A DNA stretch of 64,000 nucleotides from Skermania sp. ID1734 (GTDB taxonomy: Bacteria > Actinomycetota > Actinomycetes > Mycobacteriales > Mycobacteriaceae). The notes under the pieces were generated by a model that saw only the letters and a list, made by a program, of their open reading frames with translations, ran no database searches and was not told the DNA's origin. The stretch spans positions 1 through 64,000 of the forward strand of contig NZ_VLIY01000009.1 of the NCBI RefSeq assembly GCF_007489285.1, written 5' to 3'. Positions 1 to 64,000 of the stretch are shown piece after piece. The position numbers were made by a program, and so were the translations under genes. Each line of letters begins with the position of its first letter. Positions within the stretch are counted from its first letter, which is position 1.

Positions 1-201
1 ACACCCGAAGGCAAAGCCCTCTACAACCAGCGCAGCCACATCGCCGAAACCCCGTTCGGCCACGCCAAACACAACCTCGGATTCAAACGCTTCACATCCC
101 GCCGAACAACCAGAGCCACAGCCGAATTCAGCTTCCACGCGCTCGTGCACAACCTGTTCAAAGCCATCACCACCGGCGCACTGACCCCAGCGACTGCATA
201 A
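1..201 (+). CDS. Transposase, C-terminal fragment (IS1182-like)
   Basis: The open frame enters from the left edge and ends at a TAA, giving 66 residues. The text reads YNQRSHIAETPFGHAKHNLG followed by an Arg-rich stretch and HALVHNLFKA. This matches the C-terminal end of DDE transposases of the IS1182/IS1380-like type, in which a Glu of the 'ETPFGHAK' segment belongs to the catalytic triad and the HNL segment follows it. Only the 3' end is visible, so it cannot be decided whether the element outside the window is intact. The family assignment is from motif memory. Confidence 0.7.
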   Translation, partial: TPEGKALYNQRSHIAETPFGHAKHNLGFKRFTSRRTTRATAEFSFHALVHNLFKAITTGALTPATA

Positions 202-292
202 CCCGCCAGCCCCCACCGGGCACGACGACGAACACACACCCGCACCATCGACACCAGCCCATCACACCCCGCCCCGAATTGCGCAACAGCCC
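1..292. mobile_element. Right end of an insertion sequence (partial)
   Basis: The transposase 3' end is followed by about 90 bp of C-rich non-coding DNA ending near ATTGCGCAACAGCCC at 278-292, which resembles the terminal inverted repeat of many IS elements. The left end lies outside the window, so the right boundary is a guess and no target duplication can be checked. Confidence 0.35.
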
Positions 293-356
293 GGATCCCT
301 CGACGTAACGCTCAAGAATGGACACTGGGTGCGGGGAGTCCATGTATCACGTCCTC

Positions 357-362
357 TAATGT
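357..362 (+). promoter_or_regulatory. -10 hexamer TAATGT, likely leaderless start of the RraA-like gene
   Basis: TAATGT fits the mycobacterial TANNNT -10 element and lies seven bases before the GTG at 369. No Shine-Dalgarno sequence precedes that GTG. This spacing is typical of leaderless transcripts, in which transcription and translation begin at the same base. This is an inference from spacing only. Confidence 0.35.
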
Positions 363-368
363 TGACCC

Positions 369-848
369 GTGACCGAAACCATCGCCACCGCCGACCTCGC
401 CGACGAAATCGGACCCGAAATCCGCAGCTGTGATACGCAATTTCGCCAGTTCGGCGGCCGCGCCACCTTTGCCGGGCGGATCACCACCATTCGCTGCTTC
501 CAGGACAACTTGCTGGTCAAACAGACGTTGAGCGAACCGGGCGACGGCGGCGTACTGGTGGTCGACGGCGGCGGCAGCATCCACACTGCGCTGGTCGGCG
601 ACATCATTGCCGGCCGCGGAGTGAGCAATGGTTGGTCCGGCGTGATTATCAACGGCGCAGTGCGGGATTCGGCGATTCTGCAGACCTTGGACATCGGCAT
701 CAAGGCGCTCGGCACGAACCCCCGCAAGAGCACCCAAACCGGTTCGGGTGAGAAGAACGTCCCTGTCGAGATCGGCGGCGTGACTTTCAATCCTGGAGAC
801 ATCGTGTACAGCGACCCCGACGGCGTGGTGGTCCGGGCGGAGGGCTAG
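369..848 (+). CDS. rraA: RraA family protein
   Basis: A 159-residue protein of the RraA / HMG aldolase fold. The family signature is visible as a Gly-rich loop ([12 protein letters not shown], about residues 59-70), then GDIIAGRG and NGAVRDS, the Arg-Asp pair being the metal and substrate-binding residues of the family. Members are either inhibitors of RNase E or 4-hydroxy-4-methyl-2-oxoglutarate / oxaloacetate decarboxylating aldolases. The length fits the bacterial RraA-type proteins (about 160). The GTG start has no clear ribosome binding site and may be leaderless. The gene converges on the lipoprotein gene that follows. Which of the two family activities applies cannot be told from sequence alone. 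Confidence 0.85.
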
Positions 849-870
849 GCGCCCGGACCGTTCCAGCGTC

Positions 871-1506
871 CTAGCTGGCGGGCGGCATCAAGACGGTATC
901 GACGAGGTACACGGTGGCGTTCGCGGTCTTCACTCCGCCGCAGATCACCGACGCGTTGTTGACCTTGAGGTCGTCGCCGGAACCGGTGACGTTGACGCTG
1001 GCGCCTTCGACCGTCTTGTGTTCACCGTCGATCTGACTGGGCGAGAGCTGACCCGGAACCACGTGGTAGGTGAGGATTTTGGTCAGCAGCGCCGAATCCG
1101 TCTTCAGCTTGTCCATGGTCGCTGCGTCGATCTTCTTGAACGCATCGTCGACGGGGGCGAACACGGTGAACTGGCCGCCATTGAGGGTGTCCACCAGGTT
1201 CACTTGTGGATTGACCTTGCCGGACAACGCCGCCACCAGCGTGGTGAGCAGCGGGTTGTGCGAGGCGGCGGTGGCCACCGGGTCTTGGGCCATGCCGTTG
1301 ACTGATCCAGGGCCGCTGGGGTTGTTGGCGGCGTAGTCCTTGCAGCCGGGACCCACCAGATCTGCGGCCGGGCTGGCCGCAGCCGACGATGCGGCTGGCA
1401 TCGAGGACGGCGTCGAACTGGAATTGTCGTTGCTGGAACAGCCAGCGACGCTCAGCACCGCCAGCGCTGCGATGCCGATCAGAGTGCTGCCGCGATGTAA
1501 ACGCAT
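871..1506 (-). CDS. Fasciclin-domain lipoprotein (MPT83/MPT70-like)
   Basis: A 211-residue secreted lipoprotein. The N-terminus has a basic start, a hydrophobic core and the lipobox LSVAGC, with Cys23 as lipidation site, followed by a Ser/Ala/Pro-rich linker to about residue 50. The rest is one FAS1 (fasciclin) domain with typical segments: [13 protein letters not shown], the H1 motif [14 protein letters not shown], and the H2 region [11 protein letters not shown]. The same architecture and the motif [10 protein letters not shown] are found in mycobacterial MPT83 and MPT70, cell-surface antigens of unclear function. The two Cys in GCKDYAA and ICGGVK probably form a disulfide. SigK control, known for the M. 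tuberculosis pair, cannot be judged here because no sigK or rskA is adjacent. Confidence 0.88.
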
Positions 1507-1615
1507 GAGGTTGCGCTCCTTGGGTTTTCGGGATGGGGAGGTAGGTGCAGGCCATGCAGGTGTGACGTCGGGGAGTGATTCGGCGCGACCGCGCGTACGG
1601 ATGGCCGCGAAGTTC

Positions 1616-3133
1616 TCAGCCGACCGTAATCACCCGCGACGCCCATCCGCTTGCACCATCTGGGAACGGGGCCGCACGCTTGGACGTCTGCACCGTGCCC
1701 GTGCCATCGGTGGCGCGAACCCGCAACGTGTGCGTTCCTGGCCGGGCGTCCCAGCTCCACTTCCATTGCCGCCAGGTGTCAGTCGAGTACTCCTGCGCCA
1801 GCTCCGCAGGCCGCCACGGCTCGTCGTCCACCTGCACCTCAACCGCGCGAATTCCGCGATGCTGCGCCCAGGCCACACCCGCGACGGTGACCCGACCGGG
1901 TGCGACGGTCGCGAACGCGGCCGGGACGTCGATCCGTGATGCAATCTTGATCGGCCCCTTCGCGGCCCAACCCCGACTGGTCCAGTAGGCGTTCGCACGG
2001 TCGAACCGGGTCAGTTCTAGATCGACGACCCACTTGGTCGCCGATACGTAGCCGTACAGCCCAGGCACCACGAGTCGTGCCGGATAGCCATGTTCCAGCG
2101 GCAGCGGCTCGCCGTTCATCCCCACTGCCAGCATCGCGTCGCGACCGTCCAACACGGCCTCGACCGGTGTCCCGGCCGTGAAGCCGTCGCTGCTGCGCGA
2201 CAGCAACATGTCGGCGTCCGGCCGTACACCCGCGTCGTGCAGCAAGTCCGCCAACGGGTACCCGGTCCACACGGCGTTGCCGGCCAAGTCGCCGCCGACC
2301 TCATTGGAGACGCAGGTCAAGGTGATCATCCGGGCGATCGCGCGGTGTCGGCGCAGATCGTCGAATGTCAGCCGCAATTCCCGGTCGACCAGTCCGTGGA
2401 TACGTAGCTGCCAGTCGTCCGCTGTCACGGCCGGTATTTGCAACGCGGTGTCGACGCGATAGAACGCGTCGTTGCTCGTCTGGAAGCTGGTAATTCCGGG
2501 CACGGACAACCGTGCACCCGGCGGTACCTGTCGTGCGGTTGCGCTGGGCACGGCGAATCGTCGCCGGTCAGCGGCGAGATCCCGCGCTGTTTTCCCGACG
2601 TAGCGCGCGCCGGCTGTTGCCGCCACGGCGACCGTCACTGCCGCCGCAGACAGTCCAAGGAAGCGGCGGCGCGAGAGCCCGGCGGTTGCGGGTTCGGCCT
2701 GACCCGCGGCCGCAGTCAGGATCCGTAATGTGCCGATACCCGCCATAACGCCGAGCGCTGTCGGGGCGACGAACCACCCCGTGGCCGCCGGGCGCATCAG
2801 CGCTGCGACGGCGACAGCGATGCCGAGAACAGCCAACATGGCACTGCCCGCCGGGCGACGCCGCTCCACGAGACCGACCACCGCGCTCAAAACGGCCGCG
2901 CCGACTCCGAGGCAGCAGTACAGCACGAGCTTGTCTTTGCTGCCGAAGCGCCCGATGATCCCTTCCCGCACCCCCTGCGGAGTCCGGTCTATGACGGTCG
3001 CACCGAGGACATAAAACGGCGCCGAGGCGGGATCTATCAGCGCCGCCACCAACTGCCCCACGCCGAGTACCACCGCACCGGCCGCTAGTCCGGCGATGAC
3101 ACCGGCCGCCCGGCTTCGAACCTGTGCCGCCAT
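1616..3133 (-). CDS. Membrane-anchored molybdopterin-dependent oxidoreductase (sulfite-oxidase family)
   Basis: A 505-residue protein with about five N-terminal membrane segments (to about residue 180), an Arg-rich turn ([14 protein letters not shown]) resembling a Tat signal, and an extracytoplasmic sulfite-oxidase-like domain. The molybdenum-ligating cysteine is visible as Cys274 in [12 protein letters not shown], and [13 protein letters not shown] follows it as in the family. The C-terminal part (after about residue 400) is the Mo-co dimerisation immunoglobulin-like domain ([18 protein letters not shown]). The ATG chosen is preceded by GAGGAG six bases upstream; the frame is open for 86 more codons upstream but that part is Arg-rich and implausible. 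Its substrate is unknown. A haem subunit such as YedZ is not seen nearby, and the fused membrane domain may take its place. Confidence 0.88.
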
Positions 3134-3266
3134 CGAATGCTCCTCACTGATACTGTGACAGAGGGGAGTTCGGTGCGGTGGGTGCGCCAGATTGAGCATC
3201 GGCGAGTTATAGGTCGTGGTGCGGGCCAAGGCCATCAGCCCGGACCCGCGCCACTCGCCCGAAGAC

Positions 3267-4064
3267 CTATTTGACGGTGGTGATGCCCACCGTCGGCAGG
3301 AAGAAGCAGGAACTGGCACCGTTCTGGACGGTCCCGAAGATCGCCGCAAGCACCGTGCCCGAGCCGGTCTGCACCGGAACCGCCCGCACACCGCCGAGCG
3401 GCACCACCGAGTTCAGGAAGTTGCTGATCGCCCCGGCGACCACAGGCTGCAGCTCGGCCGGAATCCCACCCGGCACAGCACTCTTGGCCACATCGCCCAG
3501 CGTGCCCATCGGCACGAAACCGCCCTGGAATGTGTTGACGTTGAACCACGCGACCTGCATGCCTGAGGTATCGGCGCCGTCCTTCGCGATGCCGCCGGGC
3601 ACGAAGGCAAACAGGGTTTGCCCCGAGGAGACGGCGTTCAGCGGCTGGCCCAGTACCTGCATGTTCGGCCACGGCCCGGGCACCGCGCCCGCGACGGCCG
3701 GCGCGAGACCCAACGGCGAGCCGCCGGAACAGAACGGTGCGGCAGTCGGGTACAGGAACGGGTTGATGCCCATCGCCTGCAAGGCCTTGACCGCCGTTTG
3801 ATAAGCGCCCATCAGGTCCGTGGGCGACGCCGCAGACGTCGATGGGACGTCGCCGAGTGCGTTCTTCTTGCCGATAGCGTCGATGGCTTCGGCGGCCTGC
3901 AGGCTCAAGCTGTCACCACCGTTGCTGGTCAGCGTGCTGATTGCGGCGGCCAACGGCGAGGGATTCGGCGTGTCAGCCGACGCCAGGCCCGGCAGCGCGA
4001 TCGCGACGCTTGTTGCCAGCGCAACGGCGTAGGCGGTCAACCGGGTCTTCCTCGACGTGAGCAT
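3267..4064 (-). CDS. Secreted protein of unknown function
   Basis: A 265-residue protein starting MLTSRKTRLTAYAVALATSV, a Sec signal peptide probably cleaved after ALPGLASA. The mature part is rich in Ala, Gly, Pro and Val, with only two Cys (APFCSGG and SSCFFLP) that could form one disulfide. Repeated phrases such as FVPGGIAKDG and FVPMGTLGDV are visible. An upstream in-frame ATG 13 codons earlier is less likely because it would place charged residues before the signal peptide. I recognise the general style of mycobacterial secreted proteins but no named family. It stands alone, upstream of and parallel to the molybdenum oxidoreductase gene, with 133 bp between them. Confidence 0.75.
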   Translation of the reverse strand: MLTSRKTRLTAYAVALATSVAIALPGLASADTPNPSPLAAAISTLTSNGGDSLSLQAAEAIDAIGKKNALGDVPSTSAASPTDLMGAYQTAVKALQAMGINPFLYPTAAPFCSGGSPLGLAPAVAGAVPGPWPNMQVLGQPLNAVSSGQTLFAFVPGGIAKDGADTSGMQVAWFNVNTFQGGFVPMGTLGDVAKSAVPGGIPAELQPVVAGAISNFLNSVVPLGGVRAVPVQTGSGTVLAAIFGTVQNGASSCFFLPTVGITTVK

Positions 4065-4193
4065 TCGCACTCCTGACAGCGCTCGATGTTGCTGATGTGA
4101 CATCTGTGATTGCTGTCAAGTGTGGCGATTCTTGGTGCAGCCACGCAAATTGGCCGCGCTTGTCGTTACGGAACCGGAACGAACGCCCAGCGA

Positions 4194-4409
4194 TCAGCCG
4201 CCAACCTCGACGGACGTCCCGCTCACCGTGACGACGTCACCTCGCTGCAACTGGTGGCCCCGCCTGGTCTCCACCGCACCGTTGACCCGCACATTGCCGC
4301 TGGTTATCACGGCCTTTGCCGCCGCTCCGCTGTCGATCAGATTGGCCAGCTTGAGAAATTGCCCCAATCGAATCGAATCACCGGAGATCGGGATTATTTC
4401 GCGAGCCAT
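4194..4409 (-). CDS. S4-domain RNA-binding protein (YbcJ/YaaA type)
   Basis: A 71-residue protein made almost entirely of one S4 RNA-binding fold: IRLGQFLKLANLIDSGAAAK, then VITSGNVRVNGAVETRRGHQL and GDVVTVSG. These are the hallmarks of small stand-alone S4 proteins, which bind RNA through the alpha-L surface and act in ribosome or tRNA contexts. It is divergent from lysX with only 40 bp between the start codons, so the two promoters must overlap. That link may be accidental, but a lysyl-tRNA synthetase-like partner makes an RNA role appealing. The specific RNA target is not known. Confidence 0.88.
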   Translation of the reverse strand: MAREIIPISGDSIRLGQFLKLANLIDSGAAAKAVITSGNVRVNGAVETRRGHQLQRGDVVTVSGTSVEVGG

Positions 4410-4449
4410 GACCTCATCATTGTCAGGAACCGGCGCTAACGTCTAGGAC

Positions 4450-7851
<3,402 letters not shown>

Positions 7852-7905
7852 CCGGTCGTTGACCCTGCGGTTATCGCGGTCGCTGCTGGCTCGAAAACCG
7901 CCCGG

Positions 7906-8496
7906 TCACGGAATTCGGCGCCCGGAAACTTTGAGCAACAGTTGCTGCGCCGGAGCCCTGAACGGCTCGCCTTCGCCGTACGACCAGTCCATATCGGTCG
8001 CTTCCAACCGGACGCCGGTGAGGTCGACGCCGAAGAACTTCAGCTGCCGTTGACCGAGGCCACCGAGCACCACGGCCAACCGTTCGGGCGGCACCTTGCG
8101 ACCCAGGCCCAGCGCCTCGGTGACGTCGAGGCCGTGGATCACATCGTGGGAAAGGGCGCCGGCGAACCCGCCGCCCGGCGGCCGCCACGGGTGCTCGGCA
8201 TTGGCATCGAGCAGCGCCACCAGTTCTTCGGACGTGTACTGCCCGGCGTCGCGCCGGGCGGTTCGGTCAGCCATCCGGTTGAAGTTGCCGCGGTCGCGCA
8301 CCATCTCGAGCGCGAACCTGGGCATGGACATGCGGTACTGCATCGTGATGTGGGCGAGGACCTCCCGCGGGCGCCAACCGGCGCACAGTGTGGGCGCTTC
8401 CCACTGCTGCGGACTCAACGCCGAGAAGACTTCGGCGAGTTCGCGGCGCTCCGCCGCGATGTATTCCCGTGTCTGCGCCTCGGCCATATCCGACAT
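7906..8496 (-). CDS. Maleylpyruvate isomerase-type, DinB-fold protein
   Basis: A 196-residue protein of the mycothiol-dependent maleylpyruvate isomerase N-terminal / DinB-like superfamily. Visible marks are TLCAGWRPREVLAHITMQ, in which the His belongs to the metal site, and a second cluster ALSHDVIHGLDVTEALG, which supplies the other two His-type ligands. These proteins form four-helix bundles that bind a divalent metal and often use mycothiol. The ATG at 8496 is preceded by GGAG and is preferred over upstream in-frame starts, which would overlap the divergent phosphatase gene. Substrate is not predictable. It converges with lysX, 54 bp apart. Confidence 0.78.
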   Translation of the reverse strand: MSDMAEAQTREYIAAERRELAEVFSALSPQQWEAPTLCAGWRPREVLAHITMQYRMSMPRFALEMVRDRGNFNRMADRTARRDAGQYTSEELVALLDANAEHPWRPPGGGFAGALSHDVIHGLDVTEALGLGRKVPPERLAVVLGGLGQRQLKFFGVDLTGVRLEATDMDWSYGEGEPFRAPAQQLLLKVSGRRIP

Positions 8497-8535
8497 ATCT
8501 CCAGACGATAGCGCGCGTGTGCGACGCTGTTTGGC

Positions 8536-9153
8536 GTGCAGCTGATCCTGATTCGCCACGCCCTGCCGTTGCGCGTGGACAACGCGGCCGACGGCGCCGA
8601 TCCAGCGCTGGCTCCCCTGGGACTGCAGCAGGCCAGCCGTGTCGGGCCGGCCCTTGCCCGGCACCGCGTGACACGCGTCGTCAGCAGTCCGCAGCTACGC
8701 GCTCGTCAGACCGCCGAACCGGTCGCCGCCGAACTAGGGTTGCCCGTGGATGTCGTCGACGGGCTAGCCGAATACGACGTGCACGCCCACGCCTACATCC
8801 CCATCGAGGTGGCCAAGGACGAATTCCCAGAGGCCTACGCGCGCATCAAAAGTGGCCAACTGCCCGCGGCCATCGATGCCGGGCAGTTCGTCGAGCGGGT
8901 CGTCGACGCGGTCAATGACCTCGTCGCCGAGACCGACCACCTCGACACGGTAGTCGGCTTCACCCACGGCGGGGTGATCAACACCTACATCCAGAATGTG
9001 CTCGGTAATCGGGACCCGCTAGCGTTCCCGATCGACTACTGCTCGGTGACTCGACTGCTGTTCTCCCGCAACGGAAGACGGACCGTCGCGGCGGTCAACG
9101 AAACGGCCCACGTGTGGGATTTGCTACCCCGCAACGCTCGGCGAAGCGAGTGA
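8536..9153 (+). CDS. Histidine phosphatase family protein (phosphoglycerate mutase-like)
   Basis: A 205-residue protein of the histidine phosphatase superfamily. The N-terminal phospho-acceptor motif reads LILIRHALPLRV (His8), a common variant of RHG. The second catalytic His is in VVGFTHGGVINTYI. The Arg that completes the phosphate pocket is in SSPQLRARQTAEPVA. Members hydrolyse phosphate esters, often sugar phosphates or nucleotides; in mycobacteria several broad-specificity phosphatases of this size exist. It is divergent from the isomerase-fold gene with 39 bp between starts. Start is GTG without a clear ribosome binding site. The substrate is not predictable. Confidence 0.85.
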   Translation: MQLILIRHALPLRVDNAADGADPALAPLGLQQASRVGPALARHRVTRVVSSPQLRARQTAEPVAAELGLPVDVVDGLAEYDVHAHAYIPIEVAKDEFPEAYARIKSGQLPAAIDAGQFVERVVDAVNDLVAETDHLDTVVGFTHGGVINTYIQNVLGNRDPLAFPIDYCSVTRLLFSRNGRRTVAAVNETAHVWDLLPRNARRSE

Positions 9154-9210
9154 GGATCGCAGCGAAGCGAGGAGATGTAGCAACGGTGAGGACCCGCAGC
9201 GAAGCGAGGA
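9141..9210. repeat. Short direct repeats of CGCAGCGAAGCGAGGA
   Basis: Two identical 16-bp copies lie at 9158-9173 and 9195-9210, and a shorter GCGAAGCGAG sits at 9141 inside the 3' end of the phosphatase gene. The complementary strand (CTCGCTTCGCTGCG) resembles the repeats near 22301, 53353 and 56290, so this seems to be a dispersed low-complexity family rather than a single event. Confidence 0.6.
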
Positions 9211-9299
9211 CCGGAGCCGGTGCGGAATCGACCAATCAGCGCTGGACCGGAGCGAGCGGGAGCCGAGCCGTCAGCACTGCCCTGCGGCGCGACTAACCC

Positions 9300-9872
9300 C
9301 TACTCTCGCGGACCGGATTGCTCCGGCGGATACCGCCCGATCGGCCCGGTCTGCGCGTCGTACGGCAACGGTTCGCCTTCCTCGCCTCGCTCAGCGGTGG
9401 GGTCGTACGGGAACGGATCGAACATGGACCGCGCTTCTTGTTGTGGCGCTTGGTGTCTGGCGTCGCCAGCGCGCGGCTCCGGAACCGGCTGGTGCGGTTG
9501 ACGCTCGGTGAAGTCGTGGCGCGGACCGAACGACTCAGCGGGCACCGCCGCGGGTTCGGCCGCCGCCCGTGATTCGGGTCCCGCGCCGAACAGGTCGAAC
9601 GATTCTGCCTGCGGGGCGGGCCTATTGGGCTCGGGAATGTGCGCGCCGGACGACTCCTGCTGCCCTTCACGCCCGGGATAGCCCTCGCCCCAATCGGTTC
9701 CGCTCAATCGCCGCGTCGGCTCGCTGTCATCCCCGCCGACGAAGGGCAATTCTTCGTCGTGCACTTCGACTGTCTTGCGACGCAACAGCAGTGCGAGGCC
9801 AAGCCCAATGAGCAGGCCTAGCACGAATGCAATGACGATCCAGACCCAGATCTGGCCGAATAGGTAACCCAT
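9300..9872 (-). CDS. Small single-pass membrane protein with disordered tail
   Basis: A 190-residue protein with one N-terminal membrane segment (IWVWIVIAFVLGLLIGLGLA, residues 8-27), a basic stop-transfer RRK, then an acidic, Pro/Glu/Gln-rich tail without predicted fold. It lies 13 bp downstream of the ArfA-like gene in the same direction, so the two are almost certainly co-transcribed. In M. tuberculosis, arfA is followed by two small membrane-protein genes, arfB and arfC, needed for ArfA function. This protein may fill that role, but I see no clear sequence identity to either, so the equivalence is inference from position. Confidence 0.65.
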   Translation of the reverse strand: MGYLFGQIWVWIVIAFVLGLLIGLGLALLLRRKTVEVHDEELPFVGGDDSEPTRRLSGTDWGEGYPGREGQQESSGAHIPEPNRPAPQAESFDLFGAGPESRAAAEPAAVPAESFGPRHDFTERQPHQPVPEPRAGDARHQAPQQEARSMFDPFPYDPTAERGEEGEPLPYDAQTGPIGRYPPEQSGPRE

Positions 9873-9885
9873 GTGGGACGCCTTC

Positions 9886-11064
9886 CTACAGAACGACTAT
9901 CTCGACGCGGCGGTTGGCCGCTAGCCCGGCGGCGGTGTTGTTCGGGGCGATCGGTCGGCTGGTGCCGAAGCCCAGGGCGGTCATCCGGTTCGGGTCGATA
10001 CCCATCGAAGCAAGTCGATCCTTGACCGCAACGGCGCGTTGCTCGCTCAAGGACTTTGCTTCGCTCTCCGAGCCACCGGTGTCGGCGACAAAACCGTCGA
10101 CCTCGATCCGCGCGGCGGGCGTGGCACGCAGGATGTCAGCGACTCGTTGCACCGCCGCGTTGCCCGATGCGGTGAGCGTCGCGGTATCGGGTTGGAAGCT
10201 GATGGCACCGCCGGCTATCGCGTCGTTGATCTGCTTTTGCAGGGCGGCCTTGTCATAGCCGGCCGCTGGTGGGGGCGGCGGCGGGGTGGCGGGCGGCGCA
10301 GGTGCGGCGGCCGCGGGCTTCGACGGCGCGGGCGCTTGGCCCGCAGTGACCGCAAGCTGGTTGTCCACCGTGGAGTCGGGCAGGACTTGGTGGATCTTGT
10401 CCGCGATGGTTGCCTTCTCCTGGTCGGATCCCACCGTGCCGGTCAGGGTCATCGTGTTCGCGCCGATGCGGATGCTGCGATCACCTGGCCCGGACATGGC
10501 GGCCACGATCTCGCCGATCGGCCCAGCACCCGCTGTCGGCGCCGCGTCCGGGGAAACAGCGAGTCGATCGACTACCTCGCGTCCAGACGCATTGTGCTGC
10601 GCCGCCGCAACGAGGGCGTCGCGCTCGGCCTGGTCGGGCACCGCGCCGATGAGCAGAATTTGGTTGCCAGTGAGAGCGATATCGACAGGCGCCGCCTTGG
10701 TCCCGGTTTGGACCTGCGCGTTCCGGACACCGTCCACGTGCGCCACGGCATCGACGGCCGCGGCGGCCCGGCCCCGCGGCACGTTCGTGATCGTCGCGTC
10801 CCGCCCGTCGAAGCTCACCTGCCCTTGCGGGAAGCCGGCCGCGGCCAGCGCCTGCTTGCTCTTGTCGGTCAGCTGTGACTCGACGTGGTCACGAACGCCT
10901 ATCGGCGAAAAGGTGGCAAGAGCTGCAAGAATCAGCGGCACGATGATGGCGGCGAGCAGCAGCGGCAACCAGAGCATCCGCGAGGAGTAGCGCGTGATCG
11001 TCGTTCGCCGGCGCGCCGGCTCCCGCGGTTCCGGCGCCGCCGGATCCGGCCCTGCATTGGTCAT
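9886..11064 (-). CDS. arfA: OmpATb-like membrane protein ArfA (BON and OmpA domains)
   Basis: A 392-residue envelope protein. It has a cytoplasmic N-terminus rich in Pro and Arg, one membrane segment (WLPLLLAAIIVPLILAALAT, about residues 32-51), BON-type repeats (for example LTGTVGSDQEKATIADKI), a Pro/Ala linker, and a C-terminal OmpA peptidoglycan-binding domain with GFVADTGGSESEAKSLSEQR and the closing NRRVEIVVL. This is the architecture of OmpATb/ArfA (Rv0899), linked to ammonia release and acid adaptation in M. tuberculosis. The M. tuberculosis protein is 326 residues; the extra length is mostly in the N-terminus and linker. Two nearby in-frame ATGs 3 codons apart are possible starts. The small membrane-protein gene follows in the operon. 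Confidence 0.88.
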   Translation of the reverse strand: MTNAGPDPAAPEPREPARRRTTITRYSSRMLWLPLLLAAIIVPLILAALATFSPIGVRDHVESQLTDKSKQALAAAGFPQGQVSFDGRDATITNVPRGRAAAAVDAVAHVDGVRNAQVQTGTKAAPVDIALTGNQILLIGAVPDQAERDALVAAAQHNASGREVVDRLAVSPDAAPTAGAGPIGEIVAAMSGPGDRSIRIGANTMTLTGTVGSDQEKATIADKIHQVLPDSTVDNQLAVTAGQAPAPSKPAAAAPAPPATPPPPPPAAGYDKAALQKQINDAIAGGAISFQPDTATLTASGNAAVQRVADILRATPAARIEVDGFVADTGGSESEAKSLSEQRAVAVKDRLASMGIDPNRMTALGFGTSRPIAPNNTAAGLAANRRVEIVVL

Positions 11065-11172
11065 CGTCACCATCCTGGCTCGAGCTTGCTTCTCGACTAG
11101 TAGCATCCGGCGGCGACACGCACAGCAGAATCGGCGCGATCCGTGTCGAGATCACAACCTCGCCCGCGGCCG

Positions 11173-12075
11173 TCAGGCGACCCGAATCAACCAGTTGTGC
11201 AGGTAGGTAGTTGCCGACTCGCCGTACGAATCCACCACAAACGCGTTGTAATCCTGATGGACCTGTGACCGGTAGAACGCTTCCAATTGCCGTCCGCGCT
11301 GTTGATTCGCCTGGTCCGTCAATTGGTTCTGCAGCACCGGAATCCCACCGCTGGCTTGCAAATCGCCATAGATCGCGTTCGCTTCCAACTGGTAGCGCCA
11401 GATCTGGGCTGGGTTGGGATCGGAGGTCTGGGCGAGGAATCCGGCGAACCGCATCACAAAGTCATCCCGTGCGGTCGAGCAGTACAGGTCGCCGGGCGCG
11501 CAGAAGGTCTTGACTACACCGCTGAGAAAGCCGAACCCGCCGATCCGCGGCCCGCCCGCACCGGCGCCACCGACCGGCGGACCCACCAGCACATCGGCGG
11601 GCGAGCGACGCGGATCGGAGACCAAACCTACGGCGGCAACCCGATTCGGCAGCACCGGACCGAGCCCGGAACCCAACTCGGCTGCGAGATCCCCGGCCGC
11701 GTCGGCCCCCTGGCTGTAGCCGATCACCGCCATCTTGGTGTTCGCACAGCGCTGGGCCATCGCGGCGATCATGCCGCTCGCATTGTCGGTCGCTTCCCGC
11801 TTGGAACGGCCGTAAATCTCACCTTCCCACGGGAAAGCGGTCGCCGCGTAGTTGACGTAGCCGACTTCGATGTTCGGCGGCAGCCCGTTGGTGGCCCAGG
11901 TCAACATTCCCGGTTTCGACGGCCCCCGGTCCGAGGTCTCCCACGTGCCCGGAATCGCCACCACATACAAACTGGGGCAACCCGGTTGCGCCTGCGCGGA
12001 CGCGGCGCCTACAACGAGTCCCGTGGTCATCAAAAGCAGGGCCAGCACAGCCCCCGCTAACGACTTTGGTCGCAT
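11173..12075 (-). CDS. Cutinase-family serine esterase (Culp6-like)
   Basis: A 300-residue secreted alpha/beta hydrolase. The signal peptide (MRPKSLAGAVLALLLMTTGL) is cleaved after about SAQAQ. The catalytic serine is Ser121 in MAVIGYSQGADAAGDLA. CPSLYVVAIPGTWETS near the mature N-terminus and FCAPGDLYCSTARDDF further on match the same landmarks of Culp6 (Rv3802c), a mycobacterial cutinase-like phospholipase/thioesterase of the mycolate region, including its conserved disulfide cysteines. The start is chosen because a GGAGG precedes the ATG; longer in-frame starts have no signal peptide. It is not located beside the fas/pks13 mycolate cluster, so it is probably a paralogue rather than the orthologue. 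Confidence 0.82.
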   Translation of the reverse strand: MRPKSLAGAVLALLLMTTGLVVGAASAQAQPGCPSLYVVAIPGTWETSDRGPSKPGMLTWATNGLPPNIEVGYVNYAATAFPWEGEIYGRSKREATDNASGMIAAMAQRCANTKMAVIGYSQGADAAGDLAAELGSGLGPVLPNRVAAVGLVSDPRRSPADVLVGPPVGGAGAGGPRIGGFGFLSGVVKTFCAPGDLYCSTARDDFVMRFAGFLAQTSDPNPAQIWRYQLEANAIYGDLQASGGIPVLQNQLTDQANQQRGRQLEAFYRSQVHQDYNAFVVDSYGESATTYLHNWLIRVA

Positions 12076-12264
12076 CCGCCCTCCAGGTGCGTAAATCCCT
12101 GCACGAATAACCAACCAGCCGACGCTTAGTGCCCGTATTGATACCTGTTTATGAACGCGCGATAGCCAAACGTTACCGAGATCTCGCGTCGGCAACATAA
12201 CGATATAGTGGCTCGCCGACAGAACGTCGGACCGCCACGGCGGCAGGTTATTTCGCTATCTCAT

Positions 12265-13731
12265 TTACCGCTGCGGCGCGGCAGTGGGCACGATCGGAGC
12301 CGGCAAGGCGGTCACACCTTCGAGGTATGAGTCCACCGCTGCCGCGCACGCCCGGCCTTCCGCGATGGCCCACACGATCAGCGACTGGCCGCGACCCATG
12401 TCACCCGCGACGAACACGCCGTCGACCGTTGTGCGCCAATCATTGTCGCGCTGGACGTTGCCGCGGTCGGTGTACTCGACGCCCAGACTGTCGAGCAGGC
12501 CCGGCTTCTCCGGTCCGACGAAGCCCATGGCCAACAACACCAGATCGGCGTCGAGGGTGAAATCGGAGCCCTCGACCTTCTCGAAGCGGCCGTTGACCAT
12601 CTTTACCTCATGCGCTTCGAGCCCGGTGACGTGGCCGTCCTCGCCGACGAAACGCTCGGTGTTCACCGAGAACACCCGCTCGCCGCCCTCCTCGTGGGCC
12701 GAGGACACCCGGTACATGAGCGGGTAGGTCGGCCACGGGGTGGATTCGTGACGCTGTTCCGGTGGCCGCGGCATGATCTCGAACTGGTGCACGCTTACCG
12801 CGCCCTGCCGATGGGCGGTGCCCAGGCAGTCGGCACCGGTGTCACCGCCGCCGATGATCACCACGCGCTTACCGTGCGCGTGAATCGGTGGCAGGCCGTT
12901 CTCGTCGGTGACGTTGTCGCCTTCCTGCACGCGGTTGGCCCAGGGCAGGTACTCCATCGCCTGGTGAATGCCGTCCAGTTCCCGGCCCGGGATCTTCAGG
13001 TCGCGCGCCTCGGTCGCACCACCGGCGAGCACAACCGCGTCGAATTCCTCGCGTAGTTGCGCAGCCGTGATGTCGACACCTACATTCACGCCGGTGCGGA
13101 ACACCGTGCCCTCGGCCTTCATCTGCGCCAACCGACGCTCGATGTGGCGCTTTTCCATCTTGAACTCGGGGATGCCGTAGCGCAGCAGTCCGCCGATGCG
13201 GTCTGCACGCTCGAAGACGGTCACCGTGTGGCCGGCGCGCGTCAACTGCTGCGCGGCCGCCAGACCCGCGGGACCCGAACCGACAACTGCCACCTTCTTG
13301 CCGGTCAACCGCGTCGGGTACACCGGTTGCACCCAGCCCTCATCGAAGGCGCGGTCGATGATCTCGACCTCGACCTGCTTGATGGTCACCGGATCCTGGT
13401 TGATCCCCAGCACGCAGGATGCCTCGCACGGCGCCGGGCACAGCCGACCGGTGAAGTCCGGAAAGTTGTTGGTCGCGTGCAACCGTTCGATCGCCTCGCG
13501 CCAGTTGTCCCGGTAGACCAGGTCGTTCCACTCCGGAATCAGATTGCCGAGCGGGCAACCGTTGTGGCAGAACGGGATACCGCAGTCCATGCAACGACTG
13601 GCCTGGTCACGCAGCGTATCGGTGGCGAAGTCTTCGTAGACCTCTTTCCAGTCCAGCAAACGCAGCGGGACGGGCCGGCGAACCGGCAACTCACGCGACG
13701 CGTGCTTCAGAAATCCGCTCGGGTCACCCAC
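12265..13731 (-). CDS. gltD: Glutamate synthase, small subunit
   Basis: A 488-residue FAD/Fe-S subunit of NADPH-dependent glutamate synthase, passing electrons from NADPH to GltB. The N-terminal cysteine cluster is [20 protein letters not shown], followed by CPAPCEASC, which ligate two 4Fe-4S clusters. Two dinucleotide folds follow: [17 protein letters not shown] for FAD (about residue 150) and [15 protein letters not shown] for NADPH (about 290). The C-terminal FAD motif [18 protein letters not shown] is complete. The length is that of known GltD. The start overlaps the end of gltB by 8 bp, so the two are translated together from one transcript. Confidence 0.97.
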
Positions 13732-16700
13732 GTGCCGCCTCCATGATTGCTTCGTCCACGTTCCGGCCCGTCTTCTCCGCGTCCGAAATCGCCAGCAGAA
13801 CCTTCTTGTAATCGCGCGGCATCACCTTGACGAAATGGTTCACCTGCTGCGACCAGTCGCTCAGAATGCGGTCGGCCACAACGGAACCGGTCTCGTCACG
13901 GTGCCGGGTGATGATCGACTTGAGCCAGCTGTAGTCCTCGCTCTGCAAATCCTCGAGGTCCACCAACTCGGTGTTGAGGTTCGCCTCGAACGTCCGGTCC
14001 GCATTGAACACGTAGGCCACGCCGCCGGACATGCCAGCGCCGAAGTTGCGCCCCGTCGAGCCCAGCACCACAACCTTGCCGCCGGTCATGTACTCGCAGC
14101 CGTGGTCGCCCACGCCCTCGACTACCGCCGTGACACCCGAGTTGCGGACGCAGAACCGCTCGCCCACCACACCACGGATGAACATCTCACCGTTGGTGGC
14201 GCCGAAGCCGATTACGTTGCCCGCGATGATGTTCTGCTCCGCGACGAAGTCTGCGGGCGCGTCGAGCGGCGGGCGCAGCACGATGTGTCCGCCCGAAAGC
14301 CCCTTGCCCACATAGTCGTTCGCGTCACCGAACACCCGCAGCGTGATACCGGCCGGCACGAAGGCACCGAAGCTGTTACCGGCGGACCCAGTGAACGTGA
14401 TGTCGATGGTGTCGTCCGGCAGTCCGGTACCGCCATAGAGCTTGGTCACCTCGTGACCGAGCATCGTGCCGACGGTGCGGTTGACGTTGGTGATCTTTGT
14501 TTCGAACTTCACCGGCTGACCGCGGTCGAGCGCGTCGCGGCTTTGCACGATCAACTGCTGGTCCAGCGCCTTGTCCAGGCCGTGGTCCTGCACGCCGGTG
14601 CAGTAGCGGTCCTGGCTCATGAACGCGGTTTCCGGGTCGTCCAGGATCGGCGACAGGTCGAGCTTGGACGCCTTCCAGGTCTCCTTCGCCTTGGTGGTGT
14701 CGAGCAGCTGCACCTGGCCGATCGCCTCGTTCAAGGTGCGGAAACCGAGCTGTGCCAACAGTTCTCGCACCTCCTCGGCGATGAACAGGAAGAAGTTCTC
14801 GACGAACTCCGGCTTGCCGGTAAACCGCTTGCGCAGCACCGGGTTCTGGGTCGCCACGCCCACCGGGCAGGTGTCGAGGTGGCACACGCGCATCATGATG
14901 CAACCCGAAACCACCAGCGGCGCAGTGGCAAAGCCGTACTCCTCGGCGCCGAGCAGTGCGGCGATCATGACGTCGCGGCCCGTCTTCATCTGGCCGTCCA
15001 CCTGCACGACGATGCGGTCGCGCAGGCCGTTGAGGAGCAGCGTCTGCTGCGTCTCGGCCAGGCCGAGTTCCCACGGTCCGCCCGCGTGCTTCAGCGAGGT
15101 CAGCGGCGACGCGCCGGTGCCGCCATCGTGCCCGGAGATGAGCACCACGTCGGCGTGCGCCTTGGAAACACCGGCGGCAACAGTGCCGACACCGGGCTCC
15201 GCGACAAGTTTCACGTGAATCCGAGCAGCCGGGTTCGCGTTCTTCAGGTCGTGAATCAGCTGCGCCAGGTCCTCGATCGAGTAGATGTCGTGGTGCGGCG
15301 GCGGCGAGATGAGGCCGACACCCGGCGTCGAGTGTCGCACCTCGGCCACCCACGGGTACACCTTGTGCGCCGGCAGCTGACCGCCCTCGCCGGGCTTGGC
15401 ACCCTGGGCCATCTTGATCTGGATGTCGGTGCAGTTGGTCAGGTAGTGCGCGGTCACCCCGAAGCGACCCGAAGCCACCTGCTTGATCGCGCTGCGCCGC
15501 CAGTCACCGTTCTCGTCCGGCTCGAAACGCAGCGGGTTCTCGCCGCCCTCACCGGAGTTCGACCGGCCACCCAGGCGGTTCATGGCAATCGCGAGCGTCT
15601 CGTGCGCCTCCGCCGAGATGGAGCCGTAGCTCATCGCACCGGTGGAGAACCGCTTGACGATCTCCGATGCGGGCTCGACCTCCTCGATCGGGATGGGCTT
15701 GCGGTCTTCGGTCTTGAACCGGAACAACCCACGCAGCGACGCCAAGCGCTCCGACTGATCGTCGACGAGCTTGGTGTACTCCTTGAAGATCTTGTACTGG
15801 CCCGTGCGCGTCGCGTGCTGCAGCTTGAACACCGTGTCCGGATTGAACAGGTGGTACTCGCCCTCGCGGCGCCACTGGTATTCGCCACCGATCTCGAGCT
15901 CGCGGTGCGCGCGCTCCTGTCGGTTCTCGAGGTACGCGGTCGCGTGGCGCTTCGCCACATCCGCGGCGATCTCGTCGAGACCAATACCGCCGAGATGCGA
16001 GCGCAGCCCGGTGAAGTACTCGTCCACCAACTCCTGGGACAGGCCGAGCACCTGGAACAGCTGCGCGCCCGTGTAGGAGGCCAGGGTCGAGATGCCCATC
16101 TTGGACATCACCTTGAGCACGCCCTTGCCGGCGGCCTTGATGTAGTTCTTGACCGCGGTGTCGTAGTCCACACCGCTCAGCTGGCCGCGCTCCAACATGT
16201 CCTCGATCGACTCAAAGGCCATGTACGGGTTCACCGCCGCGGCGCCGAAGCCGACCAGCGTGGCCATGTGGTGCACTTCGCGGGCGTCGCCAGCCTCGAT
16301 GATCAGGCCGACCTTGGTACGCGTGCGCTCCCGGACCAGGTGGTGATGTACCGCCGCAGTCAGCAGCAGCGACGGAATCGGCGCCAGCTTCTCGTTCGAC
16401 TCCCGGTCGGACAGGATGACGATCCGCGCGCCGCCCTCGATGGCGGCGCTCACCTGAGCCTGCACCGCCTGCAGGGCATCCCGCAGACCCGCGCCGCCCT
16501 CGGCGACCGGGTACAGGCCGCGAACCACCACCGACCGGAGCGCGCCCTGCTCTCCGTCATCGTTGATGTGGATCAGCTTGGCCAGGTCGTCGTTGTGCAG
16601 GATCGGCTGCGACACCACAATCTGCTTGCACGACTCTGGGCCCGGGTTGAGCAGGTCGCTCTCGGGACCGACCGTGCCGCCGAGGCTGGTCACCACCTCT

Positions 16701-18343
16701 TCGCGAATGGCGTCGAGCGGCGGGTTGGTGACCTGCGCGAACAGCTGCTGGAAGTAGTCGAACAGCAGCCGTGAGCGGGCCGACAAAACGGCAATGGGGG
16801 TGTCGGTACCCATCGAACCAATTGCCTCGGCGCCGGTCTTAGCCATGGGCGACACCAGGATGTTCAGTTCTTCGGTCGTGTAGCCGAAGATCTGCTGCCG
16901 AATGAGCACCCTGTCGTGCGTCATGTGCACGTGCGGCCGGTCCGGCAGCTCGTCGAGGTGCAACAGGCCCCGGTCCAGCCACTCCTGATAGGGATGCTCG
17001 GCGGCGAGCTGGGCCTTGATCTCGGCGTCGTCGACGATGCGGCCTTGCGCGGTGTCGACGAGGAACATCCGACCCGGCTGCAGGCGGATCTTCTTGACCA
17101 CCTTGGACGGATCGATGTCGAGGACACCGACCTCCGAGGCCATCACCACAAGGCCGTCGTCGGTGACCCAGATCCGGCTCGGGCGCAGGCCATTACGGTC
17201 GAGGACCGCGCCCACGACCGTGCCATCGGTGAAGGTGACCGACGCCGGGCCGTCCCACGGCTCCATCAGCGTCGAGTGGTAGCGGTAGAAGGCGCGGCGG
17301 GCCGGGTCCATGCTCTCGTGGCGCTCCCACGCCTCGGGAATCATCATGAGCACGGCGTGCGGGAGGCTGCGGCCGCCAAGGTGCAGCAATTCCAGCACCT
17401 CGTCGAAGCGGGCGGTGTCGCTGGCACCCGGAGTACAGACCGGGAAGATCTTTTCCAGCTTGCCTTCGCCGAACACGTTGGACTCGATGAGCGCCTCGCG
17501 GGCGCGCATCCAGTTCTCGTTGCCGGTGACCGTGTTGATTTCACCGTTGTGGGCGACGCGGCGGAACGGGTGCGCCAGCGGCCACGACGGGAAGGTGTTG
17601 GTGGAAAAGCGCGAGTGCACCAGCCCGAGCGCACTCTCGAGGCGCTCGTCCTGCAGGTCGAGGTAGAAGCCTTTGAGCTGCGGCGTGGTGAGCATGCCCT
17701 TGTAGACGAACGTCTTGCCAGACAGGCTCGGGAAGTAAACGGACTCCCGGCCGGTGGAACCGCGGCCGGCGCCATCAGTGCCCAGTTCGTGTTCGGCGCG
17801 CTTGCGGATCACGTAGGCGCGGCGTTCGAGCTCCATGCCCGTCAACGGCGCGCGCGATCCGGAGCGGGAGCCGATGAACACCTGACGGAACGTCGGCATC
17901 GCGTCCCGGGCGAGGGCGCCCAGCGAGGAATCGTCGACCGGCACCTCGCGCCAGCCGATGACCTCCATGCCTTCTTCTTTGACGATCTGCTCGACGCCGA
18001 TCGCGGCCTTGGCGGCCTCGGCGCGAGCCTGCGGCAGGAATGCGACGCCGGTGACGTAAGAGCCTTCGGGCGGCAGTTCGAAGTCGACGACGGCACGGAA
18101 GAACTTGTCCGGAACCTGGATCAGGATTCCCGCGCCGTCACCGGTGTTCGGCTCGGCTCCGGCAGCGCCGCGATGTTCGAGGTTGACCAGGGCGGTGATC
18201 GCCTTGTCGACGATGTCGCGGCTGCGGCGACCATGCATGTCCACGACGAATGCCACGCCACAGGCGTCGTGCTCGTACGCGGGGTCATAGAGGCCTTGCG
18301 GACCGGGTACCCGGTGGCCTGGAAGCTGCTTCATGCCCTTCAT
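13724..18343 (-). CDS. gltB: Glutamate synthase, large subunit
   Basis: A 1539-residue glutamine-dependent amidotransferase that makes two glutamates from glutamine and 2-oxoglutarate. The N-terminal class II glutaminase nucleophile is Cys28 in [15 protein letters not shown], exposed after removal of a short propeptide. The central domain and the FMN domain follow, with the 3Fe-4S cysteines in [17 protein letters not shown] (spacing C-x5-C-x4-C) and [10 protein letters not shown] for FMN phosphate. The C-terminal beta-helix GXGXG domain ends the protein. The ATG at 18343 has GAAGAGG just before it; a second ATG three codons later is also possible. It is the first gene of gltBD. The 600 bp upstream carry its promoter. 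Confidence 0.97.
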
Positions 18344-18948
18344 GCCTCTTCCCTCATCAACTGCCTTTACATCAGCGGCCTTCGGTTAGCGGGTTGGTGC
18401 CCTGCCAAGACGACTGCCAATCTTCTCGATTTCCAGCAACTTTGCTGGCCTGGCCACGACGAGCGTGGTCACCGACACGCGCACGCGTCCTGCGGCGTCT
18501 GTGCGGGCCTGCCGTTAGGCTAGGACTCCGACGCGCCGAAGCTTCGCGTGCTCAACAACGTCGCTTTCGACAACGCCGTTTCATCAACATTGTGTGCCGA
18601 ACGCCGCCGAGGAGCATCAGTGCAGGACTCGCGAGAAGTCCGGCCGGTGCAACCCCTACGTTCGGCATAAGAAGAAACGATAAGTCAGAACTGGGTGTCA
18701 GTACCAACTCAGGGCTTGCTCATTAGGTGGTCTAGCTGGGCTTCTCGGCGTAGTTTCGCCGCTCATCGACTCGTCGCCAGTGTAGCTGAACGTCGCCGTA
18801 TGCAGACATCGTGGCTGCAGCTGGTGACCCGCCGTTCAGGGCCGAATTGGCGATTGTGAAACTAAGCACAAGTCGTCAGTAAAGATTCGCGCAGCACGTC
18901 GGCGATCTGTCACGCTGGGACTTCCGCTGGAAGGACAGGTCGAGATTT
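18344..18948. other. Intergenic region between gltB and the DUF4407 gene
   Basis: About 600 bp separate two divergent genes. I see no convincing coding frame, no RNA gene and no strong palindrome in it. It must hold both promoters. Base composition falls in the middle (18670-18720 is A-rich), and the last 25 bp hold GGAAGGACAGG, the ribosome binding site for the rightward gene. Confidence 0.5.
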
Positions 18949-20760
18949 ATGGGTGTACACAGCAAGTCGTCTGGCCCGCAAACCGTCCGATCCACGATCG
19001 GCGACACCCTGGTCTGGCTGGGGGGCGGGCATGCTGACGAGGAGAATACAAGGCATGAACATGCCGCCTACCAAGTGGGCGGCGTCGTGGTGCTGCTCGG
19101 TGGACTACTCGCCTGGCTCGTCGCGACCTTAGCCATCGCGAGCGCGACGTCGTGGTCAGTGTGGGCGATCCTGCCCTGCACGCTGCTCGTCGGTCTGGTC
19201 GCCGCCACCGTGTCCCGCGCGATCGCGAGCGGTTCCCAAATCCGCTGGTATGACTACGTGGCTCGGGGTGTTGTCGCGCTCTTCCTGGGCGCCGTTCTCG
19301 GTGAGCTCGCCTCGATCGCTCTGTTCTCCGGCTCCATCAACCAGGCGTTGAACGATCAGGCGGCGCATCAGGTCGCCGACAATCCTGCCGTCACCCGCGC
19401 TTCCTCGGCGCTCGATCAGCTTCGTGCCGACCGCGCGCGCCTCGACAACGACGTGCGCGACGCTCGTCAGCACCGCGACGACGCGTTGGTGGTAGCGCGC
19501 TGCGAATTCAACCCGAATCCGGCCTGCCCGCCGCAGAAGATCACCGGCGTCCCCGGCGCCGGTCCGGAAACCAAGACTGCCAACGAACTGCTGGCCAGCG
19601 CGCAGCAGGAGTTCGACGTTGCCGCGGCCACCCGCGATCGTGAGGCGCCTGGTCTCGACAAGGAAATCCAGGACGCCGAGACGACGCTGGCGCAAGCGCA
19701 GGCTGCCGCTCCCGCCCAGGTCGACCGCGGCCTCGCAGCGCGTTGGACGGCGATGCACAACTACACGATCCACAACGCGGGCGCGCTGATCTTTCGACTG
19801 CTGACCACCGCGTTCTTCGCGCTACTGAGTCTGCTTCCGTTGCTGCTCAAGCTGTGGCGCGGCGAAACCGGGCTGGACCGACGGACCGCGGCGGAGTTGG
19901 CCCGCACCCGAGCGGAGCTCGACGCCGACACCGCGATCGCCATCAAGCGCGCCGAGGTGCGGGTTGAGGCAGAGACACTGTGGGCCGACCAGAAACTCGC
20001 GTCGGCGCGGTATGCGATCGAGGCGCAGACCACGATCGACCGTGAGAACGAGCGGCAGCGGGCAATCGGCGCCGCGCCGGGCATTCGGCACCGCACGAGC
20101 GATCCGCTTCGGCTGGATCGGTCGGAGCCGGCCGTAGGGTTCGACGAGCCGGTGGTGGAAGCCGAGGTCGAGGATCCGCCGATCGCGCGCGATGTCGCCG
20201 CGGCCACCGGGCTCAACGATTCCGCGCCCAGCCAGCCCGAAAGCAGGAACTTGCCGGTGCCGGCGAAATCAGCCGAGGTCGCTCCGCGCCGTGGCGGTCC
20301 GCTCGGTGTGCTGCCGGCCGCGATGCAGGTCAGCAACCCGCTGCCGGATCTCACCAAGGCGGTCGGCGGATTTGTCCGCCCGTTCGTGCCACCGGTGATC
20401 TCGAAGACTTTCGAGCGTGGCAACAACACGGTTCGCACCGCGCGCTCGGTGATCGAGGAGTTCGATGAAGTTCGGTTCTCGTTCACTCGCCGCCGCAAGG
20501 TGGTCGAGGAGCACAAGGTCGATGAGCCTGCGCGGCCGCAGGAGCCGCTCGCGCCTGCAGATCCGGCCGAGCTCGGCCGGTCGTGGATCGACTCGACCCG
20601 CGTCGAAACGCCTCAGTACCACCATCAGATCAACCGGTCCTGGTCGTCGGACCCGATCGATGCGCCGTTCGAAGATCTGACTCCGGGCCTGATCGGCCGG
20701 GTCGGCGAGCCGGAATTGACGGAGGCCAAGGGGCCGCGTCAGTTGCCGCCAGGCAACTGA
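18949..20760 (+). CDS. DUF4407-domain membrane protein
   Basis: A 603-residue protein. Three N-terminal membrane segments (about residues 45-65, 70-92 and 102-128) contain the DUF4407 signature YDYVARGVVALFLGAVLGEL, in which a positively charged segment precedes a hydrophobic one. A long coiled-coil (about 155-265, rich in Asp, Arg, Ala and Gln) follows, then a fourth membrane segment (AGALIFRLLTTAFFALLSLL, about 278-297) and a charged helix to about 370. The remainder is a disordered tail rich in Pro, Arg and Glu. The family is widespread but has no assigned function. The ATG is preceded by a clear Shine-Dalgarno. The stop codon lies inside a hairpin repeat. Confidence 0.82.
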   Translation: MGVHSKSSGPQTVRSTIGDTLVWLGGGHADEENTRHEHAAYQVGGVVVLLGGLLAWLVATLAIASATSWSVWAILPCTLLVGLVAATVSRAIASGSQIRWYDYVARGVVALFLGAVLGELASIALFSGSINQALNDQAAHQVADNPAVTRASSALDQLRADRARLDNDVRDARQHRDDALVVARCEFNPNPACPPQKITGVPGAGPETKTANELLASAQQEFDVAAATRDREAPGLDKEIQDAETTLAQAQAAAPAQVDRGLAARWTAMHNYTIHNAGALIFRLLTTAFFALLSLLPLLLKLWRGETGLDRRTAAELARTRAELDADTAIAIKRAEVRVEAETLWADQKLASARYAIEAQTTIDRENERQRAIGAAPGIRHRTSDPLRLDRSEPAVGFDEPVVEAEVEDPPIARDVAAATGLNDSAPSQPESRNLPVPAKSAEVAPRRGGPLGVLPAAMQVSNPLPDLTKAVGGFVRPFVPPVISKTFERGNNTVRTARSVIEEFDEVRFSFTRRRKVVEEHKVDEPARPQEPLAPADPAELGRSWIDSTRVETPQYHHQINRSWSSDPIDAPFEDLTPGLIGRVGEPELTEAKGPRQLPPGN

Positions 20761-20830
20761 CCGATAAGCACAAGTAGCTGCCGCCAGGCAACTGACGGGT
20801 AGGCAGAGTAGTTGCCGCCAGGCAGCGGAC
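20738..20830. repeat. Three tandem palindromic units across the DUF4407 stop codon
   Basis: The unit has a core GTTGCCGCCAGGCAAC. Copy one is a perfect 10-bp inverted repeat (20738-20747 with 20752-20761, loop GCCA) and holds the TGA of the gene. Copies two (around 20774-20796) and three (around 20811-20830) follow at 35 and 34 bp and have one or a few changes. They may act as stacked terminators or as an mRNA 3'-end stabiliser. The last 18 residues or so of the protein are also affected. Confidence 0.7.
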
Positions 20831-20841
20831 GATTGGAAACA

Positions 20842-20876
20842 ACTGGCCGCAACGAGCGGTCTCAGCTGCGGCCAGT
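20842..20876 (+). terminator. Hairpin terminator after the DUF4407 gene
   Basis: A perfect 10-bp inverted repeat, ACTGGCCGCA and TGCGGCCAGT, with a 15-base loop. No U-tract follows, as is usual for mycobacterial intrinsic terminators. It follows the three tandem hairpins and precedes the lipase gene. Termination is inferred from position and stem strength. Confidence 0.55.
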
Positions 20877-21041
20877 GTGACCAAATTGTAACCCACAAAG
20901 TGGTTTAAAAGGAAACATCTCTGCTAGGGATTCTTCGGTCATTTCACCCAAAGTCGTTCGTTGACGTGTCTAACGCCGATCCGACCGGTAGCCTCACTCG
21001 CGGGGGTCAGCCGTCAGCGTACGACGATGTATTGGTGGGGA

Positions 21042-22271
21042 ATGAGTTTTATGGGGGAACGGCGATTCGTTGTCGGTCTGTTGGTGCTTTTGTTCGCGCT
21101 CGCGACCGCCCTTACGGGACAGGCGCGCGCCAAGGCACAGCCAGTCATGCCGGCGGCCGATCCGGATGCGTGGTATCTGGCGCCCGCGGACATCGGCAAC
21201 TACAAACCCGGTGACGTCATTCGATTCCGGCAAATGCCGTGGAATCTGTACTTTCCCACCAGCGAGGTGTGGGAGATTCTGTTCCGGACCAACGATTCCG
21301 AGGGCAAGCCGATCGCGGCTAATACCACCTTCATACTGCCGCCGAATCACGCACCGGACGGCCCGCTGGTGTCGTATCAGCACATCATCAATGCGCTCGG
21401 ACAGAAGTGCAAACTCATCTCGGAGTTGTACGCGACCGACCTGACCACGCAGATTCGGGAAGCACCCGGGCTCAACATCGCGCTCTTGCGCGGTTGGGCG
21501 GTCGCGCTGCCTGACCATCTTGGGCCCCGAATGGCCTACGGCGCCGCAAAGCTCGGCGGACAGATCACTCTCGACGGCATTCGTGCGGTGCAGAAGCTCC
21601 CGCAGTTGAAGGTGATGCACAGCCCGATCGGCATGGCCGGCTACTCCGGCGGCGGAATGGCCACCGCGTGGGCTGCGGCACTCGCGCCGACATATGCGCC
21701 GGAGTTGAACATCATCGGCGCAGTCGAGGGCGGCGTGCCGATGAACCTGGTCACCATGGCGAAGGTGCTCGGGCCGAACCGGCATGTCGCGTTCGGTCTG
21801 GCCCTGGCGGCGGCGATCGGGCTGGAGCGCGAATACCCGGACAAGGTCGACCTGACCGATCAGCTCAACGGCACTGGTCGCTTCCTGGAAGACCGGGTGG
21901 CCAACGAGTGCACCAACCTGATCATGTTCTGGGGTCTGTTCCACTCAGCGCCGGAACTCACCGACAATCGCGACTTCATGGACAACCCGGCGGCGTGGGA
22001 GGTGCTGCGGGAGAACAGCCTGGAGTTCTACTCGGGTGTGCCAAAAGCACCAATTTTCGAGTGGCACAGCCCAATTGACGGACTCATTCCGGTCGACGCG
22101 ATCGACAACACGCTGCATCGCTACTGTCGGGACGGCGTGCGCGTCGAGTCGATCCTGACGCCGACGCCGGACCATCTATCTGCCGCGGTGCTCGGTTTCC
22201 CGGCCGCGCTGGACTGGATGGAGGCCCGGTTCCGCGGCGAACCGGCTCCGAGCAACTGCGCGACGCTTTAA
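21042..22271 (+). CDS. Secreted lipase of the LIP family
   Basis: A 409-residue exported alpha/beta hydrolase of the secretory lipase (LIP, Candida-like) family. The N-terminal signal (RFVVGLLVLLFALATALTGQ) is followed by cleavage near ARAKAQP. The nucleophile is Ser202 in MAGYSGGGMATAWAAAL, the acid lies in FEWHSPIDGLIPVDAIDN, and the last His is in TPTPDHLSAAVLGFPAALDW. This order is that of the LIP family, known in mycobacteria as Rv1592c- and Rv2463-like proteins. Two Cys pairs could form disulfides. The ATG is preceded by GGTGGGG; a second ATG follows three codons later. It is monocistronic and converges with the exonuclease gene across a repeat. Confidence 0.88.
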   Translation: MSFMGERRFVVGLLVLLFALATALTGQARAKAQPVMPAADPDAWYLAPADIGNYKPGDVIRFRQMPWNLYFPTSEVWEILFRTNDSEGKPIAANTTFILPPNHAPDGPLVSYQHIINALGQKCKLISELYATDLTTQIREAPGLNIALLRGWAVALPDHLGPRMAYGAAKLGGQITLDGIRAVQKLPQLKVMHSPIGMAGYSGGGMATAWAAALAPTYAPELNIIGAVEGGVPMNLVTMAKVLGPNRHVAFGLALAAAIGLEREYPDKVDLTDQLNGTGRFLEDRVANECTNLIMFWGLFHSAPELTDNRDFMDNPAAWEVLRENSLEFYSGVPKAPIFEWHSPIDGLIPVDAIDNTLHRYCRDGVRVESILTPTPDHLSAAVLGFPAALDWMEARFRGEPAPSNCATL

Positions 22272-22300
22272 GGTCGAAGCTCGTTATTCGGAATCATTGG

Positions 22301-22430
22301 TCGGTTCCGGTCGCGCTCCGCTCCTCGCTACGCTGCGATGCTCACCCGACCTACACCTCGGTGCCCATCGTCGGTTCCGGTCGCGCTCCGCTCCTCGCTA
22401 CGCTGCGATGCTCACCCGACCTACACCTCC
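22301..22430. repeat. Tandem duplication with 70-bp period
   Basis: The 59 bp from 22301 to 22359 are identical to 22371 to 22429. Each copy begins TCGGTTCCGGTCGCGCTCCG and includes CTCCTCGCTACGCTGCGATG. The second copy ends at the stop codon of the exonuclease gene, so both lie in the non-coding gap between two convergent genes. Confidence 0.9.
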
Positions 22431-23290
22431 TAGGCCTGCGGGAGCTTGTGCGACCCGCGCCGCGGGGCCTTCGCCGAGGGCGGCGGCACCATTGGCCCGA
22501 TGTCGCCGTCGGGCGCCGCATCCAGATCCACCATGACGGGGGCGTGGTCGCTCGGGCCAGTCCCCTTGCGCGCCAAGCGATCCACCCAGGCAGCCTGAAC
22601 CCGCGCAGCCACCGGCGTGCCGGCGAGAATGAGGTCGATCCGCATGCCGAGGTTCTTGTGGAACATACCGGCGCGGTAGTCCCAGTAACTGAACACGGTC
22701 TCGTTGGGCCAGCGATCGCGGATCACGTCGCGCAGGCCAAGCTCCTGCAATCGGGCCAACGCCGCCCGCTCCGGCGCGGTGACGTGCGTCTGTCCGATGT
22801 ACGCGGCCGGATCGAACACGTCGGCATCGGTGGGGGCGATGTTCATGTCACCGCACACCAGGACCTCGTCGGGACCGGCGGCGACCTGCGCACGCAACGC
22901 CTCGAGCCACGCGAGCTTGTAGTGATAGTGCTCCGAATTCGGCACGCGGCCGTTCGGCACGTATAGCGAATGCACCCGAATCCCATTGCAGTCAGCGGAG
23001 ATTGCCCGCGACTCGACCTGCGGGAAGCCGGGTCCGCCCGGAATCCCCACCACGACATCGTCGAGGCCGACGCGGGACAGGATGGCGACGCCGTTCCACT
23101 GCGCCTCGCCGTTGACGGCGATCTCGTAGCCACGGTCGGTGAATTCCGGTCCGAGCACGTTGGCAAAGGCGTCGTTGGTGAGCTTGATTTCCTGCAGGCA
23201 CACCACGTCGGGCTGACGCTGGTCGAGCCAGTCGAGAAGACGGGGCAAGCGTTGCTTGGCTGAGTTCACATTCCAGGTGGCCACACGCAC
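22430..23290 (-). CDS. xthA: Exodeoxyribonuclease III
   Basis: A 286-residue member of the AP-endonuclease/exonuclease III family, which removes abasic sites and 3' blocks in base excision repair. Catalytic residues are visible: Asn7 in TWNVNS, Glu34 in LQEIKL, the Asp and Asn in CGDMNIAPTD, and the final GPSDHAPVMVDL with the general-base His. Length is as expected (about 260-290). The GTG start follows a GGTGG and gives the usual sharp N-terminus RVATWNVNS; longer in-frame starts overlap the regulator gene upstream. It is in the same direction as the regulator, 10 bp downstream, so the two may be co-transcribed. Confidence 0.95.
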   Translation of the reverse strand: MRVATWNVNSAKQRLPRLLDWLDQRQPDVVCLQEIKLTNDAFANVLGPEFTDRGYEIAVNGEAQWNGVAILSRVGLDDVVVGIPGGPGFPQVESRAISADCNGIRVHSLYVPNGRVPNSEHYHYKLAWLEALRAQVAAGPDEVLVCGDMNIAPTDADVFDPAAYIGQTHVTAPERAALARLQELGLRDVIRDRWPNETVFSYWDYRAGMFHKNLGMRIDLILAGTPVAARVQAAWVDRLARKGTGPSDHAPVMVDLDAAPDGDIGPMVPPPSAKAPRRGSHKLPQA

Positions 23291-23300
23291 GCCACCAACG

Positions 23301-23960
23301 TTAGCCGCGCTGCGAGCCCGCCTTCGGTTGGACCACGACGCAGCACCGACCACTTCGCGGCACCAGGACGGCCCGCTGCGGCGCCTCCCCAACCCCGTCG
23401 AGCATCCCTCGGATGAGCTCAAGGTTGAGACCGCACACCAATTCGGTGTGCCGGCGCGACAGTTGGTGGAAGGGACAATTTCGCAGTTCGATGCGCCCGT
23501 CGGCGTCCTCGACCGGTTCGTAGCCGCAGTCCCGTAGCGCAGACGTCACGTCCCGCCCGGATGCTGCCGCACGGCCGGCCCGCCGCGCCGCGGCGTCGAC
23601 AGTGGCGCGCACCGCGCCTGTCTCGTCGGCAGCTACGGCATCTGCCAGCAGGCCACCCAACAATGCGTAGTTGCGCGGGGGTACCGAGACGGTGAGCTCA
23701 TCCTGTGTGCGCGTGTAGCGCTTCGCCGGTCGCCCCGCCCCCGGGCCGCCGCGCCCGTCGTCGCGGGCATAGCTGACGCTGAAGATGCCGGCGTCGGCGA
23801 GTTTGTCCAGGTGATATGCCGCGAGCGTCCGGCCGATGCCAGCCGCGGCCGCAGCGTCCTCGCGCGAAACCGGCTCGTCGCGCGACGCCACGTATTCGTA
23901 CAGCCGACGGCGCACCGGATCATCGAGGCTGCTCAGCCCCGCAACGGGATCGGTGCTCAT
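23301..23960 (-). CDS. SufR-like winged-helix regulator with conserved cysteines
   Basis: A 219-residue regulator. Residues 1-85 form an ArsR/DeoR-type winged helix (LDDPVRRRLYEYVASRDEPV, then GRTLAAYHLDKLADAGIF and the wing GRGGPGAGRPAKRY). The C-terminal half carries NCPFHQL and, 13 residues later, VCGLNLELIRGML, the C-x13-C spacing also seen in SufR-type regulators that bind an Fe-S cluster; a further Cys pair lies at the end (RCCVVV). It is divergent from the DoxX-folE operon, so it most likely controls that operon and itself. A paralogue at 35485-36138 lies next to ferredoxin. Cluster binding is inference. The start is chosen from GGAGG seven bases upstream. Confidence 0.82.
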   Translation of the reverse strand: MSTDPVAGLSSLDDPVRRRLYEYVASRDEPVSREDAAAAAGIGRTLAAYHLDKLADAGIFSVSYARDDGRGGPGAGRPAKRYTRTQDELTVSVPPRNYALLGGLLADAVAADETGAVRATVDAAARRAGRAAASGRDVTSALRDCGYEPVEDADGRIELRNCPFHQLSRRHTELVCGLNLELIRGMLDGVGEAPQRAVLVPRSGRCCVVVQPKAGSQRG

Positions 23961-24023
23961 GTCGACCTCCATATCTATAACCAATATATCTTGACAACCA
24001 CTGCCGAGGCGCTCACTCTAAAG

Positions 24024-24037
24024 ACAATATTCATTGT
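24024..24037. promoter_or_regulatory. Candidate operator ACAATATTCATTGT
   Basis: A 5-bp inverted repeat (ACAAT / ATTGT) with a 4-base spacer sits 18 bp before the DoxX start, in an unusually AT-rich divergent promoter region of 95 bp. It is the best dyad there and a candidate site for the divergent regulator; the AT-rich stretch at 23970-23995 may hold the regulator's promoter. Confidence 0.35.
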
Positions 24038-24055
24038 TGATAGAAGGAGTCGGAG

Positions 24056-24526
24056 ATGATCACCACCGCTCTGCGCAGTAATCCAGCACCATCGTTTGCC
24101 GTGGCGCGCGACCGAGTGTGCAACGACCCGGCGTTCGGAGCGTTCCTGCTCTTACGCATCGGCTTCGCCGTCCTGCCGCTCTGGATGGGCATCGACAAGT
24201 TCCTCAACAAACTGACCTACTGGCCGCATTACCTGGCGCCGTGGATCACCGATCTGCTTCCGTTCACGGCGCAGACCGCGATGTACGTGGTCGGCGCGAT
24301 CGAGGTAGTCGCGGGCTTCGCGGTGGCGATCAAGCCCCGCTACGCCAGCTACATCGTCGCCGCCTGGCTCGCCGGCATCATCGTCAACCTGCTCACCTAT
24401 CCCGGCTTCTACGACGTCGCCCTGCGCGACTTCGGTTTGCTGCTCGGTGCACTCACGTTGGCGCGATTGGCATCGGTGTACGACCCGTCGTGGTTCCGGC
24501 ACTCAACCGCAGCGCGGGCGCGATGA
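24056..24526 (+). CDS. DoxX/YkgB-type membrane protein
   Basis: A 156-residue four-helix membrane protein. The segments are AFGAFLLLRIGFAVLPLWMG (about residues 28-47), the PFTAQTAMYVVGAIEVVAGF region, IVAAWLAGIIVNLLTYPGFY, and a last helix FGLLLGALTLARLA. The motif WMGIDKFLNKLTYWPHYLAP fits the DoxX-like / YkgB family, whose members are linked to quinone or thiol redox stress and to surface hypochlorous acid resistance in some bacteria. An AGAAGGAG ribosome binding site precedes the ATG. The stop overlaps the start of the GTP cyclohydrolase gene (ATGA), a sign of translational coupling. It is divergent from the SufR-like regulator. Confidence 0.8.
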   Translation: MITTALRSNPAPSFAVARDRVCNDPAFGAFLLLRIGFAVLPLWMGIDKFLNKLTYWPHYLAPWITDLLPFTAQTAMYVVGAIEVVAGFAVAIKPRYASYIVAAWLAGIIVNLLTYPGFYDVALRDFGLLLGALTLARLASVYDPSWFRHSTAARAR

Positions 24527-25113
24527 TGACGCAGACCGTTCTGAACCTCCTCGACTGCGGCCTGCCGGATCTCGCTGCGGCCGAGGAGGCAGCGGCCGCA
24601 TTTCTGCGCGCTCTCGGCGTCGCCACAGACACCGAGAACATGCGCGAGACACCGGCCAGGATGGCCCGCGCGTATGCCGAACTGTTCAGCTCGGACCCGT
24701 TCGAACCGACCACGTTTCCTAATGACGAGGGCTACGACGAACTCGTTGTGGCACGTGACATCCCGCTACGGTCGGTGTGCGAGCACCACCTGCTGCCGTT
24801 CACTGGGACCGCGTGCGTCGGCTATTTACCCGGAGAGCGAATTCTTGGACTCTCGAAGCTGGCGCGCGTTGTCGAGCATTTTGCCTGCCGACCGCAGGTT
24901 CAGGAGCGGCTGACCAAGCAGATAGCCGATTGGCTCACCACCGAACTCAATCCGCGAGCGGTGGGCGTCGTGATCCGCGCCGAACACACGTGCATGACGC
25001 TGCGCGGGGTGCAGGCAACGGGCTCGACCACGTTGACATCGGCGCTACTAGGCAGGCTGCGCACCGACGCTAGTTCGCGACAGGAATTCTTCGCGCTCGC
25101 GGGCATCGGCTGA
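24523..25113 (+). CDS. folE: GTP cyclohydrolase I, probable second copy
   Basis: A 196-residue enzyme converting GTP to 7,8-dihydroneopterin triphosphate, the first step to folate and other pterins. Zinc ligands are visible: Cys86 and His89 in SVCEHHLLPFTG, and Cys157 in RAEHTCMTLRGVQ. Other family marks are ILGLSKLARVVEHFA and QERLTKQIADWL. The size fits the catalytic core of the family. The usual mycobacterial folE lies in a folP-folB-folK cluster beside ftsH; here it is coupled to a DoxX-like gene, so this is probably an additional copy. Start is taken at the ATG overlapping the DoxX stop. Whether it supplies folate or a special pterin is unknown. Confidence 0.92.
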   Translation: MMTQTVLNLLDCGLPDLAAAEEAAAAFLRALGVATDTENMRETPARMARAYAELFSSDPFEPTTFPNDEGYDELVVARDIPLRSVCEHHLLPFTGTACVGYLPGERILGLSKLARVVEHFACRPQVQERLTKQIADWLTTELNPRAVGVVIRAEHTCMTLRGVQATGSTTLTSALLGRLRTDASSRQEFFALAGIG

Positions 25114-25148
25114 GCCGGCTGGCAACATGGTCGGTTCCTGGCCGCCAG

Positions 25149-25904
25149 CTAGCGGCGTGGGAACGCATATCTGAGCCGGGCCGGAGCGCGGAACGGCCGC
25201 CACGCGCCCGGCCGCTGCGCGAGCCGGTCCGCGACCGCATAAAGAACAGCCGGGTGGTGGCCGAACCCGAAGTGGCTGCCCCATACTTCGATGTTCTCGG
25301 CCGTGTCGCTAGAGATGTCAAGACACGCTTGCCAGGCGACAATGCCGTCGAGTCGACTGTAAATGGACGTCGCCGGCACCGGCAGCGGGCCGAGACCATC
25401 CTCGAGGGGCATGATGAGCGGCTCGACATGCCGAGTGCGCCACAGGTTGTAGAACCGGCGGGCGTTGCTGTGCCGGTGCTTCTGCAGCCGGATCGGGCTG
25501 CCGAGGGTAATCACCTGCCGCACCGACTCGGGGTTCGAGCGGACCAGCCGACGAGCGAAGATGCCACCGAGACTCCACCCGATCACCGTCACCGGCTGCC
25601 CGTATTTCGCTGCGAGCGACTGCAACCGATCCGGCATGCCCTGCACAGCCTTGGCTGTCGGGCCGAGGTTGGTGCCCAGTCCCCAGCCATGCGCGGCGTA
25701 TCCCAGTTGGCGCAGGAACCGGCGCAGCACAACGGTGGAGGCGTCGCTCGCGCCGAGTCCCGGGATGACCAGCACCGGATGACCGTCGCCGCGGGGCGCG
25801 CGCGCAAGGATCGGCCAAGCGAGGGTCAGCGAACCGAACTCGGCCAGCGACCGCGAGTAGTCGGTCCACAGCAGCGCGGCATTGGGAGCGCGGGTGGTGC
25901 TCAT
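25149..25904 (-). CDS. Alpha/beta hydrolase
   Basis: A 251-residue alpha/beta hydrolase. The Ser nucleophile lies in VTVIGWSLGGIFARRLV, the oxyanion segment is HPVLVIPGLGASDAST, and a His close to the end lies in HFGFGHHPAVLYAVADR. The lid is short. Proteins like this occur in mycobacteria as lipase/esterase relatives. The start codon overlaps the SDR stop by 4 bp (ATGA), so it is the last gene of the leftward phaC-containing operon. A role in PHA depolymerisation is possible from that context but has no direct support. Confidence 0.78.
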   Translation of the reverse strand: MSTTRAPNAALLWTDYSRSLAEFGSLTLAWPILARAPRGDGHPVLVIPGLGASDASTVVLRRFLRQLGYAAHGWGLGTNLGPTAKAVQGMPDRLQSLAAKYGQPVTVIGWSLGGIFARRLVRSNPESVRQVITLGSPIRLQKHRHSNARRFYNLWRTRHVEPLIMPLEDGLGPLPVPATSIYSRLDGIVAWQACLDISSDTAENIEVWGSHFGFGHHPAVLYAVADRLAQRPGAWRPFRAPARLRYAFPRR

Positions 25905-26668
25905 GTGAGCAACACCCCGCCGTCGACCGGCAGGGTGATCCCGGTGACGTAGCTGCTGGCGTCGCTGGCCAGAAACAGCAAGGCGCCGTTGAGTTCTCCC
26001 GGCTTCCCGAGGCGGCCGTGCACGGTGCGCGGAATGAGCGTGTTGCGCATCCAGTCGTTGTCGATCTGATCGGTCATTTCGGAGGCGAAGTAGCCGGGGG
26101 CGATGGCGTTGACGCGAATCCCTTTGCGGCCGGTCCACTGCTGCGCCAGGTCATGGGTCAGGCCGATCACGCCAGCCTTGCTGGCCGTGTATGCGGCCTG
26201 CGGCAGCCCCATGCTGGTGAGCCCGAGGATGCTGGCGATGTTGATGATCGAACTGCCGGGCTGCATTACCCGCCCGCACGCCTGCGCCATCCAGTAGCAC
26301 GCGTTGAGGTTGAGGTCGATGACCGACCGGAACTCATCGGGCGTTTCCTTGGTCGCCGGGACAGCGGTGCCGACGCCGGCGTTGTTCACGAGAAGGTCGA
26401 TGCGGCCGAATTCGTCCATCCCCGCCTGCACGGTCGATGTGCATTCCTCCGGACTGGTGACGTCGCACTTGACCGCGAGTGCCCGCCTGCCCTGTGCTTC
26501 AACGACTTTGGAAGTCTCCGCGAGCTTGTCTAGGCGTCGGGCGGCAAGGACCACGTCGGCGCCCGCTTGGGCCAATGCCTCGGCGAATTGCACGCCGAGC
26601 CCGCTGGATGCGCCGGTCACCACGGCGACCTTGCCGTCGAGGCGGAATTGGTCGAGTACAGAGCTCAT
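25901..26668 (-). CDS. SDR-family oxidoreductase
   Basis: A 255-residue classical short-chain dehydrogenase. Cofactor motif TGASSGLG near residue 19, NNAG motif LLVNNAGVG, the catalytic YTASK in QAAYTASKAGV, and the closing VTGITLPVDGGVLL are all visible. An Arg pair after the second beta strand (VVLAARRLDK) suggests NADP(H). In the phaC neighbourhood it could act as an acetoacetyl-CoA or 3-oxoacyl reductase supplying PHA monomer, but the family is too broad to prove this. It lies between the GNAT gene (14 bp upstream) and the hydrolase gene (4-bp overlap). Confidence 0.85.
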   Translation of the reverse strand: MSSVLDQFRLDGKVAVVTGASSGLGVQFAEALAQAGADVVLAARRLDKLAETSKVVEAQGRRALAVKCDVTSPEECTSTVQAGMDEFGRIDLLVNNAGVGTAVPATKETPDEFRSVIDLNLNACYWMAQACGRVMQPGSSIINIASILGLTSMGLPQAAYTASKAGVIGLTHDLAQQWTGRKGIRVNAIAPGYFASEMTDQIDNDWMRNTLIPRTVHGRLGKPGELNGALLFLASDASSYVTGITLPVDGGVLLT

Positions 26669-26682
26669 TTAGTGTCTCCTTG

Positions 26683-27207
26683 TCAGGACATCAGGGCGTC
26701 GGACAGCCCCACGCCGTCGATCGTCGACCAGTTTTCATCGACGTTGTGGGCAAGAACGAGCAGATCGTGCAGGTGCCCGTCGCGGTCTCTGATGTGGTCA
26801 CGCAACAAGGCCTCGCCGGTGAAGCCGAGACGGGAAAACATGGCGACCGCGCCTTCCTGGTCGACGGCGAGCTCGACCACCACCTTGCGGATTCCCGTCT
26901 TGAACGCCTCGGTGAGCGCATGCTGGGCAAGCCCCCGACCGAGACCGCTCCCACGCCGCGCCGGGTCGACCACGAGTCGCAGCTCGCCGACATGGCTCGA
27001 CCAGCCGGGCAATCGCTCGACCGCCACATAGCCATCGACCCGTTCATCGTCGATGTCGACCCACCGCAGCGGGTCACCGGCCAGCGCCGAGACAGCCGCT
27101 GTGTCGGACAGGTCCTCGCGGACAAAGGTCAGATCGCGCTCGGACAGCGACCCGAAGAAACCAGTGAGCGCCTCGATGTTGTCGACGGTGACGGGCTGGA
27201 TGGTCAT
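26683..27207 (-). CDS. GNAT-family acetyltransferase
   Basis: A 174-residue GNAT protein. The acetyl-CoA phosphate-binding motif reads DPARRGSGLGRGLAQHAL (about residues 81-98), and the following FTGEALLRDHIRDRDGHLHD completes the acceptor region. Acceptor is unknown. The start overlaps the phaC stop by 4 bp (ATGA), which ties it to PHA synthesis by operon, though no GNAT with a defined role in PHA metabolism is known to me. Confidence 0.83.
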   Translation of the reverse strand: MTIQPVTVDNIEALTGFFGSLSERDLTFVREDLSDTAAVSALAGDPLRWVDIDDERVDGYVAVERLPGWSSHVGELRLVVDPARRGSGLGRGLAQHALTEAFKTGIRKVVVELAVDQEGAVAMFSRLGFTGEALLRDHIRDRDGHLHDLLVLAHNVDENWSTIDGVGLSDALMS

Positions 27208-28289
27208 GACAGTGGCTCGCTTCGCTGCTGCAGGAATTCGATGAGTTTGGGAATGGTCACCCGATGGGCTGACCTTCCGACTATGAGGCCGACGTGACCG
27301 CCCTGCATGCGCAGCACTTCCTTCTGCGCCGAGCCGACCAGATCCATGACCGGCGCTGAGGCCGGTTCGGGGATGACCGTGTCGCGGGTACCGAGGACAG
27401 CTAGGAACGGCGCCGTGATGTCCGAGAGGCTCACTCGGTCGCCGCCCAACTCGAGGCGCCCGGTCATGAACGCGTTGTCGCGCACTAGCATGTTCGCCGC
27501 CTGGCGTGCGGTGGCTCCGGGGAACGGGATGTGGTCGGTGGCCCAGCCATTCATCAGCTGATGGGCGGTCACGAACTCGTCGTTCCACATCCGGTCGAGC
27601 AAGTTCACGTAGTTGGTGATGTCCCCCATGGGGGCAAGCGACCGGAAGCTTTGCAGGATCACCCGCGCCGGTATGTTGCCGTCGTCGCCGACGACCTTGT
27701 CCACGTCCATTTCGGTGCGGCCGATGACATCGACGAGCGATCCCAGCTGACTGAAGTCGACGGGGCACGCGAGCACGGTCAGGCTGCGGATTGGCGACTT
27801 CTGATTGTGTGCGGCATGCATCAGGGTCAGCACACCGCCAAAGCAGTATCCGAAGAGGTTCACCTCGTCGGCCTTGGAACGCCGTTGGATTTGCCGGATG
27901 GCCGCGGGGATCGCCAAATCAACGTAGTCCTCGAACCGGTTGGCAGCGTCGCGTTCGTCGGGCGCTCCCCAATCCAGCATGTACACGTCGAATCCGGTGC
28001 GGACCAAGACTTCGATCAGACTGTTGCCTGGGGCCAAATCGATGATGTAGCTGCGGCTGACCAGGCTCGGGACGATCAGCAGCGGCGGACTGAACTTAAC
28101 GGCGTCGTTGCGGTAATGCCACAGCTCAGCGCGTCCGAACGTCCAGACCACGTCCTTGGGCGACTGACCGTATTTAGGACGCGAGATGCCGGCGGCGAGT
28201 TTGATGCCGTTGCGGGCCCGCAGCGCGTTGCGTTCGATCTCCCGGCGCACCCGGTCGAGCGTCGAAAGCTCTTCAGTAGGTGCTGGCAT
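27204..28289 (-). CDS. phaC: Class III poly(3-hydroxyalkanoate) synthase subunit PhaC
   Basis: A 361-residue polyester synthase that joins (R)-3-hydroxyacyl-CoA units into PHA. Length and the lipase-like box fit class III. The nucleophile is Cys149 in VNLFGYCFGGVLTLM. The acid is Asp303 in AVLGTRDTVIP and the His is His332 in MQGGHVGLIVG, the same spacing as in the Allochromatium enzyme. The motif YMLDWGAPDERD near residue 103 is typical. Class III enzymes need a PhaE partner; the short gene immediately upstream overlaps its start by 17 bp and is the candidate. The stop overlaps the GNAT start. Confidence 0.93.
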   Translation of the reverse strand: MPAPTEELSTLDRVRREIERNALRARNGIKLAAGISRPKYGQSPKDVVWTFGRAELWHYRNDAVKFSPPLLIVPSLVSRSYIIDLAPGNSLIEVLVRTGFDVYMLDWGAPDERDAANRFEDYVDLAIPAAIRQIQRRSKADEVNLFGYCFGGVLTLMHAAHNQKSPIRSLTVLACPVDFSQLGSLVDVIGRTEMDVDKVVGDDGNIPARVILQSFRSLAPMGDITNYVNLLDRMWNDEFVTAHQLMNGWATDHIPFPGATARQAANMLVRDNAFMTGRLELGGDRVSLSDITAPFLAVLGTRDTVIPEPASAPVMDLVGSAQKEVLRMQGGHVGLIVGRSAHRVTIPKLIEFLQQRSEPLS

Positions 28290-28578
28290 CGCCGCGCTCC
28301 TCGAGGTATCGAGTCAACTCCAGCCGCAGCGTTCGGACCTCATGGTCGAGGTCGCCGATCTGGCGGCGCAAGCGCTTGATGTCGGTTCCGGCCGGCAGAT
28401 TGAGCGCATGCAGGATCCGCGCGTTCACGCCGTCGATCGTGCGACCGACCACCGACTGCATCGTCGTGGTGACCGCAACCGCTTGCGAGAACCCTCCCGA
28501 AGCGGTCAGTTCCTGCAGTCTCGGCTCGAGCCGACTCTGAATCGCGCCGTACGCTTCGACCAGCGACGGAATCTTCAC
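28273..28578 (-). CDS. Short coiled-coil protein, PhaE/phasin-like partner of PhaC
   Basis: A 101-residue protein starting at a GTG preceded by GGAGGAGAAGA. It begins KIPSLVEAYGAIQSRLEPRL and ends with a long charged heptad helix (IKRLRRQIGDLDHEVRTLRL), a strong coiled-coil candidate. Class III PhaE has about 350 residues with a hydrophobic N-terminus; this protein has only the length of a C-terminal helix pair, so it may be a minimal PhaE, a phasin or a PhaR-like partner. The gene overlaps the phaC start, so the products are made together. No domain is recognised beyond the coiled-coil. Confidence 0.65.
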   Translation of the reverse strand: MKIPSLVEAYGAIQSRLEPRLQELTASGGFSQAVAVTTTMQSVVGRTIDGVNARILHALNLPAGTDIKRLRRQIGDLDHEVRTLRLELTRYLEERGDASTY

Positions 28579-28606
28579 TTCTTCTCCTCCCCCTGCGCCC
28601 CGATGT

Positions 28607-29194
28607 TCACCGCAGCAGCGCCCCAACGGCCTGTTCGACCTTGCCGGCGTCCGGTGTCTCGCCGGTGATCATGTCGGCATAAATGAACGTCTCGGCGATG
28701 CGGACGATCAGATACGCGGTGTCATGCATCGGCAGCGGCAGGACCAGCCGACCGGTGCCGGCCTCGGCTTCCAGCAACTGCTCCACCGCCGCCGTCATCC
28801 GCGACTGGAACGGCGTGGCCTTCGTGGTCAGTAGGCGCAGCGCCCGCTCGGGCTCGCTGCGCACCCACTGCCCGAAGAACTCCGAATCGATCACCGCCTG
28901 CGAGAAGATGCCCAGCACCGAGGCCACCCGCGCAGCCCCCGCACCTTTCGCGCCGCGCACCGCGTCCTGGAAAGTCGGTTCGGCCACCGACCAAACCACC
29001 TCGGCCAGCAGGTCGTCGCGGCCGCCCACCCAGCGAAAAAGGGTGGCCCGATTGACGCCCACCGTTGCGGCCAGCTCCTGCATCTCGATTCGCCGACCCT
29101 CGATGAACGCGCGGCGCGCAACCCGGAACGCGCTCAGCGGATCCGGCCGACTCGGCGGCATCGCCAGCTGCCGGGCAAGCGGGGTCTGGCGCAT
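28607..29194 (-). CDS. TetR-family regulator (QsdR type)
   Basis: A 195-residue TetR regulator. The helix-turn-helix reads MQELAATVGVNRATLFRWVG (about residues 38-57), followed by a longer alpha-helical domain (SVLGIFSQAVIDSEFFGQWV). The Trp in the recognition helix (RATLFRWVGGRDDLLAE) fits QsdR-like members. It lies 29 bp upstream of the coiled-coil gene in the same direction, so it is probably the first gene of the phaC operon and its autoregulator. The upstream region carries a palindromic site. Its ligand is unknown; an acyl-CoA would make sense in this setting. Confidence 0.85.
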   Translation of the reverse strand: MRQTPLARQLAMPPSRPDPLSAFRVARRAFIEGRRIEMQELAATVGVNRATLFRWVGGRDDLLAEVVWSVAEPTFQDAVRGAKGAGAARVASVLGIFSQAVIDSEFFGQWVRSEPERALRLLTTKATPFQSRMTAAVEQLLEAEAGTGRLVLPLPMHDTAYLIVRIAETFIYADMITGETPDAGKVEQAVGALLR

Positions 29195-29207
29195 GCGTTC
29201 TCCTCAC

Positions 29208-29234
29208 GTGCAACATATGTTGGAAACATTGCAC
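29208..29234. promoter_or_regulatory. Nested palindrome upstream of the TetR/QsdR gene
   Basis: A perfect 12-bp palindrome CAACATATGTTG at 29211-29222 lies inside a wider inverted repeat GTGCAA (29208-29213) and TTGCAC (29229-29234). It starts 14 bp before the regulator's ATG, where an autoregulator would bind. Confidence 0.6.
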
Positions 29235-29273
29235 ACAGGCAGCATAGCCGGAAAGTGTCAAATGACGCCAGCG

Positions 29274-30869
29274 CTATATCGCGCCTTGCCCCGGCGTGGT
29301 GCCGGTCGCGGCCATCATCGACGTCAGCTTGGTGTGCATCGCGCCGGCCTGCGCGGAGTCGTAGTTGCCGAGGTTCAGCGGGTCCGCCCTGTTGTTCATC
29401 TCTTGCGGATCGTTGTCGAGGTCGTACATCTCGTATTGCGGCGGCGCGATACCGGCGGGATCGAAGTACATCGCGTACTTCCAACGGTCGTCGCGGACGC
29501 AACGGATGTGGCTGGCCCCGGTCACGATGGCCTGACCGTTCGGCGTCGCGCAGTTCTGGTCGTCGTAGGTGAACATCACCGCGTCCCGCACCCGGGCGGT
29601 CGGATTCTCCGGATGCGCGGCGGCGTCGTCGATGACCGGCGTCAGGTCGACGCCGCGAAAGTCCCAGTTGCCTGGCGTACGCGAGATCGATGCGAGCGTC
29701 GGCAGCACATCGATCAAGGACGACAACGCAGGCGTCTCAACCGGTTTCGGGAACAGCACGGGGTTGCTCACCACCAGCGGCACCCGCAGCGTTTCCTCGT
29801 AGACATTGAAGATTTTCTGCCGCAGCCCGCCGTGCGAGAGGCCCATCTCGCCGTGGTCGGAAATCCGGAAGACGAGGGTGTCCTCGCGCAGCCCCGGCCG
29901 CGACTCGAGGGCATCGATGACCATCCCGATGTGCTGGTCGACCACCTTGTGCATGTACGCATACAGGTTGACGTAGTTGCGCGGGGCGTCGGGACCGAGC
30001 AGCGGTCCGAGGCCGCCGGCCAGCAGCACCTGCGACTCCGTCTGCGCGGTCGGTTTGTGGTTGAGCAGCAGCGATTCGCCGAATGTCGGTGGCAGGTCGA
30101 TGCCCTGGTTGAAGCACTCCGGCGCGGCCGAACCGTAATTGTCGCAGTGCCCGTCGCTCGCATTCCAGGTCTTCGGGTAGGCGAGGATGTCGTGCGGATT
30201 GCCGAACGAGACGATCAGCGCGAACGGCCGCGAGGTGTCGACGGTCCGCAGGAACTCCGCGCTCTGTTCCGCGATCGGGGTGTCCAGGTTGGCGCAGCCG
30301 CCGCCGAAGTGCGCCGGCTCGGTGTCTTGCGCGACCTCGGGTGGCACCCAGCCCTGAAACCCGTAGGCGGCGAGATCCGCCGGGGTCGGTTCCGCGCCGT
30401 CCGGACCTTTGCTCATGTGCCACTTGCCGCGGTAGTGCACGTTGTAACCGGCCGCGGCCAGCACCTTCGCCATGTTCTGCTCGGTCAACGGCAGTTGTGG
30501 CTCGGTCGGCGAGACGGTCCCGCCGGTGGTGAGCGTGCTGACCACCCCATGCTGCGCCGGATACTTGCCGGTGAAGAAGGTGCTGCGACTGGGCGAGCAC
30601 ATCGCGCTGTTGCAGAAATTGCGAGTGAAGGTCAGGCCGGTGTCGGCCAGCCGCTGCCGGTTCGGCAGATTGCGTTGCGACCAGCCTTGCGGCCAGTACA
30701 TCGGTTGACGCTCTTGGTCGGTGATGATGATCAGGATGTTCGGTCGAGCCGGTAGCGCACTGCGTCCGGCGGCCGCGGCGCGCTGGGGTCCGATCGCGGC
30801 ACCTAGCCCGGCGAGGACGGCGGCGCCGGCCGCGCCCCCGATGAATGATCTGCGGCCAAACCCGGACAC
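29274..30869 (-). CDS. Tat-exported sulfatase
   Basis: A 531-residue sulfatase of the alkaline-phosphatase superfamily. The N-terminal twin-arginine signal reads GFGRRSFIGGAAGAAVLAGL, cleaved after about AAAAG. The formylglycine site is Cys91 in MCSPSRSTFF, the canonical C-x-P-x-R, and metal ligands DQ are at 51-52 in IIITDQERQPM. DHGEMGLSHGG and YRGKWHMSKG are the other metal and substrate-binding patches. It needs a formylglycine-generating enzyme encoded elsewhere. The substrate (an aryl or sugar sulfate) is not predictable. It stands alone between the TetR gene and a secreted-protein gene. Confidence 0.93.
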   Translation of the reverse strand: MSGFGRRSFIGGAAGAAVLAGLGAAIGPQRAAAAGRSALPARPNILIIITDQERQPMYWPQGWSQRNLPNRQRLADTGLTFTRNFCNSAMCSPSRSTFFTGKYPAQHGVVSTLTTGGTVSPTEPQLPLTEQNMAKVLAAAGYNVHYRGKWHMSKGPDGAEPTPADLAAYGFQGWVPPEVAQDTEPAHFGGGCANLDTPIAEQSAEFLRTVDTSRPFALIVSFGNPHDILAYPKTWNASDGHCDNYGSAAPECFNQGIDLPPTFGESLLLNHKPTAQTESQVLLAGGLGPLLGPDAPRNYVNLYAYMHKVVDQHIGMVIDALESRPGLREDTLVFRISDHGEMGLSHGGLRQKIFNVYEETLRVPLVVSNPVLFPKPVETPALSSLIDVLPTLASISRTPGNWDFRGVDLTPVIDDAAAHPENPTARVRDAVMFTYDDQNCATPNGQAIVTGASHIRCVRDDRWKYAMYFDPAGIAPPQYEMYDLDNDPQEMNNRADPLNLGNYDSAQAGAMHTKLTSMMAATGTTPGQGAI

Positions 30870-30956
30870 GCTCTCCCCCTGTCGATCGGCGTCGCCGAGC
30901 GTCCGGCGCTTCGCCGGTCAAATTACCGGAAATACGTCGTGCGAATTGACGAATCG

Positions 30957-31406
30957 TTAGGAAACGACGATCTGGCCGCCGCCGGGCACATGCGGGAAGT
31001 TGGTGTCGATGGTGATGGCCACCCGGCCGGGTCCGGTGTCGGGCGTCAACGGCACCCACATCGCGTTCGTCTCACCCAACGGGGTGTTGTCGCCCAATGG
31101 AACTCCCTGCGCGGGCACCACGCCCTGTGCACCGGTATCCAGGTTGCGCCAGTGCAGGGTCGCGTCGACGCCGCAGTATCCGGCGACCAGAAACGTGAAT
31201 TCGGCACGCACCCAGATGGTCGGGTTCTTGCCGTAGAAGGTGTTTTGCGGGTCATAGAAGGACTCGACCTGCCCGATGCACCCGATGCCGCCACCACCCA
31301 GGGTCCAGGTGGGCGTCAAGCCGATCGGCTGGGCCGCAGCCATCCCGGTCGAGGCGAGAATCGCGCACGCCACCACCGCGGCCACCACCAGAAACCGGCG
31401 AATCAT
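30957..31406 (-). CDS. Secreted protein of unknown function
   Basis: A 149-residue exported protein with a Sec signal (MIRRFLVVAAVVACAILAST) cleaved after about MAAAQ. The mature domain is rich in Gly, Pro, Thr and beta-prone segments (WVRAEFTFLVAGYCGVDATLHW) with two Cys (GIGCIGQ and GYCGVD) likely disulfide-bonded. No family is recognised. The start overlaps the alcohol dehydrogenase stop by 4 bp, so it is translated with that gene, an unusual pairing of a cytoplasmic dehydrogenase with an exported protein. Confidence 0.75.
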   Translation of the reverse strand: MIRRFLVVAAVVACAILASTGMAAAQPIGLTPTWTLGGGGIGCIGQVESFYDPQNTFYGKNPTIWVRAEFTFLVAGYCGVDATLHWRNLDTGAQGVVPAQGVPLGDNTPLGETNAMWVPLTPDTGPGRVAITIDTNFPHVPGGGQIVVS

Positions 31407-32563
31407 GGCGTCACCGCGCTGCTTTGCGGATCGATGAGTATCTTTGCGTGCACCTCCGGGTCACCCAGCGCATCGAAGGCGTTCGAAACACCGTCGAGTC
31501 CAACGGTTCCGGTGATCAACGGCGCCGGATTCACCTTGCCGTCGGCGAGCATGTGCAGCGTCTCGCGGAACTCACGCGGGTCGTAGCCGAACGCAAAGCG
31601 CAGGTCTATCTCCTTGTTAATAGCCATGGCCGGTCGGAAGGTGTCGGCTTGCATGCACACTCCCGCCACCACGACGCGAGAGCGCAGCGGTGCCCCGGAA
31701 ATGATGTTCTCGATCACGCCGGGCATGCCGACGCATTCGAAAATGACCGGGCCGGAAGGCGTTGCGCCGACGGTCTCCGCGATCCGCATGAGGTGCCACC
31801 ACGGCACCTTGGGCAGATAACGGAGCTTGTCCATGGCACCCACGGCGACGTCGAGCAGCTCCGACGCATTGCGGATCTCCCGGCCCTGCGGATAGGCGGT
31901 CCACGGCGACTCCGCTGCCGGGTCGACAACAACGTCAGCGCCGCATTCGGTGGCGAGCCGACGCCGACTCGGTGAGAAGTCGCTGGCCACGATCGTGCCC
32001 GCGCCGCTGGCTTTGAGCATGCTGATGACCGCCAAACCGATAGGCCCGCAGCCGATTACGATCGCGGTTCCGCCCCTGCCGACCTGACCCTTGCGGACCG
32101 CGTGCCAGGCAACCGCCATGGGCTCTGTAAGCGCCGCATGTTCGGCCGACAGGCCGTTGGGCACGTCCATGGTCAGCGATTCCTGCACCAGCACCTGTTC
32201 CGCGTAACCGCCCGGCGCGGCCTCGGAAAGTCCGGTCAGCTCAACGCCTTTTGACTGACGCACGATCGGGAGCGCAACGACGGGGGTGCCGACCTTCCAG
32301 CGCTTACGGCAGTCCGGGCCGTATTCCGCTACCGTGCCGCAGAATTCGTGGCCGAGAACGACCGACTGATCCGACCGCATGAACCCGGAGTATCCGGCCT
32401 CCGCCGACAGGTCCGCCACGTCGTCGCAGTGCACGCGGGCATGCAGGTCCGACCCGCAGATGCCGCAGCGCAGCACGTCGAGCAAGACCTGACCGGGCCC
32501 CGGCACCAATGCCGGTCGCTCATCGACGTGAAACTGCCCCCGCGTACAGACGGCTGCCTTCAT
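31403..32563 (-). CDS. Zinc-binding alcohol dehydrogenase (MDR family)
   Basis: A 386-residue medium-chain dehydrogenase. Catalytic zinc ligands are in RCGICGSDLH and LGHEFCGTVAE. The NAD-binding fold contains VIGCGPIGLAVISML. The usual run of four cysteines for the structural zinc is not seen: only PDCRKRW occurs in that stretch, so the structural zinc site is probably missing. The ATG is preceded by AGGAGC. The downstream secreted-protein gene overlaps its stop. Substrate is not evident; an oxidised alcohol or formaldehyde is possible. Confidence 0.88.
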   Translation of the reverse strand: MKAAVCTRGQFHVDERPALVPGPGQVLLDVLRCGICGSDLHARVHCDDVADLSAEAGYSGFMRSDQSVVLGHEFCGTVAEYGPDCRKRWKVGTPVVALPIVRQSKGVELTGLSEAAPGGYAEQVLVQESLTMDVPNGLSAEHAALTEPMAVAWHAVRKGQVGRGGTAIVIGCGPIGLAVISMLKASGAGTIVASDFSPSRRRLATECGADVVVDPAAESPWTAYPQGREIRNASELLDVAVGAMDKLRYLPKVPWWHLMRIAETVGATPSGPVIFECVGMPGVIENIISGAPLRSRVVVAGVCMQADTFRPAMAINKEIDLRFAFGYDPREFRETLHMLADGKVNPAPLITGTVGLDGVSNAFDALGDPEVHAKILIDPQSSAVTP

Positions 32564-32618
32564 GCGCTGCTCCTGATGTGGTGCGGTCTTCATCCGAACC
32601 TAGCGCTACTTCGACCCG

Positions 32619-32939
32619 TCAGGAACCGGCGGCTGTTCCATATGCGGTCTGGAAGCTGAGCACCTGCGGGTTCAGACAGGCCGCGCTCACCGCCGTACCG
32701 GGCGCGAAGCTCGACACCGTCTGACCGGTGCTCGCGGAGTTGAACACCAGCCCCGAGGGTGTGGCGAAGCCGACGAGTCCACAGGTCCAGTTCTCGCCCG
32801 GCGTGTCAGTTCCGAGAGTGACCGATCCGATGACCGGGCCGGAAGTCACCGTCGGGGCGGCAGCGGCAATTCCGGAACCAGCTGTCACCGTGGCGAACGC
32901 GGCGAAGCCGGCACATGCAACACGGGCGAAGAAGCCCAT
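32619..32939 (-). CDS. Short secreted protein
   Basis: A 106-residue protein with a signal peptide (MGFFARVACAGFAAFATVTA) cleaved after about AAAA. The mature part of about 75 residues is rich in Gly, Ser and Thr and holds two Cys (WTCGLVG and SAACLNP), likely one disulfide. The start is an ATG preceded by GAGAAAGG. I recognise the general mycobacterial small secreted type but no named family. It lies between the dehydrogenase gene and a TetR gene on the same strand. Confidence 0.7.
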   Translation of the reverse strand: MGFFARVACAGFAAFATVTAGSGIAAAAPTVTSGPVIGSVTLGTDTPGENWTCGLVGFATPSGLVFNSASTGQTVSSFAPGTAVSAACLNPQVLSFQTAYGTAAGS

Positions 32940-32995
32940 CGGCGAACCTTTCTCACAAGTGCCGTGGTTGGCACAGTGTTGTCGGCAGGCGGCAC

Positions 32996-33658
32996 TCATC
33001 CGATCGCAGCAGTCCCCTCGCCGGCAGCGACGATTTCCGCCTTCGCCAACCGCAGCAACTGCGCGCGCACCCGACGCCACTGCCTGTCGACACGCGAGCG
33101 ATCAGAATGCACGTAGTTGCTCACGAGGATTCCGCGCATCGTGTCCATGGCGGTAAAGGTGAAGTCCCGCACCACATCTTCGGCCACGCCCGGCACAATC
33201 GTCGAACCCAGCGCGGTGACATTGGTGGTGACCACCTTCTCCACCTGGGCCACATGCCCGGCCAACTCCGGATCGGTGCGCGCCGCCACCCAAAGCTCAA
33301 CGGCCGCAACGAACAAGGGGCCCTGGTGGATCTCCCACAACAGATCCAACCCGCGGCTCAGTGCGTCCTCAGCGCCTAGCGCCTTGCTCAGCTCACGAAT
33401 GGCCTCCTCGGCCCGCTTGGTAGCCAGATGCCGGACCGCGGCCGTCACCAGATCCGCCTTCGACGGAAAGTGATGCACCTGCGCGCCGCGGGTCACACCT
33501 GCTTTCGCGGCGACCCGCGGTGTGGTGGTTCCCGCATAGCCGTATTCGACAAGGCACTCGATGGTGGCATCGAGCAGCTTGGCGCGCGTCTCGGCGCTGC
33601 GCTCCTCTTGTGTCCTGCGCGCACGCACCACCGCCGGTGACCTGACCATAACGGGCAT
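32996..33658 (-). CDS. TetR-family regulator
   Basis: A 220-residue TetR regulator. The HTH is ATIECLVEYGYAGTTTPRVA followed by AKAGVTRGAQVHHFPSKADL, typical of the family. The C-terminal domain is helical (LGAEDALSRGLDLLWEIHQG). It lies 38 bp downstream of the fabG-type gene in the same direction, so it may regulate that gene or itself. The ATG at 33658 or one three codons later are both plausible starts. Confidence 0.88.
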   Translation of the reverse strand: MPVMVRSPAVVRARRTQEERSAETRAKLLDATIECLVEYGYAGTTTPRVAAKAGVTRGAQVHHFPSKADLVTAAVRHLATKRAEEAIRELSKALGAEDALSRGLDLLWEIHQGPLFVAAVELWVAARTDPELAGHVAQVEKVVTTNVTALGSTIVPGVAEDVVRDFTFTAMDTMRGILVSNYVHSDRSRVDRQWRRVRAQLLRLAKAEIVAAGEGTAAIG

Positions 33659-33696
33659 GGTACCGGCACAGCTGCATGTTTCTGGGCGGTGCCGGG

Positions 33697-34455
33697 TCAG
33701 TCCTTGGGACCACCGGCCACGTAGATGACCTGCCCGGACACGAAGCCTGCGCCGTCGCTGGCCAGGAAGGACGCCGTGTGGGCGATGTCCTCCGGCTTCC
33801 CGGTGCGTGCGACGGGAATCTGCTGTGCGGCCGCCTTGATGAAGTCCTCGAACGGCACACCCACCCGCGCGGCGGTCGCCGCGGTCATGTCGGTCTCGAT
33901 GAAACCGGGCGCGATGGCATTCGCCGTGACACCGAACTTGCCCAGCTCGATCGCGAGCGTCTTGGTGAAGCCCTGCATGCCGGCCTTGGCCGCGGAGTAG
34001 TTGGCCTGGCCGCGGTTACCGAGCGCCGACGTGCTCGACAGGTTGATGATGCGGCCGAACTTCGCGTCGACCATGTACTTCTGTACGGCGCGCGACATCA
34101 GGAAAGCACCGCGCAGGTGCACACCGAGCACCGCGTCCCAGTCGTCGACAGTCATCTTGAACAGCAGGTTGTCGCGCAAGATGCCGGCGTTGTTGACCAG
34201 CACGGTCGGGGCGCCGAGTTCATTGGCCACCCGCTCGACGGCCTCGGTCACCGACTGCTCGTTGGAGACGTCGGCGCCGACCGCGAGGGCCTCGCCGCCG
34301 GTGGACTTGATGGCCTCGACGGTGTCACCGCACGATCCTTCGTCGAGGTCGAGGACCGCCACGGCGTAACCATCACTGGCCAGCCGCTTTGCCACGGCCG
34401 CACCGATTCCCCGGGCGGCACCGGTAACGATTGCAGTCCTGCGTTCCTGACTCAT
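33697..34455 (-). CDS. 3-oxoacyl-reductase type SDR (FabG-like)
   Basis: A 252-residue classical short-chain reductase. TGAARGIG near residue 12, VLVNNAGILRDN, the catalytic YSAAK and ANAIAPGFIETDM are FabG-like. Asp after the second strand (AVLDLDEG) points to NAD(H) rather than NADP(H). A strong GAGGAGA ribosome binding site precedes the ATG. Mycobacteria carry many FabG paralogues; the neighbours (TetR, methyltransferase) do not fix its pathway. It is divergent from the methyltransferase gene. Confidence 0.85.
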   Translation of the reverse strand: MSQERRTAIVTGAARGIGAAVAKRLASDGYAVAVLDLDEGSCGDTVEAIKSTGGEALAVGADVSNEQSVTEAVERVANELGAPTVLVNNAGILRDNLLFKMTVDDWDAVLGVHLRGAFLMSRAVQKYMVDAKFGRIINLSSTSALGNRGQANYSAAKAGMQGFTKTLAIELGKFGVTANAIAPGFIETDMTAATAARVGVPFEDFIKAAAQQIPVARTGKPEDIAHTASFLASDGAGFVSGQVIYVAGGPKD

Positions 34456-34598
34456 GTGCGCTGTCTCCTCGAATTCGGCGGCTTTTGACCATGATGGCAC
34501 CGGGGTACGACACCGCGCGCGGGTGGCGCCGGAACCGACGGTGCAACGACGAGCATCGGATCGAGAAGGTTGTCGGTGGCCCCGAGTAGCTTGAGCCC

Positions 34599-35495
34599 GT
34601 GCGAAGCGATGGTGATTCATGGGATATCAAAACCAGCGTGGGGGCGACGGCCCTGTTCGTCGCGGCCGCGCGTGGATTGGCCGCACGGCAGCCGGATCCG
34701 CTGGCGGTCGACCCGTTCGCGGAGGTGTTTTGCCGCGCGGCCGGTGAGCAGTGGTCTGCGCTGTTCGAGCCGGGCGCGGACACCTCGGACCACCCGTTGG
34801 TGTCGACCGCGTTCGGCCGAAACTTCCAGGAGTTTCAGGCCGCCCGCACCCGGTTCTTCGACACCTACCTGACGCGGGCGGTAGGTGCCGGGGTGCGTCA
34901 AGTGGTGATCTTGGCCGCGGGCCTGGACTCGCGCGCATACCGACTGCCCTTTCCTGCCGGCACAGTCGTCTACGAGCTCGACCGTGCCCCGGTCCTCGAG
35001 TTCAAGCGCGAGGTACTCGCTGAGCACGGCGCGGAATTGACAGCGCAGCGCTGTGAGGTCGCTGTCGACCTTCGTGACGACTGGGCAAAGGCTCTGCAGC
35101 AGAACGGCTTCGATGCCGCAAACCCGACCGCCTGGCTGATCGAGGGCCTGTTGCTCTACCTGCCGGCCGACGCTCAGGACCGGATCTTCGAGACGGTCGA
35201 CGCGCTGTCCGCCAGCGGCAGTCAGGTGGCCATCGAGCAGATGGACACGATCCCCGCGGACGTGTACTCGCAGATGACCAAGCCGTCAGCGGAGGCGCCG
35301 GGGCGAAACCAGTGGGCAACACTGCTGTACAACGAGCCGAAAAGTGAAGCCTCCGAATGGTTCTCGCAGCACCACTGGGCAGCCAATCGGACCGAACTGG
35401 CAGACTACCTCGCCGAACTCGGGGTCGCCGTCGATCCCGACGCCGGGCAGATCCGGCCGACCGCCGCCAGCTTTGTGGATGCGATCAAGCGCTAG
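34599..35495 (+). CDS. SAM-dependent methyltransferase, mycobacterial LCMT-like family
   Basis: A 298-residue methyltransferase of the large mycobacterial family related to leucine carboxyl methyltransferases (TIGR00027 type). Family marks are the N-terminal WDIKTSVGATALFVAAARGL, the SAM site VVILAAGLDSRAYRLPFP and the NPTAWLIEGLLLYLPADAQD motif. Such genes occur in many copies in mycobacteria; substrates are mostly unknown. GTG start at 34599. The last 11 bp overlap the convergent regulator. Confidence 0.9.
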   Translation: MRSDGDSWDIKTSVGATALFVAAARGLAARQPDPLAVDPFAEVFCRAAGEQWSALFEPGADTSDHPLVSTAFGRNFQEFQAARTRFFDTYLTRAVGAGVRQVVILAAGLDSRAYRLPFPAGTVVYELDRAPVLEFKREVLAEHGAELTAQRCEVAVDLRDDWAKALQQNGFDAANPTAWLIEGLLLYLPADAQDRIFETVDALSASGSQVAIEQMDTIPADVYSQMTKPSAEAPGRNQWATLLYNEPKSEASEWFSQHHWAANRTELADYLAELGVAVDPDAGQIRPTAASFVDAIKR

Positions 35496-36138
35496 GCGTC
35501 ACCAGGTGGGCCACGCAGCGGTCCGGCTCGACGAACGGGTCCAGTCTGTCCACCGTCACCGCCGCACCCTGGGACTCCAAGGCGCCCTGCATGATCCCAA
35601 GATGGATGGGGCAGACGACGGTGCTCTGCGTCTCCGACATTTCCAGGAATGGGCAGTGGCGCAATTGGATATTCGCCTCCGCGTCCAGTTCCGGGGCGAA
35701 GCCAAGCCGTTCCAGCACCTCGACGAGGCTGCCGACCGCCTGCTTTGGCGTCGCCGGTCGTGTCGGCTCGGGCAGCAGGTGGCGTCCCCAGTTTTTGCCG
35801 GCCTCGGTCGCGCGCGCGGCGACATCGGGTTCCGCGGCGAGACTGGCCGTCAGGACATTGGCGAGCAATCGGTAGTTTCGCGGCCCGGCCGGGTCCATAC
35901 CAGCCCTGGCGCGGAACATCAGCGGCGGGCGGCCCGGCCCGCTGCGCGGTAGCTCGACGCGCTCGGCCTGCTCGTTCCGGACCAGCGCGTCGAGGTGGAA
36001 GCGCACGGTGTTGGGATGCAGGTCCAACCGCTCGGCAAGTTCCTGAATGCTCGACGCCTCACGTGAACTATGTAGAACGGCAAGGACATCGGCGCGGCGT
36101 CCACCGAGTTCCACGCCACTTTCCGCTGGAGTACTCAC
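35485..36138 (-). CDS. SufR-like winged-helix regulator coupled to ferredoxin
   Basis: A 217-residue regulator similar in build to the one at 23301-23960. Winged helix in the first 85 residues (SIQELAERLDLHPNTVRFHL, then the wing ELPRSGPGRPPLMF). In the C-terminal half HCPFLEM is followed 13 residues later by VCPIHLGIMQG, the same C-x13-C spacing as its paralogue, with a last Cys in EPDRCVAHL. The gene starts with a GTG overlapping the ferredoxin stop (GTGA), so it is co-translated with fdxA. A cluster-sensing regulator made along with an Fe-S protein is a natural pairing; cluster binding is inference. Confidence 0.8.
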   Translation of the reverse strand: MSTPAESGVELGGRRADVLAVLHSSREASSIQELAERLDLHPNTVRFHLDALVRNEQAERVELPRSGPGRPPLMFRARAGMDPAGPRNYRLLANVLTASLAAEPDVAARATEAGKNWGRHLLPEPTRPATPKQAVGSLVEVLERLGFAPELDAEANIQLRHCPFLEMSETQSTVVCPIHLGIMQGALESQGAAVTVDRLDPFVEPDRCVAHLVTPSA

Positions 36139-36485
36139 GTCTGTACGCTCCGTTTCGCCAATCGCGCGACCACTGGGGCGTCGACCCCTAGCGGGCCGAG
36201 TTTGGCTGCACCGCCAGGTGACCCGAGCGGCTCGTCGTGACCGGGCAGCGGCTGAAAGAAGAAGGCGGCGTTGTCGTCGCGGTACTGCTCCCACTCCGCG
36301 GGCAGGTCGTCTTCATAGTAAATCGCATCAACCGGGCAAACCGGCACGCAGGCACCACAGTCGACGCACTCGTCCGGATGGATGTAGAGACTTCGACCAC
36401 CCTCGTAGATGCAGTCGACCGGACACTCCTCGACGCAGCTGCGGTCCATGACATCCACGCACGCTTCCCCGATCACATATGTCAC
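36135..36485 (-). CDS. fdxA: 7Fe-4S ferredoxin
   Basis: A 116-residue ferredoxin with the FdxA layout. CVEECPVDC near residue 17 and the DECVDCGACVPVCP motif near residue 39 provide ligands for a 3Fe-4S and a 4Fe-4S cluster. The remainder (DNAAFFFQPLPGHDEPLGSP) is the family's C-terminal extension. In M. tuberculosis fdxA is part of the DosR hypoxia regulon; I see no 20-bp DosR box here. Its promoter region holds a perfect 9-bp inverted repeat at 36493-36517. The regulator gene follows in the same operon. Confidence 0.94.
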   Translation of the reverse strand: MTYVIGEACVDVMDRSCVEECPVDCIYEGGRSLYIHPDECVDCGACVPVCPVDAIYYEDDLPAEWEQYRDDNAAFFFQPLPGHDEPLGSPGGAAKLGPLGVDAPVVARLAKRSVQT

Positions 36486-36492
36486 GGGTCTA

Positions 36493-36517
36493 TTTATACA
36501 ACATCAACTTGTATAAA
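36493..36517. promoter_or_regulatory. Perfect inverted repeat TTTATACAA / TTGTATAAA
   Basis: The 9-bp arms with a 7-base spacer (CATCAAC) begin 8 bp before the ferredoxin ATG, in the AT-rich divergent region between fdxA and ctaD. Both the position and the co-transcribed regulator suggest an operator; it could be bound by that regulator. Confidence 0.6.
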
Positions 36518-36623
36518 CTACGTGCAGCGGAGTTGGCCGCCGACACGTTTGAGTCGTTATCGGTTGGGTATGTCGCGGCTGTTTCGCCGACCGGCCTTAA
36601 CGGGTTTCGCGTGAGGAGGGGTT

Positions 36624-38348
36624 GTGGCAGATCTAGCTACGCAACGCGTCGAAGAGTTGCAACCGGTACGCCCCTATCCCCGCCGAATAGCGCCGAAAGG
36701 CTCCCACCTCTACAGCTACATCACCACCACCGATCCCAAGGCCCTCGGCATTCTCTATATTTCCTCGTCGCTGGCCTTCTTCCTGATCGGCGGGCTGATG
36801 GCGCTGCTGATGCGCGCCGAACTGGCCGTGCCGGGAATGCAGTTCCTGTCCAACGAGCAGTACAACCAGTTGTTCACCATGCACGGCACGATCATGCTGC
36901 TGTTCTATGCGACGCCGATCGTGTTCGGATTCGCCAACTGCATTCTGCCGCTGCAGATCGGCGCTCCCGACGTTGCATTTCCCCGCCTGAACGCCCTGAG
37001 CTACTGGCTGTACCTGTTCGGCGCCACCATGGCCACGGCAGGGTTCATCACGCCGGGCGGGGCCGCCGATTTCGGCTGGACGGCCTACTCGCCGCTTACT
37101 GACGCAATGCACGCGCCCGGCGTCGGCGCCGACCTGTGGGTCATGGGACTGGCCGTCTCCGGTCTCGGCACCATCCTCGGCGGCGTCAACATGATCACGA
37201 CGGTGATTTGCCTGCGCTGCCCCGGCATGACCATGTTCCGGATGCCGATCTTCACCTGGAACATCTTCATCACGAGCATCCTGGTCCTGCTCGCGTTCCC
37301 CATTCTGACGGCCGCGTTGATGGGTCTCGAATACGATCGCCGCCTTGGTGGGCACATCTATGCCCCGGCCTCCGGCGGTGCGATTTTGTGGCAGCACCTG
37401 TTCTGGTTCTTCGGTCATCCCGAGGTGTACATCGTCGCGCTGCCCTTCTTCGGCATCGTGACAGAAGTGTTCCCGGTGTTCAGCCGAAAGCCGGTATTCG
37501 GTTACACCGCACTGGTTTTCGCGACGATCAGCATTGCGGCGTTGTCGGTGGCGGTGTGGGCGCACCACATGTACGCGACCGGTGCGGTGCTGCTCCCGTT
37601 CTTCAGTTTCATGACCTTCCTGATCGCCGTACCGACCGGGGTGAAGTTCTTCAACTGGATCGGCACCATGTGGAAGGGCAAGTTAACTTTCGAAACGCCC
37701 ATGCTGTTCTCTATCGGCTTCGTGGTGACATTCCTGTTCGGCGGGCTGACCGGCGTTATCTTGGCCAGCCCCCCGCTGGACTTCCACGTGACCGACTCCT
37801 ATTTCGTGGTGGCGCACTTCCACTACGTGCTGTTCGGCACCATCGTGTTCGCTACCTATGCGGGAATCTATTTCTGGTTCCCGAAGATGACGGGTCGCAT
37901 GCTCGATGAGCGGCTGGGCAAGTGGCATTTCTGGGCCACCTTCATCGGTTTCCACAGCACGTTCCTGATCCAGCATTGGCTCGGTGCCGAAGGAATGCCA
38001 AGGCGCTACGCCGACTACCTGCCCAGCGACAATTTCACCGTGCTGAACAGCGTGTCGACGATTGGCGCGTTCGTCCTCGGCGGATCGCTGTTGCCGTTCG
38101 TATGGAATCTTTTCCGGAGCTGGCGCTATGGCGAGATGGTGACGGTCGACGATCCGTGGGGTTTCGGAAATTCACTCGAGTGGGCCACGACTTGCCCGCC
38201 CCCGCGGCACAACTTCTATGAGCTGCCGCGAATCCGTTCCGAGCGGCCGGCCTTCGAGCTGCACTACCCGCACATGGTCGAGCGGATGCGAAAGGAATCG
38301 CACGTGGGCTGGGGGTCGGATACCGAGGACGTTGCCGTTACGCACTGA
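36624..38348 (+). CDS. ctaD: Cytochrome c oxidase subunit I
   Basis: A 574-residue haem-copper oxidase subunit with twelve membrane segments. Haem and copper ligands are visible: His in FTMHGTIML, the cross-linked His-Tyr pair in [14 protein letters not shown], the His pair in [10 protein letters not shown], and [11 protein letters not shown]. It reduces oxygen as part of the aa3 branch. GTG start after GAGGAGGGG. In mycobacteria the main ctaD lies beside serB2; here neighbours are fdxA and an MFS gene, so it may be an extra copy. No ctaC or ctaE lies nearby, so it must pair with subunits encoded elsewhere. Confidence 0.95.
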
Positions 38349-38397
38349 CTCGCCCGGTATCGGGACCGGTACTGAGCCGACAAAACTTGGTCGCCGC

Positions 38398-38438
38398 GAC
38401 GGGATCCAGTCTGTAGGAAGAACTTTCGTTCGCGCAGT
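38398..38438. repeat. Left copy of a 41-bp imperfect repeat flanking an MFS gene
   Basis: Matches 39742-39782 with about eight mismatches; AACTTTCGTT and GCGCAGT are identical in both. Here it is non-coding, in the gap between ctaD and the MFS gene. Read on the minus strand it resembles the last codons of the MarR gene. Confidence 0.6.
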
Positions 38439-38515
38439 TACGCGCCCGGGAAGTCGGCGCTGCGCCGACGGCGCGGCGGCTTGTCCCGGCCGCCACCGGC
38501 CGCTTGGATCGCAGA

Positions 38516-39742
38516 GTGACAAGGCTGGGCCGCCAGTTCGGGTGGCTGTGGGGTGCGTATGCGGTGAGCACCGCGGGCACCTGGCTGGCCTTCGACGCTC
38601 TTCCCCTCATCGCGGTGCTGGTGCTGCATACCGGACCGGCCGCGGTGTCCGCGCTGGCGGCCGCCGGACTGGCGGCGGGCGCTCTGCTGGCGATTCCGCT
38701 CGGGCCGTGGATCGAATTCCGCCGCAAGCGCCCGGTGATGATCTGGATGGACGTGACCCGATGTGTCGCGATGCTCAGTGTGCCGATTGCGTACGCCTTC
38801 GGCTGGCTGAGCTTCGTCCAGTTGGTGTTGGTCACGATCGTGGTTGCCGCCGCCGACATCGCGTTCAACGCGGCCAGCGGCGCCTTTGTGAAATCGCTGG
38901 TGCGCCAAGACCAGTTGCTGGTGGCCAATGCCCGCTTCGAATCGACCATGTGGACCTCGATCGCACTGGGACCACCGCTGGGCGGGGCGGCCATCGGCAT
39001 GTTCGGTCCGGTCACGACCGTGCTTGCCAACGCCGGCAGTTTCCTGGCCTCTGCCCTGGGCTTGCGAGCGATTCGGGATGGCGAAGCGGTACCTACCCGA
39101 GACTCGCAGCGGTTGAATTCGCGAGACGTTCTCGCTGGTTGGCGATACATCCTTGCTCATCGGTCGCTGCGTCTGCTGCTGGCCAACACGATTAGCGTCA
39201 ACGGGCTGATCATGGCGACGGCTCCGCTGATGGCCGTGCTGATGTTGCGCGACTTGGGCTTCGCGCCCTGGCAGTACGGCCTGGCGTTCGGCGCGCCATG
39301 CGTCGGCGGCTTGATCGGCTCACGTTTGGCTCGCGGACTCACCGCCCGGTTCGGCACTGAGCGCGTCTTGCGCGTCGCGGGAACGTTGCGCGCGTGCTGG
39401 CTGCTCGGATTGGCCTTTGTTCGGCCCGGCGCCGCTGGGATCGTGCTGGTGATCTTGGTCGAACTCGGTCTGGTCACCTGCGCGGGCGTGTTCAATCCGG
39501 TGTTCGCGACCTACCGGCTCGAGCACACCGCCGACGACGTCATCGCGCGCGTGCTGGCGGCCTGGTCGGTGACTAGCAAGGCGACCATCGCGGTGTTCAC
39601 CGCGCTGTGGGGAGTTTTGGCGACGGTGACCGGGCCGCGCACCGCCGTCGCGGTTGCCGGGTTGCTCGCGTTGGCGACGCCACTCTTGTTGCGACAGCTC
39701 AGGTATGCGCCGCGACTCGACGAACAAGTCCTTGCCCCTTAG
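38516..39742 (+). CDS. MFS transporter
   Basis: A 408-residue transporter with about twelve membrane segments. It resembles the EntS-like (MFS_3) group: AYAVSTAGTWLAFDALPLIA in segment 1, FEFRRKRP-type loop IEFRRKRPVMIWMDVTRC between segments 2 and 3, FNAASGAFVKSLVRQDQLLV after segment 4, and GLIGSRLARGLTARFG. Members export siderophores or drugs. GTG start; a TTG four codons earlier is also possible. Its last 44 bp overlap the convergent MarR gene. The MarR/PfpI block next to it may control it, but nothing shows this directly. Confidence 0.85.
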   Translation: MTRLGRQFGWLWGAYAVSTAGTWLAFDALPLIAVLVLHTGPAAVSALAAAGLAAGALLAIPLGPWIEFRRKRPVMIWMDVTRCVAMLSVPIAYAFGWLSFVQLVLVTIVVAAADIAFNAASGAFVKSLVRQDQLLVANARFESTMWTSIALGPPLGGAAIGMFGPVTTVLANAGSFLASALGLRAIRDGEAVPTRDSQRLNSRDVLAGWRYILAHRSLRLLLANTISVNGLIMATAPLMAVLMLRDLGFAPWQYGLAFGAPCVGGLIGSRLARGLTARFGTERVLRVAGTLRACWLLGLAFVRPGAAGIVLVILVELGLVTCAGVFNPVFATYRLEHTADDVIARVLAAWSVTSKATIAVFTALWGVLATVTGPRTAVAVAGLLALATPLLLRQLRYAPRLDEQVLAP

Positions 39743-40259
39743 ACGGAATCTCGTCTCTAGCAGGAACTTTCGTTGGCGCAGTCGCGGTCTCCAGCGTGGC
39801 CAACAGCCGACGCGTGGCCGCCAGTCCCGCGCGCAAATGCTCGGCCCCGACCTCGTTGCCGAGCGCATTCGACCATGGATGCTGGGCGACGCTGATCCGC
39901 CGCACGGCCCAGTATCCGGCCTCCGTGCATGCCAGCAGCTTGGCCCGGCGGTGCGCGGGATTGGGCCGGTACTCCGCGAGCCCGCGATCGACCAAGAGGT
40001 CAGCGATGCGCTGCACGGCTTGGCGGGTCAAGCCCATCCGCCGGCCGATGTCGGCAACCGATCGGGGCTGGTCCAGCACTCCGCCGAGCACCTGCCACCA
40101 CGCAGCCGTCAACCCGCCAGCCGATGCCAGTTGCTGGGCGACATCGAGCAGCGCCGCGTTGAGCCGGAACGTTTCGATAACCAGTTCCGTCAGTAGTCGC
40201 CCCGAGTCGTCCTGCGGCGGCGGCTCGGGCCATTGCTCACGGGGCGGGACGCGTGTCAC
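39699..40259 (-). CDS. MarR-family regulator
   Basis: A 186-residue MarR protein. The HTH region is ARCH-like: DQPRSVADIGRRMGLTRQAV then QRIADLLVDRGLAEYRPNPA and the wing HRRAKLLACTEAGYWAV. The GTG start overlaps the PfpI stop by 4 bp (GTGA), so both genes form an operon. The palindrome in front of the PfpI gene is the likely operator. The C-terminal codons lie inside the repeat copy at 39742-39782. Confidence 0.85.
   Translation of the reverse strand: MTRVPPREQWPEPPPQDDSGRLLTELVIETFRLNAALLDVAQQLASAGGLTAAWWQVLGGVLDQPRSVADIGRRMGLTRQAVQRIADLLVDRGLAEYRPNPAHRRAKLLACTEAGYWAVRRISVAQHPWSNALGNEVGAEHLRAGLAATRRLLATLETATAPTKVPARDEIPSKGQGLVRRVAAHT
39742..39782. repeat. Right copy of a 41-bp imperfect repeat, inside the MarR 3' end
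   Basis: Partner of the copy at 38398-38438, same orientation. It encodes APTKVPARDEIPSKG in the MarR frame; the left copy reads ARTKVLPTDWIPSRR in the equivalent frame. Confidence 0.6.
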
Positions 40260-40870
40260 GCGTTGGCCTGCGTTGCCATCAGCACCGGGAAGCCGGTCGG
40301 ATCGCCGCGGTAGAAGACGGCCTCGTATGCCTCGGCGACGTCGGCGGACATCAGTCCCAGCGTCTGCAAAGTCGTGCGGGCGAACTGAACCGGCGACTGC
40401 GGTCCTGCCGTGATGACGTCCCCGTCGGAAACGGCGCGCTCATCGACGTACTCGTCCGCGCCCGAATAACCGGTGGCGGCAAGGTATTCGGTGGCGGCGC
40501 TGGTGTGGCGCCGGCCGTTGAGCAAACCAGCGCGGGCAAGGCCCGCGGTGGCGCCGCAGATCGCCGCAACCGGCACCCCGGCATCCAGAAGTCGCCGCGC
40601 CAGTTCGACAAAGGCGGTGCCGCCGCCGGCGTCCCACATGGTCGAACCCGCCAGCACCAGGAGGGCGCTGTCCGCGACATCGCCGACGGTTACGTCCGGC
40701 ACCACCGTCAACCCGCCCATGGTGGTGATCGGGTGCGTCGACTCACCCACTGTCACGATCTCGAACGGCGTACCCGTAAACCGTCCGGTCCGCAATTCCG
40801 TGAGGAGATGGCCGACTTCGAGTTCCGCGAAATCGTCGTACACCGCTACGTGGATGACCCGCCTATCCAT
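40256..40870 (-). CDS. DJ-1/PfpI family protein
   Basis: A 204-residue protein of the class I glutamine amidotransferase-like fold, DJ-1/PfpI type. The nucleophile elbow is VAAICGATAGLARAGLL, with the Cys at the elbow. The acidic residue that usually supports it lies in YDDFAELEVGHLL near the N-terminus. Members act as glyoxalases, deglycases, isonitrile hydratases or chaperones. No Shine-Dalgarno precedes the ATG; instead TTGACA and a large palindrome lie within 40 bp upstream, so the transcript may be leaderless. The MarR gene follows with a 4-bp overlap. Confidence 0.85.
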   Translation of the reverse strand: MDRRVIHVAVYDDFAELEVGHLLTELRTGRFTGTPFEIVTVGESTHPITTMGGLTVVPDVTVGDVADSALLVLAGSTMWDAGGGTAFVELARRLLDAGVPVAAICGATAGLARAGLLNGRRHTSAATEYLAATGYSGADEYVDERAVSDGDVITAGPQSPVQFARTTLQTLGLMSADVAEAYEAVFYRGDPTGFPVLMATQANA

Positions 40871-40874
40871 AGTC

Positions 40875-40901
40875 AATATGCTGTCATCATGACAGGATAT
40901 T
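40875..40901. promoter_or_regulatory. 27-bp near-perfect palindrome, probable MarR operator
   Basis: The core CTGTCATCATGACAG (40881-40895) is a perfect 7-bp inverted repeat around one base, extended by AATAT and ATATT arms with a single mismatch pair. It fills the 32-bp gap before the PfpI gene and ends five bases from its ATG. On the minus strand TTGACA at 40903-40908 could be the -35 element. As RNA it could also act as a hairpin terminator for the gene upstream. Confidence 0.65.
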
Positions 40902-40902
40902 G

Positions 40903-41403
40903 TCAATTGGCGGAGTAGTAACCATTGCCGCCGCCGAAATGGTGGCCCTTGGAGCTGCAACCCCAGCCGCCGCGCTCCCCACCGTTTCCGCAACTGGCAC
41001 CGGCGTAGCTGATTTCGGCCCCGCGCCAGCCGATCGTGTTCCCGTTCGCATCGGTCACGGGCACACCTAGCTGTCGACTTCCGGAGCGACCAGTGAATCC
41101 CGGCTCCGGGTGTGCCGGGAGCCACGGGACGTCGATCACCAGGTTTGTCACCATGGGCCGCACCGGAGAGCCGGTGATTGTGAGCGCAATGGGCTGCGGA
41201 AACGCGCAACCGACGTTGCCGGTGGGATAGATCGCGCACTCGGTGCCGTCGCCGAGATCGAAGTAAGCGGTGTCGCCGACGAGGTACTGGTTTGGATCGA
41301 CCGGCACCGGCTCGTAGGGATTCGGGAGCGCGCTCGCGGTTGCCGCGCCGGCGAGTAGGACCGCTCCGGCGGCAGCGGTCACAAGCGCGATTCCGACCTT
41401 CAT
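40903..41403 (-). CDS. Secreted protein of unknown function
   Basis: A 166-residue exported protein. Signal peptide MKVGIALVTAAAGAVLLAGA is cleaved after about TASA. The mature part has four Cys (GTECAIY, GNVGCAFP, GASCGNGG and WGCSSKG), enough for two disulfides, and ends in a Gly/His-rich tail (GHHFGGGNGYYS). The ATG follows a strong GGAGGGAG. I see a resemblance to other mycobacterial secreted proteins but no named family. The stop lies next to the palindrome before the PfpI gene. Confidence 0.78.
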   Translation of the reverse strand: MKVGIALVTAAAGAVLLAGAATASALPNPYEPVPVDPNQYLVGDTAYFDLGDGTECAIYPTGNVGCAFPQPIALTITGSPVRPMVTNLVIDVPWLPAHPEPGFTGRSGSRQLGVPVTDANGNTIGWRGAEISYAGASCGNGGERGGWGCSSKGHHFGGGNGYYSAN

Positions 41404-41556
41404 GGCGACTCCCTCCGAGAGCGGATCTACCGGGACGTCGCCGGAAACACGTTGACCGTTACCTTGCAAACCGAGATGCTCACGGCCCCATCGCGATCTG
41501 GTTAAGGACTCCCCGCGTAGCAAGACGATTCACCGATTGCTCGCTACTGTGAAACA

Positions 41557-41802
41557 GTGGCCCTGCGCAAGCGTCCCGAGCCAGAAGAACCGTCCGACCC
41601 AGCTCGACTACGGGTCGGCATGCGCGTCGCGGTATTGGACAACAATCGATGGATTCCCGGCAACATCGTCGATGATTTCGGTGAAGGCCCGGATCCGTCG
41701 GCGTTCGGCCGCGATTGGGCGACGACGCGACGGTGGGCCGTCGCGCTCGAGGACGGTCGGCTGCTGTTCCGCAACAGCGCCGAACTCCGTCCGACGATCT
41801 GA
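41557..41802 (+). CDS. Small conserved-looking protein of unknown function
   Basis: An 81-residue protein. It has a charged, Pro-rich N-terminus (RKRPEPEEPSDPARLRVG) and then a compact part (MRVAVLDNNRWIPGNIVDDF, ending WAVALEDGRLLFRNSAEL) that looks like a small beta-barrel of Tudor or SH3 type. GTG start without a clear ribosome binding site. It stands alone, divergent from a secreted-protein gene and ending at a strong hairpin. Confidence 0.65.
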   Translation: MALRKRPEPEEPSDPARLRVGMRVAVLDNNRWIPGNIVDDFGEGPDPSAFGRDWATTRRWAVALEDGRLLFRNSAELRPTI

Positions 41803-41810
41803 GCTGCTGA

Positions 41811-41859
41811 CGGGACATCAGGTGTCAAAACCGCTCACAAATTGACACCTGATGTCCCG
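41811..41859. terminator. Bidirectional terminator with perfect 18-bp stem
   Basis: CGGGACATCAGGTGTCAA and its exact complement are separated by 13 bases. It lies between two convergent genes, eight bases after one stop codon and seven before the other, so it can end both transcripts. The AA/TT at the loop side gives no classical U-tract. Confidence 0.75.
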
Positions 41860-41865
41860 CGCGAG

Positions 41866-42690
41866 CTAGGTCATGCGCAGCGCGTATGCGTGCGCAAGGT
41901 CGTTGCCCGGCACGAAGAAGATGTGCATCATCAGCCCGCTTCCGCCATTGCGGTCGTGGTAGTGCCAGCGCGTGATCGGGCCACCGGGATCCGGCGGAGC
42001 CTGCGGGAAGGACTCGTTGGCTGTGTACATCACGCCGACGAGCTTCCACGTGTTGTGCCCGGTGTATTCGTACATCAACGTTTCGGGCGCGCTGGGGTCC
42101 AACACCTTGCCGTCATGATGCGTAGCCGCGTTGCTGACGTGCAGCATCGGCATCTTCTTGGGCGTGTGCCCGGCATCGATATTGGCCAGCGCCTGGGCGA
42201 GTTTGGGGTGCTTGGCCTCGGCCTTCTTCAAGGCCGCACCGATGTCGTAGCCAGCTGCTTGGGCCTTGTTGGTGTCCGCATAGGCGGCCGTGGCAGCCTC
42301 GGTGCGCGTGAGGAGGTCGGTAGCGGCCGCCTGCTGCTCCGGTGTCGCTGAGGCGACATCGGGAAGATCCGGCATCTTCGTGAAGTCCTGGCCGTACTTC
42401 TGCGCCCACGCTTGTCGCGCCGCCCGACCGGCGGCGCCCTTCTTGGACGCATGCTTGGTAGTTGCCTGCTTCTGCTGGGGCTGCGACATCGCCATGTTCT
42501 GCGTGTCCTGCGAACCGCCACCGGAGGAGGCTGCCAATCCGATACCGGTTCCCGCGCCGACTATCGCGACGACTGCGACGCCAACGGCCGCAATCCGTCC
42601 GCGTTTGCCGAGCCTGTACCGGCGCTTCGGCTCGGGAGGCATGGGCGGCGGCGCGCCGTTGGGCATCGGCATGGTGGGTTGATCGTTCAT
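41866..42690 (-). CDS. Membrane-anchored protein of unknown function
   Basis: A 274-residue protein with a Pro/Met-rich cytoplasmic start, a basic patch (EPKRRYRLGKRGR), one membrane segment (IAAVGVAVVAIVGAGTGIGL, about residues 34-53) and an extracellular part. The latter begins with a Gln/Lys/Ala-rich linker and ends with a compact domain (LMYEYTGHNTWKLVGVMYTA, then RWHYHDRNGGSGLMMHIFFV) with several His that could bind metal. The C-terminal half resembles periplasmic conserved proteins in actinobacteria; I cannot name the family. It lies 63 bp downstream of the histidine kinase gene on the same strand, so it may belong to that operon. Confidence 0.7.
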   Translation of the reverse strand: MNDQPTMPMPNGAPPPMPPEPKRRYRLGKRGRIAAVGVAVVAIVGAGTGIGLAASSGGGSQDTQNMAMSQPQQKQATTKHASKKGAAGRAARQAWAQKYGQDFTKMPDLPDVASATPEQQAAATDLLTRTEAATAAYADTNKAQAAGYDIGAALKKAEAKHPKLAQALANIDAGHTPKKMPMLHVSNAATHHDGKVLDPSAPETLMYEYTGHNTWKLVGVMYTANESFPQAPPDPGGPITRWHYHDRNGGSGLMMHIFFVPGNDLAHAYALRMT

Positions 42691-42753
42691 GATCACTACG
42701 GTGAGCGGCGGAACTGAAGCCAAGCTGAAGAACCACGCTTCTTCAGCCGATCC

Positions 42754-44088
42754 TCAGCTCGTCGGCAGGCGCAAAACGAACAGCGCGCCGACCTGCCCCG
42801 GCGGCGGTTCGCACGTCAGATCTCCGCCATGAGCTCGGGCAATGCCTCGGGCGATGGGCAGGCCAAGCCCCGCACCGGCGCCATGGCCCCGAGCGGTGTC
42901 GAGCCGCACCAACCGGTCGAAGATGCGTTCCCGGTCGGCCGGGTCGACCCCCGGGCCGGTGTCGGCGACCGCCAATTCCGCAAAGCCCATCAGCTGCCGC
43001 ACCGTCACGGTCACCGACCCTCCCGCAGGCGTGGCGTCAGCGGCGTTGTTGACCAGATTGGCGATCGCCTGCCCGATTCGCGCTGGATCGGCGGTCACCA
43101 GCACCACCGGCCCGTCGAGCACGAAGGTCAGATCTGGGCGCAACAATCGGGCCCGCTCCAGTTGCGCTGCTGCCAACTCGCGCAGATCGGTGGGTTCGGG
43201 CTGCAGCGGCAGGCCACTGTCGAGCCGCGCCAAATCCAGCAGATCCTCGACCAGCCGGCCCGCGCGGTGTGCTTCGCGGCCGAGCACCAACAGGAGTCGT
43301 TGCTGCGTCTGCGGGTCATCGCCGGACTGAGCCAGGACCGCTTCGGTGGCCGCGCTGATCCCGGCGATGGGCGTACGAAGTTCGTGCGCTGCGTCGGCGA
43401 TGAATCGCCGCATCGCTTCCTGGGCCTCGAGCGCATGGCGTTCGGCGCCCTCGAGCGCGTCGAGCATCTCGTCGAACGCGCTGGCAGTTCGGCCGATCTC
43501 GGTGTCTCCACGCGCTGGAATCAGGCGTTGGCCGCGACGGCCGCGGGCGATAGAGCGAGCGAGGTTGGTCATCGCGTCCAGCGGTGCGAGCGCGTACCGG
43601 ACCACGACCGGAATTCCGAGCGCGATGACCGCGACGGCGATCAGCGCGACGACGAGCAGCACCTTGACCAACCGGGCCCGCGCACCGGCCAGCAAGCGAC
43701 CATCGACCTCGAGGGTCACCTGCGCATCGCCCAACTCGCCGTCACTGGAAGGTAGGAGAATTCGGCGCGTCTTGGTTGGGCCGCCCTCGTCCGGGTGCAG
43801 TCGCAAATTGCCCAGCACCTCGCCGTCGGCCAGGACGAGCCGACACCGCACCGAGTGCGTCTCCAGCCGCGACACGAATTCGGTAGGCGACGTGTGGGCG
43901 GCAGCGAGTTGTTCGGCGAGCTGGACATGGTCGGTGAGCACCGACGTCATACTGCTGTTGGTGATGAACGTGAAGGCGGCCCCGACCGCGAACACCGCCG
44001 CGACCAGCACCACGGCGAACACGCTGACCGCGGCAATGGTCACCCGGCGACGCAGTGATCCCGTCGCCAACCGGGCCGGCGTCGTCAC
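42754..44088 (-). CDS. Sensor histidine kinase
   Basis: A 444-residue membrane kinase. Two membrane segments (about residues 18-40 and 143-165) enclose a sensor domain of about 100 residues; a HAMP linker follows (LAPLDAMTNLARSIARG). The phospho-acceptor is His235 in ADAAHELRTPIAG, and the ATPase boxes are NLVNNAAD, DTGPGVDP and GAGLGLPIARG. The GTG start overlaps the response-regulator stop by 4 bp. Together they form a two-component system; the signal is unknown. The membrane-anchored protein downstream may be part of the sensing unit. Confidence 0.93.
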   Translation of the reverse strand: MTTPARLATGSLRRRVTIAAVSVFAVVLVAAVFAVGAAFTFITNSSMTSVLTDHVQLAEQLAAAHTSPTEFVSRLETHSVRCRLVLADGEVLGNLRLHPDEGGPTKTRRILLPSSDGELGDAQVTLEVDGRLLAGARARLVKVLLVVALIAVAVIALGIPVVVRYALAPLDAMTNLARSIARGRRGQRLIPARGDTEIGRTASAFDEMLDALEGAERHALEAQEAMRRFIADAAHELRTPIAGISAATEAVLAQSGDDPQTQQRLLLVLGREAHRAGRLVEDLLDLARLDSGLPLQPEPTDLRELAAAQLERARLLRPDLTFVLDGPVVLVTADPARIGQAIANLVNNAADATPAGGSVTVTVRQLMGFAELAVADTGPGVDPADRERIFDRLVRLDTARGHGAGAGLGLPIARGIARAHGGDLTCEPPPGQVGALFVLRLPTS

Positions 44089-44774
44089 GGCTCGGCTCGC
44101 AGCACATACCCGAGACCTCGCACCGTGTGCAACAGCCGGGGGCCGTGTTCTTCGAGTTTGCGCCGCAGCCCGCTGATGAACACCTCCACCAAGTTCGGGT
44201 CGTAGGCGTCGAACCCCCAGACGGCAGAAAGTATCTGCGTCTTCGTGAGTACCTGCCCGCGGTGCTCGGCAAGGTGGCACAGCAGCTTGAACTCGGTGGC
44301 CGTCAGGGTGAGCGTCTCGCTGCCGCGCTGGGCAAGACCCGCGTCGGGCTCCACGATCAGATCGCCCACCGTGAGCGTCGAGCGGATGCGGCCCATTCGG
44401 CGCAGCAGTGCACTCACCCGCGCCACCAACTCGGCCAGTACGAACGGCTTCACCACGTAGTCGTCGGCACCGCTGGTCAGCCCGCGCAGCCGGTCATCGA
44501 CGGCGTCGCGAGCGGTGAGCATCACGACCCCGGCGCGAGACCGCGCGCGCACCACCTCCAACAACGCGAACCCGTCCCGCCCCGGCAGCATCACATCCAG
44601 CACCACCACGTCCGGGCGGAATTCGCCCACATCACGCTCCAAGGACGACCCGTCCGGACGCGACAAGACCAGGTGACCTGCCTCCTGCAGGCCCGATTCC
44701 ACCGCCAGGCGCATCGCTTCGCTGTCTTCGATGACGAGCACCCGACCACCCGATTGCTCCGCTGCAGTGGTCAA
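44085..44774 (-). CDS. OmpR-family response regulator
   Basis: A 229-residue regulator. Receiver domain with phospho-acceptor Asp60 in VVVLDVMLPGRDGFAL, the switch Thr in VVMLTARDAVDD and the conserved Lys in DYVVKPFVLAEL. The winged-helix output domain is LTLTATEFKLLCHLAEHRGQ to LRRKLEEHGPRLLHTVRGLG. A TTG start with AGGGAG upstream is likely; a later ATG would cut into the receiver. It precedes and overlaps the kinase gene. Confidence 0.94.
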   Translation of the reverse strand: MTTAAEQSGGRVLVIEDSEAMRLAVESGLQEAGHLVLSRPDGSSLERDVGEFRPDVVVLDVMLPGRDGFALLEVVRARSRAGVVMLTARDAVDDRLRGLTSGADDYVVKPFVLAELVARVSALLRRMGRIRSTLTVGDLIVEPDAGLAQRGSETLTLTATEFKLLCHLAEHRGQVLTKTQILSAVWGFDAYDPNLVEVFISGLRRKLEEHGPRLLHTVRGLGYVLRAEP

Positions 44775-44976
44775 GCGGAACTCCCTGGCGGCGATGTCAT
44801 CGAGGCGGGCACCCCGCCAGTATGGAGCACGCCTGTGCGTGGACTCACAGCATCCGGCACGGGCACCGGCCGTGATCTTCGGCTACCGTCGAAATCTGAA
44901 GCTGCCGTGGAGTTGGCTTCTCCCAAGACAATTCGCCGAAATTGGACCTTTCCGGTGGAAGGAGGACCCGTTCGTC

Positions 44977-45156
44977 GTGCCCGAACCAAGTGTTGCCGCC
45001 GCAACCAAGTGGCGCTGCCCGATCTGCGGAACCCTCAACGCCACCATGGATCCATCGGTACCGGACCAGTGCGGTCTGTGCGGGCACCAACTCGTGCCCG
45101 CCACGGTCGGGTTCACCGAGCGGCAGTCACGTCGGCGATTTGGCCGATTCTTCTGA
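44977..45156 (+). CDS. Zinc-ribbon protein, 59 residues
   Basis: The frame is open for longer, but the part from the GTG at 44977 follows AAGGAGGA and is the only protein-like part: ATKWRCPICGTLNATMDPSV then PDQCGLCGHQLVPATV, a two-CxxC zinc ribbon, and a basic tail (RQSRRRFGRFF). Such ribbons bind zinc and often nucleic acid or protein. It overlaps the end of the convergent MFS gene by 30 bp. Function unknown. Confidence 0.6.
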   Translation: MPEPSVAAATKWRCPICGTLNATMDPSVPDQCGLCGHQLVPATVGFTERQSRRRFGRFF

Positions 45157-46617
45157 CCGGTTCAGCGCCGAGAGCGGCAACGCGATGTCTTCCAATGATT
45201 TTCCTTCTGCCGCGACGCCGAATATCGCTGCGACTATCCCTCCACAGGCCATGACCGCCGCGCCGATCAGATAGCCGTAAAACAGCGGTGTGCGTTGGTC
45301 GCCGGACCCGATCAGCCAGCCGTAGAACACCGGACCGATTGCGCCGAAGCACTGGGCGATAGCAAAGAACACGGCGATCGCCTTGGCGCGAACCTCGAGC
45401 GGGAAGATCTCGCTGACGGTCAAGTACGCGGCGCTCGCGCCCGCCGAGGCGAAGTAGAAAATAATGCACCAGGCGATGGTCTGCGTCACGGCGTTCAGCA
45501 CATCGGCCTCGAAAAGCACCGCGGTGATTGCGAGTAGGACGCCGGACAGCAGGTAGGTTCCGCTGATCATCCGCTTGCGGCCCCAGGTATCGAAAAGGTG
45601 GCCCAGGGTCAAGGGACCGGTCAGGTTTCCGACCGCGAAGGCGATCAGGAACAGCGGCGCATTGTCCGTGGAGATCCCATAGAACTTCGTCAAAACGAGG
45701 GTGTAGGTGAAAAAGATCGCGTTGTAGAGAAATGACTGGGTGATCATCAACGTAGCCCCGTAGATCGCCCGACTGGGGTATTCGGAGAAGAACACCCGCA
45801 GTAGCGCGGCATAGCCGATGTTGCTGGTCGGGCGCAGCTCGATGGCCTTGCTCTCATCGACCTTGCCGAGCTTCTTTCCGCTTTGCCGAACCTCGTCCTC
45901 GATGTAACTGATCGAGCTTTCGGCAGCTTCGGAACGGCCGTGCATCACCTGCCAACGCGGACTCTCCGGCAAATGCCGGCGGACGAACAGGATCACCAGG
46001 CCCAACACCGGTCCGATCAAAAATGCGAGGCGCCACCCGAGGCTCGGGCTCAACACCCGCAGGAAAATCAGACTGCCGATCGTGCCGAGAATCGCCCCGG
46101 CCCAGTACGTGCCGTTGACAGCGATGTCGACCCGTCCCCGGTATCGAGCCGGGATCAACTCATCGATGGCGGAGTTGATCGCCGCGTACTCGCCACCGAT
46201 GCCGGTGCCGGCGATGAAGCGCGTGAGGTAGAGAAAACCCACCCAGGCACCGCTGTTGCCGATGGTCGCGGCCGTTAGGCCGCTGCCTATCAGATAGACG
46301 GCCAGCGTCACCATGAACAAGTTCCGGCGACCCAGACTGTCGGAGATGCGGCCGAAGAACAACGCACCGACCACCTCGCCGATGAGGTAGACGGTTGCGA
46401 CGAATCCCGCCGCGGCCGAGGACAGGTGCAGAGTCTCCGGCTTGGTGAGCACTGACGTGACGGATCCGGCGATGGTGATTTCCAAGCCGTCGAGAATCCA
46501 GGCGACGCCCAGTGCGACGACCATCCTGGTGTGAAACGGTGACCACGGCAGCCGGTCGATGCGCGCCGGGATCAGGCTTCGCACGTTCTGGCCGCTCGAT
46601 GATTTCGTCGATGTCAC
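45127..46617 (-). CDS. MFS transporter, sugar-porter type
   Basis: A 496-residue transporter with twelve membrane segments. Typical loop motifs are visible: FFGRISDSLGRRNLFM between segments 2 and 3, YRGRVDIAVNGTYWAG, RRHLPESPRWQVMHG after segment 6, and LFDTWGRKRMISG between 8 and 9. This matches the sugar/organic-acid porter group (SHS or aromatic acid permease relatives). Substrate is not obvious. It is co-directional with the other MFS gene, 90 bp downstream of it. Confidence 0.88.
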   Translation of the reverse strand: MTSTKSSSGQNVRSLIPARIDRLPWSPFHTRMVVALGVAWILDGLEITIAGSVTSVLTKPETLHLSSAAAGFVATVYLIGEVVGALFFGRISDSLGRRNLFMVTLAVYLIGSGLTAATIGNSGAWVGFLYLTRFIAGTGIGGEYAAINSAIDELIPARYRGRVDIAVNGTYWAGAILGTIGSLIFLRVLSPSLGWRLAFLIGPVLGLVILFVRRHLPESPRWQVMHGRSEAAESSISYIEDEVRQSGKKLGKVDESKAIELRPTSNIGYAALLRVFFSEYPSRAIYGATLMITQSFLYNAIFFTYTLVLTKFYGISTDNAPLFLIAFAVGNLTGPLTLGHLFDTWGRKRMISGTYLLSGVLLAITAVLFEADVLNAVTQTIAWCIIFYFASAGASAAYLTVSEIFPLEVRAKAIAVFFAIAQCFGAIGPVFYGWLIGSGDQRTPLFYGYLIGAAVMACGGIVAAIFGVAAEGKSLEDIALPLSALNRSEESAKSPT

Positions 46618-46707
46618 GTCGACACCTCCCGACCGGTTGCAACCCGCCCCGACTAATTGCCGCGTGGTTTCCCCCGCGAAGCGATCGAGAAACTGGGGCG
46701 AAATCAG

Positions 46708-47967
46708 CTACCGGTTGCGCTGGCCTGGGCGGCCGGTGGGATCGACGTGGTCGGCCGATCGCACCACGCTGCCAAACGCCAACCACACCACGATGGAAAC
46801 GATCGGGAATGCGCCGAGGACCAGGAATGCGCTGTGGTAGCCCAACTCCTGCGCGAGATAGCCGCCGATCGCGGGACTGAGCGCCGCACCCAAACCATGC
46901 ACGGTCATCACCGCGCCCTGCCCCGCGTTGACCCGGCCGGTGCCGTGCAGCACCCGTGCCACCAGACCTGGCACGGCGACGCTCTGCATTCCGGCGCCTA
47001 CGCCGTCGAGAATCTGCACCGGAAACACTCCCCAGTCGGTGACGATGCTCGCCGCGAGCACTCCGCGGACCGGTAGCACCACGAACGTGATCAGCATGAC
47101 CACCCAAAAGCCGTACCGCTCGCCCAGTCGCATCGCCACGAGTGCGGTCACCACCATCACCGCCTGCGCCACCACGATTGTCGCCGCCACCGTGAGGAAG
47201 GGGTCACCGTGGGCAGCCACCACCGCCAAGCCGTACAACGGCAACATTGCACCGTTTCCCAGGTGGAAGAACATCAACGCCAGGGCCAGTACCAGCAGTG
47301 GGCGCGATTGCAGGAGAACCTCTAAGCCCCTGGCTTGTTTGTGGTCAGCGCCCGTGGCGAGGCCGCGGGCCACCTTGTCGTCGATCGCGGACCGGGGAAT
47401 CCGCAGCACGAAGACTATCGACACCACGGCGAACAAAGCCGCCAGCCAGAACACGGCAGCGAACCCGAATTGCCAGCCCAGCACGCCCGACAATGCCGCG
47501 CCCGACATGTTGCCGGCGTGATTGAACGCCTGGTTTCGACCGTTCTGCCGGTTGAAACCGCTCTGGCGCACCACCCCCAACGTGATGCCGAGCACCGCGG
47601 GACCTAGCAGCGCACCCGCCACCGCGGTGGCCACCTGCGAAGCCGACACCACCCAAAACCGCTGGGACACAAAGATCAGTCCGGACGCGGCGACCGTGCA
47701 CACGCCGGAAGCGACTACGCACGCGCGTTTGCGGGTGGTGGCGTCGACGACGGCACCGGCTGGAGTGGTCACCGCCATGCCGGTGAGGCCGCCGATCGTC
47801 ATCACCGAGCCGATCGCGCCGGTCGCCCAGCCACGCGCCTGCAGGAACACGCCGAGAAACGGCCCGATCCCGGCCTGCACGTCGGCCATGAAAAAGTTCA
47901 GTGCGCCCAGTGCCCGGCGCGCCCGCAGCTGCTCGGCCGATTGCTGATGGACGGCTACCACGCTCAC
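46708..47967 (-). CDS. MFS transporter
   Basis: A 419-residue transporter with about twelve membrane segments. ALGALNFFMADVQAGIGPFL begins segment 1, GAVVDATTRKRACVVASGV is the loop between 2 and 3, and NHAGNMSGAALSGVLGWQFG lies in the middle. Drug or metabolite export is possible. GTG start with no obvious ribosome binding site. It is the upstream member of a likely MFS pair. Confidence 0.85.
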   Translation of the reverse strand: MSVVAVHQQSAEQLRARRALGALNFFMADVQAGIGPFLGVFLQARGWATGAIGSVMTIGGLTGMAVTTPAGAVVDATTRKRACVVASGVCTVAASGLIFVSQRFWVVSASQVATAVAGALLGPAVLGITLGVVRQSGFNRQNGRNQAFNHAGNMSGAALSGVLGWQFGFAAVFWLAALFAVVSIVFVLRIPRSAIDDKVARGLATGADHKQARGLEVLLQSRPLLVLALALMFFHLGNGAMLPLYGLAVVAAHGDPFLTVAATIVVAQAVMVVTALVAMRLGERYGFWVVMLITFVVLPVRGVLAASIVTDWGVFPVQILDGVGAGMQSVAVPGLVARVLHGTGRVNAGQGAVMTVHGLGAALSPAIGGYLAQELGYHSAFLVLGAFPIVSIVVWLAFGSVVRSADHVDPTGRPGQRNR

Positions 47968-47997
47968 AACCAGTCCATCGTCGCGGCCAGTACTGAC

Positions 47998-48690
47998 TTA
48001 CGCCTCGATCTGCCCGGCGATGTGCCGTTCGATCTCCATTCGGGCGTTGGTCGGGAGCACGATGAGTCCTTCGAGCTCCTTTTGCGCTTTCCGATAGGCA
48101 CTTTGACGCTCGGCGGGCGTGGCGCCGGTATCCATCGCCAGCCGCAACAGGCTTTGCGCGCGCACGAGGCGCTGCTGCTCGTCCCAGGTAAACCCTTGTC
48201 GCCGTCGCCGCTTCGCTTCCGTCTCGGCTACGTCGAAGGCAATCGCGTAGGCGTGGACGGCCTCCCGGTAATCGGCCTGGGCTTGCCGATTGCCAACGAG
48301 CGCCTCGACATCCGACGGCCGGAGGAGGTCGGCGCGCCGTTTGGCGCGATGGAAATCGACCGTCAGCGGTTCGCGCATATCGGTCATCATTGGGAAGTCG
48401 AGCAGTGTCACCGGGTTCAATTCGTACGCGAACCAGCGGGCGTCGGTCTGGTCATGCTCATCGATCGTCTTGCCGATCTCGCGCCGTTGGGTCGTTTTGT
48501 CGGTTTCGTTGCGCGCCTTGGCTTGCGCCAGCGCAACCTTGGTCTGCTGCTTGATCCGAAACCGCTCCTGACGGCGCTCGATACGGCGCTGATGGGCCGC
48601 CGACACCGCCTTCAGTCCGGTGCCGATGGAGCCGCCGAACACAAAGATCAGCCACCAGAAGTGCTGGACGAACTGCAACACCTGGTCCAC
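47998..48690 (-). CDS. Membrane-anchored coiled-coil protein of unknown function
   Basis: A 230-residue protein with one N-terminal membrane segment (FWWLIFVFGGSIGTGLKAVS, about residues 11-30) followed by a basic helix (HQRRIERRQERFRIKQQTKV) and a soluble charged alpha-helical domain (ARWFAYELNPVTLLDFPMMT, LRLAMDTGATPAERQSAYRK). No named family recognised. It lies 30 bp upstream of the MFS gene in the same direction. Confidence 0.7.
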   Translation of the reverse strand: MDQVLQFVQHFWWLIFVFGGSIGTGLKAVSAAHQRRIERRQERFRIKQQTKVALAQAKARNETDKTTQRREIGKTIDEHDQTDARWFAYELNPVTLLDFPMMTDMREPLTVDFHRAKRRADLLRPSDVEALVGNRQAQADYREAVHAYAIAFDVAETEAKRRRRQGFTWDEQQRLVRAQSLLRLAMDTGATPAERQSAYRKAQKELEGLIVLPTNARMEIERHIAGQIEA

Positions 48691-48830
48691 ACAGCCATGA
48701 TGCCACCGTCGGCGGGTCTGCCGGCGGTCGCCGATTCAGGCCGGCCTCGTGTCCGTCACGCGCGGTAGCTTTGCGACACGCCGCAAGCGCTGCCACCGTC
48801 GTTGTGTCACAAGAGGTTACGGTCTATTGC

Positions 48831-48968
48831 ATGAGCGTCGAAGCAACCTTCGAACTCGCGCACATCGCCCTTTGCGGCGACTGCCGCTGTCTGTTCGACA
48901 ACCTCACCGGCTATGACGACTGCCCGAACTGCGGCGAGGGAACGCACCTGGCCGACGTAGAGCAGTAA
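48831..48968 (+). CDS. Very small zinc-ribbon-like protein
   Basis: A 45-residue protein with AGAGGTTACG about ten bases before the ATG. It contains CGDCRCLF and DCPNCGEGTH, i.e. two CxxC pairs as in a zinc ribbon. It converges with the Excalibur-type gene, seven bases away. Function unknown; its small size and cysteine pattern suggest a metal-binding or regulatory peptide. Confidence 0.6.
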   Translation: MSVEATFELAHIALCGDCRCLFDNLTGYDDCPNCGEGTHLADVEQ

Positions 48969-48975
48969 TTCAGTC

Positions 48976-49212
48976 CTATTCGCAGGCGATTCCGTCGTCG
49001 TCGCGATCGAGCGCGCTGCGGTAACCGGGGTCGCCCCTGTGCAGCGGCGCGACACCGGCCTGGCGAGCGGCTGTGCAGTTCTTGTAGTAGGCCTCCGACT
49101 GAGATTGTGTCGACGGGGTCTCGACGGGAGCCGCGACAGCGGGCGCGACGACTCCGATCGAGACGAAAGCGACCGCGGCGGAAGTGAGCGTCAAGCGCGC
49201 GAAACGTGGCAT
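48976..49212 (-). CDS. Secreted Excalibur calcium-binding protein
   Basis: A 78-residue exported protein. Signal peptide MPRFARLTLTSAAVAFVSIG with cleavage after about VAPAVAAP. The mature part ends in an Excalibur domain: YKNCTAARQAGVAPLHRGDPGY then RDDDGIACE, with the Asp-rich calcium loop and the two Cys of the family. Such domains bind calcium in the cell envelope. An ATG seven codons upstream is also in frame, but AGGA sits better before the chosen one. It stands alone, divergent from the deacetylase gene. Confidence 0.85.
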   Translation of the reverse strand: MPRFARLTLTSAAVAFVSIGVVAPAVAAPVETPSTQSQSEAYYKNCTAARQAGVAPLHRGDPGYRSALDRDDDGIACE

Positions 49213-49319
49213 GGGCTGGTCCTTGGGGAGCATGGTCTAGTGCGGGCCTTGTGTAACAAAAGATTTGGTAAAAACACAAGTTGATCTTCGGCTGCTGGGC
49301 CGCGGCGCTACTGTGCACC

Positions 49320-50096
49320 ATGGCCACCGTCGTCGCATTCCATGCCCATCCGGACGATGAGGTGATCCTCACCGGCGGAACGCTTGCCGGCATCGCAGCC
49401 CAGGGTCACCGAGTTGTCGTCGTTTCCGCTACGGACGGGTTCATCGGCGAACCTCCGGACTATGCACCGGAGGTCGACCGGATGACGGAGCTGCGGGCAA
49501 GCGCGGAAGTGCTCGGTGTGCACCGAGTCGTCCACCTCGGCTACGCCGATAGCGGATACGGCCCGGTGTTCTACCCCGACCCGCCCGGCCGAACGCGCTT
49601 CGCCCGCGCAGACACGGAGGAGGCCGCGCAACGACTCGCTGCGGTTCTGCGCGAAGAGGACGCGGAGGTCTTGCTCAGCTATGAGGCCAACGGCGGCTAC
49701 GGTCACCGCGATCACGTCAAGGTCCACGAGGTCGGCGAACGAGCCGCCCAGTTGGCATCGACTCCGAGGGTGCTGTACGCGACCATGCCGCGGGAGTTGC
49801 TGATGCGCGGCCTGCGAGTCGCGAATCGCCTGCGACTGCCGTACTTCTATGAACCCGCGCTTGTCCCGACCGCGTACAGTCCGCAGGCGACCATCACGCA
49901 TCGGATCGACGTGCGGCCATTTCTGGGCAAGAAGAAGCGGGCGCTGGCGCAACACCGCTCGCAGATCCCGAGGTTCGCGCCACAACTGTTGCCGCTCTTG
50001 CCTTCGCCGGTGTTCGGCTTGCTCGCGGGCCGCGAATGGTTCGTCGATCGGGCGGCCGAGCCGGGCAAAGTGCGGGGAGACATTTTCGAGCGGTGA
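49320..50096 (+). CDS. PIG-L (LmbE-like) deacetylase
   Basis: A 258-residue zinc hydrolase. The zinc motif AHPDDEV at residues 9-15 provides His10 and Asp13, and GGYGHRDHVKVH supplies the third ligand and the catalytic His. The family includes MshB, Mca and GlcNAc-PI deacetylases, so an N-acetylglucosamine-type or mycothiol-S-conjugate substrate is likely. No mycothiol gene is adjacent. The chosen ATG gives the compact N-terminus; a further in-frame start 13 codons earlier would add a hydrophobic stretch. Confidence 0.9.
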   Translation: MATVVAFHAHPDDEVILTGGTLAGIAAQGHRVVVVSATDGFIGEPPDYAPEVDRMTELRASAEVLGVHRVVHLGYADSGYGPVFYPDPPGRTRFARADTEEAAQRLAAVLREEDAEVLLSYEANGGYGHRDHVKVHEVGERAAQLASTPRVLYATMPRELLMRGLRVANRLRLPYFYEPALVPTAYSPQATITHRIDVRPFLGKKKRALAQHRSQIPRFAPQLLPLLPSPVFGLLAGREWFVDRAAEPGKVRGDIFER

Positions 50097-50316
50097 ACCT
50101 CGCTGCGCTCTGGGCCGCGTCGGCAACTCGCGCGCGTGACACCGAATAAATGGTCACGTTTCGGCCGACATTTTGAGCCATTCATTCGTGATCAACGCGG
50201 CAGCATTGGGTCGAGTCCGACAAGTCGGACGTGTTTGGCATCAGCCGGGACTCGAATTCCACAACAATGTGTCATTCACCACGATGACCTTTTCGGCTCG
50301 TGAGTGAATAGCTGCC

Positions 50317-51180
50317 GTGAGAGATCCGCACATGCCGACGCCGGCAAATTCCGACCTTCGGGCCAGGCTCGCGCCCGCAATGAGTCACCGCCAGATGAAA
50401 CTCGGTCGGTCGAACTATCTGTTGTTGCCGCTTGCAATCGCCGCGGCTGTCGTCATGGCGATTTGGGTCAGCTATCCGACGTTGCAGGATCCGTGGTTCC
50501 GCGCGGTTCTGTACGCCGACGTTGCCGTGTGTGTCCTGTTCGTGGCCGACTTCGTGTGGCGCTGGCGCGGAGCGAGGTGGCGTTTACAGTTCTTGGGCTG
50601 GAACTTCTTCGATGTCGCCGCCTTCATCCCTGCGCTCGTCCTGCCTGACTCCGTGCGGTCGATCGGTGTTGTCATTCTCCTTGCCCGGTTGGCTCGAGTC
50701 GTCAACCGGATATTCGGTGACGAGTTCGTTCTCAAGGTGCTGGGCGGCGTTACGGAGTTCGTTGTCGACGTGATCAAACGGCCGGTCACCATCGCCGTTT
50801 TGGATCAGGTCTCCCTTGTGCTCAAGGACGGGCATTACACCGGAAACGTCGCGGCGGCGCTCGAGGAGAACAAAACCCAGATCGACGAAATGATTCTCGA
50901 GTTGATCCGAAATGATCCCACATCGGGAAAGATCAAGCTGCTGCCGTTCCACGACGAGCTTGTCAGGCTGATGGAAAACACGATCTATCGGATCGTGCTC
51001 AACCTCCTGCGCGATCAACGCACCAACGAGTTGGTTTCTGATCTCGTGCGCGAGAACATCGAACAGATAAAAGCGTCGATCCACGGCGAGGGCGCCGAAA
51101 AGGATTACTTGGCTCGCCAGGGCGCCGGACTGACCCGCGACGGGGACGCCCAGTCAGATCCTCGGACCCACAAAGGCTGA
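50317..51180 (+). CDS. Voltage-sensor-like membrane protein
   Basis: A 287-residue protein with an N-terminal membrane part: YLLLPLAIAAAVVMAIWVS, VLYADVAVCVLFVADFVWRW, FFDVAAFIPALVLPDSV and an Arg-bearing helix VVILLARLARVVNRIFGDEF. This last is similar to an S4 voltage sensor. No K+ selectivity filter (TVGYG) is seen, so it is not a normal channel. The soluble half is helical (VAAALEENKTQIDEMILELI). It resembles ion-transport-domain proteins of unknown role. GTG start with an ATG five codons on as an alternative. It lies just before tRNA-Leu, which is on the other strand. Confidence 0.72.
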   Translation: MRDPHMPTPANSDLRARLAPAMSHRQMKLGRSNYLLLPLAIAAAVVMAIWVSYPTLQDPWFRAVLYADVAVCVLFVADFVWRWRGARWRLQFLGWNFFDVAAFIPALVLPDSVRSIGVVILLARLARVVNRIFGDEFVLKVLGGVTEFVVDVIKRPVTIAVLDQVSLVLKDGHYTGNVAAALEENKTQIDEMILELIRNDPTSGKIKLLPFHDELVRLMENTIYRIVLNLLRDQRTNELVSDLVRENIEQIKASIHGEGAEKDYLARQGAGLTRDGDAQSDPRTHKG

Positions 51181-51196
51181 CTGAGGGGAAACCATT

Positions 51197-51282
51197 TGGT
51201 GGGCGAAGGGGGACTTGAACCCCCACGTCCCGAAGGACACTGGCACCTGAAGCCAGCGCGTCTGCCATTCCGCCACTCGCCC
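51197..51282 (-). tRNA. leuT: tRNA-Leu (CAG anticodon)
   Basis: The minus strand folds as an 86-base tRNA with encoded CCA. Acceptor GGGCGAG pairs with TTCGCCC; the D arm reads GGCGGAATGGCAGAC; the anticodon arm is CTGGC-TTCAGGT-GCCAG, anticodon CAG; the long variable arm holds GTCC-TTC-GGAC; the T arm is GGGGG-TTCAAGT-CCCCC. The long variable arm is the class II signature. M. tuberculosis has leuT in the same place, between fhaA and Rv0021c. Confidence 0.97.
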
Positions 51283-51355
51283 GAGCGACTCGCAGACATT
51301 ATCACGACTCCCCACCCACAGCGAAAGCACCTGTCACCTGATCGTTCTATACGGA

Positions 51356-51383
51356 TTGTGACGGGTGTGCAGACTGGTAGATA
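51356..51383 (+). promoter_or_regulatory. Candidate promoter of the fhaA operon
   Basis: TTGTGA, 16 bases, then TAGATA: a SigA-like arrangement roughly 95 bp before fhaA. It is the best match in the 200-bp gap between tRNA-Leu and fhaA. Not tested. Confidence 0.35.
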
Positions 51384-51478
51384 TCATTCAGAGCAGGCGT
51401 GCAGCGGTAGACACGCTGACATAGACGTGACCAGATACAACGAAGCGCAAAGGACCGAACCGCCGAAAGGAGGACGCC

Positions 51479-52645
51479 GTGGGAATCGTTTCCCGTTTCG
51501 AGCGCAAGCTTCAGGGCGCGGTTGGTGACGCGTTTGCCAGGGTTTTCGGCGGAAACGTCGTTCCGCAGGAGGTCGAATCAGCGCTGCAGCGCGAGGCCGC
51601 GGACAACATCCAGGAACTCGACGGCGGCCACCTGCTGGCACCGAACAGCTACATCATCACCATCAACGAGTCGGACCACGAACAGCTGGCCGCCGACCAG
51701 GACTTGACCATCCGAGCGTTCTCCCGCCACCTCGCCGACTACATCCGCGAGCAGGGCTGGCAGACCTACGGTGAGATAAACGTCGCATTCGAGGCGTCAC
51801 CTACTCTGCACACCGGCCAGTTCCGCACCCGTGGTCGCGTAGACCCGGACGCCGGTCGGGGCGAGCCGACCCACCAAGCCCGTCCCTCGTTTCGATCAGG
51901 AGTTGGACCCATGACGCAGCACCCCGGCTACGACCCGGCACGTGAGCCCGGGCAGCCCGCCGACGACAACGACCGGCAGGCTGGATTTGCGCCGCAGGGT
52001 CGCGATCCTCGCCGGCCCCAGGACTACCCGCCATACCGCAACGGCCGCGACGAGCCGCAATACCCCGCCGCGCCCGAGTGGGGCGACAACCGCGGGTATT
52101 CCGCCAACTACCAAGACCAGCACCAGGGATACCCGCCCGCCAGCTATCCACCTGGCTACTCCGACCGGGACTACGGCCACGCGCCGCAGCAGGGCGGCTA
52201 CGGCTATTCGGACCCCAACTACGGGCGCGGTTACGAGCAGGGCTACAACCAGCCGAGCTACGACAACTACGGTGCCCAGCCCGGTTACGCCGACCCGCGC
52301 TACGGCGGGCAGCCCTACGGCGACGGCTACGACCCCAACTTCGCCCCGGCAGGCGCCACCTACAGCGCGACGCTGCAACTCGATGACGGTTCCGGTCGGA
52401 CCTATCAGTTACGGGAGGGGTCCAACATCATCGGCCGCGGTCAGGACGCCCACTTCCGGCTGCCCGATACCGGGGTGTCGCGTCGGCACATCGAGATCCG
52501 CTGGGACGGCCAGGTCGCTATGCTCTCCGACCTCGGCTCCACCAACGGCACGCTCGTCAACGGTGCGCCGGTACAGGATTGGCAGCTTGCCGACGGTGAC
52601 ATCATCCGCGCCGGACACTCCGAGATTCTCATCAGAATCGTCTGA
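51479..52645 (+). CDS. fhaA: FHA-domain protein FhaA
   Basis: A 388-residue protein that reads phospho-threonine and links the kinases to cell-wall synthesis, in mycobacteria by binding MviN. Residues 1-125 form the DUF3662 domain (GIVSRFERKLQGAVGDAFAR to EINVAFEASPTLHTG). A long disordered linker follows, rich in Gly, Tyr, Pro, Gln and Asp (about 130-295). The FHA domain from about residue 300 shows IIGRGQDAHFRLPDTGVSRR and SDLGSTNGTLVNGAP, including the phospho-Thr-binding residues. GTG start with AAAGGAGGA before it. First gene of the operon. Confidence 0.97.
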   Translation: MGIVSRFERKLQGAVGDAFARVFGGNVVPQEVESALQREAADNIQELDGGHLLAPNSYIITINESDHEQLAADQDLTIRAFSRHLADYIREQGWQTYGEINVAFEASPTLHTGQFRTRGRVDPDAGRGEPTHQARPSFRSGVGPMTQHPGYDPAREPGQPADDNDRQAGFAPQGRDPRRPQDYPPYRNGRDEPQYPAAPEWGDNRGYSANYQDQHQGYPPASYPPGYSDRDYGHAPQQGGYGYSDPNYGRGYEQGYNQPSYDNYGAQPGYADPRYGGQPYGDGYDPNFAPAGATYSATLQLDDGSGRTYQLREGSNIIGRGQDAHFRLPDTGVSRRHIEIRWDGQVAMLSDLGSTNGTLVNGAPVQDWQLADGDIIRAGHSEILIRIV

Positions 52646-52876
52646 CGCGCACCGGATAAGCAGGAGCAAATCACCCTTGAGGCGACGGGCCGGTGGCGCG
52701 CAGCCGGTAGCGTGGTGTGCGCACAGTTATCCTCATCGCAAGGCGACGCCTGGGCCCTATGATTCAGCAAGCAAGTTCGCTATCCGGATCATCGCCTCGC
52801 GTTGCCGAGTTGCGCTGTCCGACAACGCTGGATCTGACATCGAAGCAGGTTCTGACACCGGAGGAGGTGGATCGCC

Positions 52877-53341
52877 GTGCAGGGGTTGATTCTGCAACTT
52901 ACCCGTGCGGGCTTTCTCCTTCTTTTGTGGTTGTTCGTCTGGGCGGTGTTGCGCACTCTGCGCAGTGACATCTACGCGGCGTCCGGCATCCGGCTCGCGC
53001 CACGAAGCTCCCGCAGCGCGGCGATGCTGCCGTCCTTCAATAAAGTCAAGGGCGCGCGCTACCTCGTCGTCACCCAGGGATCGCTCGCGGGAACTCGAAT
53101 TTCGCTCGGCACCCAGCCGGTGCTCATCGGCCGGGCCGACGACTCCACGCTGGTACTTACCGACGACTACGCCTCGACCCGGCACGCCCGAATTTCACCA
53201 CGCGGGTCCGACTGGTATGTCGAGGATCTGGGCTCCACAAACGGCACTTATCTGGATCGCTCCAAGGTGACAACGGCCGTCCGCGTTCCGCTCGGTACCC
53301 CGGTGCGGGTGGGCAAGACCGTGATCGAGTTGCGCTCGTGA
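52877..53341 (+). CDS. fhaB: FHA-domain protein FhaB (FipA)
   Basis: A 154-residue protein. One N-terminal membrane segment (LTRAGFLLLLWLFVWAVLRT, about 8-27) and a C-terminal FHA domain (VLIGRADDSTLVLTDDYAST, then RHARI and DLGSTNGTYLDRS). The Thr in DDYASTRHARI is in the position of the PknA/PknB-phosphorylated residue in known FhaB. FhaB links FtsZ and FtsQ under oxidative stress. Start is GTG with GGAGGAGG upstream. The 230 bp between fhaA and fhaB show no gene. Confidence 0.95.
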   Translation: MQGLILQLTRAGFLLLLWLFVWAVLRTLRSDIYAASGIRLAPRSSRSAAMLPSFNKVKGARYLVVTQGSLAGTRISLGTQPVLIGRADDSTLVLTDDYASTRHARISPRGSDWYVEDLGSTNGTYLDRSKVTTAVRVPLGTPVRVGKTVIELRS

Positions 53342-53352
53342 CAGTGAACCCT

Positions 53353-53384
53353 GCTGCGATGCTCCGGAAGGACGTCGCCTCGTG
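53353..53384 (+). repeat. 32-bp leader module before pstP, shared with pbpA
   Basis: GCTGCGATGCTCCGG is followed by an AAGGA ribosome binding site, GTCGCCTC and the GTG of pstP. It matches the stretch at 56341-56372 before pbpA with only five mismatches, so it seems to be a duplicated translation-start leader. Confidence 0.7.
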
Positions 53385-54812
53385 ACCCTCGTCCTCCGGT
53401 ACGCCGCACGCAGCGACCGCGGCCTCGTTCGCTCCAACAACGAAGACTCGGTATACGCGGGTGCCCGACTGCTCGCACTTGCCGACGGAATGGGCGGTCA
53501 CGCGGCCGGCGAGGTCGCGTCGCAGCTGATGATCGCCGCGCTGGCCCACCTCGACGACGACGAGCCGGGCGTCGATCTGCTCGGCAAGCTCGAACGCGCC
53601 ACCCGCGAGGGCAACGCGGCAATCGCCGACCATGTCGAGGCCGAGCCGGAACTTGACGGGATGGGCACCACCCTCACCGCCATCCTGTTCGCCGGCAGCA
53701 AACTGGGCCTGGTCCACATCGGTGATTCGCGCGCGTACATGTTGCGCGACAACGAACTCACCCAGATCACTCGCGACGACACGTTCGTCCAATCGCTCGT
53801 CGACGAGGGCCGGATCACCCCTGAGCAGGCGCATTCGCATCCGCAGCGCTCGCTCATCATGCGTGCCCTGACCGGAAACGAGATCGAGCCGACCCTCAAC
53901 CTGCGCGAAGCCCGGGCCGGCGACCGGTACCTGCTGTGCTCCGACGGCCTTTCCGATGTGGTGAGCGACGAAACGATCGCCAACACCATGGCGTCCATGA
54001 ACACTCCCGACGAGTGCGCGGACCGGCTGATCGAACTCGCGCTGCGCAGCGGCGGTCCCGACAACGTGACAGTGGTCGTCGCCGATGTCATCGACCTCGA
54101 CTACGGCCAGAGCCACCCCATCGTCGCCGGTGCGGCATCGGGTGACGGCGACGACCACGCCCCTGCGCCCAACACGGCGGCCGGTCGCGCCGCAGCACTC
54201 CGTAGGCCCGCCGCACAGCCGCAGCGGGCCGTCGCCGCTCCGCCACCGCCGGAACGCAAAAGCCACAAACTTCGCTGGTCCTTGGTTGCGTTGGCGATCA
54301 TCATCGTGGTGATCGTGGGGCTACTCATTACCGCGAAAATGGTTCGCAGCAACTACTACGTCGGCGCCGATAACGGCCGCGTCGCCATCCTGCGCGGCGT
54401 TCCGGGATCGGTTCTCGGATATTCGCTGCAGGCGGTGGACAAGCTCGGCTGCATCAGCAAGACGGGCACGTTGGAGCTCGTTGGGACGGACGAGCAGCAC
54501 GCGTCATGCACCACGTTCAAGGTCGAGGATCTGCAGCCGAGCGCTCGTGCGCAGGTCAACGCCGGCCTGCCGTCCGGCTCCTACAGTGATGCCCGTTCGC
54601 AGATGGATCGGCTGGCCAAATACGACCTGCTACCGGTGTGCCGCAAGCCGGAACCCGCGCCCACCACTCCGCTGCCTCCGCCGGGCCCGCCAGCACCACC
54701 GCCTCCGGAGACGTCGTCACCAGCAGCTCCGGCTTCGCCGACAACGACGCCAGCGCCACCGACCACCTCATCAATGCAGGTTCCGGGCCAGAACTGCAGG
54801 GCGGAACGCTGA
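53382..54812 (+). CDS. pstP: Serine/threonine protein phosphatase PstP
   Basis: A 476-residue PP2C-type phosphatase that removes phosphates placed by PknA and PknB. The metal ligands are in RSNNEDS and [11 protein letters not shown] near the N-terminus; [14 protein letters not shown] and [10 protein letters not shown] complete the active site by about residue 235. A membrane segment ([20 protein letters not shown], about 300-320) follows, then an extracytoplasmic domain with two Cys and a Pro/Thr-rich tail. The known M. tuberculosis protein is 514 residues, so the tail here is shorter. GTG start. The stop shares a base with the rodA start. Confidence 0.97.
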
Positions 54813-56275
54813 TGTCGGTCGGACAAGCGCAGTCGTTCCCCAACCCGCCCGGCGGATTCGCTCCCGCCCCGGTCCCGCCGACCCGCCGCAACGTGGAATT
54901 GGTCTTACTGGCGTTCGCCGTGGTGATCACCACGGTGTCGCTGATCCTGGTCGAGGCCAGCCAGGAACAGCAGATCACCTGGGATCTCGGCAAATACGCA
55001 CTCGCCTACCTTGCGCTGTTCGCGATCGCGCATCTGGCGGTGCGCCGGTTCGCCCGCTACGCCGATCCGCTGCTCTTGCCGATCGTCGCCCTGCTCAACG
55101 GCCTCGGTTTGGTACTGATCCACCGGTTGGATCTGGCCGACGCCCAGGACGCCGCGTACAACCACCAGCCGATCCCCTCGCCGGACGCGAGCCACCAGGT
55201 GCTGTGGACCGGCCTCGCGCTGATCGGCTTCATCTGCGTACTCATGTTCCTGCGCGACTACCGCCTGCTGGCCCGGTACAGCTACACACTCGGCCTCGCC
55301 GGAATCGTCCTGCTGGCCATCCCCGCCGTTCTTCCGGCGAGCCTGTCTCAGACCAACGGCGCCAAGATCTGGATTCGCCTGCCCGGTTTCAGTGTGCAGC
55401 CCGGCGAGTTCGCGAAGATCCTGCTGATCATCTTCTTCGCGTCGGTACTCGTGGCCAAACGTGAGCTGTTCACCTCGGCCGGTAAACACATGCTGGGAAT
55501 GGACTTCCCGCGTGCCCGCGACCTCGGTCCGATCCTGCTTGCCTGGATCATCTCGCTCGGCGTGCTCGTCTTCGAGACTGACCTGGGCACGTCATTGCTG
55601 ATTTTCGGCACCGTTTTGGTGATGCTCTACATCGCCACCGAACGGGTGGGCTGGCTGGTCATCGGTGGCGTTCTGCTCGTCGCTGGTTACGCGTTCGCAA
55701 ATCAGTTGTTCGAGCACGTGCGGGTCCGTACCGACACCTGGCTGCACCCGTTCGACGACTACAGCAACACTGGTTACCAGATCTCGCAGGCTTTGTTCGG
55801 CGAGGCGACCGGCGGGTTGGCGGGTACCGGGCTCGGCAGTGGGCGCCCTGCGCAAGTTCCCTTCGCCAAGACTGACTTCATCGTGGCGACAATCGCCGAA
55901 GAGCTCGGTCTCATCGGCCTCACCGCCGTTCTGCTGCTCTACCTGGTGTTTGTACTACGCGGGCTGCGCACCGCCCTCGCGGTGCGCGACAGCTTTGGCA
56001 AGCTGCTCGCCGCCGGTCTGTCGTTCACCATCGCGATCCAGTTGTTCGTCGTCGTCGGTGGTGTCACCAAGCTGATTCCGCTGACCGGCCTGACCACACC
56101 GTTCATCTCGTACGGCGGTTCATCGCTGCTTGCGAATTATTTGCTGCTGGCCATTCTGATCAAGATCTCCGACTCAGCCCGCGCGCCGGCGCCAACGAAG
56201 AAGACCCAGGCCGCCGCGCCGATCGCTGACGCGCCCACCGAGATGCTGAAGCGGACGAAGGGTGCGGTGGGATGA
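54812..56275 (+). CDS. rodA: Peptidoglycan glycosyltransferase RodA
   Basis: A 487-residue SEDS-family glycosyltransferase with about twelve membrane segments that polymerises lipid II. Hallmarks are [20 protein letters not shown], the loop [20 protein letters not shown] with the acidic catalytic region, and the closing [20 protein letters not shown]. The start overlaps the pstP stop by one base. pbpA follows after 94 bp, so the SEDS-bPBP pair is intact. Confidence 0.97.
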
Positions 56276-56340
56276 CTGTGCTTTCCGGCTGCGCCCACCC
56301 ATCCGCTCCTCACTGCGCTCCTCGCTCCGCTGCGGTGCTC

Positions 56341-56372
56341 GCTGCGATGCTCCGGGAGGGCTCCGCCTCATG
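56341..56372 (+). repeat. 32-bp leader module before pbpA, shared with pstP
   Basis: Reads GCTGCGATGCTCCGG then GAGGG and CTCCGCCTCATG, ending in the pbpA start. The preceding 50 bp (56290-56340) hold further CTCCTCRCTSCG-like repeats with the same character as those at 22301 and 9141. Confidence 0.7.
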
Positions 56373-57860
56373 AACACTCCTCTTCGTCGTGTCGCGGTTG
56401 CCGTCATGGTGATGGTCGTCGCGCTGTTGGCAAACGCCACCTACGTCCAGGTCATCAAGGCCGACAGTCTGCGCGCCGATCCCCGCAACTCCCGTGTTCT
56501 GCTCGACGAGTACTCACGCCAACGCGGACAGATTTCTGCCGGCGGCCAGGTGCTCGCGATCTCTGTGCCGACCGACGATCGCTACAAGTACCTGCGCACC
56601 TACCCGGCCAACCCGTCGGCGCCGTCGAGCCCGCTGGCCAACGCACCGGTGACCGGCTTCTACTCGATGCAGTACGGCAGCACCGGTCTCGAGCGGGCCG
56701 AAGATTCGATCCTCAACGGCTCCGACAATCGGCTCTTCGGCCGACGGTTCTTCGACCTCATCTCCGGCCGCGACCCGCGCGGCGGAAACGTCATCACCAC
56801 GATCAACCCGGTGATGCAGCAGGTCGCCTACGACCAGCTCACCAAGAACGGCTACACCGGATCCGTCGTGGCCATCGAACCGAGCACCGGCAATATCCTC
56901 GCGATGGTGTCGACGCCTAGTTTCGACCCGAACCGGCTCACCGGTCACGATGGCGCCAAGGTCACCGAGGCGTGGGACGAACTGTCGGCCGATCCCAAGA
57001 AACCCATGCTCAATCGCGCGATTTCGCAGACCTATCCACCGGGTTCGACGTTCAAGGTGGTGGTCACCGCGGCCGCGCTCGCCAAGGGCGCCACCCCGGA
57101 CGAGCAGCTCACCGCCGCCCCCCGGATCACCTTGCCGGACACCGACACGACGCTGGAGAACTACGGCGGCGAAACCTGCGGTGGCGGACCTACCGCAACA
57201 CTGCAACTCGCGTTCGCGCTGTCGTGCAACACGGCATTCGCGCAGCTCGGGATGAAGACCGGAGCCAAGGCGATCAAGGACCAGGCGGCGGCGCTGGGAA
57301 TCGGTCAGGACATGTCCGATTTTCCGCTGCAAGTTGCCGATAGCACCGTCGGATCGATTCCGGATACTCCGTCGCTGGCGCAAAGCAGTATCGGGCAGCG
57401 CGACGTGGCGTTGACGCCGTTGCAGAACGCGATCATCGCTGCCACGGTGGCTAACGGTGGCGTGCGGATGGAACCGCACCTGATCAAGCAGTTGCAGGCC
57501 CCGGATCTGGCCAACTTGTCGACCACTCAGCCTGTTTCCGATGGTCAGGCGATTTCGCCGGACGTCAATGCGACGCTGACGCAACTGATGATCGGCTCCG
57601 AGCAGCACACGTACGGTGCCAATTCGGTGCCTGGCGTTCAGATAGCGTCGAAGACGGGGACCGCGGAACACGGCAACGACCCGCGACAGACGCCGCCGCA
57701 CGCCTGGTACATCGCATTCGCTCCGGTGCAGAAGCCGAAAATTGCCATCGCGGTGATTGTGGAGAATGGCGGCAACAAGGGCCTCGGTGCAACGGGCGGG
57801 TCTGTGGCGGCTCCGGTTGCACGCTCCGTAATAGCTGCAGGATTGCAGACGATGCGATGA
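56370..57860 (+). CDS. pbpA: Penicillin-binding protein PbpA
   Basis: A 496-residue class B transpeptidase that cross-links peptidoglycan during division. One membrane segment (VAVAVMVMVVALLANATYVQ, about 8-27), a dimerisation domain, then the transpeptidase domain. Active-site boxes are Ser226 in PPGSTFKVVV, SCN at 285-287 and KTG at 428-430 (SKTGTAEHG). The start follows GGGAGGG; longer in-frame starts run into the rodA/pbpA repeat. It is the partner of RodA. Phosphorylation by PknB is known for its homologues. Confidence 0.96.
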   Translation: MNTPLRRVAVAVMVMVVALLANATYVQVIKADSLRADPRNSRVLLDEYSRQRGQISAGGQVLAISVPTDDRYKYLRTYPANPSAPSSPLANAPVTGFYSMQYGSTGLERAEDSILNGSDNRLFGRRFFDLISGRDPRGGNVITTINPVMQQVAYDQLTKNGYTGSVVAIEPSTGNILAMVSTPSFDPNRLTGHDGAKVTEAWDELSADPKKPMLNRAISQTYPPGSTFKVVVTAAALAKGATPDEQLTAAPRITLPDTDTTLENYGGETCGGGPTATLQLAFALSCNTAFAQLGMKTGAKAIKDQAAALGIGQDMSDFPLQVADSTVGSIPDTPSLAQSSIGQRDVALTPLQNAIIAATVANGGVRMEPHLIKQLQAPDLANLSTTQPVSDGQAISPDVNATLTQLMIGSEQHTYGANSVPGVQIASKTGTAEHGNDPRQTPPHAWYIAFAPVQKPKIAIAVIVENGGNKGLGATGGSVAAPVARSVIAAGLQTMR

Positions 57861-57930
57861 GGGGCCACCAACTGCTGCGGTGCAGCCACGAGCAAGCAAA
57901 ACCGATCGAACCCGAAGGGGGTGGTGAGAA

Positions 57931-59397
57931 ATGTTGAACAACGGCGCGGTGATTGCAAACCGCTACCGACTGCAACGGCTCATCGCCACCGGCGGAATGG
58001 GCCAGGTGTGGGAGGCCACCGACAACCTCCTCGGCCGTCGCGTCGCGGTGAAGGTACTCAAGGCTGAGTTCTCCGAAGATCCGACGTTCCGTGAGCGATT
58101 CCGCACGGAGGCGCGGACCACCGCCCAGCTGAACCACCCGGGCATCGCGGGGGTGTACGACTACGGCGAAACCCACGACCCGTCCGGCGCGGCCACCGCG
58201 TATCTGGTCATGGAACTCGTCCAAGGCGAACCGCTCAACGCAGTGCTGGGCCGGCTGGGCCGGTTGGCGCTGCCGCACGCGCTCGACATGCTCGAGCAGA
58301 CCGGGCGCGCGCTCGACGTCGCACACTCCGCGGGCGTAGTGCATCGCGACGTCAAGCCCGGCAACATTCTGGTAACTCCTACGGGCCAGGTGAAGATCAC
58401 CGACTTCGGTATCGCCAAAGCGGTCGACGCCTCCCCGGTGACCAAGACCGGCATGGTCATGGGCACGGCCCAGTACATCGCGCCCGAACAGGCGCTCGGC
58501 CAGGACGCGACGTCGGCCAGCGACGTGTACTCGCTCGGCGTGGTCGGCTACGAGGCGGTCTCCGGGCAGCGTCCGTTCGTGGGCGAGGGCGCCTTGACCG
58601 TCGCGATGAAGCACGTGCGCGAGGCACCCCAGCCACTGCCGTCCGAACTGCCGCCCAACATTCGTGAGCTCATCGAGATCACAATGGCCAAGGACCCGGC
58701 GGCCCGCTACACGACCGGCGGCGAATTTGCCGACGCAGTTGCCGCCGTGCGCGCCGGACGGCGCCCGCCCCCGCCCGGAAAGCTGCCGCCGACAGCCGGA
58801 ATCGGGATGGCGGCCATGGGCATCCCGGCCGGTGCCGGTTCGGTGCCGACCGGCGCGGCTCGGGTGATCCCGCCCAACGGCGGCGGCAATGGCGGCAACG
58901 AGCCGCGCAGCACGCAGATGCTGCCGAACGCCCAGACCAACTATGGCGGCTATCCCGCCGCCCAGCGCGACTACACCGACGACCGGCCGCGTGCGACCGG
59001 CGGCCAGAAGGCGCTGGCCTGGCTAGGCGGTGGCGCCTTGCTGGTGGCGCTGGCACTTGCCGGCTGGCTCGTCGCCCGCGGTTCGTTCAACGGAAACACC
59101 CCGACCGTGCCGGTGACGACAACCACCACCGAAGAATCCGTCGCGCCGACCCAGACCACCGAGCCGACCACGACGCAGCCCACAACCACCACGCCGGAGC
59201 CGACCACAACGACCACCACACCGCCCACCAGCACGCCCAACAAGCTCACCATCACCATCCCGATTCCAGGCTTGCCCGGCGCCAGCGGTCCCATCGAGAC
59301 CACCCCGTCCGAGCAGTCGTCGTCGCAGACCACGACGTCCACGACCAGCTCGAGCACCGGGCAGTCGTCGACGAGCCAGTCCGGGGGTGTTCCATGA
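57931..59397 (+). CDS. pknA: Serine/threonine protein kinase PknA
   Basis: A 488-residue transmembrane kinase of cell division and shape. Kinase domain about 1-275: Gly loop [12 protein letters not shown], Lys41 in [10 protein letters not shown], catalytic Asp140 in [13 protein letters not shown] at 158-160, and activation-loop Thr171 and Thr173 in [10 protein letters not shown] Pro/Gly linker, a membrane segment near residue 360-382 and a long extracellular tail rich in Thr, Pro and Ser follow. The tail makes it longer than the 431-residue M. tuberculosis protein. GAAGGGGGTGG precedes the ATG. The pknB start overlaps its stop by 4 bp. Confidence 0.97.
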
Positions 59398-61304
59398 CCA
59401 CCCCGCGCCGGCTCTCCGAGCGCTACGAACTTGGCGAGATCCTCGGATTCGGCGGTATGTCGGAAGTCCACAAGGCCATCGACCACCGCCTCGGCCGCGA
59501 CGTCGCGATCAAGGTGCTGCGCGCCGACCTCGCCCGGGACCCGACGTTTTACCTGCGGTTTCGCCGCGAGGCACAGAACGCGGCGGCGCTGAACCACCCG
59601 GCGATCGTGGCGGTTTACGACACCGGTGAAGCCGAAACCGAGACCGGTCCGCTGCCCTACATCGTGATGGAATACGTCGACGGCGACACGCTGCGCGACA
59701 TCGTCCGCACCAAGGGCCCGATGATGCCGCGCCGGGCGATGGAGATCATTGCCGACGTCTGCGCGGCGCTCGACTTCAGTCATCGCAACGGCATCGTGCA
59801 CCGCGACATCAAGCCGGCCAACATCATGATCAACCGCTCGGGTGCGGTGAAGGTCATGGACTTCGGCATCGCGCGCGCTATCGCGGACAGTTCGAGTCCG
59901 ATGACCCAGACGGCCGCGGTCATCGGCACGGCCCAGTACCTGTCGCCGGAGCAGGCACAGGGCGAGCAGGTCGACGCCCGTTCCGACGTCTATTCGCTGG
60001 GTTGCGTGCTCTACGAGATCCTCACCGGCGAGCCACCGTTCCGGGGCGATTCACCGGTGGCGGTGGCCTATCAGCATGTGCGGGAAGATCCGCAACTTCC
60101 CTCGCGGGTGCATCCTGGCGTTCCGCGTGAGCTCGATTCTGTGGTGCTCAAGGCCATGAGCAAGAACCCGGCCAACCGGTATCAGACGGCCGCGGAGATG
60201 CGCAGCGACCTTGTCCGCGTGCTGGGCGGGCAAAAGCCCAGTGCGCCGATGGTGATGACGGACGAAGACCGGACCACCATCCTCGGCGCCGTCGATTCGT
60301 CACAGCGATTTTCCGACCCACAGCGCTCGGCCCCGGCCAAGCCGGTCACGGTGCCGCCGGCCGAGCCCACGCCGCGCAGGCACCGGTTCCGCACCGCGGC
60401 CCTGCTCGGTGTCGCGATATTGGTGATCGCGTTCGTGGCCACCTTGGCGTGGAAGATTTGGTCGCCGGGACAGATCACCATTCCGGACCTGTCCAACCGG
60501 GCCGCCGCCGACGCGCAGAACACGCTGCAGGGCCTCGGTTTCCGCGTCGAACAGGTACAGAAGTTCGACAGCACCGTCCCGATAGGCAACGTCATCGACA
60601 CCCGGCCGATTGCCGGGTCGCGGGTGAGCCAGGGCGCGACCATCAGCCTCGAGGTGTCCAAGGGTCCCGAACAGATCGCGATCCCCAAACTCGCCGGCCT
60701 GACCCAGCAGGCGGCGAGCCAGGCACTCAGTTCCGTCGGTCTGCGTCTCGATCCCTCCGTCGCGAGGGCGCCGTCGAGTCCCAGCGACATAGACCATGTC
60801 GTCGAGCAAGTTCCCTCGGCAGGGGCGAAGGTCGACGTCGACTCGGTCGTGAAGATCACTCTCGGCTCCGGCCCCGAGCAGGTTCGGGTCCCTGACGTGG
60901 TTGGTCAGTCCATCGACGTGGCCCAGCCGAACCTCGAGGGAGCAGGGTTCAAGGTCGAAATCGCCACGACTAATTCGTCGCAGCCGAAGGGCACGGTCCT
61001 GTCCACCACGCCCGGCGGCGGCAGCAACGCCGACAAGGGATCGACCGTCAAGGTGCAGGTGTCCAGCGGTGACCAGATGAAGATGCCGGACCTGACCAGT
61101 CTCACGGTTTCCCAAGCGCTGGCGACGCTGCGCGCGGCCGGTTGGACCGGCGAGGCGAATCAGCTGGTTCAGACACCGTCGCCGACGTTGGACCCGACCG
61201 CCGTCGGCAAGGTGGTCCACCAGGATCAGCCGGCCGGTTCCGAGGTCTCCAAGAGCGGCAACATCGGCGTCGGTATCGGGGTGCTCGGTATCCCCGGCGG
61301 TTAA
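59394..61304 (+). CDS. pknB: Serine/threonine protein kinase PknB
   Basis: A 636-residue transmembrane kinase that senses cell-wall fragments. Kinase domain 1-280 with Lys40 (VAIKVLRAD), Asp138 ([10 protein letters not shown]), DFG at 156-158 and activation-loop Thr171 and Thr173 in [11 protein letters not shown], the same numbers as in M. tuberculosis. Membrane segment about residues 334-354, then four PASTA domains ([80 protein letters not shown]), which bind muropeptides and lipid II. It is the last gene of the operon and converges with trpG after eight bases. Confidence 0.98.
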
Positions 61305-61312
61305 CAAACCTC

Positions 61313-61954
61313 TCAGGCCAGGGCGTTCGCCACCTCACGCTCGAGTGTTGCCACCAGGTTCTCGGCGGGCCGCCGCCCGCACACCTCGAGCCAGTTGGCG
61401 AGCATGCGGTGCCCGCCCTGCGTCAGCACCGACTCCGGATGGAACTGCACGCCGTGGATGGGCAGTTCGCGGTGCCGCATCCCCATGACGATTCCGCTGT
61501 CGGTTCGGGCGGTCACCTCGAGCTCGTCCGGAATGGTGTCCTCCAGCACGGTCAGCGAGTGGTAGCGAGTCGCGGTGAAGGGGTCGGGTAGTCCCGTCAG
61601 AACCCCCTCACCGTTGTGATGCACCAGGCTGGTCTTGCCGTGCAGCAATTCTGGGGCGCGAGTCACGGTCGCGCCGTACGCCGCGCCGATCGCCTGGTGG
61701 CCCAGGCAAACACCGAGCAACGGCGTTCCGGCGTCAGCACAGGCGGCCACGAGGCCCATCGTGGCGCCAGCCCGGTCCGGCGTTCCCGGGCCAGGACTGA
61801 GCAGGATGCCGTCGTAGGACTTGGCGACCGCGGTGAGATCGGCGAGGTTCGGGTCGTCGTTGCGCCACACCACAGCATCGCTGCCCAACTGACCGAGGTA
61901 CTGGACAAGGTTGAACACAAAGCTGTCGTAGTTGTCGACGACCAGGATCTGCAT
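61313..61954 (-). CDS. trpG: Glutamine amidotransferase, anthranilate/aminodeoxychorismate synthase component II
   Basis: A 213-residue class I glutaminase. Nucleophile Cys83 in LLGVCLGHQAIG, then His172 and Glu174 in VQFHPESVL. LLSPGPGTPDRAG near residue 52 and the N-terminal VVDNYDSFVFNLVQYL are typical. In Mycobacterium this gene (Rv0013) serves both tryptophan and folate (PabA) paths. It is separated from crgA by 35 bp, the two being divergent. Confidence 0.96.
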   Translation of the reverse strand: MQILVVDNYDSFVFNLVQYLGQLGSDAVVWRNDDPNLADLTAVAKSYDGILLSPGPGTPDRAGATMGLVAACADAGTPLLGVCLGHQAIGAAYGATVTRAPELLHGKTSLVHHNGEGVLTGLPDPFTATRYHSLTVLEDTIPDELEVTARTDSGIVMGMRHRELPIHGVQFHPESVLTQGGHRMLANWLEVCGRRPAENLVATLEREVANALA

Positions 61955-61989
61955 ACCTGCAGCGTACGTTGCACGGCTAAATTAGCAGC

Positions 61990-62253
61990 ATGCCCAAGTC
62001 CAAGGTTCGCAAGAAGAACGACTACACGATCAATCCGGCGAGCCGGATCCCGGTGAAGGTCAAGGCCGGTCCGTCACCGGTCTGGTACGTGTCCGTCATG
62101 CTCGGCTTCATGGTGGCCGGCCTGGTCTGGTTGATCGTCTACTACCTCGCGGCCGAGCACATCTCCTGGATGGCCGACCTCAACGCCTGGAACTTCCTGA
62201 TCGGCTTCGGCCTTATGGTTATCGGCCTCGTGATGACCATGCGATGGCGCTGA
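61990..62253 (+). CDS. crgA: Cell division protein CrgA
   Basis: An 87-residue membrane protein. The basic N-terminus ([20 protein letters not shown]) is followed by two membrane segments ([20 protein letters not shown] and [18 protein letters not shown]). It binds FtsZ, FtsQ, FtsI and PBPs at the septum in mycobacteria. TAAATT lies seven bases before the ATG with no ribosome binding site, so the transcript may be leaderless. In M. tuberculosis Rv0012 lies between crgA and trpG; it is missing here. Confidence 0.96.
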
Positions 62254-62292
62254 ATTACATCGATGTCGTTTATCCCCATTGTTAATAACACC

Positions 62293-62301
62293 TGTGGATA
62301 A
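62293..62301. promoter_or_regulatory. Perfect DnaA-box consensus TGTGGATAA
   Basis: TGTGGATAA is the complement of TTATCCACA, the classic DnaA box. It overlaps the start codon of the next gene (GTG at 62294). A near match TTATCCCCA lies about 20 bp earlier at 62270-62278. Whether DnaA binds here is unknown; a single 9-mer can occur by chance. Confidence 0.4.
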
Positions 62302-62743
62302 CTCTCGAGTGTTGGCCGCGTGGTCCACACCCATTCAGGCAGTCGTTGCCGTCGCGGTTGGCGGTGTTTCGCTGGCAATTGCCGCGCTGATTGTGCCGAC
62401 CGAGGCGGCCGGGAGGGTGCTGGTCCTGCTTGCGGCATTGGGATGTCTGGGCATCGCCGCCGTGGCGGGCCGCGAACGTCCGCGGCTGGCCGTTCATCCG
62501 GGCGGGATGTTGTCTGTCGGCGGTCTCCGCGGCCGCCGGAGCTGGTCGGCGGCCGACATCCAGCGCATTCGGGTACTGCGCTACCCGCGCCTGGGCCGCC
62601 GGGTGCCGATGCTCGAAATCGACATTCAGTCGACGAGCGAAGAACACTTGCTCGTCTTTGGACGGTGGGACCTGGGCACGAACCCGCAAGACGTATTCGA
62701 CGCGCTGTGCACGTACGGACTCGTGCCCGCCGAGCGCGATTGA
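62294..62743 (+). CDS. PH-like-domain membrane protein (Rv0010c family)
   Basis: A 149-residue protein. Two membrane segments (STPIQAVVAVAVGGVSLAIA and VLVLLAALGCLGIAAVAG, about residues 12-58), then a PH-like domain (RLAVHPGGMLSVGGLRGRRS, then IQRIRVLRYPRLGRRVPMLE). This is the build of Rv0010c of M. tuberculosis, the gene next to crgA there too. Function unknown. The GTG is chosen because VDNSRVLAAWSTPIQ fits the family; a TTG five codons earlier is in frame. Confidence 0.85.
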   Translation: MDNSRVLAAWSTPIQAVVAVAVGGVSLAIAALIVPTEAAGRVLVLLAALGCLGIAAVAGRERPRLAVHPGGMLSVGGLRGRRSWSAADIQRIRVLRYPRLGRRVPMLEIDIQSTSEEHLLVFGRWDLGTNPQDVFDALCTYGLVPAERD

Positions 62744-62744
62744 C

Positions 62745-63683
62745 TCAGACGAGCGGGACCTGCGTGCGCAACTGCTCGATGCGGACGGCGATAACTACAG
62801 CGCAGAGCACGCCGATCGCCACGATCGATCCCCAACCGATCGCACGGGTCACCGACCCGCTCAATCCGCGGCCGTGAGCCAGCCACACCGGTACAAACAG
62901 CGCGCCGACACTCGCGAGTGTGCCCGCGACCAGTCCGCCGAGGTGACCCCAGATCGATATGCCCGGCAGCGAGACGCTGATGATCACGTTGATAGCAATG
63001 ACGACGAGCACCGGACCCGGGCTCTGCCGCAGGCGCACCAAGATGATGGCGAGCGCGCCGAACAGCCCGAATATCCCCCCGGACGCACCCGCCGTGACGG
63101 CGTTGGTTTGCAGCACCATCACCGCCGCCGACGCACCGAGAATGGACACCACGTAGACGCCGAGGTAACGCCAGCGTCCCAGCACCAGCTCCACATCGCG
63201 ACCAACGATCCACAGCGCGAACATGTTGACCAGGAGATGCACCGGGCCGAAGTGCAAGAATCCAGACCCGATCAACCGCACATAGTCGCCGTTGGCCACG
63301 GCCGGTGGATACAGCGCCCAGGAATTGAACAGCGATGAGCCGCGATCGTTCTCCCACACCGATTGCGCCTGGATGGCCGTAACCGCGAAGACGACGACGT
63401 TGACGGCGATAAGCGCGTAGGTGACGTAAGGCGTGAATCCGGCGTGCACCCGCGCACCCGCTGCCGTGCGCACGGGTCGCTGGGACTGTTGGCCAGCGCG
63501 CACACAGTCCACGCATTGGTACCCGACGGCGGCCTCGCGCAGACACTCCGGACACGCCGGTCGCCCGCATCGGTTACAGGACAGGCCCGTCGGCCGGTCA
63601 CCGTGCCGGTAGCAGACCGGCGGCTGCGGCTGACCGGCGTTCGGCCCGCCCGGTGGCGGACCGAACCCTCCGGGATAGCTCAT
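62745..63683 (-). CDS. Rhomboid family serine protease with zinc-finger N-terminus
   Basis: A 312-residue intramembrane protease. The N-terminus (after a Gly/Pro-rich start) has a cysteine-rich B-box-like finger: CYRHGDRPTGLSCNRCGRPA then CPECLREAAVGYQCVDCVR. Six membrane segments follow with the family motifs: HFGPVHLLVNM after segment 1, the catalytic Ser in TAGASGGIFGLFG and the catalytic His in ISIWGHLGGLVAG. The substrate is unknown. It lies one base from the convergent PH gene and 13 bp downstream of ppiA, so it may be co-transcribed with ppiA. Confidence 0.94.
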   Translation of the reverse strand: MSYPGGFGPPPGGPNAGQPQPPVCYRHGDRPTGLSCNRCGRPACPECLREAAVGYQCVDCVRAGQQSQRPVRTAAGARVHAGFTPYVTYALIAVNVVVFAVTAIQAQSVWENDRGSSLFNSWALYPPAVANGDYVRLIGSGFLHFGPVHLLVNMFALWIVGRDVELVLGRWRYLGVYVVSILGASAAVMVLQTNAVTAGASGGIFGLFGALAIILVRLRQSPGPVLVVIAINVIISVSLPGISIWGHLGGLVAGTLASVGALFVPVWLAHGRGLSGSVTRAIGWGSIVAIGVLCAVVIAVRIEQLRTQVPLV

Positions 63684-63696
63684 CGATGACGCAGGC

Positions 63697-64000
63697 TCAG
63701 GCGACGGTGATGCTGTTGATGACCACCGGTTCTGTCGGACGATCCATGCGATCGGTCTGCGTGGTGGCGATCGCATCGACGACCTTGCGCGACTCCGGAT
63801 CTACCACCTCACCGAAGATGGTGTGCCGACGGTTCAGGTGTGGCGTGCGGTCGACAGTGATGAAGAACTGCGAACCGTTGGTTCCGGGGCCGGCATTGGC
63901 CATGGCCAGCAGGTACGGGCGGTCGAACTGCAGTTCCGGGTGGAACTCGTCGGCGAACTGGTAGCCCGGGCCGCCGCGTCCGGTGCCCGTGGGGTCGCCG
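63697..64000 (-). CDS. ppiA: Peptidyl-prolyl cis-trans isomerase, cyclophilin type (partial)
   Basis: The C-terminal part of a cyclophilin; the start lies beyond the right edge. The active-site region reads [20 protein letters not shown] and [14 protein letters not shown], both cyclophilin signatures, and the chain ends VVINSITVA. It catalyses proline isomerisation in protein folding. Its place beside the crgA block matches Rv0009 (ppiA) of M. tuberculosis. Confidence 0.96.

Follow-up and report, generated by a model that had tools for sequence, protein, structure and literature searches.

Why a GTP cyclohydrolase I gene (folE) should stand directly behind a gene for a DoxX-like membrane protein and opposite a cysteine-bearing regulator gene is the question raised by this locus of Skermania sp. 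ID1734. The window, that is the whole stretch of DNA analyzed, comprises 64,000 nucleotides and lies on contig C56. The genome, 5.12 Mb in 56 contigs, is the sole member of its genus in the genome set compared. The original prediction placed three genes here, a divergent regulator, a DoxX-type gene and folE, and reading frames together with Pfam matches confirmed the presence of all of them (Table 1). The regulator and doxX are divergently oriented, and the region between them holds two operator-like sites, O1 and O2. The start of the regulator, an ATG at 23960 behind GGAGG, was picked from the sequence as the likeliest. The claimed translational coupling of doxX and folE was also seen, as an ATGA overlap between the doxX stop (TGA, 24524-24526) and a folE start at ATG 24523, the other possible start being ATG 24526. 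Our preferred reading, to which we assign a probability of roughly 0.6, is that doxX-folE is held off by a local repressor, probably one with an Fe-S cluster, and is freed when NO, redox or low-oxygen stress sets in.

Table 1. Features of the regulator, doxX and folE locus and of a related gene set in the same window (positions count from the first nucleotide of the window).
Feature	Positions	Strand	Description	Basis
Regulator CDS	23301-23960	minus	ArsR-type winged-HTH, 219 aa	PF12840 and alignment A3
Operator-like site O1	23974-24001	plus	TCTA-N13-TTGAC, left half TCTATAACCAAT	
Operator-like palindrome O2	24017-24044	plus	TCTAAAGACAATATTCATTGTTGATAGA, 28 bp	
doxX	24056-24526	plus	DoxX-like membrane protein, 156 aa	PF07681 just below cut-off; alignment A2
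Accessory folE	24523-25113	plus	GTP cyclohydrolase I	PF01227; presumed zinc-ligand motifs
Second C-x13-C regulator	35485-36294	minus	38% to the second regulator of a Rhodococcus plasmid	
fdxA-like frame	36135-36485	minus	73% to plasmid fdxA	
COX1 gene	36624-38348	plus	82% to ctaD	

The folE of the window is an extra copy, as had been proposed, because a scan of the genome located the canonical folE elsewhere, at C6:25850-26383, between frames that their translations name as ftsH-like and folP-like. The alternative, that the window gene is itself the housekeeping copy, is thereby ruled out. The two copies are 53% identical. The accessory protein matched PF01227 with an E value of 4.3e-62 (209.2 bits against a cut-off of 27) and TIGR00063 with 186.8 bits (cut-off 181.6), while its residues 16-189 of 195 align with solved GTP cyclohydrolase I. 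It carries the motifs CEHH and HTCM, which we take to be zinc ligands, and 51 of the 52 FolE rows match the patterns C[EQA]HH and H.CM. The gene is thus predicted to encode a zinc-type GTP cyclohydrolase I, with dihydroneopterin triphosphate as the predicted product.

A folE match was found in 118 of the 121 genomes searched, own genome included. The FolE tree was built from 52 of 57 domains (five duplicates removed), restricted to domains of at least 160 aa so that short or broken copies were excluded, and a single branch (support 100/100, length 1.24) split 40 accessory from 12 canonical-like domains, the terms "canonical" (given to L001 and L022-L032) and "accessory" being ours. Of 21 accessory-type folE loci examined, window included, 15 had the regulator nearby and 6 had DoxX, and in each of the 15 genomes with the regulator near such a folE, folE was matched at least once more. 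The window FolE clusters with three rows of other families, Flexivirga included, at modest support (88/88), which hints at acquisition by transfer. At two loci (L046 and L047, genomes G112 and G080) a folE of the accessory clade is the only folE match of its genome, and the clade may therefore also act as a housekeeping enzyme. In genomes G076 and G103 (loci L037 and L039) a further folE was found in each; its neighborhood is conserved between both, and the regulator was not found there.

The regulator had been described as SufR-like, divergent from doxX and marked by a C-x13-C pattern. The pattern is present as CPFHQLSRRHTELVC, and the protein matched PF12840 (HTH_20) with an E value of 6.9e-9 (36 bits, cut-off 27). 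Its AlphaFold model has a mean pLDDT of 89.8 and a pTM of 0.63; the structure matches span the HTH half, the best being to ArsR-type HTH proteins, among them 6j05_A (Z 11.8, rmsd 2.0 over 80 residues), so that by both the HTH_20 score and 6j05_A the protein is an ArsR-type winged HTH. Foldseek gave no match at E <= 0.001 with this model or with that of DoxX, and no match to the C-terminal domain of the regulator stood out among the Foldseek matches listed. Alignment of the window protein with 68 of 93 regulators (A3, 69 rows) revealed four invariant cysteines, C162, C176, C206 and C207 (C-x13-C-x29-CC), while a further cysteine of the window protein, at position 145, is unconserved. The genome itself has three further matches to the regulator at E <= 0.001, including the second C-x13-C regulator of Table 1.

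As for the SufR label, the general build stood: Rv1460 and cyanobacterial SufR are likewise HTH regulators whose three C-terminal cysteines have been proposed to ligate Fe-S (PMC6034842). The finer likeness did not, since a SufR_cyano model search of the regulator gave no listing at E 0.1 and the spacing of C203-C216-C244 in Rv1460, C-x12-C-x27-C as worked out from the residue numbers in that text (PMC6034842), differs from C-x13-C-x29-CC. Moreover, Rv1460 controls the suf operon (PMC6034842), whereas no suf genes adjoin the present regulator, the neighbors being a PF03372 gene, doxX, folE, an alpha/beta hydrolase gene and an SDR gene. ArnR of Corynebacterium glutamicum, which carries [4Fe-4S], senses NO and represses narKGHJI and hmp (PMC12343034), also combines a winged HTH with a C-terminal cysteine domain. 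Its cysteines C179-C193-C223 (C-x13-C-x29-C, again worked out from residue numbers) are spaced as the first three of our regulator, a likeness of spacing taken from the printed numbers (PMC12343034). Some relatives of the regulator adjoin nar genes, in keeping with ArnR as a nar repressor; unlike ArnR as described in that paper, the regulator has a fourth invariant cysteine and an NCPF motif, and it precedes doxX and folE. Oxygen is reported there to degrade the ArnR cluster only slowly, while its dinitrosyl form loses DNA binding (PMC12343034). Because the cysteine spacing equals that of ArnR, and given the chemistry of the ArnR cluster, an Fe-S cluster is the most likely ligand of the conserved cysteines and we infer that NO is a good candidate signal. 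We would therefore replace the SufR label with ArnR-like or with an unassigned Fe-S type. No ArnR-like frame was recognized beside narI in five stretches from genus g3, taken for Corynebacterium; the only frames there with a C-x-C-x-C pattern look non-coding by eye.

The same cysteines could instead hold zinc or react directly, and the regulator might then be a sensor of zinc or of thiol-reactive metalloids (Zn, As, Sb), with folE supplying folate when the pathway is poisoned. The nearest structures to its HTH are those of ArsR, CadC and CzrA, and the terminal CC pair could bind soft metals. A precedent for a protective extra folE is the ars2 operon of Brevundimonas nasdae, where folE likewise shares a stress operon with an ArsR-type regulator. 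This folE made Escherichia coli resistant to arsenic and antimony, and folate synthesis is suggested by the authors to be a target of the poison (PMC9144182). That folE, however, has arsenic genes around it, and DoxX goes unmentioned in the text of PMC9144182, while no ars-like gene was recognized by eye among the ten neighbor clusters common to at least five of 80 named loci. Furthermore, the cysteines lie outside the HTH, with a spacing of the ArnR/SufR type. Zinc sparing was also considered and is unlikely, because the accessory FolE itself carries the zinc-ligand motifs. The Zur-controlled FolE_IB2 of Cupriavidus metallidurans is likewise an additional GTP cyclohydrolase with a dedicated regulator; it is of the Fe/Mn/Co-dependent FolE_IB type and is made under zinc starvation (PMC13192273), in contrast to the PF01227 enzyme encountered here. 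We thus regard a metal sensor as unlikely.

The DoxX subfamily of the window was found at E <= 1e-10 in 47 of 397 order-level genomes, a count in which only candidates from a loose first look were scored. Among the best 30 order-level loci (29 analyzed by script plus the window), the regulator lies within 300 bp of doxX in 29 and about 1 kb away in one, while folE lies within 600 bp downstream in 18 (one split across frames, L082). In the named set, the best 80 of 530 confirmed loci by similarity to the window protein, a divergent regulator was found within 300 bp in 65, none in 13, and the contig edge cut off two; folE was downstream in 10 (two partial or split, L088 and L150). Within the 65 loci with a divergent regulator, folE is downstream in 10 and absent from 54, one ending at a contig edge. 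Since the arrangement recurs across actinobacterial families, it is not due to chance. The expected synteny of DoxX and folE was borne out insofar as the pair recurs elsewhere, but the conserved partner of DoxX is the regulator, folE being optional (18/30 and 10/80). The regulator and DoxX thus form the conserved core, which folE accompanies at some loci and not at others. On a regulator tree of 100 rows (65 with DoxX only, 27 with DoxX and folE, 8 with folE only; L053 with a broken frame and L084 with a low score left out), the DoxX-plus-folE label requires 12 changes, at least 11 of them forced by supported branches, although the program flags long branches meeting. It follows that folE repeatedly joined or left the regulator-DoxX unit. 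Rows from the family of the window genome are placed among named mycobacteria on this tree, as befits an actinobacterium of Mycobacteriaceae type. Among titles and abstract openings, no literature was found that links DoxX with GTP cyclohydrolase or folE as this unit.

Such mobility is what would be expected if the switch, redox or NO, served DoxX only and folE were a passenger without shared physiology; the 54 of 65 loci lacking folE and the 12 label changes both agree with this. Yet the association is a repeated one and the accessory folE forms one clade. In addition, among nine regulator-folE loci without DoxX, a palindrome like O2 stands before folE in four and before a reductase gene preceding folE in a fifth; it is missing from the remaining four, which form their own clade on the regulator tree. 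A passenger folE therefore appears to us rather improbable.

Several observations concern individual loci. The partial or split folE frames of L082, L088 and L150 may reflect sequencing error or decay. Rhodococcus koreensis DSM 44498 has two regulator|DoxX loci (L087 and L090), with folE at only one of them. The DoxX subfamily was also present in two MAGs titled Acidobacteria (L123 and L134), the latter with the regulator too. Elsewhere, Pfam identified a DUF2231 membrane protein near L041 and L048, and a ferredoxin-reductase-type flavoprotein near L036, L045, L049, L105 and L115.

The two sites of the intergenic region are related to each other. O2 lies directly before AGGAG (24045-24049), the ribosome site of doxX, while O1 overlaps a TTGAC box and adjoins the ribosome site of the regulator. 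In the window, TTGACA and TCTAAA lie 20 bp apart, which is poor for sigma-70. Across 87 distinct regions of a set of 88, the relaxed O2 pattern T[CG]TA-N20-TA[CG]A occurs in 78 divergent regions (mean 0.29, maximum 2 in 200 dinucleotide shuffles) and is missing from nine, and the strict form TCTA-N20-TAGA occurs in 66 (mean 0.05, maximum 1). These shuffles overstate independence, because the regions are related and the patterns were picked after viewing them. For L063, the upstream palindrome was used as O2. The O1 pattern T[CG]TA-N13-TTGAC was found in 85 of the 87 regulator|doxX regions, and both patterns occur together in 77, with starts 38-47 bp apart. No further O2 match was found in 647,935 bp, comprising the rest of the loci and the window. 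In co-directional loci, where the regulator precedes doxX, the palindrome is at the doxX start in six of six, in a near-perfect form such as TCTAATACCAATCATTATTGGTTTTAGA. Taken together, O2 is a well supported predicted operator, and the regulator would be its reader, along with that of O1.

Arm positions 5, 6 and 7 of O2 pair in 55, 43 and 64 of the 78 regions, where 37, 31 and 38 would be expected if they were independent, and position 8 pairs in 31 (20 expected); at positions 9 and 11-14 pairing over the 78 regions is no better than independence. The left-arm letter at position 5 is A in all 30 O2-bearing loci whose regulator has a TLAA-type helix, in 7 of 40 with other non-lysine regulators and in 6 of 8 with regulators ending in lysine. 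On the right arm the TLAA class has no uniform letter (A 17, T 10, G 3 of 30). This link between left arm and recognition helix fits the predicted direct reading of O2 by the regulator, and it is confounded with kinship. That the palindrome is instead an RNA hairpin before the ribosome site, controlling doxX translation and not serving as a repressor operator, is very improbable: its arms do covary in part and reach the Shine-Dalgarno sequence, but a related half-site lies on the far side in O1 (85/87 by the O1 pattern) and the left-arm letters follow the recognition helix, subject to the kinship just mentioned.

Returning to the repressor, a scan of the Skermania genome with a pattern derived from the window's O2, which is a perfect match by construction, gave one other site with two mismatches, compared with five for the reversed control. 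The scan thus gave no sign of a wider regulon among sites close to O2; weaker sites, such as O1, escape it, and for this reason we neither claim nor exclude a further target.

The product of doxX matched PF07681 over positions 2-81 of 85 with an E value of 2.1e-4 and 22.3 bits, below the Pfam cut-off of 23.6; alignment A2 (61 rows) joins it with 60 of 108 proteins from the DoxX loci. A helical bundle is predicted (pLDDT 91.3), the best PDB match of which was 9h9e, TMEM35A/NACHO (Z 12.6, rmsd 2.4 over 119 residues), bearing in mind that helical bundles match easily; vitamin K carboxylase chains were matched with Z 4 to 5.6. TMEM35A is akin to DoxX. The role of the protein may be quinone-linked. 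Oxidative stress is reported to raise the expression of DoxX-like members in Mycobacterium tuberculosis and Haemophilus influenzae (PMC12161575), and MSMEG_3255a, another "DoxX subfamily" gene that may fall outside the subfamily considered here, was lower in a sigF mutant (PMC4694148).

Some neighborhoods make a stress link for doxX-folE plausible, namely those with nar genes, fdxA or truncated haemoglobin. Both fdxA and truncated haemoglobins are in keeping with a response to low oxygen or to nitrosative stress. Among the 80 named loci, a NarI-like protein is encoded near seven, all mycobacterial, and an FdxA-like protein near eight, and no NarI was found in the examined flanks of the other 73; 62 of the 80 loci as examined are over 8 kb long. 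NarI and NarH of L141 were identified by Pfam. Twelve genomes of the same family have DoxX as well as NarI; the two are adjacent in three (G180, G217 and G228) and apart, at the places listed, in eight, own genome included, one having no place listed. Conversely, neither the regulator profile nor the DoxX profile had a match in 30 NarI loci extended by 1.5 kb flanks. Dormancy-type regulons include nitrate reductase genes (PMC5069765), while DoxX goes unmentioned in the accessible parts of PMC5069765 and PMC10034137, papers on OsdR and on DosRS of Mycobacterium abscessus.

In Rhodococcus plasmids, regulator and DoxX adjoin a second HTH regulator that is divergent from fdxA and ctaD. An annotated folE accompanies regulator and DoxX in pDK3 and in R. 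pseudokoreensis, and a group III truncated haemoglobin lies beside the unit in pDK3. Plasmid pRHL1 of R. jostii RHA1 encodes regulator, DoxX and FolE proteins 98-100% identical to those of pDK3 and has both the O1 and O2 sites. In the window itself, a second C-x13-C regulator and an fdxA-like frame, divergent from COX1, lie 11 kb from the doxX locus (Table 1), and a like set (second regulator, fdxA, ctaD) is found near regulator|DoxX in three Rhodococcus plasmids. Truncated haemoglobin was not found in the window.

On this basis the locus may operate as a self-contained switch. The regulator would be a winged-HTH dimer, as the palindromic form of O2 suggests, with a C-terminal cysteine domain in which C-x13-C-x29-C(C) most likely ligates an Fe-S cluster. 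In the absence of stress the dimer would sit on O1, covering the TTGAC box, and on O2, which spans the region from a putative -10 to the ribosome site, and thus block both its own gene and doxX-folE. Once the cluster is nitrosylated, oxidized or lost, the regulator would leave the DNA, and DoxX and FolE would be made together through translational coupling. DoxX could then act as a quinone-linked membrane redox protein, while FolE would raise the supply of dihydroneopterin triphosphate, and with it that of folate, once reduced folates run short or the housekeeping enzyme limits the pathway. The purpose of folE is the weakest step, for which the logic of the Brevundimonas ars operon may hold with another signal. 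The more general proposition is that of a widespread actinobacterial regulator family which senses NO or redox state, has a 28-bp operator of its own and couples a quinone-linked DoxX to an inducible pterin and folate supply, so that restoring reduced folates would be a distinct part of how cells respond to nitrosative or hypoxic stress. It is put forward tentatively, and we would sooner doubt it than rely on it.

With its regulator family, predicted operator and minimal set of targets, the locus is open to experiment in common laboratory actinobacteria such as R. jostii RHA1, on pRHL1. If the signal is NO or redox, stress sensing would be linked to folate supply. The regulator-DoxX-folE unit may also explain some second folE copies in actinobacterial genomes. 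Finally, our first guess at an operator, TATNNNCAATATA with up to two mismatches, had seven matches in the window against 2.82 expected, a number reached by 2 of 100 shuffles, and was replaced by the palindrome; at 40868-40908 the window holds an inverted repeat, CTGTCAT-C-ATGACAG flanked by CAATAT and ATATTG, which matched TATNNNCAATATA with two mismatches per arm.
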